Shown here one piece after another: positions 1 through 24,829 of a DNA stretch of 24,829 nucleotides (its first letter is position 1; each line of letters starts with the position of its first letter). The DNA is from a virus: positions 1 to 24,829 of the IMG/VR virus record IMGVR_UViG_3300032797_000084. One strand, 5' to 3'. Both the position numbers and the translations under genes were made by a program. Under the pieces are notes generated by a model. The model had not been told where the DNA came from, did not search any database, and saw nothing but the letters and a program-made list of their open reading frames with translations.

Positions 1-33
1 TGACTGGAGTTCAGACGTGTGCTCTTCCGATCT
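1..33. other. Illumina TruSeq adapter left on contig end
   Basis: Bases 1-33 match the Illumina TruSeq read-2 adapter, ending in GCTCTTCCGATCT. Read on the minus strand in the capsid frame, it gives the artefactual tail DRKSTRLNSS. This is not phage sequence. The true insert starts at about base 34, and the gene running into this edge is cut off by the assembly, not by biology. Confidence 0.97.
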
Positions 34-1241
34 TTATTGCTTTCAAGCAAAATTCTCTGCATCAAAGCAACGTGTCTATCAAGATAGTTGTAATTGGTAG
101 CTGCACCCTGGTCGAAATAGTGAGTAACCTGAGCTCCAAGAATTACGAGGTCAGAGAGAATTTCCCTGTCCACTTCAAGTGCTATTTCCTGACTCATTAA
201 CGCAGTCAGTTCGGCCTCAATATCTATGCCGTGATAGCTCTTAAAGTCCTGAGCTGATTCAGGGGTCCACACCGTTTTCAATTTACGGGTCTTTGCTTCA
301 ACCGTGTCTTTGTCGATAGTGATCTTCAGTTCTGATATGTCGGCATTGGCTTCAAGGTTGTACACGAACTCCATAACCGCTGTCCTGCTAACCTTATCGG
401 TCGCGCAAGTAGAAGTCATATTGATTGTGGCAACTCTTGTTGCTGGGTTGTATGCTACTGAGTTTACTGTCAAGGACGAAGCTGCACCACTCTCGATTGT
501 GAGAGCTGCGCCGGTCCACAGGTAAACCGTAACTGTTCTATTGAAGTCTGCTAGTGCTGTATTACCTTCCAGAATCCTTACCCTGAACGGTGTTGATGCT
601 GAGGGGGCTGAAGTCTGAAGCGGTAATGCTCTGTCTGTCGTTCCAGTTACGCCATCACCAACGTTAGTTGGGCCAGCTGAGTAGTAATCAGCAGCCGCAG
701 CGTCCGCTACCACACCGGCTTCTCTATTGCCAGCTGCGGTAACTATCATATGGTTATTGACGATCTGTTTTGCGTAGTATGGGTTGACCGGGAAGTTCCT
801 ATACGGTTCAGCTGCATTGTAAGGAGTCGTTCCGGTTAGACCAGCTGTCTGCAACAGGTTAAGCTGCGTTCCAGCTGCGGCCGTACCACGAGTCTGCTCG
901 AATTTATACCTCAGATAGAAGATAAATCCGACAGGCTGCATAAGGGGCTGAACACCTACGAGCTTGTTAGCTATAAGGTTCGGGAACACCCTGCGTATGA
1001 TCGGTAATGCGTACTTTATGAACTGACCAGCGGTGCCGATTGAGCTGCCAGAAGTTGTGCTTTCTGTCAACAGCCTATCTGCGAACTGGACTTCGTTCTC
1101 CATAAGTATAGCAGTTGCTACCTTGCTATAATCATCATTGATACCTTCAAGAAGCGGTTTGTATTTTTCGACATATTTCTTGCCTTCGACCATAAGTCTT
1201 TCGGCATTCTGCTTAATGAAATCTTTATACGTATCGGACAT
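34..1241 (-). CDS. 23: Major capsid protein, T4 gp23 family (C-terminus missing)
   Basis: Forms the hexameric capsid lattice. About 402 codons are present; T4 gp23 has 521, so roughly the last quarter is missing because the contig ends in adapter. The translation shows two stretches easily aligned with T4 gp23: RRVFPNLIANKLVGVQP (about residues 83-99; T4 has RRAIPNLIAFDICGVQP), and a later segment with EAKTRKLK, AQDFKSYHGID and EVDREI matching T4 EAKSRQLK, AQDLRAVHGMD and EINREV. The sequence DRLLTESTTSG places a prohead-protease site (LTE) after Glu60, equivalent to T4 FLTE at residue 65. The start ATG is preceded by AGGAGG nine bases upstream, overlapping the TAG stop of the scaffold gene. 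It is therefore co-transcribed with scaffold. Confidence 0.96.
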
Positions 1242-1254
1242 TTCTCAAATCCTC

Positions 1255-1968
1255 CTATTGGACCTTGCTATTATGATATGCTAAGCGAACTATTTCGCCT
1301 AAGAATCCATCTACTGTCTCTTTTTTATCCTCACCGGTAGGTAGAATCTTACCGATTTTTGATTCGTTCACTTGCTCTTTGAGAGGTGTCTTCGATACCT
1401 TCTCTAACTCAGCAACTTTGGTCTTCAATGTCGCATTTTCGTCTGTAAGTGTTTTAATAGATTTGTCTTTCAGTGCGATGCTTTCGTTGAGTTTTTTGAT
1501 TTCGGTTTCGTCTTTTATGATTTTGGTTTCTACTTTAGTTTCTACTTTGGCTTCAGAAATAGGCTTTACGTTTGCTTTCGTTTCTTTTTCAACTTGTTCT
1601 TTTACCAAGTTCTCAATCTCTTTCCACTTCGATTCCACAAAAAGTTTGGTCTTCTGTGAGAGTTCGGCTTTGTGAGCTTTGTAATCTTCCTCGATTAGCT
1701 TTTTAACGCCTGTTCGAGCTTCCTCAAAACGTTTCTTGAAGTCTTCCTTCGCTTCGTAGAGAGCCTTGTGGGATTTGGCGGCTTTGTCTTTTAAATCAGC
1801 AACCTTTACCCTAATTAACTCAACAGCCTCGTTCTCTTCTTTCTCACGAGCTTCGTTGAGTGTCTTAAGGTGAGCTTCCATAGCTTCCATTACACCCTCG
1901 GCAATCTGCTTAGCAGCGGAGTCTTCAATCTTCGCATCTTTAAGGATACCCAATAATTTTTCTTTCAT
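1255..1968 (-). CDS. 22: Capsid scaffold / prohead core protein, gp22-like
   Basis: A 237-residue, Lys/Glu-rich, almost entirely helical coiled-coil protein directly upstream of the major capsid gene and downstream of the protease, exactly the position of gp22 in T4. It should assemble the internal core on which the prohead shell forms and then be degraded by the protease. No sequence motif proves this; the assignment rests on composition (long heptad-like runs over residues 30-130 and 155-200) and gene order. The start ATG has a strong GGAGGG site eight bases upstream. The gene follows a terminator and a candidate promoter, so scaffold and capsid may be a separately boosted high-level unit. 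Confidence 0.85.
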   Translation of the reverse strand: MKEKLLGILKDAKIEDSAAKQIAEGVMEAMEAHLKTLNEAREKEENEAVELIRVKVADLKDKAAKSHKALYEAKEDFKKRFEEARTGVKKLIEEDYKAHKAELSQKTKLFVESKWKEIENLVKEQVEKETKANVKPISEAKVETKVETKIIKDETEIKKLNESIALKDKSIKTLTDENATLKTKVAELEKVSKTPLKEQVNESKIGKILPTGEDKKETVDGFLGEIVRLAYHNSKVQ

Positions 1969-2049
1969 CTAGTTCCCTCCTCACTGCCTACCTATTAATA
2001 CACAAAGTAAACCGATGACAATTTACCTTTTTATTGCTTATACACTATA

Positions 2050-2057
2050 TATTTAGT
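2050..2057 (-). promoter_or_regulatory. ACTAAATA element upstream of scaffold/capsid
   Basis: The minus strand reads ACTAAATA inside an 18-bp inverted repeat (ACACTA arms at 2042-2047 and 2054-2059). It lies 82 bases upstream of the scaffold start and downstream of the protease terminator. It is a candidate phage promoter for the scaffold and capsid genes, inferred because the same octamer recurs upstream of other minus-strand genes. Confidence 0.5.
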
Positions 2058-2087
2058 GTTTTTTTAAATCCAGGTTGGTTTTTAGCG

Positions 2088-2121
2088 TAAAAACACCGCT
2101 ATTTTTGTAAATAGCGGTGTC
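2088..2121 (-). terminator. Intrinsic terminator after prohead protease
   Basis: A perfect 12-bp inverted repeat (ACACCGCTATTT at 2093-2104, AAATAGCGGTGT at 2109-2120, loop of four) is followed on the minus strand by a run of five T (GTGTTTTTACG). It starts about 18 bases after the protease stop codon, so transcription of the long leftward operon is expected to end or be reduced here. Confidence 0.85.
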
Positions 2122-2137
2122 TGTTGGGGTTATGATA

Positions 2138-2743
2138 TTATTTCTTATTTCGTAGAAACTCGTCGACTATTTTGAATACTTCGTGCTTGAAATTAGCTGG
2201 TTTTGTGTCGTGACTAAATATGCGTTTTAACGTACTTTCTGATAATTGTAGGTATGCTCCGGGTGTTGACGGCTCAGCCACTACGTCCCACGTAATCAGC
2301 TGAAAATCGTCATTGACCACCTGGATCTCGTTTCCACTTTCGTCCATTTCTTTGCGAGTTGTCCCCAAGCCTCGGCTTGAGATTCCTATTTTAACGTTTG
2401 CGTCGACGAGTGATTCTACGATTTTTCCACAAGGTGTATTAAGTAGTTCAAGTTCTCCGTATATGTCGCTTTCGTTGCATTGAACTCCGGTTATAAGATG
2501 GCTTGCTTTTGCATATTCGATTGTAGCTGTCTGTGGATGGTCTAGTTGCCCTACCAGGGAACGGTTCTTTACAGCTTCTGCAAGCTTGGTGCATTCCCTA
2601 GCAAGAACCTCTTTGTTGTAAACTCTTCCGTTCTCGTTCTTTACGTTTGCTTTCTGAAATAGACCACGAAGCTTCTTTGGCTGGTTCTGTTCCTTTATGA
2701 CCTTATATTCAAAAATTACCTGCTCTAAGAGTAAATTGTTCAT
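2138..2743 (-). CDS. 21: Prohead core protease, T4 gp21 family
   Basis: Serine protease of the T4 gp21/herpesvirus-assemblin type. It cleaves scaffold, capsid and internal proteins after Glu in (L/I)-x-E sites during head maturation. The 201-residue product has the family layout: a strand-rich core starting KKLRGLFQKANVKN (24-37), the catalytic His in VGQLDHP (His69) and the catalytic Ser in GISSRGLG (Ser122/123). Length fits gp21 (212 in T4). Its N-terminus has LLE (residue 7) and IFE (residue 12), possible self-cleavage sites. The start overlaps the stop of the preceding gene by ATGA. It sits upstream of scaffold and capsid, as in T4. Confidence 0.94.
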   Translation of the reverse strand: MNNLLLEQVIFEYKVIKEQNQPKKLRGLFQKANVKNENGRVYNKEVLARECTKLAEAVKNRSLVGQLDHPQTATIEYAKASHLITGVQCNESDIYGELELLNTPCGKIVESLVDANVKIGISSRGLGTTRKEMDESGNEIQVVNDDFQLITWDVVAEPSTPGAYLQLSESTLKRIFSHDTKPANFKHEVFKIVDEFLRNKK

Positions 2744-3420
2744 ATCTTTTCTTCCTCATCCGCTTCGTCTGCGTATACTTCAAAAAATCTCTCCCAGTAT
2801 TCCGGGGAGGACATTTCTTTCTCTAATGACTTCTTGCTCTTTTCTACACGTTTCGCAATCTTGTATATATCTCTTATCCTGTTCTCTATCTGTCTTGTTG
2901 TCTGTTTAACCTGCTTTATTGCCGGTCTAATCTCTCCCGGATTAAGGTTTAGGTTAACGTAATCGTTCTCTATGTACTCTAAATCCTCAATACCGCTTAT
3001 CGGATCCAACTTCAGCAGAAGCCATCCGCCGGACCTTCCTTCTTGGAAGTAGTCCAGAACGAACGGAAAATCCTCTTTTATCCACTCTATAAAGAACTCT
3101 AACTGCTGTGGCAACTCCTCCCAAAAGTAATGGTCAAGTTGCTCGGTAACTCCAAGTTTCTCTGCCTTATCAAGAACTTCTTGCGGTATGTCTACACGGC
3201 CCATCTTTATATTGAACTCTACCGTATTCTTGCTATCCCGCGCGTGTCCGGCAGAAAACTCTTCTTCAAATATATAATTATACTGCTCTACTGCTTCCTT
3301 AGATAAGTCCAGAGCCCTCTTTAACTCTATGGCTTCTGGTGTCTTATAATACTCCGCTGTCCTGGTCTCCAAATCCTTAGTAGAGGCCGGTTTGAATATA
3401 TCATCCTGTATCTGCAACAC
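2740..3420 (-). CDS. Unknown protein with N-terminal DIFKPA motif
   Basis: A 226-residue, strongly acidic and helical protein that I do not recognise. The N-terminus reads QDDIFKPASTKDL followed by R-x-AEY. Nearly the same start occurs in the gene at 17153-17902, with 18 identical bases in the DNA. The remainder has Trp/Phe-rich segments (YFWEELPQQLEFFIEWI, about 123-139) and a lysine-rich helix near 185-205. It lies between the 1360-residue protein and the protease, where T4 keeps its small prohead-core genes 67 and 68, so a head-core role is possible but unproven. The stop overlaps the protease start by four bases, indicating translational coupling. Confidence 0.85.
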   Translation of the reverse strand: MLQIQDDIFKPASTKDLETRTAEYYKTPEAIELKRALDLSKEAVEQYNYIFEEEFSAGHARDSKNTVEFNIKMGRVDIPQEVLDKAEKLGVTEQLDHYFWEELPQQLEFFIEWIKEDFPFVLDYFQEGRSGGWLLLKLDPISGIEDLEYIENDYVNLNLNPGEIRPAIKQVKQTTRQIENRIRDIYKIAKRVEKSKKSLEKEMSSPEYWERFFEVYADEADEEEKI

Positions 3421-3422
3421 TT

Positions 3423-6400
3423 CTAGTCCTCGTTCACCTTTTTCGTAGGTTTCACTGTGAAAGGTTTAGCCTTCTTATGTAGAGCTGTTCCAGCTGCCTT
3501 TCTGCCAGGACCTTCCGTATAAGGCTTATCGTCTTCGGTTATCTTTCTTACAGGTTTCACTGTAAAAGGTTTAGCCTTATCTGGTAGAGCTGTTCCAGCT
3601 GCCTTTGCTCCGGGACCTTCTGTGTAAGGCTTATCGTCCTCTGACAATTCCTCTGTTTCTTCCTCAAACGGGTCTATCGCCGGGGAGTTCATCTCTCTGA
3701 TGAATTCCTCGTTGTTCTCATCCGTAACCCTGCCAGAACCACCGCCGGTGAAGTCTTGCAAATGCTTACAGCACTTCGGTTGGTCTTTGCTGAACTTCCA
3801 AGCAGGACACGTACAATAGGTAACACCGTCCTTACCCTTTACTATGTAATACTTTCTTTCCGGGTTAGACTTGCTACCATACGTTCCAAGAACATCGGCG
3901 TCCTTCGGTAAATAGGAAGCTTCTTCCACGTTAGCTTCTGTATTCTCGGTTTCCTCTACTTCCTCAGCATCCTTTACCATATAAGGGAAGTCCCTTCTCA
4001 TACACTCTAAACAAAGGTATTCTTGACCTTTGCTAGATATCGCTCCCCAAGTCTTAGGATCTTCGTAAAGGTCTGCCGTCTCCTTCTTACAAGACGAACA
4101 GTGTGGAGTGTTCTGTTCCTTCTCTACCTTTTCCTGCATCTGCTGAAGCTTCGCTCTTGCCTCTTCTATCTCTTCAACTGACTTCATTGATTTTCTCATA
4201 GCTTTCTTGAACGGCTTCTTCATACACTCGTTCTTATGTGATTTCATACCCTTACCTTTCATATGCCACGCGAGGGCCCAAGGGTTAGTTATATCTTTAT
4301 GCTTCTTCATTGCCTTTACGGTGCCTTCCCAGCCCGGAGGAGCTACTTCGTTCATTTTCTTATGGGCTCTGCACTCTCTAAGGAACTTCTTATCGGAGTT
4401 CATATCATTCCAAGCTTCCACCAGTTCCTCTTCTGTGTATTCCTCTTCTTCCTCACCTTCCTCGCTTTCCTCCGCACCTTCTTCCTCAAAAGCCTGGCCT
4501 TCTCCTGGCTTCGTATTGGCATCCTCGTCTCCATATCTCACTACTGGAGGAATAGCTTCGCCAGTTTCACCAACAGTTTCAATTTCTCCAACCGGAGGAT
4601 TAGTTGACATTTGCTCACCAGTGTCCGGAAGTTTACCGGAAGTCTGCGAACCACTATCAACTACTACGTCAACCTCGGCCCCACCAACTGCTATATCAAC
4701 TTCTGGGGCTATACCAGCTTCTGGAGCCGGAGCTATATCAGCTTCGGGGGGACCGACTTCGGTATCAATTGGAGCTATATCAGCTTCTGGAGCTACCGAT
4801 CCAACCGGCTCAACATCCGAAGGAGTCATATCATCGGTTTCAGCAGGAACTTCATCAGTTCCAACCTCTGTTCCAACAATTTCTTCTCCACCGACCTCGC
4901 CGGGTGTTTCCATCTCTTCATCGTCATCTGCAAGTGCTGGGCCACTTTCCTCTACTTCCGCACCTTCTTCACCCTTACCAGCTTTAGACATCTGTTGGAA
5001 CTTCTCTTTGCCGTATTTCTTTCTGCCTATCCAAGCAGCCAAAGCTTCGGCACCCTCTTTCAAGAATACCTGATAAGCTTCGTTCATTTCCTCATCATCC
5101 ATCTCCTCGTCATCTTCCTCTTTCTTCTCACCTTTGATTCCCTTAGATTTCAGAGATTTAACGAGCTTCTTGAAACCCATATACTTCTCGTCGAGCTGCT
5201 CCTGGCCTTCCTCTTCTTCCTCTTTCTTTTCCGTTATCTTTGTTCCGGCCGCAGGTTTCATAAGCTTCTTTTGTGTAGACGGGAAACTCTGTGTCTGCTC
5301 TTTTAATGTCTTAATTGCTCCGATAGCCGGGAACGTAGTCATCTTCTCACCGCTGTCTGATATCTCACCGGTAGACCCCTCAACGTTCTTCATCAACTTC
5401 TTTTGTATATCGGGGTTCTTTGACATCTTCTTTCCACTATCCGGAAGCTTCGTACCACCGGCATACTTCATTGTGCCTTTATTCGGTGTCTTTGACATCT
5501 TCTTTCCACCGTCCGGGAGCTTCGTGCCATCAACTACTTTCTGCGTTCCCTTCTCCGGATTAGTAGACATCTTTTCACCGCTCTTGTCTATAATACCCTC
5601 TGTTGAACCTTCAACGTTCTTCATCAGCTTCTTCTGAATGTTAGGTTTGTTGGACATCTTCGTACCGCTGTCAGCCAGTTCTGTTCCGCCGACGCTCTCT
5701 ATCTTACCAACAGCAGGATTAGTTGACATTTTAGCTTCGTCAAGTTCTTCCTCGGTTTCTTCTTCCTCGTCCTCTTCAGTTTCCTCTTTCTCATTAACCG
5801 TGTTAACTGAAGATTGGTCGGCATTACCCATACCGTCATCTTCCGTTACCGGCGCAAGCTCTTTATCTATATCAACTGGGGCTTCCTCACCACCAAGACC
5901 CTCTACGGCTTCACCGCAATAAGGACACTTGTAAGAGGGTGCTCCATCCGGCTCAACCGAAAAGTCCTTCTCACAATTAAAGCAAGTAAGCTTTTCCATT
6001 TCTGGTGCTTGGGGCTCACCACCAAAACCTTCCTCATCACCGTAGGTTATATCACCGTCCGGGGAAATAATAGCTTCCTCGGCAATTTCTTCTTCCCTGC
6101 CTCTTAGACCTTTCTTACGAGGCTTAAATATGGGCTCTTCTTCCTCTTCACCAGGAATTTCTTCCTCTCCACCGATTTCCGGCTCCATACCGACCTCTTC
6201 GCCGCCTGGAATTCCTTCCTCACCAGAAATGGTTTCTTTACCCATTTCTCCCGCCTCTTCCTCTTCTTCGGCTCTCTTGGATAGCTCGGTGTCAACAGGT
6301 TCAATACCCTCGACCTTGGCTGCCAATTCAATAGCTTCTTTTGCTATCTCGGCCAGCTCGTCCTTATCCCACCTATTCTCTTCCTTTGCTTTGTTAATGG

Positions 6401-7505
6401 TATCAACTGCGAAGTCAACTCTACGCTGAACTTCCTCTTCATCTGATACTTCTTTAATCTTGTTCAACAGCTTTTCAAGGATATCGACAAACTGTCTCAT
6501 AAATCCAAGCTTGTCTTCCTCTGACTTCCTATCAACGTCCGAAACGACCTTATCATCAAGTTCGTCTCTTTCCGGCTCTGTTGCTCTATCATCACCGATT
6601 TCAGTTTCAGTATTCCCACCTGGAGCTTCGTCTGTCTGTTCTTTAAGGATCTGGTCTGCGATTTTCTTGAATCCCTCGTTCTCAGATCTCAGCTTCATAA
6701 AGGTCTTAACAGCTTCGTTGATCTTGTCTTTCGTTGCTGATACGTTTGTCTTGGAAGCCTCAACCAGCCTTTCTTTGAACTTATCGGAGGTAAGGAAGAA
6801 TACTTCCTCATTCTCGGATATCCACTTCTGGACGTTCTCAAATATAGGCTTCATATCAACTATTTTTGCTGACTTCTTAGCTAAGTCCACTTTCCTAAGA
6901 AGTGAAGGCTCCTTTTCGTATTTCCTAACTTCATTGGATTTGCCTTCATTTAGAGAAACTTCAAAGTAAGTATCTTTAATAACGTCTTTGCCATAGTAGC
7001 TTTCCATAATATCGGAAAGATTTTTGGAAAGGTCTTTGATAGCCTGTTTCTTATTTTCTTTAACTAACTTTATCTTTCTGACAGCAACCTTATTCTCGCA
7101 AAGTGGAGGACGTTTGTCGAAAATAGTAGTCTTGTCACCGGACAACTCCCTACGGAGGACTTCAATAGCATCGTTAAACTTGCTCTTGGAATCGGCTTCT
7201 TTATTCTCGGAAAGCAGGTCAATAGCCTCGGACATTAATGATTGAAACTTAAGTCCAAAGGTTTCAGAATCTACAGACACCTCGTCTACAGAATGGATTT
7301 TGACCTTATCCTCATTCACTTCAAACTTCGCTGTTTTAAGGTCTTTGTCGACGAAGAATACAATATTCTTGTCGAAATCGGAACCAACAAGTCTGGTTGT
7401 TTTACCTTCAAAAATTGTTTGTATTGCTTTCCTGACCTTTTCTAAGGTCGGTTTCAAGAAGCTCTGCTCGAGCTGTACTAAGTCCTCGTATTTTAGGTTT
7501 TTCAT
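3423..7505 (-). CDS. 1360-residue acidic mosaic protein with SWIM and zinc-knuckle motifs
   Basis: I do not recognise a named family. Visible parts in order: a folded-looking lysine-rich N-terminal region (1-290); a very acidic Gly/Glu linker; a first zinc pair, CFNC and CPYCG, at about 505-533; six or so copies of a KMS-x-NP repeat (about 590-755); ALAAWIGRKKYGKEKF near 810; an acidic Ala/Pro/Val tract; PPGWEGTVKAMKKHKDI with NPWALAWHMKGKG near 1065-1090; a second zinc pair, CSSC and CLEC, near 1135-1168; a SWIM-type finger CTC...CKHL at about 1230-1247; and two 35-residue direct repeats at the C-terminus. The start has GGAGG eight bases upstream. Its place between portal and protease suggests an internal or core head protein. 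The IGRKKYGK and WEGTVKAMKKH peptides recur, from memory, in other uncultured phage proteins. Confidence 0.9.
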   Translation of the reverse strand: MKNLKYEDLVQLEQSFLKPTLEKVRKAIQTIFEGKTTRLVGSDFDKNIVFFVDKDLKTAKFEVNEDKVKIHSVDEVSVDSETFGLKFQSLMSEAIDLLSENKEADSKSKFNDAIEVLRRELSGDKTTIFDKRPPLCENKVAVRKIKLVKENKKQAIKDLSKNLSDIMESYYGKDVIKDTYFEVSLNEGKSNEVRKYEKEPSLLRKVDLAKKSAKIVDMKPIFENVQKWISENEEVFFLTSDKFKERLVEASKTNVSATKDKINEAVKTFMKLRSENEGFKKIADQILKEQTDEAPGGNTETEIGDDRATEPERDELDDKVVSDVDRKSEEDKLGFMRQFVDILEKLLNKIKEVSDEEEVQRRVDFAVDTINKAKEENRWDKDELAEIAKEAIELAAKVEGIEPVDTELSKRAEEEEEAGEMGKETISGEEGIPGGEEVGMEPEIGGEEEIPGEEEEEPIFKPRKKGLRGREEEIAEEAIISPDGDITYGDEEGFGGEPQAPEMEKLTCFNCEKDFSVEPDGAPSYKCPYCGEAVEGLGGEEAPVDIDKELAPVTEDDGMGNADQSSVNTVNEKEETEEDEEEETEEELDEAKMSTNPAVGKIESVGGTELADSGTKMSNKPNIQKKLMKNVEGSTEGIIDKSGEKMSTNPEKGTQKVVDGTKLPDGGKKMSKTPNKGTMKYAGGTKLPDSGKKMSKNPDIQKKLMKNVEGSTGEISDSGEKMTTFPAIGAIKTLKEQTQSFPSTQKKLMKPAAGTKITEKKEEEEEGQEQLDEKYMGFKKLVKSLKSKGIKGEKKEEDDEEMDDEEMNEAYQVFLKEGAEALAAWIGRKKYGKEKFQQMSKAGKGEEGAEVEESGPALADDDEEMETPGEVGGEEIVGTEVGTDEVPAETDDMTPSDVEPVGSVAPEADIAPIDTEVGPPEADIAPAPEAGIAPEVDIAVGGAEVDVVVDSGSQTSGKLPDTGEQMSTNPPVGEIETVGETGEAIPPVVRYGDEDANTKPGEGQAFEEEGAEESEEGEEEEEYTEEELVEAWNDMNSDKKFLRECRAHKKMNEVAPPGWEGTVKAMKKHKDITNPWALAWHMKGKGMKSHKNECMKKPFKKAMRKSMKSVEEIEEARAKLQQMQEKVEKEQNTPHCSSCKKETADLYEDPKTWGAISSKGQEYLCLECMRRDFPYMVKDAEEVEETENTEANVEEASYLPKDADVLGTYGSKSNPERKYYIVKGKDGVTYCTCPAWKFSKDQPKCCKHLQDFTGGGSGRVTDENNEEFIREMNSPAIDPFEEETEELSEDDKPYTEGPGAKAAGTALPDKAKPFTVKPVRKITEDDKPYTEGPGRKAAGTALHKKAKPFTVKPTKKVNED
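3432..3641 (-). repeat. Two 105-bp tandem repeats in the 1360-residue gene
   Basis: Two adjacent in-frame copies of exactly 35 codons encode EDDKPYTEGPG...KAAGTAL...KAKPFTVKP. The copies differ at only a few residues (for example GAKAAG against GRKAAG), so this is a fairly recent internal duplication at the extreme C-terminus. Confidence 0.93.
5250..5735 (-). repeat. KMS-x-NP peptide repeats in the 1360-residue gene
   Basis: Imperfect repeats of about 25-30 codons each carry K-M-(S/T)-x-x-P, often followed by IQKKLMKNVEGST and spaced by G-T-(K/E)-L-x-D-(S/G)-G. An outlying copy (EQMSTNPPVGEIETVG) lies nearer the C-terminus, around 4575-4615. The repeats look like serial duplications in an unstructured linker. 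Confidence 0.85.
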
Positions 7506-7518
7506 ATATCCTCCACCT

Positions 7519-9432
7519 CTACGTGATTAATTTCTCCTCTTTACCTTTGTTATTACCGTTCTCGATAAGACCTTTAAATTGTCCTTCGTATAATAGGTAA
7601 TCAAAGTGACTGCTACTCATAATATATTTAGTGATATGCTTTTTACGAAGTTTGCTTTCTCTCATTTCTTCCGGCCTTTCGGCAGGTTCCTCTTCTTCGC
7701 CTTCCTCAGGAGGAACTTCCTCTCCCGGCTTCGGCTCTTCTCCCGGCTTCGGTTCCTCACCTGGTTTAGCTTCCTCGCCTTCTTTACCCTTAGCGAATGA
7801 TGCGAACTCACCTTCTATTCCGCCAGTAGGGGCTCCCCCGCCGCCACCACCAGGAGCTTCTTCCGGAGCGCCGGCAGCTGGCATCTCTTGCATCCTCTGC
7901 TCTCTCATTTCTGCTATCTCATCCTCTTCCATACGAAGTATATTCTTTAATACATATTCGTCTGAAAGTAATTGCTGGCCGTCGATACTATTGATACCTT
8001 TCGCAACGTTCAACGCATTCAACCTAGCGTTAATAAGCTCAAGCTTCGTAAGTTCATCTATATTTGAAGGTATGGTCATAGTTACCTTTAATGACTTTAT
8101 ATCCTCGGCAGAATAACCTTTCAGATACAGCTGTATATAAGCAATTTTGTATAGCTGGGATACGATAGCCTTCTGTATCCTCATAATAGTCCTACCAAAA
8201 CGTTTATCCAATACAGATAGACCTGCTTTGGTCATATCTACGTTTGGAGAACCGTCCGGTGTTCCGGTAAGCCTACCAAGATAGGCAGGCGGTATCTTTA
8301 AGGAAGCCATAATCTTATCCCTAAAGAAGTTGATATCTGCTATCTGGTCAAGGCCAGTAGTCCACCCCGGAAGTGTTTCTATCCTTGTACCACGTTGTCC
8401 AGTTGTGCTTTCCCTTGTAGGTATATAGAAGTCCTCTTGCTGTGCGAGAGGTGATGCCATTTGGTCTATTTCACCCGATACTGGGTTGTAGAACTGCCTT
8501 TTTGCGTAGTCCTGCTTAATCTGGTTGATGAAGGTCTTAACTTCGGCAGGACCCATATTGCCTACGTCTATATAGAACACCCTGCGTTCAGGAGCCCTCG
8601 TTAATCGGTTAATAATGAGTGATTCTTCCATTATCTTAAGCTGTTTCCACGTCTTCCTAGCACCTTCAAGGATAGATAGTCCATATGGGGATAGCCTTGG
8701 GTCATTGGTCTTTAACGTAAAATGGCAGACCTGATAAGGCTCATATTCTATCTTTTGTAGGGTCTGCGGAACTCCTTGTGCGTCTAGGTTAGCTGTAGCA
8801 TCGGTAAGGGATTCTTGTAATCTAAATTCAAATCTTTTAAGTGTCCTATCTTCCTCAATACGATAGAAACCATCCAGAGGTATCGGTATGAGCTTTGCTA
8901 TACCGTCCTCTGATTCGTTCATAACTATTTCAAATGGAGAATCACCGAACTTGATTAGATCTCTGGATAATCCCCATACCTGGTCTTCTAACTGGAGGGT
9001 TTCGTCGAAAAGGTCTCTTATTTCCTCTGTAACCTTATCGTTTTCAGACTCTATCTTTATGGTCTTACCTTCTTCTATGCTCATAGAACAACATTCGTCG
9101 GCATATACGTCCAAAGAACCAGAAATCATAGCGTCTTGGTCCATAAGGTTGTATTCCTCATAGCGCCTACGCCTGTCTATGGACATCTTGGCTATGTTCT
9201 TTTCATACCAAGCCCACGCCCAACCTAACTGTGAGTAATACCAAAGAGAGTCTTTGGTAGCAACTTTCAGGTTAGAATCAAGGGAATCCTGTGTCTGGAT
9301 CTCCTGCCTTTTGAAGTAGTTCTTTATCTTGGTAAAGACAGTTTGTTTCTTGAAGAACTTCTCTTCTTGAGGCTTCTGAATCTTATCCACGAAATCCGCA
9401 TTATCTTTAAAAATCAAGTCTTCTGTAGCCAT
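7519..9432 (-). CDS. 20: Portal vertex protein, T4 gp20 family
   Basis: Forms the dodecameric ring through which DNA enters the head. The 637-residue product has recognisable gp20 features: RRRRYEEYNLMDQDAMISGSL (about 87-107, split here for length only), SRDLIKFGDSPFEI, RAPERRVFYIDVGNM (near 278-292), the ED-x-YIPTRE and ETLPG segments, and DKIMASLKIPPAYLG. T4 gp20 has 524 residues; the excess is a low-complexity tail with a Gly run near 530 and KPGEEP repeats near 550-585, followed by a basic terminal helix. GGGAGGA lies 13 bases upstream of the ATG, at the end of the preceding gene. It lies downstream of terminase with one gene between. Confidence 0.95.
   Translation of the reverse strand: MATEDLIFKDNADFVDKIQKPQEEKFFKKQTVFTKIKNYFKRQEIQTQDSLDSNLKVATKDSLWYYSQLGWAWAWYEKNIAKMSIDRRRRYEEYNLMDQDAMISGSLDVYADECCSMSIEEGKTIKIESENDKVTEEIRDLFDETLQLEDQVWGLSRDLIKFGDSPFEIVMNESEDGIAKLIPIPLDGFYRIEEDRTLKRFEFRLQESLTDATANLDAQGVPQTLQKIEYEPYQVCHFTLKTNDPRLSPYGLSILEGARKTWKQLKIMEESLIINRLTRAPERRVFYIDVGNMGPAEVKTFINQIKQDYAKRQFYNPVSGEIDQMASPLAQQEDFYIPTRESTTGQRGTRIETLPGWTTGLDQIADINFFRDKIMASLKIPPAYLGRLTGTPDGSPNVDMTKAGLSVLDKRFGRTIMRIQKAIVSQLYKIAYIQLYLKGYSAEDIKSLKVTMTIPSNIDELTKLELINARLNALNVAKGINSIDGQQLLSDEYVLKNILRMEEDEIAEMREQRMQEMPAAGAPEEAPGGGGGGAPTGGIEGEFASFAKGKEGEEAKPGEEPKPGEEPKPGEEVPPEEGEEEEPAERPEEMRESKLRKKHITKYIMSSSHFDYLLYEGQFKGLIENGNNKGKEEKLIT
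7625..7632 (-). promoter_or_regulatory. ACTAAATA element inside the portal 3' end
   Basis: The octamer lies in the portal reading frame (codons for ITKYIM) and four bases before an in-frame ATG at 7618-7620, which would give a 33-residue C-terminal fragment. It is about 120 bases upstream of the 1360-residue gene start and could drive that gene. Function is inferred only from recurrence of the motif. Confidence 0.35.
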
Positions 9433-9434
9433 TT

Positions 9435-10070
9435 TTATACCGGTCCTCCCCCAGGTTTTTTAGCATTATGCTCATTCCACCACTTTGATATATTCTCTAA
9501 CGCGCCAGAAAATCCGCCATCGTCATCCCATATCATCTTTATAATAGCATTACCTTGGTCCGGCGTGAGAGTATGACGATGCACTATCTCATCCACCTTA
9601 GCCATTAATATTTGACACTTATCTCTATCATTCTTATTCCTATACTTAGGGCTTGTTCCTATATCTATCGCATTTAGCATAATCTCTTTAATAGCATTGG
9701 ATGCCTTTATAGGATCCACATTAGATTCCGGAGGACAAGCCTCAATTGCGATTGCCGCTACTTTATCCCCCACGTTCATTTCTTTGAGGTCTGGTGGGAG
9801 AAGATTTGCCTTTAGCATATTTACTTTCGGTTGTATGTTCTTGGCATTATGTACCAGCTTATTATAATTTGTTCCCACGGTCCTAAGAAGGTCGTCTTTA
9901 GAAACTTTCTTATACTTATTGAAACGTGAGTCGATATCCCATAATGGCATTATCTTACTAACAACGTGCGACATCATAGTACTCGCAATAGGTTCGGTAG
10001 GAACCGTAGCCAACGGAGTAGTCTGTTCAAATATCTTGTCTATCTTATATAGAGTCTCATTCAGGGTCAT
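9435..10070 (-). CDS. Unknown protein between terminase and portal, with candidate capsid-targeting N-terminus
   Basis: A 211-residue protein (213 if the first of two close ATGs, at 10076, is used). I do not recognise it. I prefer the second ATG because it puts ACTAAATA seven bases upstream, close to the eight bases seen at 23049 and 21609. The N-terminus, TLYKIDKIFE, matches the signature of those two genes and ends in I-F-E, a legal T4-type protease site. The body is mixed helical, with HRHTLTPDQGNAIIKMIWDDDGG near 180-200 (quoted in part: TPDQGNAI, IWDDDGG), and ends in KKPGGGPV. Gene position between terminase and portal suggests a packaging, head or neck role; in T4 the genes at this place are tail sheath and tube, which it does not resemble. 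Confidence 0.82.
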   Translation of the reverse strand: MTLNETLYKIDKIFEQTTPLATVPTEPIASTMMSHVVSKIMPLWDIDSRFNKYKKVSKDDLLRTVGTNYNKLVHNAKNIQPKVNMLKANLLPPDLKEMNVGDKVAAIAIEACPPESNVDPIKASNAIKEIMLNAIDIGTSPKYRNKNDRDKCQILMAKVDEIVHRHTLTPDQGNAIIKMIWDDDGGFSGALENISKWWNEHNAKKPGGGPV

Positions 10071-10077
10071 ATACATA

Positions 10078-10085
10078 TATTTAGT
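10078..10085 (-). promoter_or_regulatory. ACTAAATA element upstream of the 211-residue gene
   Basis: The octamer is one base before the first and seven bases before the second in-frame ATG of the gene at 9435. It lies at the very end of the terminase gene's downstream gap. It is a candidate promoter or translation-linked signal. Confidence 0.45.
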
Positions 10086-10086
10086 A

Positions 10087-11820
10087 TTATCCTAGGAGCC
10101 ACCTTATATCCTCTGTGGTTTCTACTCCCTCTTGATGTTTAACCTTAACAGTATAGGGATCCTCTTTCAAAGCCCATCGAATAATGTCATATTCATTGAA
10201 CCCCTTTAATGGTTGCAACTTAATTTTAGGAACGGCATACACACCTAAGTTTTGGAAGCTTATGAAAGCTGTATTCTTGTCGGCAGAATTACCGGTTATA
10301 ACTCCACGTAGTCCCTTTTGTAACACCCCAAAGTCCTCTTTAAGCTCTACAAACTGGTTAACGTCTAACAGCGATTCCTCACGCAGTTTACCATATAGAC
10401 TTGCCATAGCTGGATTAGTCATAACGGCAGATTGAATTCCTAAGAACGTCAATCCCAATGATATAAGCAAGTCGTCGGTAGACCCTTTCTGCTTGGATAT
10501 CTTACCAGTTTCTACGTCTGCCACGAAGGTCTGGAGCTCGTTTATAGTCCTTATGCTGAACACCTTTAACAGTTCTTTTGTGAATATCTGCTCTATTGCT
10601 TGTATGATAAAAGGACGAGTCCTTACAGTGGTATCCCACCCCGGAGATCCTGTCCTTCTGAAGTAGACGTTGGGATACCTTTGGTTAAGGTATAACTCAT
10701 TCATTACTGCTAGCCCCATATTGTTTATCTCTAATACTATAAATGCTCCACCGTATTCCTTACCGACATCGTGAAGATATTTAGCGTAGGTTATGGTATC
10801 TACTTTTCCACAATATTCGGCTACCTGCATCCCAGTTGCGACGTTAATTACGTGAAATGCAGAATTAGACTTTCCACTTCCTTCTTTCCCAGCATCGGCA
10901 CCGATGACATAGAAAGTCTCCGGATCCGGCTTCTCCCATATCCACAACTGTCCTTGATATCGTTGCTCTATAGGATCTTTCGTAAGCTTGTGTTCCCCAT
11001 TTCCCTCTATGTCAAGATACCTATTGATAATTTCTCTTGGGATAAAGGTATTGGTGCCTCCTAAGAAGTCACCTAATACTTCTTGTGCGAACTTTAGCTC
11101 TCCTAAGTCCTTTCTCTGCGCTTCGGCCCAGCCGGGTAGGCAATATTCAGGGTGTTCTGTGTATACAAGGTCAACTGGATTAAAATTGTTCTTTTTAAGC
11201 TTAGCTTCGTTCCACTTATCATAGAACCATTGGCCGGTTCCGAAGGTTCCGTTTACCGTCGAGAGAACTATGCCGTTACCGCCTGTGGATAGGATAGGAA
11301 ATGCGGAAGTCCATAGGGATTCTATGTTCTGTATGAAAGCCGCTTCGTCTATGACAAGCAAGGAGGCCGCAAAAGACCTGGCTGCGTATCTCGGTGATGG
11401 TATAGATTGTATCCTTGAATCGTTGTCAAACACCATAGTAGACTTATTATCCTGTTCAAGTTTTCCTCCTAACCATTGAGGTAGTTTATCGTGTGCTGTC
11501 TTTATGTGTTTTAAAAATTCCTTTGATTCTCTGGCTCCTATTGAGATAATCATTATCTCTTTAGCTCTATTGAACATAGCCATCCATAAGACATATACCG
11601 ATACAAGCGTAGATAATCCCATCTGCCTGGGTTTCTTTATGATATTGAACCTGTGGTTTTGGAAATCATTGAATATTCGTTCTTGGTAGTTGTATAGGTC
11701 GAACTTGATGAACCCTCGTTTTGGGTGTAGGATAGTAACGTATGTACGGCAGAAATATGCGAAACTCTGCCGACACTTCTTTAATTCTTCGTTTATAAAT
11801 GCATCTGTTGGGCGAGCCAT
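10087..11820 (-). CDS. 17: Terminase large subunit, T4 gp17-like
   Basis: ATP-driven DNA-packaging motor and headful nuclease. In 577 residues the ATPase has Walker A KPRQMGLST (63-71), Walker B LLVIDEA (154-160) and coupling motif LSTVNGT (186-192). The RNase H-like nuclease has its three acidic residues in IGADAG (Asp309), VLEINN (Glu364) and STDDLL (Asp449/450). Length is close to T4 gp17 (610). No splicing or frameshift is seen. The start is weakly served by AGGT about seven bases upstream, 14 bases after the preceding stop. No small terminase subunit can be named with confidence; the helical 170-residue protein at 15186 is one possibility. Confidence 0.96.
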   Translation of the reverse strand: MARPTDAFINEELKKCRQSFAYFCRTYVTILHPKRGFIKFDLYNYQERIFNDFQNHRFNIIKKPRQMGLSTLVSVYVLWMAMFNRAKEIMIISIGARESKEFLKHIKTAHDKLPQWLGGKLEQDNKSTMVFDNDSRIQSIPSPRYAARSFAASLLVIDEAAFIQNIESLWTSAFPILSTGGNGIVLSTVNGTFGTGQWFYDKWNEAKLKKNNFNPVDLVYTEHPEYCLPGWAEAQRKDLGELKFAQEVLGDFLGGTNTFIPREIINRYLDIEGNGEHKLTKDPIEQRYQGQLWIWEKPDPETFYVIGADAGKEGSGKSNSAFHVINVATGMQVAEYCGKVDTITYAKYLHDVGKEYGGAFIVLEINNMGLAVMNELYLNQRYPNVYFRRTGSPGWDTTVRTRPFIIQAIEQIFTKELLKVFSIRTINELQTFVADVETGKISKQKGSTDDLLISLGLTFLGIQSAVMTNPAMASLYGKLREESLLDVNQFVELKEDFGVLQKGLRGVITGNSADKNTAFISFQNLGVYAVPKIKLQPLKGFNEYDIIRWALKEDPYTVKVKHQEGVETTEDIRWLLG

Positions 11821-11836
11821 TTAATACCTGACTTTC

Positions 11837-13315
11837 TTACGGAATACCAAGTGTGCTTTTTACTCTAGCAAAATCTTTCTCATCTATACGAGCGTCGTGG
11901 GCATCATATAGTTCTTTCTCACCGTTGGGATATACAGCAACAGCAATCTTGTCAAACTTATCGTTGTGCATCTCTATAAGAGGTATAATATAGTAGAGAT
12001 TAACACCTCTACCAAAGTAATAGCTGTTGAAGTAGTTCCTGGACCCCATAGCGGCGGTACACCATCTACTTCCACGACCATACTTACAACTTGATTCAAC
12101 GTCCGGAGGACGAACCACTATGACGTTCTCATTTTGGAATATAACGTCCTTCGGGTTTATATCTTTCAAGAAGTCTTTCATAGCATTTATCTTACCTGCT
12201 ATCTGGTTCTTCTTGGTCATTAAAGCTTCTCTCTTTTCTGGATCCCTTTCCTTACTTATTTTAGCAGTAATGGCTGCTAAGTCTTTGTAAAGGCCGCTCT
12301 TTGTCTGGGCCTCCCCCGACTTCTCGGCATACTTTATCTCTGCCTGCCTAACAGCATCGTCTACCTGCTCTATATTCTCATATCTGCCTATATCCTTGAC
12401 CTCTATCTGGTTCTTGTTGCACAAATCGTCGAATCTAGATATGACATCATACTTCGTAAGAGAAGGCATCTTTGGGAACGTCCTAGCCATCCACTCTATA
12501 TACTTCTTTTGAGGTGTGGGGTCTTTCTGAACAAGCACGTTAAACGCCCTTTTGTTTATCTTACCGGTGTCCAAATAGAGCTCTTTTGCCCTAGATAACC
12601 CCTCCCTATATAGCCTATCCAAAGATTCCCTAATATAACCTAATCTGGGGGCTCCAGAGGTAGCTCCGGGTAGTGCCTGCCTATCAAGGATACTCATAAC
12701 ACCCTTTATCATCTCGTCAACATCGGCATTGCCATACTTCTTTATGAACTCTTGGGCTTCTGTTTCAGGTAGTCCATATTTCAACGTTAAAACCTTGAAT
12801 ATAACCCTGTTCAGCTTCTCTTTAGCTTCTGGGCTCTCACTGTTGCGTATAATCTCGTCAGCGGTTGCTGATGGAACACCAAATGCTCCTAAAACCTGCA
12901 TTAAGGCATCCCTATTCTTTTGGTAATGCTTTGGTAGGACTTCGGGGGTAAAAACTTTCTCTTTTGGGGCTAAGGCAGTTTGTCTTTTCGGAGGATGCGC
13001 TCCCCATATGCTAGTAGATTTATCAAAGGGAGTGTCCTCGTCCATTTCCTCAAACTCACCACCTTTTATGACTTCACCACATTTTGGACACTTCCATTCA
13101 GAGGTTTCTTCCTCTCCTTCGTGTCCCCAACCGCGTGTGGCATCTGCGTAGTAATCTACTTCCGACTTACACTTCGGACAAAGTAATTTAATGCTAGTTT
13201 CTTCCTGCATCTTATAGGGAAAAGCCAACGAATACGATTCTTTTATGATATCGTCTAAGCTGGTCTGTTTTTCCTTACCAAACTCTAGTGAATTCAGGAA
13301 GTCACTTATATTCAT
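11837..13315 (-). CDS. Zinc-ribbon protein with C-terminal RWCTA motif, unknown function
   Basis: A 492-residue protein. Near the N-terminus a zinc ribbon is formed by CPKC (46-49) and CPKCG (76-80). The middle is helical with many charged residues. The C-terminal 90 residues hold a compact motif, CKYGRGSRWCTAA (about 405-418), then a Tyr-rich stretch (FNSYYFGRGVNLYYIIP) and a strand ending DAHDARIDEKDF. The RWCTA/lyyi arrangement looks familiar from other phage proteins, but I know no established activity for it. The start overlaps the previous stop by ATGA, so it is translationally coupled to the Cys-rich 181-residue gene. It precedes terminase directly. Confidence 0.88.
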   Translation of the reverse strand: MNISDFLNSLEFGKEKQTSLDDIIKESYSLAFPYKMQEETSIKLLCPKCKSEVDYYADATRGWGHEGEEETSEWKCPKCGEVIKGGEFEEMDEDTPFDKSTSIWGAHPPKRQTALAPKEKVFTPEVLPKHYQKNRDALMQVLGAFGVPSATADEIIRNSESPEAKEKLNRVIFKVLTLKYGLPETEAQEFIKKYGNADVDEMIKGVMSILDRQALPGATSGAPRLGYIRESLDRLYREGLSRAKELYLDTGKINKRAFNVLVQKDPTPQKKYIEWMARTFPKMPSLTKYDVISRFDDLCNKNQIEVKDIGRYENIEQVDDAVRQAEIKYAEKSGEAQTKSGLYKDLAAITAKISKERDPEKREALMTKKNQIAGKINAMKDFLKDINPKDVIFQNENVIVVRPPDVESSCKYGRGSRWCTAAMGSRNYFNSYYFGRGVNLYYIIPLIEMHNDKFDKIAVAVYPNGEKELYDAHDARIDEKDFARVKSTLGIP

Positions 13316-13857
13316 TTACGTCTTTCTCTCCCAAAATTTTCTGCCGGAACGTTTGAATCCTTAAAAGTGGGATGGACACTACCTTCTTTTTCTAATCCAG
13401 GAAGTCCTTTTCCAGTAGACTGTTTTCTATCCTCGCGTCCTCTTTCAAATTCGGCTTGTGTCGTACCTTTCCTAGGGTCTTCCTGGAACCCCTGTGCTTT
13501 CTTTATAGGTTTTGCCCCAACCTTGAAATTACAGCTAATCCTTCCACCTGCGATACCACCAAAGAACGTGCAAGACTTACCGGAACAGATGCAACAAGGA
13601 GTTGAATAGCTAGGGTCAAGCGGTATCTTATATTCCTTAGCAACTTCTATCGCGAAGCTTTTAGGAACTTTAACACCATCTCCGGCTTCCCCGTGTATCT
13701 TTGATTTAAGTGTTTTCCAGAAAGGACACTGTGCTTCACCTTTCAGTTCAGGGTAGATAGAATCAACCTTACCTTTTTGGTCTATTGTTGTTTTCGCTAG
13801 GTCAAAGTCCCACGGTGCTACCCAAGCGTGTTCTGTTAAAAGTTTTTGTATTTTCAT
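13312..13857 (-). CDS. Unknown cysteine-rich protein with MKIQKLLTE start
   Basis: A 181-residue basic protein, not recognised. Six cysteines (44, 88, 89, 91, 96, 109), with CCICSGKSC in the middle, suggest metal binding. The N-terminus, MKIQKLLTE, resembles in length and in its L-T-E end the capsid-targeting peptides of T4 internal proteins, and the LLTE matches the capsid cleavage site of this phage (LLTE at Glu60 of the major capsid protein). Both ends overlap neighbours by four bases (ATGA), a sign of a tightly coupled set of genes. The C-terminal third is rich in Arg, Lys, Glu and Gly and probably disordered. Confidence 0.83.
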   Translation of the reverse strand: MKIQKLLTEHAWVAPWDFDLAKTTIDQKGKVDSIYPELKGEAQCPFWKTLKSKIHGEAGDGVKVPKSFAIEVAKEYKIPLDPSYSTPCCICSGKSCTFFGGIAGGRISCNFKVGAKPIKKAQGFQEDPRKGTTQAEFERGREDRKQSTGKGLPGLEKEGSVHPTFKDSNVPAENFGRERRK

Positions 13858-14132
13858 TCTGAAAACTCCTCTAATATACTTGTTATCAAATCCGGAAAGT
13901 TATCTCTCGGAATACTATCTGTTTCTGGGTCTACATATTGCTCTAAAATCTCACCAAGACGTTCCTCTGGATAGGCAGTAGTAGTTTCTACGCCTTCCTC
14001 CGTAGTTCCAATATCATCGAAGAGTTTGGTAACCTTATCTTGAATAGGAGTAAGGTCGTCCTTAGACAATTCCTTTTCTATCTCAAGCTCTTCGTTCAGT
14101 TCTTCTTTATTATTTACCTTTTTTCTTGGCAT
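13854..14132 (-). CDS. Small acidic protein, unknown
   Basis: A 92-residue product, not recognised. After a short basic start (MPRKKVNNK) it is nearly all acidic helix, ending in DLITSILEEFSE. It overlaps the upstream gene by 23 bases and the downstream gene by four. Such overlaps on both sides and the conserved reading direction support a real gene. No function is proposed. Confidence 0.75.
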   Translation of the reverse strand: MPRKKVNNKEELNEELEIEKELSKDDLTPIQDKVTKLFDDIGTTEEGVETTTAYPEERLGEILEQYVDPETDSIPRDNFPDLITSILEEFSE

Positions 14133-15180
14133 CTTTCTTTTTCCTTAATTCTTGTGCTTTTCTTTGGTCAGCAGTTATAGAAATGCCCTGCTTATCTTTA
14201 GCAAACTTACTTGCTCTATCTTCCGACATATCATCGTTTGGATAGTCCCCCGGTCTGCCATCTGTTAATCCTGGGGTTGGTGTTGCTGATGTTCTTGCTA
14301 TGGTTTCCCGTTTCTTCAAATAATCGTGAGAGGATTTACCAGAAGCTATTAACGCATCAACCCAAGCCTTTGCTACTGCGGAGTTGATTATACCGGAGGC
14401 ATTAGGAACCGGAGTTCCTCCCGCGTCCTCAATATACCATCCCTCAGGATTGCTCTTTATCTGGTACCCCTGATATCCACCACTTAAATCTTCACTTTCT
14501 TCCATAGGACCTAGGTTGCCAACAGTTCCGGTGTAGGTGTCCGGAGTAACTACTGTATGGCCTTGATTGGCTGCTGGTCTTTTTGCTCTATCAAGGCCGA
14601 CGGCGAAAGACGGTTTCACTGCCTCGTCGACTTTCTCTTTCTTATTCTTTGGAGAGAGTGTATCACCATACTCAACCGTCTTTTTCTTTATTTCTGGATG
14701 TTCTGTCGGTTTCTCTTTATTGATGGCGTCCTTATCCTCTTTCTTCTTAGTTCCTTCCGGATAGTCGGCTTCGTCCGGTGTCTTATCCTGTTCTTGGTCT
14801 TCCTTGCTCATCAAAGGATTAGGTTTCAAATAGGTAGGAATAGTAAGATCTTCAAATTCTTTCTGCGATATCTCTTTCGCAGTAGGACTATCCCCAGCTT
14901 CGCTATTGGAATATTCAAGCTCGTAGAACTTGACTTTGTTCTTGTCGTTAACAGTAACTGCGTATCGTCTTTCAGGATACTCGTAATAGTTGCTGTGCTT
15001 TGCGATTGCCGATTTCTTGCCTTGATTTACTTCAAGGAAATCGACTCCGGCTTTCTGAAACTCAGCTACGAGTTTGAAGAAGAATTCGTCGATTGGGTCG
15101 TAGATAGGTCTGAACAAAGTTTCAATCTTGCCTTGTATCCTATCGAACTCTTGAGAGAGTGTGTTCTTTTTATCTGCCAT
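14110..15180 (-). CDS. Unknown charged protein
   Basis: A 356-residue product, not recognised. The first 110 residues look folded (DEFFFKLVAEFQKAGVDFLE; YPERRYAVTVNDKNKVKFYE), the centre is a charged, probably disordered linker, and about 230-290 has a small globular segment (SGGYQGYQIKSNPEGWYIED) with a Gly/Asn-rich look. The C-terminus is Lys-rich (AQELRKKKDAKKKGK). AGGAG is 11 bases upstream of the ATG and ACTAAATA lies further upstream at 15203-15210. The 3' end overlaps the next gene by 23 bases. Confidence 0.82.
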   Translation of the reverse strand: MADKKNTLSQEFDRIQGKIETLFRPIYDPIDEFFFKLVAEFQKAGVDFLEVNQGKKSAIAKHSNYYEYPERRYAVTVNDKNKVKFYELEYSNSEAGDSPTAKEISQKEFEDLTIPTYLKPNPLMSKEDQEQDKTPDEADYPEGTKKKEDKDAINKEKPTEHPEIKKKTVEYGDTLSPKNKKEKVDEAVKPSFAVGLDRAKRPAANQGHTVVTPDTYTGTVGNLGPMEESEDLSGGYQGYQIKSNPEGWYIEDAGGTPVPNASGIINSAVAKAWVDALIASGKSSHDYLKKRETIARTSATPTPGLTDGRPGDYPNDDMSEDRASKFAKDKQGISITADQRKAQELRKKKDAKKKGK

Positions 15181-15185
15181 ATATT

Positions 15186-15698
15186 TTAGCTCCTATAATT
15201 ATTATTTAGTTTGCTGTCCTCTTCTTCCTTGATAATTTGGTCAAGAAGTAGGGCTCGGTTGTCAACCTCAACCTTATCTATTTTAATCTTCGGAGCTGCG
15301 TTAGCCTTTGTTATAGTATTCAATAGGTTAACAATGTTGTCCGATGACTTAATGCTGTTCTCTACTGCCTTGTTCATTTGCTCTATATAGCTTACTATGT
15401 TCTGCTTTCTCGGAGGTTTCCCCAACTTACACAGCATTACACCTCGTATCTGGTCGTTAGGCTCACCTTGTATAGCTTCGAAGGCAGAATTGTAGATATG
15501 CTTTGCTCTCTCATAATCCTCTGATATCTTATCTACCTCATTGCGTATGAAATCGTATATATCCTTTGCTGTCTGCCTATCTTGATTAGCCCGACCCATT
15601 ATGACATTACCAAGCTCAGTTATCTTCTGCTCTATCATAGCCCTATCGTCTTGGGTGGTTAGAGCATTTGTCGGTGTTATGAGTTCATTTGAAGCCAT
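15186..15698 (-). CDS. Helical protein, unknown (small-terminase candidate at low confidence)
   Basis: A 170-residue, mostly alpha-helical protein with long amphipathic stretches (IEQKITELGNVIMGRA; RAKHIYNSAFEAIQG). Size and helicity are similar to T4 gp16, and it is encoded upstream of large terminase, but five genes separate them and no diagnostic DNA-binding motif is visible. I leave it as unknown. The stop lies five bases before the next start and the upstream gene ends one base before its own start region. Confidence 0.8.
   Translation of the reverse strand: MASNELITPTNALTTQDDRAMIEQKITELGNVIMGRANQDRQTAKDIYDFIRNEVDKISEDYERAKHIYNSAFEAIQGEPNDQIRGVMLCKLGKPPRKQNIVSYIEQMNKAVENSIKSSDNIVNLLNTITKANAAPKIKIDKVEVDNRALLLDQIIKEEEDSKLNNNYRS
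15203..15210 (-). promoter_or_regulatory. ACTAAATA element upstream of the 356-residue gene
   Basis: The octamer lies within the last codons of the 170-residue gene, 23 bases upstream of the ATG at 15180. Here an ordinary AGGAG ribosome site also exists between motif and start, so this copy has the spacing expected of a promoter with a short leader. Confidence 0.4.
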
Positions 15699-15699
15699 A

Positions 15700-16491
15700 T
15701 TATTTTCCCGCTTCTTTTTCCATATTTAGCAATCTGGTATTGTAGTCGGATATCTCATTCAGATGTGCTAACGTTATTTTTCCCGTCTTTATAGGATCGT
15801 CGTCGGTGATATTCGTTTCAGGAGAGATAGTCCCGTGTTCCAGCTCAATATCAAGACCCTTTCGGAATTCCTCAACATCGAACTTATCCCACTTAATGCC
15901 AAGCTTGTCCCCTATCTCCTTGGCTTCTTCGGAAGTAAAAGACTTCTTTCCTTCTGCTTTAGGCTCTTCCTCTTCTCGTATAGACATTTGGGAACTGGCA
16001 TCGTCGATAGCAACTGAATATTCAGTTCCGGACATAACATCGGAAACTACCATATACCCCTCAAGCTGGTTTATCTCCATTACCCTACCACGTCTGCTTT
16101 GGCCGGATGGAGATTGATACCATACGATATCACCTACTTCCTGCTCATTTAACTGCGACGATTCAAACGCTTCGGAAAATCTATCTTTCATTTCACTCAC
16201 TTGTTCAACCTCCACGTAATCTCTCCACCTATCGGATAACCATTTCCAAAAGGCAGGAGTCTGGTTTATAAAATACGGAGAGTTGCTTACCCTAAAATCA
16301 CTGCCAAACTTCCCCGCCATATGTGCGTCTTCAAGCTTGTTCGCAAGGTCAAATATAAACATCCTTACGACATCCAACTCCATCCTATTACCTAAATTCC
16401 TATATACAAAACCATTGCCAGCCTTCCCTTTAATATACTCTTGGAGAGCTGGAACGTTAGTTAGTCCCTTTATCTTGAATTTCACTAGCAT
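15700..16491 (-). CDS. Unknown protein with SH3-like segment
   Basis: A 263-residue product. The N-terminal part (LVKFKIKGLTNVPALQEYIK; FWKWLSDRWRDYVEVEQ) is not recognised. Residues about 118-165 (VGDIVWYQSPSGQSRRGRV, then MEINQLEGYMVVSD) look like a small beta-barrel of the SH3/KOW type. The C-terminal third is acidic and helical. It starts 35 bases inside the preceding gene, which also has an SH3/KOW-like segment, hinting that the two work together or arose from related modules. Confidence 0.82.
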   Translation of the reverse strand: MLVKFKIKGLTNVPALQEYIKGKAGNGFVYRNLGNRMELDVVRMFIFDLANKLEDAHMAGKFGSDFRVSNSPYFINQTPAFWKWLSDRWRDYVEVEQVSEMKDRFSEAFESSQLNEQEVGDIVWYQSPSGQSRRGRVMEINQLEGYMVVSDVMSGTEYSVAIDDASSQMSIREEEEPKAEGKKSFTSEEAKEIGDKLGIKWDKFDVEEFRKGLDIELEHGTISPETNITDDDPIKTGKITLAHLNEISDYNTRLLNMEKEAGK

Positions 16492-17140
16492 CTTTGTTCA
16501 TTTCCTTTATGAGTGTAGTCATTTCATTAACAGCCACAGATTCCCCCATCTTTTTAAGATATTGAGGCTTGTTGAACTTAACGTTCTGACCACCGATATT
16601 AAGGGTAGTCCCGGCCGGGTCAACCGAAACAACTACTGCCTGTTTGCCGTTGTATCCTGCATCCTGGTCGCCGGTTGGTATTCCACCTATAGTAATCTTG
16701 TCTTGGGGTTTAAGAACAGGTAAAGGCTCTGCCGTAGGGGGTTCTTCAAGTGTTGGAGTTTTAGCTGGATCAACGCCGGGAACGACTTCTTCTTCCACGT
16801 GTCCAACTTTCATAGCATTCATATACATATCGAACTGGCGTGCGTATTCTTCTTCAGTCTGTGGGTTTTTGAACCATTTGGATCCTTCAAAGTCTGTCAT
16901 ATTGTTAACAACAGCATCACCCCAACCGGCTGTTTTCATAATCCCTAAAATCTTATCTTGGTCAAGCTCTAGTTCCTCTTGTATCCTGCCTACATCCTCT
17001 TTGATTACCTCTAAAGCTTCATTACCTTCCGGAGCGAAGTTTCCGTCGTCCCAAAGAACCAAGTTCCAATCCGAACTTGCGTTTACTATCTTTCCAAGTT
17101 TACCCTCTGTAATGTGTTTTACCCTGTCCCCTATATTCAT
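16457..17140 (-). CDS. Unknown protein with two KOW/SH3-like segments
   Basis: A 227-residue product beginning MNIGDRVKHITEGKLGKIVN, typical of a KOW/SH3-like barrel (strand, Gly turn, strand), followed by WNLVLWDDGNFAP. A second barrel-like segment occurs near 165-200 (GYNGKQAVVVSVDPAGTTL). A Pro/Glu-rich linker joins them. KOW-type barrels bind RNA, ribosomes or other proteins in known families; which, if any, applies here cannot be told. The start is nine to fifteen bases from GGGG-type purines rather than a strong GGAGG. Confidence 0.82.
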   Translation of the reverse strand: MNIGDRVKHITEGKLGKIVNASSDWNLVLWDDGNFAPEGNEALEVIKEDVGRIQEELELDQDKILGIMKTAGWGDAVVNNMTDFEGSKWFKNPQTEEEYARQFDMYMNAMKVGHVEEEVVPGVDPAKTPTLEEPPTAEPLPVLKPQDKITIGGIPTGDQDAGYNGKQAVVVSVDPAGTTLNIGGQNVKFNKPQYLKKMGESVAVNEMTTLIKEMNKDASEIQDKGTN

Positions 17141-17152
17141 ATTATTTCCCCT

Positions 17153-17902
17153 TTAATTTGTTCCATATGCTATCGCACCGGACGGTAGTTCAGTCGCCTC
17201 TCCGTCGTATCTATCTAAAAAGTGAGCTACTCCGTCAGCGTCTATCGCTGCCTGTGCCGCTGAATCTGTATCAATCTGAACAAAGTTAGCTTTTATTAAA
17301 TCCTGGACACTATAAGCTCCAAGTTCTTTAACGAAGTATTGAATAGGATCTTCCAGCCGTTCGTAGATGTCGTCATAATACTTCTCTTGTAGCTGCTCTT
17401 TTGCATCGTCTAAAATCCGTTCCATCTCTGCTACGTTATCTACTTCCTCGGCCTCATCGTAATCCTGCTCGTTACCGGTAAGCTCGAGAATTTCTCTCTC
17501 GTCCATACCTTCCATTCTTGCATCCGCTTCTTCACCTGCTATAATCCTTCTATCTGTATCACCAATAGTGAGAAACTGGGTAATGAAACTCTCGTTAAAA
17601 TCCTCCGGACGTGCATCTAAATCGTCCTTAACTTGGTCTATTGCCGCTATTTCGGCAGCTTCCTCATTAGCAAAAACTATCCATTCTGTTTCTCCGGAAC
17701 GCCCCTTGGTATAGGATTCCATAGACACACCGTTGGTATACATACCAGTTTCGGTAATGTCTATATCAACGCCTTCGTGTTCTTGAAGCTCCCTGCGAGC
17801 TGTTTCTACCCAAGCCCCTTTGGACCGCGCAAACTCGGCCTTACGCTTCTGTATATCGGCTTTACCGGCCGGTTTGAATATATCGTCATTTAAAGGTGTC
17901 AT
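17153..17902 (-). CDS. Unknown acidic protein with N-terminal DIFKPA motif
   Basis: A 249-residue, very acidic product (many Glu/Asp/Ala), not recognised. It begins NDDIFKPAGKADI followed by R-x-AEF, nearly the same as the protein at 2740-3420. The rest does not obviously align with that protein, so only the N-terminal segment is shared, as expected for a targeting or docking peptide. It overlaps the 378-residue gene by 17 bases. The body includes WVETARRELQEHEGVDIDI and a C-terminal FLDRYDGEATELPSG segment. Confidence 0.82.
   Translation of the reverse strand: MTPLNDDIFKPAGKADIQKRKAEFARSKGAWVETARRELQEHEGVDIDITETGMYTNGVSMESYTKGRSGETEWIVFANEEAAEIAAIDQVKDDLDARPEDFNESFITQFLTIGDTDRRIIAGEEADARMEGMDEREILELTGNEQDYDEAEEVDNVAEMERILDDAKEQLQEKYYDDIYERLEDPIQYFVKELGAYSVQDLIKANFVQIDTDSAAQAAIDADGVAHFLDRYDGEATELPSGAIAYGTN
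17867..17884. repeat. 18-bp exact repeat coding DIFKPA (second copy at 3385-3402)
   Basis: GGCCGGTTTGAATATATC occurs here and at 3385-3402, in both cases coding the DIFKPA peptide near a start codon on the minus strand. Identity at third codon positions suggests duplication or recombination rather than protein-level selection alone. Confidence 0.85.
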
Positions 17903-19022
17903 AGATGTCCGTCTTTGCTTTCTTATACGTTCCTACACTCTTTTCGGCATCTTTGATAAGTGACCCCATTATTCTCTTGCCGTTATCATTCTTTGCCAAT
18001 ACATCCTTTATCTGCTGTGCCGAAAGCTTCGGTAGTCCCTTCTGGACAACCGGCATTAACTCCTGCTGTTCTGGTGTGAAGTATGAGGATATTGTCTTGA
18101 ATACCCCGGGCCCACTCAATATGTCCTTTGTTTCAGCTCCTAAGGTGTCGTGTTGCATAGCTACTTGGTGTTCTGGGTCTAACGCTATCCACTCGTATAT
18201 GCCCTTTATGACTTCGTGAACCAAGAAAGGAAAGTTTACAGCCTTTGCGGTAATAGTATAGATTTGTCCTTTCGGCTTTACTTCCTCAGAACCACCTTTC
18301 GTTTTAGCGGCACCGGCAGCCCCGGCTTCTACACCGAACGGTGTAACCCAATACCCCAGCTGTGCAAGAGAGGATACTATGCCATACAATTTAGTTAGGT
18401 TTGGATCTATCCTGTTCAGACTAGATTCAACTTCCTTAAATACCTCAAACTTCGACATAGCCCCACCAGAGATAAGCATATTAGCAAAACGTCTTTTCAG
18501 CTTCTCTTCCGAAAGGTTAGAAAAGCTATTGAACAGCTCTGCATTGAAAGACTCTTCTGGTGTAAGGTTGGTTTCTTCTTCCTGTGGAGGCACTTCTTCT
18601 AATGCTCTTGATAGGTCTGGAGTTTCAAGCTTAATATCAAACTTCAATTCGTCCGCCATATATGCTTCTTCTACCATTTTGAACTCTGGTATCTTGAACA
18701 CGACGGCTAGAGCCAGCTCCTCCAAATACTTCTTATGGCTGGTTTCTACTTCGGTAATCTTATCCAAGGAAGCCTGTAAAAGATAGACTAAACTCGGTAG
18801 GGTCGCTTGTGATACCGTCTTACCGGTATACTTCTCTATCATTGCCACTACTTCCTTATAGTTCTCACTTGTAATGGTTTCTAGGTAGGATTTCTCCTCT
18901 TCTGACAAAGTGGGAAGTATCTTGTTCAGCTCCTCGTCCCCAGTTTCCATCCAACTTTTCTTCTCAGGATGAATCATATCGGCTTCTCTGACTACCCTAT
19001 TGAATTTCTCTAATAAGCTCAT
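17886..19022 (-). CDS. Unknown structural-type protein
   Basis: A 378-residue protein, not recognised. Helical N-terminal half (LLEKFNRVVREAD; EEEKSYLETITSENYKEVV), then LKRRFANMLISGGAMSKFEV near 195, a Gly/Ala-rich hinge (GVEAGAAGAAKTKGG) and a hydrophobic segment YTITAKAVNFPFLVHEVIKG (about 259-278) that I recall in loosely similar form from marine phage proteins of unknown role. No signal peptide or clear membrane segment. AGGA lies nine bases upstream of the start. The position between the head-adjacent unknown genes suggests a virion or assembly protein, as inference only. Confidence 0.85.
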   Translation of the reverse strand: MSLLEKFNRVVREADMIHPEKKSWMETGDEELNKILPTLSEEEKSYLETITSENYKEVVAMIEKYTGKTVSQATLPSLVYLLQASLDKITEVETSHKKYLEELALAVVFKIPEFKMVEEAYMADELKFDIKLETPDLSRALEEVPPQEEETNLTPEESFNAELFNSFSNLSEEKLKRRFANMLISGGAMSKFEVFKEVESSLNRIDPNLTKLYGIVSSLAQLGYWVTPFGVEAGAAGAAKTKGGSEEVKPKGQIYTITAKAVNFPFLVHEVIKGIYEWIALDPEHQVAMQHDTLGAETKDILSGPGVFKTISSYFTPEQQELMPVVQKGLPKLSAQQIKDVLAKNDNGKRIMGSLIKDAEKSVGTYKKAKTDIYDTFK

Positions 19023-19029
19023 ATTATTC

Positions 19030-20772
19030 CTATTTTGTTTGTCTATTCTTCAAAAACAACTGAACATCCGGATTAGCCGATTCTTCTGCTTTCGGTTTCG
19101 GAGTTATCCCAGGTGTAGTAGGTTTTAGGGGATTAACAGGTTTGTCGGTCTTACCCGGCTTCCCCGGTATAGTTTCCGGCTTCACAGCAGGTTCGGTTTC
19201 TGTTTCAACCCCAGTTCCTTCCAGCTCCATCTCTTTCAGCATTGTCTGGACCTTATCTTTGAACTTCGCAATAATGTCTGACTTCTTTTCCCTAGGTATC
19301 CAAACGTCCCTCCTTTGGAATTGCTTAACAGGATCTTCGTCCGGCCTATTCTTATACAATTTTCTTGTGGCAAGAGTTTTCATAACACCCTCAGCTTCCT
19401 CACCTTCATTTATTCCAGAACTACCAGGTTTAGGAGCAACCTGACCTCTAGGCTCTCCCTCTTTCGGAAGGTATTGTTGGTCTGTTAAGGACTCTTCATC
19501 AAGGTCATCATCACCATAGTAATCGTCATCTTCGTATCCAGCACTTATGAGAAGTTCGATATCCTCTATATCCCCTACTGCCTGCTTAGCAGCCGATTTC
19601 ATTTCGTCTGTTATCGCAACTGGATTACCCTGTTGGTCTACTATTGACTTTACTCTAACCGTTTCAACAGTAGTAATCGGTCCACGCGCATCGTCAGTAT
19701 CGTGGCTTATAGTTACATCGGCCTCTCCGAAATAAGGAACTCCATCGGAAGTCGTAAAGTGGAAAGCAATTGTTCCGGAATTAGGAGATTTCTTTTCTTC
19801 AAGTTCTTCTTCCTTCATCCCCGGCCATTTAGCTTTGGATTTTTCTCCTCCCTTATAACTTGGACCAGTTCCGCCTGTTCCTGCTCCGACCATAGTATAA
19901 CCTTTACCTGGTTTAGCAGCTCCGGGAACTCCAGCCGTGGCCGCACCCGCTCCACCTGCTCCCTCTTCGTCTAATTCCTCTTCTGATTCCTCTTCCTCTG
20001 TTTCTTGCCTAGTATAATCTCCGGCAGCTCCACGTAGAAAACTTTCGTCGTTCAGAAGCTCGTTCAGATGGTCACCTTCAAGTTCGTCCATTTCGTATAC
20101 TTGGTCTACTATATCCATAACCTTTCTGCGTAAGGATATTGCTCTTTTCTTTAACGTCGCAACACCGAATTTACGCTTCTTGGATTCGTCTAACCCCTCA
20201 TATCCAAGTATCTCATTTGCTAGTTTGACAACAACATCCATATTCTCAATACCGACACCGGATTCTTTAGCCCAAGCTCTGGCGGACGCCGCCGTTACTG
20301 GGCCTTTATCGTGGTTGTCTGCTACCCTGCGAGCTGTGGCATAATCTTTGTCTGACTCTTCACTTATTTCCTCAACAGGAACCCCAGATAACCTATAAAA
20401 GCTTTCCATTATGTCATCTGGTTCCTTTTCTTGTGGTAAGTATTCGTGTGTAGGGTCATCGGAGAAGGCTCCGTGTGGTCTTAATCCCTTATGAGGCATA
20501 GCTTTCTTTTTAAGTTTCTTTGTGAGAAGGTCAGTAGTAAGCCTATTCGTAGACCTTCTATCCATATTCCACAGAAAAGCAAGTTGTGAATTTGTTATGG
20601 TACGGGGAGGGTTTGTTAGGTTGTGGGCTATATCTAAAATCATCTCATCCCTTGAAGTAAGTTTGTAATCTCCCTTATCTACTACTTTCTCCAATCTCGA
20701 TAGTTCTTTATTAAGGAACGAAAATTCCTTTTTATACATCCTAGCCATATCTTGTAGATTAATCTCTTTCAT
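19030..20772 (-). CDS. Unknown protein with HTH-like N-terminal region
   Basis: A 580-residue product. Residues about 45-90 (MILDIAHNLTNPP; ITNSQLAFLWNMDRRSTNRL; TTDLLTKKLKKK) look like a winged-helix or HTH fold. The stretch at 150-210 has ATARRVADNHDKGPVTAASA, a pattern of short helices. The remainder is acidic low complexity with Gly/Ala tracts, a strand-rich insert near 330-400 (GTIAFHFTTSDGVPYFGEAD), and a Pro/Lys/Thr-rich tail. Start and previous stop share a base (TAATG), so translation is coupled to the membrane protein gene. Function unknown; a DNA- or RNA-binding role is only a suggestion from the HTH-like part. Confidence 0.83.
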   Translation of the reverse strand: MKEINLQDMARMYKKEFSFLNKELSRLEKVVDKGDYKLTSRDEMILDIAHNLTNPPRTITNSQLAFLWNMDRRSTNRLTTDLLTKKLKKKAMPHKGLRPHGAFSDDPTHEYLPQEKEPDDIMESFYRLSGVPVEEISEESDKDYATARRVADNHDKGPVTAASARAWAKESGVGIENMDVVVKLANEILGYEGLDESKKRKFGVATLKKRAISLRRKVMDIVDQVYEMDELEGDHLNELLNDESFLRGAAGDYTRQETEEEESEEELDEEGAGGAGAATAGVPGAAKPGKGYTMVGAGTGGTGPSYKGGEKSKAKWPGMKEEELEEKKSPNSGTIAFHFTTSDGVPYFGEADVTISHDTDDARGPITTVETVRVKSIVDQQGNPVAITDEMKSAAKQAVGDIEDIELLISAGYEDDDYYGDDDLDEESLTDQQYLPKEGEPRGQVAPKPGSSGINEGEEAEGVMKTLATRKLYKNRPDEDPVKQFQRRDVWIPREKKSDIIAKFKDKVQTMLKEMELEGTGVETETEPAVKPETIPGKPGKTDKPVNPLKPTTPGITPKPKAEESANPDVQLFLKNRQTK

Positions 20773-21236
20773 TATGATTCTCCTCTTTCTCCACGTTCTC
20801 CGCGTTCACCACGTTCACCTCTTGGGCCTTCGTGTGTATAACCATTTATCCTTAAAAGTGTTTTACCTTGTTCTTCTAGGTTGGATATCATTCTTTCGTG
20901 TTCTTTCTGCGTATTCTCACTACATCTCTTAATTTCCGAACACATAATAGCCATACCGTCTATTAATTTATTATGTTCTTCTCTCTGGTATCCGTGAGCA
21001 GTTCTGACTTCACTATGAAACTCTTTCGCTTGAGCAGTGTGGTCTTCGATTGCGTGGGATAGTTTTTCGTATACCTCGGCAGACCGTTGCCTTTCTCTTT
21101 CCAACTGAATCATAGCATTATCTACTATTCCCTTACCCCATTGTAGTAACTTCCAAGCTGCGAACAACACCGCTCCCATAGCCACAGCGCCGAAACCGAT
21201 TTCGCTAATACTTTTTGCTACTCCAGAAAAATCCAT
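20772..21236 (-). CDS. Membrane-anchored coiled coil with collagen-like tail
   Basis: A 154-residue product with one predicted transmembrane segment (about 12-33, IGFGAVAMGAVLFAAWKLL), then a long charged coiled coil (40-130), then a collagen-like end GPRGERGERGERGERGES of five to six Gly-x-y triplets. The topology would put the coiled coil on one side of a membrane. A single N-terminal membrane helix followed by a charged tail is compatible with a holin or spanin-like protein, but neither is supported by more than layout. AGAGGA lies seven bases before the ATG, and ACTAAATA 18 bases before it. Confidence 0.85.
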   Translation of the reverse strand: MDFSGVAKSISEIGFGAVAMGAVLFAAWKLLQWGKGIVDNAMIQLERERQRSAEVYEKLSHAIEDHTAQAKEFHSEVRTAHGYQREEHNKLIDGMAIMCSEIKRCSENTQKEHERMISNLEEQGKTLLRINGYTHEGPRGERGERGERGERGES

Positions 21237-21252
21237 AGTATCCTCTTTCTTA

Positions 21253-21609
21253 TTATTTAGTTTTATGGACTAAAGCTGCTCCAAAATCTCCGCTCGAATC
21301 AAGCAAATTATACAGTTCAGTATAGTTGTCCGGAGTATAGGTCTTTCCCTTGTAGTTAACTTGTGGAAAGTGGGTAAGCAAAGTGAATAAAGCCATATTA
21401 ATATTCCTTGACCGAACCTTTCCGATATACTCCTTCGTTGCTACTGGAAACCATATCTCAAATGTGTTTTTTGGTCTTGTAATTTCCTGATTAGTAGGTT
21501 TCTTAACCTGATGGACGGCCTTATCCTTAGAGAAATCCTTCCACATAGATTCTATATCGTCCATCTGTCGCTCAAAAAGACAATTAACCTTCTGAATCAG
21601 CTTTTCCAT
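21253..21609 (-). CDS. Unknown 118-residue protein with MEKLIQKVNCLFE start
   Basis: Small protein, not recognised. The first 13 residues align without gaps to those of the adjacent CCA enzyme (M, L4, hydrophobic 8, D/N 9, L11, F12, E13 shared), although the rest is unrelated. Residues 45-118 look like one small folded domain (NTFEIWFPVATKEYIGKVRS; MALFTLLTHFPQVNYKGKTY). No Shine-Dalgarno sequence is visible upstream; instead ACTAAATA ends eight bases before the ATG. The N-terminal peptide ends in L-F-E, which fits cleavage by the prohead protease, so a virion-internal protein is a reasonable guess. Confidence 0.82.
   Translation of the reverse strand: MEKLIQKVNCLFERQMDDIESMWKDFSKDKAVHQVKKPTNQEITRPKNTFEIWFPVATKEYIGKVRSRNINMALFTLLTHFPQVNYKGKTYTPDNYTELYNLLDSSGDFGAALVHKTK
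21254..21261 (-). promoter_or_regulatory. ACTAAATA element upstream of the membrane protein gene
   Basis: The octamer overlaps the last codons and stop of the 118-residue gene (ACT AAA TAA) and lies 18 bases before the ATG at 21236, which also has an AGAGGA ribosome site. Confidence 0.4.
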
Positions 21610-21617
21610 ACACTTAG

Positions 21618-21625
21618 TATTTAGT
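21618..21625 (-). promoter_or_regulatory. ACTAAATA element upstream of the 118-residue gene
   Basis: The octamer starts at the stop codon of the CCA enzyme gene and ends eight bases before the ATG at 21609. No Shine-Dalgarno sequence is present between them. If it is a -10 type promoter, the mRNA would start close to or at the start codon. Confidence 0.5.
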
Positions 21626-23049
21626 TAAGGGAGGCTCTTTATATATTCCTTTATTTTCTCTATATCTTCTACATTTATATTGTTATTGATTATCCAATCC
21701 ACCGTAGCCTTTATATACTTCCCAACAGCAGGGCCTTCCGGTATTCCCTTTAACTGCATAACGAGCCTGCCGTTGACTATTTTCTTAATGTTATCTACGG
21801 CCTGCTTACCACTGAACTTCTTTTTAATCTGTTCTACTTTATCCTCAATCTGTCGCCATTCGTCCGGGTCGAATAGGTGCTTTCTGGCAGCGGTATCTGC
21901 GTAGGCAGTCTGTTTTAGGACTTCCCATTTATCGTGGTTAATAAGGTCAAGTATCTTCTTGTCCGACATATCTAAAAAGTCGTGGATCTTCATATGATGC
22001 AGACAGGCAAAGATAAGGGAATCCCTAGTTTCGTTGTCCATTTTGAGCCTTTCTGCTATCTGCTCTATGATATGGACACCTTTCTCTGCGTGGTCTATAT
22101 AGGTCATCTTCTCCCCCTCTTTCTTGAAGGAGGCGGGTTTTCCTATGTCGTGTAAAAGAATAGCAAGGTTGATTATTGGGTTTGCTATCTTGTTTTGATG
22201 CAGGGCAGCTATAACGTGGTCATATACAGTTCTACCTTCTGGGTGCTTGTCCGGACTATGCTCAAACCTCTCCATCTCAATAACTTCTGGTATTATGTAT
22301 TGGAGTAGACCTGTATCTTTAAGGACTTGGAGAGCTCCTGCAAACTTTGGTCCCTCCTGCTCGGCCATCTTAACGATTTCTTTCATTATGCGTTCAGGAG
22401 CTATTTTGGTTATCTTTGGTGCGTGGGTCTTTAAGGCGGAATAAGTATCCGGGTGAATATCATATCCCATTCTTGAGCTGAAACGAACCGCACGTAGCAT
22501 ACGCAGGTAATCTTCTAAAAATCTCTTATTTGGATCCCCTACCGTGCGTAATACCTTGTTCTGTATATCTCTAACACCGTCAAAATAGTCGTATATATTA
22601 CCTTCACTATCTATACCCATTGCGTTGATGGTGAAGTCCCTACGTGCTACGTCTTGCTTGAAGCTGACTCCAACTTTAACTGTTTCCGGCCTTCGTCCGT
22701 CAAGATACTCTCCGTCTGCTCTGAACTGAGCAACTTCAAAGGTGTATTGCTTATACTCAACACCGATAATTCCAAAACTCTTACCTTCCCCAACTGAGAA
22801 CGTATCAAACATCTTCTCTATCTGTTCTATTGGAACGTCGGTGGCAATATCAATATCGTCCGGTTCTTTCTCACCGGTAATGAGATCCCTTACAGCTCCA
22901 CCTACGATATATGCCTTTCCAACCTCGTCCAGCTTGTTCAATACTTCGACAGCGGCCTGAAGCATTGGCATAGATTTAACATACCTATACCAATCCTCTT
23001 TGGTAATAGATTCAAATAACATATCTATCCTTTTGGATAATCTATTCAT
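21625..23049 (-). CDS. cca: tRNA nucleotidyltransferase (CCA-adding enzyme) with HD domain
   Basis: Adds or repairs the 3' CCA end of tRNA from CTP and ATP. The 474-residue product is a bacterial class II enzyme: GGAVRD (50-55), metal-binding D-I-D (65-67), ARRDFTINAMG (135-145), DYFDGVRDI (154-162), and the nucleotide-recognition region with EDYLRMLRAVRF (179-190). An HD phosphohydrolase domain follows (HDIGKP, 300-305; DHAEKGVHI, 319-327). Related bacterial poly(A) polymerases share the core, but the context of a tRNA array favours CCA. There is an N-terminal extension of some 25 residues, starting MNRLSKRIDMLFE, which is not part of the enzyme fold and resembles that of the next gene. First gene of the leftward operon, divergent from the tRNA operon; no Shine-Dalgarno, ACTAAATA eight bases upstream. 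Confidence 0.94.
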   Translation of the reverse strand: MNRLSKRIDMLFESITKEDWYRYVKSMPMLQAAVEVLNKLDEVGKAYIVGGAVRDLITGEKEPDDIDIATDVPIEQIEKMFDTFSVGEGKSFGIIGVEYKQYTFEVAQFRADGEYLDGRRPETVKVGVSFKQDVARRDFTINAMGIDSEGNIYDYFDGVRDIQNKVLRTVGDPNKRFLEDYLRMLRAVRFSSRMGYDIHPDTYSALKTHAPKITKIAPERIMKEIVKMAEQEGPKFAGALQVLKDTGLLQYIIPEVIEMERFEHSPDKHPEGRTVYDHVIAALHQNKIANPIINLAILLHDIGKPASFKKEGEKMTYIDHAEKGVHIIEQIAERLKMDNETRDSLIFACLHHMKIHDFLDMSDKKILDLINHDKWEVLKQTAYADTAARKHLFDPDEWRQIEDKVEQIKKKFSGKQAVDNIKKIVNGRLVMQLKGIPEGPAVGKYIKATVDWIINNNINVEDIEKIKEYIKSLP

Positions 23050-23057
23050 ACTACTTA

Positions 23058-23065
23058 TATTTAGT
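23058..23065 (-). promoter_or_regulatory. ACTAAATA element upstream of the CCA enzyme gene
   Basis: Ends eight bases before the ATG at 23049, the same spacing as for the 118-residue gene. It lies in true intergenic DNA, which makes this the cleanest promoter candidate of the series. Confidence 0.5.
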
Positions 23066-23122
23066 CACTAATATTAATAGAAAAAAGTGTATTATTTTGC
23101 GAACTTTCGTATTAATATAGTA

Positions 23123-23251
23123 GGTGGAGGACTCACTCCAGGGCATAGGACTCGATACGAGCGTGGTTGCTTGTGTGAGTTTATAACCGATGCAGTAATA
23201 GTGATGGGAGCGAATAACCTGACCAGTCTTGAAGGCTTCTTCGCCTCCACC
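23123..23251. other. Structured intergenic element of unknown type
   Basis: A 129-base segment, more GC-rich than the flanking AT-rich DNA, closed by a perfect 8-bp inverted repeat (GGTGGAGG at 23123-23130, CCTCCACC at 23244-23251). Inside are further pairings: GCAT/ATGC, a CTCG-ATA-CGAG hairpin, GGTT/AACC, and an alternative 3' stem GGAGCGAA with TTCGCCTCC that competes with the closing helix. On the plus strand it is followed by TTTTT. It could be a small RNA on either strand or a leader of the CCA operon. It does not match tmRNA, SRP RNA or tRNA. The gene-free gap 23050-23363 otherwise holds only promoters. Confidence 0.5.
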
Positions 23252-23280
23252 ATTTTTAATGTCCCGTTTTTGGTAAAGTG

Positions 23281-23289
23281 TGGTATAAT
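23281..23289 (+). promoter_or_regulatory. Extended -10 promoter (upstream member of tandem pair)
   Basis: TGGTATAAT is a perfect extended -10 (TGn plus TATAAT at 23284-23289). No good -35 is seen at the usual distance, which extended -10 promoters can do without. It points toward the tRNA array. Confidence 0.6.
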
Positions 23290-23296
23290 AAAAAAG

Positions 23297-23325
23297 TTGA
23301 CAAAATAGCATTCTTGTGATACACT
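23297..23325 (+). promoter_or_regulatory. Sigma70-type promoter for the tRNA/RNase P RNA operon
   Basis: Consensus -35 TTGACA (23297-23302), a 17-base spacer and -10 TACACT (23320-23325), preceded by TGA, giving an extended -10. Transcription would start near 23332. It is expected to be read by the unmodified host polymerase, so early in infection. Confidence 0.8.
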
Positions 23326-23363
23326 TGGTACTACATAGATAAGTAGAAGTAAAAGGAGTAGTT

Positions 23364-23501
23364 ATGTCTCTATCACTAAGACAACATATGTGGTTTACGG
23401 AACGATTCGGCAAACAGCCGACATCGTTATCCGTCGGCCTCTGTCCGGTGACAGGAGAGACTGCTCCAGCGTATATAAATAAGACCGATTCAATTAGCTA
23501 A
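23364..23501 (+). CDS. Small ORF at head of the tRNA operon (45 residues)
   Basis: ATG with AAAGGAG six bases upstream, 45 codons starting MSLSLRQHMWFTERFGKQ and ending NKTDSIS, TAA stop. It is the first possible gene after a strong promoter. Not recognised. The same DNA can form two good hairpins (GCCGAC/GTCGGC at about 23410-23432; CTGTC-CGGT-GACAG just after), so this may instead be, or also be, a structured leader RNA. The ribosome site argues for translation; the short length and the hairpins argue for caution. Confidence 0.5.
   Translation: MSLSLRQHMWFTERFGKQPTSLSVGLCPVTGETAPAYINKTDSIS
23474..23481 (+). promoter_or_regulatory. TATAAATA, identical to the T4 late-promoter core
   Basis: TATAAATA on the plus strand, 86 bases before the first tRNA, inside the small ORF. 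It matches the T4 late -10 consensus, but in AT-rich DNA one such match can arise by chance, and the other putative late elements here read ACTAAATA. Confidence 0.2.
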
Positions 23502-23560
23502 GCAGAAACTCCGAAGTAAAGACGGACAGACTGCGAGGCAAAATGAAGTCGGTCTTTTTG
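23481..23560 (+). terminator. Long-armed stem-loop before the tRNA array (attenuator candidate)
   Basis: An 8-bp perfect stem (AAGACCGA at 23481-23488, TCGGTCTT at 23549-23556) is followed by further T (TTTG), which looks like a terminator except that the loop is 60 bases. Inner pairings GCAG/CTGC and TCCG/CGGA compact the loop. It overlaps the end of the small ORF, so translation through the 5' arm could prevent its folding, as in an attenuator. The tRNA genes start 11 bases later. Confidence 0.45.
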
Positions 23561-23566
23561 TGTTTA

Positions 23567-23640
23567 GGGGCTGTGGTGTAGTGGTAGCACATCAGGTTTT
23601 CAGCCTGGAGGTATGGGATCGTTCCCCTTCAGCCCTACCA
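23567..23640 (+). tRNA. tRNA-Glu(TTC)
   Basis: Acceptor GGGGCTG pairs with CAGCCCT (G1-U72 wobble), D stem GTGT/GCAC, anticodon stem TCAGG/CCTGG with loop TTTTCAG giving TTC. The T arm is slightly irregular (one mismatch, loop ATCGTTC). CCA is encoded. Confidence 0.9.
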
Positions 23641-23641
23641 A

Positions 23642-23717
23642 AGCCCCTTCGTCTAACTGAAGAGGATATCTGGTTCTCAGCCAGATGATGCGAGTTTAAT
23701 TCTCGTAGGGGCTACCA
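23642..23717 (+). tRNA. tRNA-Glu(CTC)
   Basis: Perfect acceptor AGCCCCT/AGGGGCT, anticodon stem TCTGG/CCAGA with loop TTCTCAG giving CTC, T stem CGAG/CTCG. CCA encoded. It follows tRNA-Glu(TTC) by one base, so the phage covers both Glu codons. Confidence 0.92.
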
Positions 23718-23720
23718 ATA

Positions 23721-23731
23721 TTGTTCTTTGA
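23721..23731 (+). promoter_or_regulatory. boxA-like element before tRNA-Asp
   Basis: TTGTTCTTTGA, repeated exactly at 24401-24411, in both cases four bases before a tRNA. It resembles the ribosomal-operon antitermination boxA (TGCTCTTTAACA in E. coli, TGTTCTTTGA-type in Bacillus). Confidence 0.5.
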
Positions 23732-23735
23732 TTAA

Positions 23736-23814
23736 GGTTCGTTAGCATAGCCCAGCCGAATGCGCTGGATTGTCAATCCAGAGATCACGGGAGCGAAGCC
23801 CGTACGGACCGCCA
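23736..23814 (+). tRNA. tRNA-Asp(GTC)
   Basis: Acceptor GGTTCGT/ACGGACC, anticodon stem CTGGA/TCCAG with loop TTGTCAA giving GTC, T stem CGGG/CCCG, discriminator G and encoded CCA. Two bases separate it from the RNase P RNA. Confidence 0.95.
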
Positions 23815-23816
23815 GA

Positions 23817-24143
23817 TTTAGTGGACAGGTAATCGATGTTTACTTTAGTGAACAAATGTTTACTTTAGTTTACATAGGAAACTCCGGACTCCATAGAGCA
23901 GTGTAGTAAGGCTAATAACCTTACCCACGTTTACGTGAGGATTAGAGCAACAGAGACGAGCCTTATAGACCGTGCCCTACAGCTATGCTAGCAATAGACG
24001 GGAAGACGATATAAGGAGTGAAACGGGCAATCTCTACACGGAGCAATCCCACATAGGATACTGGCTGGCTCGGTCAATAGTATCGGGTAGGGAGCTTAGA
24101 TAGATGATTACCAAATACAGAATCCGGGTTATAGTTCACTAAA
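23817..24143 (+). ncRNA. rnpB: RNase P RNA, compact bacterial type, phage-encoded
   Basis: Catalytic RNA that cuts the 5' leader from pre-tRNA. Conserved blocks seen: GGAAACTCCGGACTCC (23877-23892), GCAACAGAGAC (23947-23957), ACGGAGCAATCCCACATAGG (24038-24057) and ACAGAATCCGGGTTAT (24117-24132), each lined up with E. coli M1 RNA. Helices: P1 TTTAGTGGAC (23817-23826) with GTTCACTAAA (24134-24143); P2 GGTAATC (23828-23834) with GATTACC (24106-24112); P3 ATGT...ACAT (23836-23875); P4 23880-23888 with 24123-24130, keeping the bulged U; P6 GAGC (23896-23899) with GCTC (24068-24071); P8 GTAAGG/CCTTAC; P9 CACG/CGTG; P11 CCTTATA (23961-23967) with TATAAGG (24010-24016); P15 GATACT/AGTATC (24057-24084). 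P13, P14 and P18 seem absent, giving about 327 nt against 377 in E. coli. No protein subunit gene is in the window; the host protein may be used. Confidence 0.95.
23836..23875 (+). repeat. Direct repeat forming P3 of the RNase P RNA
   Basis: The 14-mer ATGTTTACTTTAGT occurs twice within 40 bases, ending in TTTACAT. The outer ATGT/ACAT ends can pair, and GTTTAC-TTTA-GTGAAC makes an inner hairpin, so P3 appears to have been built or altered by a short duplication. Confidence 0.7.
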
Positions 24144-24145
24144 AA

Positions 24146-24234
24146 GGAAGGTAGGCAGATATGGTTGGCTGCGCTGGTTTGCTAAACCAGTTAGGGTAAA
24201 ACCTATGTGAGTTCAAATCTCGCACCTTCCGCCA
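24146..24234 (+). tRNA. tRNA-Ser(GCT)
   Basis: Perfect acceptor GGAAGGT/ACCTTCC, anticodon stem CTGGT/ACCAG with loop TTGCTAA giving GCT, long class II variable arm as expected for Ser, discriminator G, CCA encoded. It begins two bases after the RNase P RNA. Confidence 0.95.
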
Positions 24235-24235
24235 A

Positions 24236-24306
24236 TCCCCGGTAGTTTAAGGGAAAACGTCAGACGTATTCTGAAGACGTGAGTTTAAACCTCACCTGGG
24301 GAACCA
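24236..24306 (+). tRNA. Atypical tRNA, GTA (Tyr)-like anticodon loop
   Basis: Acceptor TCCCCGG/CTGGGGA, D stem GTTT/AAAC, T stem GTGAG/CTCAC and CCA are all good, but the anticodon arm is two bases short: stem TCAGA/TCTGA with a five-base loop CGTAT, or four pairs with loop ACGTATT. The central triplet is GTA (Tyr), but U33 is missing and the T loop reads TTTAAAC rather than TTCRA. It could be a variant, a damaged copy or a mis-assembled base. A CTG (Gln) reading needs a stem that invades the T stem. Confidence 0.7.
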
Positions 24307-24312
24307 TTTTAA

Positions 24313-24398
24313 GGAAGGTCTGGGCATTGGCGAGCCCCACTGTCTTGAAAACAGTAGCTGTAACAGGCTTAGTCGTTCAACTCGACTACCTTCCGCCA
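24313..24398 (+). tRNA. tRNA-Ser(TGA)
   Basis: Acceptor GGAAGGT/ACCTTCC, identical to the other Ser tRNA. Anticodon stem ACTGT/ACAGT with loop CTTGAAA giving TGA, long variable arm, discriminator G, CCA encoded. Confidence 0.95.
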
Positions 24399-24400
24399 TT

Positions 24401-24411
24401 TTGTTCTTTGA
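24401..24411 (+). promoter_or_regulatory. boxA-like element before tRNA-Trp
   Basis: Second exact copy of TTGTTCTTTGA, with the same four-base distance to the next tRNA as at 23721. Confidence 0.5.
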
Positions 24412-24415
24412 ATAT

Positions 24416-24490
24416 AGGGGTGAAGTGTTAGCGACAGCACAGCGGTCTCCAAAACCGCAGGTAGGAGTTTGAGCCTCCTCACCCCTGCCA
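24416..24490 (+). tRNA. tRNA-Trp(CCA)
   Basis: Perfect acceptor AGGGGTG/CACCCCT, anticodon stem GCGGT/ACCGC with loop CTCCAAA giving CCA, T stem AGGAG/CTCCT, discriminator G, 3' CCA encoded. Confidence 0.95.
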
Positions 24491-24561
24491 CGCAGACGGT
24501 CTGGCGACCACGTTGGTTTCATAAGCCAATTAGCAGGATTCGATTTCCTGGTCTGCGACCA
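24491..24561 (+). tRNA. tRNA with CAT anticodon (Met elongator or Ile2)
   Basis: Perfect acceptor CGCAGAC/GTCTGCG, anticodon stem TTGGT/GCCAA with loop TTCATAA giving CAT, T stem CAGGA/TCCTG, CCA encoded. The D arm is unusually compact (GGTC/GACC with a tiny loop, leaving no room for normal positions 8-9). It starts directly at the end of tRNA-Trp. Whether it reads AUG or, after lysidine modification, AUA cannot be told from the DNA. Confidence 0.85.
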
Positions 24562-24568
24562 AATTTAA

Positions 24569-24644
24569 CGCGGGTGGGAAGGGCCGGAGCTCTCGTTTGG
24601 CTCATAACCAAATAAACTACGTTCAACTCGTAGGCCCGCTACCA
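24569..24644 (+). tRNA. Initiator-like tRNA-fMet(CAT)
   Basis: Starts CGCGGGT and ends GCCCGCTACCA, so base 1 (C) and base 72 (T) do not pair, the mark of bacterial initiators (C1 and A72 unpaired in E. coli). The anticodon loop CTCATAA is identical to E. coli fMet, and an A11-U24 pair fits the best D-stem alignment. The stem has G30-C40 and G31-C39, but T29-A41 replaces the first of the three usual G-C pairs. CCA encoded. Confidence 0.85.
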
Positions 24645-24645
24645 A

Positions 24646-24720
24646 GACCGTGTGGCTGATCAGATAGGCGGGAGCCTGCAGAGCTCTCCTATGGAGGTGC
24701 AAATCCTCTCACGGTCTCCA
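24646..24720 (+). tRNA. tRNA-Cys(GCA)
   Basis: Perfect acceptor GACCGTG/CACGGTC, anticodon stem GGAGC/GCTCT with loop CTGCAGA giving GCA, T stem GGAGG-type with CCTCT, discriminator T as usual for Cys (U73), CCA encoded. Confidence 0.93.
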
Positions 24721-24728
24721 AAAGTTTT

Positions 24729-24804
24729 GCTTGTGTAGCTCAATTAGCAGAGCATCTGGCTTTTAACCAGAAGGTTGTGAGTGCAATTCTCGCCACAGGC
24801 ACCA
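24729..24804 (+). tRNA. tRNA-Lys(TTT)
   Basis: Acceptor GCTTGTG/CACAGGC (one G-U), D arm GCTC/GAGC, anticodon stem TCTGG/CCAGA with loop CTTTTAA giving TTT, T stem GTGAG/CTCGC, discriminator A, CCA encoded. Confidence 0.95.
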
Positions 24805-24805
24805 A

Positions 24806-24829
24806 GGACGCGTAGCTAAATGTAAAGCA
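24806..24829 (+). tRNA. 5' part of a further tRNA, cut by the window edge
   Basis: GGACGCG as acceptor 5' strand, TA at positions 8-9, then GCT...AGC as D stem. The anticodon lies beyond the window, so identity is unknown. The array continues to the right. Confidence 0.8.

Follow-up and report, generated by a model that had tools for sequence, protein, structure and literature searches.

The window, the whole stretch of DNA that we analysed (24,829 nucleotides), is a 24.8-kb fragment from a T4-like phage. Its minus strand, on which the window's features lie unless a plus strand is given, carries an almost gapless run of genes headed by that of a CCA-adding enzyme (class II tRNA nucleotidyltransferase, 474 residues with an N-terminal extension; 21625..23049; assigned from Pfam, PDB homology, and an AlphaFold model). 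There follow a 118-residue protein of no assigned function, the second gene in the run (ORF at 21253..21609), the large terminase (10087..11820; PF03237, 5e-07), a 211-residue protein that starts at the second ATG of a 213-residue ORF (9435..10070), the portal protein of the T4 gp20 family (7519..9432; PF07230, 5.5e-77), a very large protein, the prohead protease (S77 family, T4 gp21 type; 2138..2743; PF03420, 7.6e-22), a probable scaffold protein, and the major capsid protein. The scaffold candidate (1255..1968) is proposed from its gp22 position between the protease and capsid genes; a Pfam search with it gave nothing above cut-off. These head genes are co-directional, and from the CCA gene down to the protease no gap exceeds 16 bases. 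A divergent cluster of at least ten tRNA genes and an RNase P RNA lies on the plus strand (23567..24804), and all ten tRNAs encode their 3' CCA.

The major capsid protein (gp23 type; 3..1241) was assigned by homology and position, together with an N-terminal alignment to T4 gp23. Its propeptide region, DRLLTE/STTSGSSIG (the slash marks the predicted cut), aligns with T4 gp23 near FLTE65 and resembles the T4 gp24 site LLRE/STTTNSNSIG, and the sequence-only reading was right to place a Glu60 in LLTE here (predicted maturation site, 1062..1073, from alignment to T4 gp23 and gp24). The LLxE/ST site is kept in the window, in two near relatives, G001 (IMG/VR 3300032046_000144) and G006 (IMG/VR 3300035701_000175), and in L005 and L008. 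By Pfam and alignment, the window encodes both a gp21-type (S77) protease and a capsid protein of the cleavable type. At the 3' end of the capsid gene and in positions 1-30 of the window, the translations TGVQTCALPI and DRKSTRLNSS are found, which look to us like sequencing-adapter sequence; the last residues of the capsid ORF are presumably an assembly artefact. Elsewhere in the window, the last ~105 residues of a 492-residue protein (11837-13315) recur with 40-42% identity in the large portal-to-protease protein, in G001 (26029-26334) and G006, a sign of domain shuffling.

By its motifs and fold, the CCA enzyme is of the class II CCA-adding type, and CCA-adding activity is predicted. Pfam detects PF01743 (3.5e-32), PF12627 (2.8e-13), and an HD domain (2.9e-5), and the catalytic motifs GG..RD, DxD, RRDxTxN, and EDxxRxxR are all present. 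Residues G50, G51, R54, D55, D65, D67, R136, R137, D138, T140, N142, E179, D180, R183, and R186 are invariant in the 49 phage sequences aligned. The AlphaFold model (pLDDT 92.6) has its best PDB matches in Foldseek among CCA-adding enzymes (6qy6, 7otr, and 1miv; E down to 8.9e-21). Alignment to the solved enzymes begins at residue 28, and the N-terminal extension is missing from them. In the model, residues 1-10 are disordered or not confidently placed (pLDDT ~42), and residues 2-13 form a helix of low confidence. As the confident fold starts only near residue 17, the predicted cut after Glu13 would leave the enzyme whole.

The extension opens with MNRLSKRIDMLFE (residues 1-13, 23011..23049), which we term the tag and recognise by its similarity to the N-termini of the 118-residue protein (MEKLIQKVNCLFE, 21571..21609) and the 211-residue protein (MTLNETLYKIDKIFE, 10026..10070). 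LFE occupies residues 11-13 of the CCA enzyme and the 118-residue protein, and IFE takes its place in the 211-residue protein. The range first singled out, 21571-23049, spans the CCA gene and the 13 tag codons of the 118-residue gene, and the peptides then quoted from the CCA enzyme, the 118-, 211-, and 181-residue proteins, and the protease are all encoded as reported. Against the CCA tag, two of the 22 other N-termini score above the control level of 16 (the 98% level of internal windows), those of the 118- and 211-residue proteins, both with a score of 25; 0.05 would be expected (binomial p=0.0012). The protease N-terminus scores 14, under the threshold, and that of the 181-residue protein (ORF at 13312-13857) is absent from the top list of scores. 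These two are weaker but plausible members of the set that the sequence-only reading had drawn up, by conservation: orthologues of the protease keep LFE/IFE-Y-K, with IFE or LFE aligned in the relatives, and the probable tag MKIQKLLTE of the 181-residue protein (13831..13857; conserved, on its own not significant) corresponds to MKIVKLLTE and MKLENLLKE in orthologues. The protease N-terminus, LLLEQVIFE, is possibly self-processed. The clearest sign of selection on the tag, judged from sequence comparison, is the 211-residue protein, whose first 17 residues are identical to those of its G001 orthologue at 14 positions, compared with 25% over the remainder; the peptide is thus conserved though the body is not, and the orthologues in both G001 and G006 have kept the tag on a diverged body. 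The heptamer CTAAATA stands 14-15 bases before the starts of exactly three genes, those with LFE/IFE tags (23058-23064, 21618-21624, and 10078-10084), and resembles the T4 late promoter TATAAATA. We do not press its reading as a promoter motif, since the window has 10 copies where chance predicts 5.8, a mild excess.

In G001, the CCA enzyme (MNKLSKRIDILFE), the 118-residue protein (MEDLIQKVNYLFE), and the 211-residue protein all keep their tags; the counterpart of the 118-residue tag in G006 is MKTDRLIKKINLLFE. About ten further G006 proteins without a recognised family open with the same peptide, and most then have a second motif (for example, MKLEYKINRLFE-DIFQPMSGKE, MKLKSELDRMLE-DIFKPMSSPE, and MEILYKDIDRLLE-DIFAPMSSPE); some units of these proteins are distantly related to one another. 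The window itself encodes a 226-residue protein that starts MLQIQDDIFKPA and has the second motif DIFKP(A/M) (2740..3420) and a 249-residue protein that starts MTPLNDDIFKPA, also with the second motif (17153..17902). An exact DNA scan of viral contigs for EDIF(K/Q)PM gave only chance-like matches outside G006, and we take this form to be specific to that lineage. In G006, the 118-residue protein, a DLFHPM unit, and the CCA enzyme are fused into one protein of 666 residues (L010 1492-3492, minus strand), and ILNE-EAVSDW, a gp21-type site, stands just before the CCA domain, where the window enzyme has its tag.

Our first scans with the CCA enzyme and portal reached only close relatives, and a wider set was assembled from viral contigs by taking phage CCA enzymes ~40-55% identical to that of the window. 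The alignment of orthologues bears out the proposal that the peptide is conserved on phage cca genes for 34 of 49 enzymes. The sequence-only reading had also raised the case of related cca genes that lack the extension and retain a normal start, and this case does occur: the other 15 are of that kind, five of them nested near the window clade, so packaging would characterise many, not all, of these phages. The 34 tagged N-termini resemble unrelated neighbours in the same phage and not anything in cellular CCA enzymes. All but two of them end in (L/I)xE, and the commonest form is M(K/R)(F/L)xxY(L/I)xE followed by Ala, which has the T4 spacing and the Ala after the cut. The T4 spacing itself (hydrophobic at 4, 7, and 8; Glu at 10) is found in 23/34 tagged and 0/15 untagged enzymes, two groups that were assigned from the N-termini themselves, and in 2.5% of internal windows. 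On a tree built without the N-terminus, the tag needs only three changes.

The tag differs between lineages, but at the level of sequence, the CCA enzyme shares its neighbours' tag within a lineage. The genes adjoining CCA in L025 open with MRFLKYLTE, MRFLKYLIE, MKFQKYLTE, and MKFNQYLIE, and the enzyme itself with MRLTTFLINE; L026 has the MRFDDFY family (MRFDEFY and MRFDEYYLTE; CCA, MRFDDFYEFAVYMNE), and L029 the MNKLxTKYxxLLE family (MNKLMTKYVDLLE and MNKLFTKYIDLLE; CCA, MNKLITEKYINLLE). Four adjacent genes of the 735-kb phage LR756501 open with M-I-x-(K/E)-F-(K/R)-(I/L)-(F/Y)-E (the MITKFKLFE family); one encodes a protein of 1233 residues with the CCA domain at its C-terminal end and NMLNE-AI just before the domain. 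In the tagged CCA genes of L026 (9097-9927) and L029 (9079-9918), an ORF resembling a GIY-YIG homing endonuclease breaks the coding sequence at nearly the same point, between the positions of window residues 112 and 118, and no match to a group I intron scored above the Rfam threshold. In L030 (4787-11425, plus strand), the CCA domain is the C-terminal part of a phage protein of 2212 residues.

Among the neighbours of pattern-matching CCA genes, 145/504 are tagged (~29%) compared with 20/1185 internal-Met controls (1.7%); 61/507 neighbours of the other CCA genes, some of which have variant tags, also match the pattern. When 128 tagged neighbours are aligned, the consensus is MRLxxYLxE with almost nothing beyond it; their selection by pattern accounts for the Glu and for hydrophobic residues as a class, but not for the choices of Arg, Leu, and Tyr. 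Most of the tagged neighbours have no known family, and the domains seen in the others are polynucleotide kinase-like, RimK-like, NAD-dependent DNA ligase, NUDIX, and ADP-ribosyltransferase. A few turn out to be baseplate proteins, so some matches to the pattern are false. When N-terminal similarity was tested in G008, the result did not reach significance, and in G012 it was weak; here inspection by eye and the pattern did better than the score used. Wherever a T4-type portal was found among tagged records, S77 was also found (the window, G001 and G006 by homology, G009, G015, G016, and G025); several large tagged contigs gave neither a portal nor an S77 match, and these are perhaps fragments. 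Co-occurrence with S77 was rejected as a discriminator: alone it does not separate tagged from untagged CCA records, and untagged enzymes occur in some genomes with tagged neighbours or with portal and S77. All the tagged phages found are uncultured, and the CCA enzymes of the cultured phages examined (Atu_ph07, phiM12, Vibrio, and Vequintavirinae) are untagged. By these comparisons, the tag is not universal; it is frequent within one broad group of uncultured phages.

Sites of the same type recur inside long proteins. In G006 (17459-31607), DIFxPM returns every ~110-240 residues, and 18/20 copies are directly preceded by (L/I/V/M/F)xE; in G012 (L067, 7165-14025), where the tandem protein has 896 residues, 11/12 copies of W(E/D)DIDSxxLDDEE are preceded by such a step. 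Counting internal copies only and given the Glu, the chance of that many hydrophobic residues is 9e-5 (G006) and 4e-4 (G012), values that overstate independence since the motif copies are related by duplication. LR756501 (L051) has a second motif of its own, DPYGEE, in 19 copies within 50 kb. In ten tandem proteins of G006 and G012, no peptidase domain was found above the Pfam cut-off. The simplest reading of these junctions suggests that the protease that removes the tag may also cut between cargo domains, which would make these proteins cargo polyproteins.

We suggest that this phage uses the N-terminal peptide as T4 uses its capsid-targeting sequence: it would dock proteins into the prohead core, and the S77 prohead protease would then take it off with a cut behind the Glu of (L/I)-x-E. 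Among the cargo would be the CCA enzyme, made late from the head-gene run, packaged, and trimmed to start at Ser14; on entering the cell with the DNA, it would most likely mend tRNA 3' ends as early as the first minutes of an infection. The same kind of peptide is found on the CCA enzyme and on unrelated neighbours, in this phage and in dozens of relatives, and for this reason, we consider it probable that the peptide targets proteins to the capsid, that the prohead protease cleaves it off, and that the CCA enzyme is among the cargo packaged and delivered. The sequence-only reading had arrived at this interpretation, and the alignment of orthologues is mostly in its favour; packaging and injection are what we infer from it.

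The closest parallel is T4, in which IPI, IPII, IPIII, and Alt likewise have, in common between unrelated proteins, a short N-terminal peptide with hydrophobic positions and an (L/I)xE end (IPII and IPIII open with MKTYQEFIAEA, and gp24 with MAKINELLRESTTTNSNSIG). In IPIII, targeting depends on residues 4 and 7 and processing on residues 8 and 10; the site behind which gp21 cuts is L/I-X-E (PMC9026906). The gp21-type protease and gp20-type portal are shared with T4, and many CCA tags keep the T4 spacing and the Ala after the cut. The window tag (KRIDMLFE, KxID-LFE) belongs to another dialect and departs from the exact T4 residue spacing; further differences are a predicted cargo that includes a tRNA-repair enzyme, a much larger tagged set, and, in two relatives, a second motif and tandem cargo domains. 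Also, the T4 internal proteins are packaged, and for the tagged proteins of the window packaging is predicted. In giant phages of the SPN3US/phiKZ type, head-protein propeptides are cut after Glu by a distant gp21 relative, and a virion RNA polymerase is delivered with the DNA; unlike the tags here, several propeptides exceed 100 residues, the phiKZ sites are S/A-x-E, and the text consulted mentions no CCA enzyme among the ejection proteins (PMC5694885). DarB of P1 is directed into the head by an N-terminal signal, its length between 9 and 30 residues, that also works on a reporter (PMC9024508), but this signal lacks the (L/I)xE form and the Dar proteins have no common consensus. The multidomain polyvalent proteins of phages and conjugative elements are believed to enter the particle and to be cleaved into parts (PMC5512222), and the tandem proteins of G006, G012, and LR756501 can be compared with them; polyvalent proteins often have a peptidase domain of their own, where the proteins described here have a prohead-protease-type site at the junctions instead.

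The literature searched gave no report of a tRNA nucleotidyltransferase in a virion, and the nucleotidyltransferase-like gp22 of fHe-Kpn01 is among the gene products remaining once virion-associated ones are excluded. In the isolate Atu_ph07, a gene block at about gp53-gp62 opens with MRWEQLTE/MKWHQLTE and lies inside CDS 31-76, for which 29 virion proteins were counted by mass spectrometry (PMC6102473), a figure for the whole cluster and not for the genes with these openings.

The similarity to solved CCA enzymes that starts at residue 28 and the in-frame ATGs at that point would also fit a true start at Met27 or Met29, with the tag an artefact of annotation. We find this barely credible. Between the window and G001, the changes in codons 2-13 of the CCA gene fall 0, 1, and 5 by codon position, a coding-type pattern that supports the annotated start; coding-type substitutions are present 5' of Met27, the segment after the tag (x-DW-x-Y) is kept across the clade, and in the 60 bases that precede Met1, only one third of the positions match G001 in an ungapped DNA comparison. 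Upstream ribosome-binding motifs (7/30) were of no help in confirming starts, and gene starts in the relatives are ORF calls. Were the peptide genuine, the enzyme might still bind through it to the prohead core only as a partner in structure or as a chaperone, and later be removed or left behind without delivery to the host; the core proteins of T4 are for the most part broken down and expelled (PMC9026906). This seems very unlikely to us: the catalytic residues are invariant across the clade and the fold is intact, as for a working enzyme, and T4 internal proteins with such tags remain in the head and many are ejected (PMC9026906).

A third explanation, which we consider unlikely though less so than the other two, keeps the enzyme out of the head altogether. 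It would belong to a translation kit of tRNAs and RNase P RNA made in the infected cell, and its N-terminal helix would only anchor or regulate it. In both the window and G001, the CCA gene indeed adjoins a tRNA cluster with a full-length bacterial class A RNase P RNA (RF00010; window 23817-24147, plus strand, 147.8 bits; L011 6157-6434 in G001, minus strand, 143.3 bits), which lies inside the cluster; G001 has 24 tRNA genes. To our knowledge, an RNase P RNA of its own is unusual for a phage. The untagged enzymes of cultured phages fit this explanation too. RaK2 gp031, Atu_ph07 gp18, and the Sinorhizobium phiM12 enzyme are of the same family as the window enzyme and have been proposed to mature or repair tRNAs (PMC3622015, PMC7824862); those of Atu_ph07 and phiM12 begin directly at the catalytic head, without a tag. 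Yet the CCA gene of the window points away from the tRNAs and heads the head-gene run, and the CCA ends are already present in all ten tRNA genes there. In the other lineages scanned, a tagged CCA gene has tagged proteins around it but no tRNA gene within 6 kb. A purely local role would also leave the same peptide on unrelated proteins unexplained. In L026, a 264-kb T4-like phage, a tmRNA gene (2258-2617, plus strand; RF00023, 121 bits) lies ~6 kb from the CCA gene.

Because the ten tRNA genes already encode CCA, repair is favoured over biosynthesis as the task of the enzyme. Its role would then be the repair of tRNA 3' ends, of host or phage, which early delivery as capsid cargo would serve; RNA repair has been discussed as a counter-defence in large phages (PMC7824862). 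A broader proposition, to which we give slightly less than an even chance, is that a large group of T4-like phages carry in the head a kit for tRNA and nucleic-acid repair (CCA-adding, polynucleotide kinase-like, and other enzymes) addressed by lineage-specific peptides, and that in some relatives the cargo is made as polyproteins, which the prohead protease would cut at (L/I)xE into single domains while the head matures. If the CCA enzyme is packaged, some phages would guard the tRNA pool, or restore it, ahead of all expression of their own genes, at the stage when tRNA-damaging host defences could otherwise win. The T4 targeting peptide would, if this is true, pass from a special case to a general address label, and whoever read it in a metagenomic genome would have a list of the proteins injected by that phage.

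Follow-up and report, generated by a model that had tools for sequence, protein, structure and literature searches.

A class A RNase P RNA encoded inside the tRNA array of a T4-like phage, with further copies in other viral tRNA arrays

RESULTS

An RNase P RNA lies between two tRNA genes of a phage contig

The window, i.e. the whole stretch of DNA analysed here, corresponds to a 24829-base virus record of IMG/VR, on which head and packaging genes and a CCA-adding enzyme are encoded on the minus strand and a tRNA array with an RNase P RNA (P RNA) inside it on the plus strand. The features are as follows:

3–11820, minus strand: head and packaging genes, namely major capsid, prohead protease, T4-type portal and terminase large subunit (PHROGs, Pfam S77, Portal_T4)
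21625–23049, minus strand: CCA-adding enzyme with PolyA_pol head, RNA-binding and HD domains (Pfam PF01743, 3.5e-32)
23297–23325, plus strand: sigma70-like promoter with an extended -10 (TTGACA-17-TACACT); same elements in the sister L065, kept in the relative G001
23338–23560, plus strand: conserved leader RNA with a terminator-like stem at its end, without an Rfam match
23567–23717, plus strand: two tRNA-Glu (UUC, CUC), start of the array
23736–23814, plus strand: tRNA-Asp(GUC) with encoded CCA, 2 nt upstream of helix P1 of the P RNA
23817–24143, plus strand: phage RNase P RNA, class A, without P13/P14/P18 and with long P3 and P12 (RF00010; covariation in three relatives)
24146–24234, plus strand: tRNA-Ser(GCU) with encoded CCA, beginning 2 nt past P1
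24236–24829, plus strand: remaining array, i.e. a tRNA found by Rfam only at 24236, then Ser, Trp, Met, Met, Cys and Lys, reaching the contig end

Around the P RNA, ten tRNAs were predicted by ARAGORN and one more by Rfam, extending from 23567 towards the contig end and all encoding their CCA. Since the CCA of tRNA-Asp ends at 23814 and tRNA-Ser starts at 24146, a spacer of only 2 nt is left on each side of the P RNA. The tRNA at 24236–24306, matched by Rfam and missed by ARAGORN, apparently has C rather than U at position 33 of its anticodon loop, with GUA as a possible anticodon. The array is likely driven by the promoter listed above, and the leader of ~200 nt between this promoter and the first tRNA is kept in three related phages; it contains an invariant stem-loop (CUCUGUCC..GUGACAGGAGA), its terminator-like stem is long-range, and it is possibly an attenuator of the array, its role being otherwise unassigned. 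A strong fold (-44.7 kcal/mol, closed by GGUGGAGG/CCUCCACC) without any Rfam match was also predicted at 23117–23260, and this element is apparently missing from the sister phage at the same place. A first-pass annotation made from the sequence alone had described the surroundings of the RNA as a tRNA array, a CCA enzyme and T4-like head genes, and all three were recovered by ARAGORN/Rfam, Pfam and PHROGs.

The RNA is a full-length member of the bacterial class A family

Infernal cmscan against Rfam 15 matched 23817–24147 on the plus strand to RF00010, the bacterial class A RNase P RNA, with 147.8 bits (E 5.6e-46; gathering cut-off 100 bits), and the match is not truncated, as model positions 1–367 of 367 are covered. 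Other clan members of RF00010 scored lower at the same place, and apart from RF00010 only tRNA families were returned by the Rfam scan of the window. P1 is formed by 23817–23826 paired with 24134–24143, so the RNA end given by the first-pass annotation (24143) is the end of P1, and the Rfam match runs 4 nt beyond it into tRNA-Ser.

The P4 pseudoknot helix comprises eight pairs and a bulged U and is 100% kept in the three-way alignment described below; the P6 pseudoknot (GAGC/GCUU) is present, and helices P1–P3, P5, P7–P9, P11, P12 and P15–P17 were found as well, with P3 and P12 being long. P16 is formed by GAUAC/GUAUC and P17 shows covariation, and P6 together with P16/P17 indicates class A rather than class B. 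CGGGUAGGGAG sits where the model has GGGU, i.e. the GGU of the P15 loop, which pairs with the tRNA 3′ CCA, is kept. Among the 114 strongly conserved consensus positions, 90 are identical in the window RNA and 24 differ, and one P4 pair is C-G where the consensus has G-C, a deviation that is compensated. The window RNA resembles the E. coli M1 RNA (rnpB, class A, RF00010) in its conserved blocks, its P4/P6 pseudoknots and its P15–P17 with GGU, whereas it departs from bacterial class A RNAs by the swapped P4 pair, by the absence of P13, P14 and P18 (two parts of the model, 43 and 24 positions long, have no counterpart in the RNA), and by being phage-encoded within a tRNA array, only 2 nt from the tRNA on either side, and without a linked gene for the protein subunit RnpA. 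The loss of the three helices is not defining, because they are missing in known P RNAs too, namely the reduced ones of CPR bacteria (Lui et al. 2021, PMC8172020); those, in contrast, are cellular and many lack the UGG motif, the equivalent of which the phage RNA keeps. By sequence and structure, it is near certain that 23817–24143 belongs to the known RNase P RNA family. The initial claim of a bacterial RNase P RNA with conserved blocks, helices and both pseudoknots is therefore upheld by the full-length match, and the lack of a significant covariance-model match, named there as a refutation, did not materialize.

Compensatory changes point to selection on the RNA

The window RNA was aligned with those of two relatives, L002 and L018, and the structure, with both pseudoknots, was drawn on the window sequence. 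Pairing was retained in 97.4% of the cells of this three-way alignment, versus 30–35% in slid controls, and changes on both sides occurred at 14 pairs, versus a shuffle mean of 5.9, with none of 500 shuffles reaching 14; they include C-G/G-C exchanges in P4 and P11 and three P8 pairs. The compensatory changes and the kept pairing indicate that selection acts on the P RNA. Because the structure comes from the window sequence itself, the share of paired cells is to some extent a given, whereas the double changes are unaffected by this; as only three sequences were compared, these changes stand for few independent lineages. P12, long in the window RNA, is apparently absent from both relatives (L002:2590-2867 and L018:5399-5667), an absence with few precedents among known RNase P RNAs, those of CPR bacteria included (PMC8172020).

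Syntenic relatives establish the phage origin of the locus

Contig G001, which comes from another metagenome and carries L002, is collinear with the window genes, with the RNA in the corresponding position and with proteins that mostly share 60–90% amino acid identity with those of the window (lowest about 32%). In G014, which carries L018, the array order is Glu-Asp-RNA-Ser-Ser-Trp-Met-Cys-Lys, as in the window. The window and both relatives are fragments of 22–31 kb, with the relatives derived from different metagenomes, and searches for further relatives via the CCA enzyme and the portal returned G001 only.

Bacterial stretches do occur in phage collections, and several of our other matches (e.g. 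L195 and MaAM05) look bacterial, so host contamination or a chimeric contig was considered. Array order and RNA are common to three independent contigs, however, the synteny with G001 spans 24 kb, and the RNA is flanked by phage tRNAs with a 2-nt spacer on either side; the syntenic relatives rule such an origin out for practical purposes, and with it the join near 23815 that the first-pass annotation had named as a possible refutation. Its claim that the RNA is phage-encoded is supported by the covariance-model match, the covariation, the phage flanks, the syntenic sister phage and the further in-array cases given below. Separately, L069 (MW495066.1 107323-123478), filed as Microcystis phage MaAM05, has a bacterial RNase P RNA surrounded by bacterial-type genes (fliM, glyS, mtgA) and looks like bacterial DNA.

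P RNAs recur in the tRNA arrays of other viral records

Viral contigs were scanned by sequence pattern and then by Rfam, and RF00010 was matched above its cut-off in 18 of 18 records, in 15 of them inside tRNA arrays. By our own grouping, the 15 in-array IMG/VR records fall into about nine sequence groups:

Window, L002 and L018
L010, L013 and L020, including a 463 kb record; the last two are possibly one and the same phage
L027, L037 and L053; 369 kb, with T4 portal and terminase
Single members: L003, L007, L012, L016, L040 (363 kb) and L055

Terminase matches, some of them weak, were obtained in 8 of the 18 records tested, the 463, 369 and 363 kb ones among them, while the viral status of L007 and several others rests on the IMG/VR label and the tRNA arrays alone. 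Of the 14 in-array loci with a direct measurement, 12 have a tRNA ≤7 nt away on at least one side (exceptions: L016 and L012), as do 12–13 of 15 when L013 is counted as its near-copy L020. By comparison, none of 119 cellular P RNA loci, mostly betaproteobacterial and picked by a related pattern, had a same-strand tRNA within 300 nt or two tRNAs within about 1.5 kb. The search of other phage contigs that had been proposed at the outset thus yielded recurrent in-array copies, and went beyond the first-pass annotation in that the case is not unique, the P RNA is nearly flush with tRNAs, and RnpA was not found.

Other searches added nothing to this set. Lineage-specific DNA patterns gave no new phage copies, and two candidates, L191 and L192, proved not to be RNase P; a class B RNase P RNA pattern had three matches in viral contigs, none being RNase P and none near tRNAs. 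Blastn against an annotated phage collection gave weak matches only, to records that were bacterial-looking or at prophage edges, and other weak blastn matches were unannotated faecal contigs without a tRNA array where checked.

In a tree, the phage P RNAs were scattered in several places among cellular copies with low support. As the tree also contained several duplicate rows, including window-clade copies labelled ‘other’, and its cellular sample was biased by the search pattern, repeated acquisition of P RNA by phages is only suggested. Four small MAG contigs (L090, L083, L102 and L117) carry divergent RNase P RNAs outside the betaproteobacterial grouping; L090 groups weakly with the phage copies and could be viral itself.

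Phage tRNA arrays gain and lose genes, and the P RNAs of several groups are mixed with cellular ones, if with weak support, as they would be had recombination at tRNA loci brought in a host P RNA gene together with tRNA genes, and were this gene now drifting as a passenger. We give this little credence, since in-array P RNAs occur in about nine groups, the window clade shows 97% pairing and 14 double changes, and the sampled cellular P RNA genes are not close to tRNAs. The near-flush position of the P RNA in many phages could likewise mean that it is mainly a cis element, processing its own polycistron with little activity in trans. In characterised bacteria, however, RNase P RNA acts with its protein in trans, as a multiple-turnover enzyme, and no cis-only feature was found in the P RNA locus; we hold this reading to be very improbable. 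Given in-array P RNAs in a T4-like virus and in about eight further groups of viral contigs, the viruses concerned seem to carry a tRNA-maturing ribozyme of their own.

No RnpA was detected in the virus records

RnpA (PF00825) was found in 0 of 28 virus records, including those of 463, 369, 363 and 268 kb, by a search that was positive in 10 of 14 controls and would miss a very divergent phage protein subunit. With only fragments available for the window clade, an RnpA gene could be located in the missing parts of these genomes. A 118-aa neighbour (21253–21609), an RnpA candidate by size, gave only a poor structural model (pLDDT 52) and no Pfam or PHROG match, and is therefore not claimed as RnpA. 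We infer that the subunit is supplied by the host.

With no phage RnpA found, any use of RnpA would amount to competition for that of the host, and the peripheral helices of the P RNA are reduced; both would suit a structured decoy that binds host RnpA or pre-tRNAs and keeps them sequestered, thereby damping tRNA maturation in the host, with catalysis dispensable. Such a role is unlikely, as the catalytic P4 core with its bulged U, P6 and the CCA-binding GGU are kept, P4 shows a compensatory change, and the RNA lies inside a phage tRNA array beside a CCA enzyme.

DISCUSSION

We consider it probable that the window encodes a functional class A P RNA of the phage's own, which is transcribed with the array, is bound by host RnpA, matures phage tRNAs and is released by tRNA processing. 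Transcription, catalysis, RnpA borrowing, self-release and a benefit under limiting host tRNA processing are all inferred. The P RNA would be transcribed within the tRNA polycistron, fold into the P4/P6 pseudoknotted core, bind host RnpA and trim the 5′ leaders of the closely packed, CCA-bearing phage tRNAs. With tRNA-Asp and tRNA-Ser each only 2 nt away, the P RNA would owe its own ends to tRNA processing, i.e. the 5′ end from trimming of tRNA-Asp after its CCA and the 3′ end from cleavage 5′ of tRNA-Ser by the RNase P of either host or phage. The phage may thereby keep maturing tRNAs during infection if the RNase P of the host is saturated or loses its RNA to degradation; the benefit put forward in the first-pass annotation, processing of phage tRNAs under limiting host enzyme, is plausible as a hypothesis. 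The loss of P13/P14/P18 together with the 24 differing positions of 114 could weaken the activity. More speculatively, and in our judgement doubtfully, jumbo and T4-like phages of several lineages may have independently assembled a tRNA-maturation module of tRNA array, in-array P RNA and CCA enzyme, in which the P RNA cuts the adjoining tRNA to free its own 3′ end and needs no bacterial RnpA, acting by itself or with a phage protein not yet recognised.

RNase P RNA is a ribozyme found in nearly all cells, and T4 tRNA precursors are cleaved by the RNase P of the host. The RNase P processing of T4 dimeric precursors is discussed in PMC11143913. Large tRNA sets and phage CCA-adding enzymes, as in the window, are likewise found in the arrays of T4 and huge phages (Al-Shayeb et al. 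2020, PMC7162821; RNase P goes unmentioned in the main text), and only tRNAs and tmRNA were reported for the megaphages of Lui et al. 2021 (PMC8172020). No report of a phage-encoded RNase P RNA was found in the open literature, subscription papers and preprints being outside the scope of our search. To our knowledge and in that literature, P RNAs that phages encode within their tRNA arrays, with no RnpA detectable, are undescribed, and other reports may exist.

The divergent natural P RNAs described here, with two relatives lacking P12 and a swapped P4 pair, offer material for structure-function work. P RNAs within the tRNA arrays of several viral lineages hint that certain phages govern the maturation of tRNAs as well as their supply, which bears on why phages carry tRNAs at all, including independence from host shut-off or from tRNA-directed defence.
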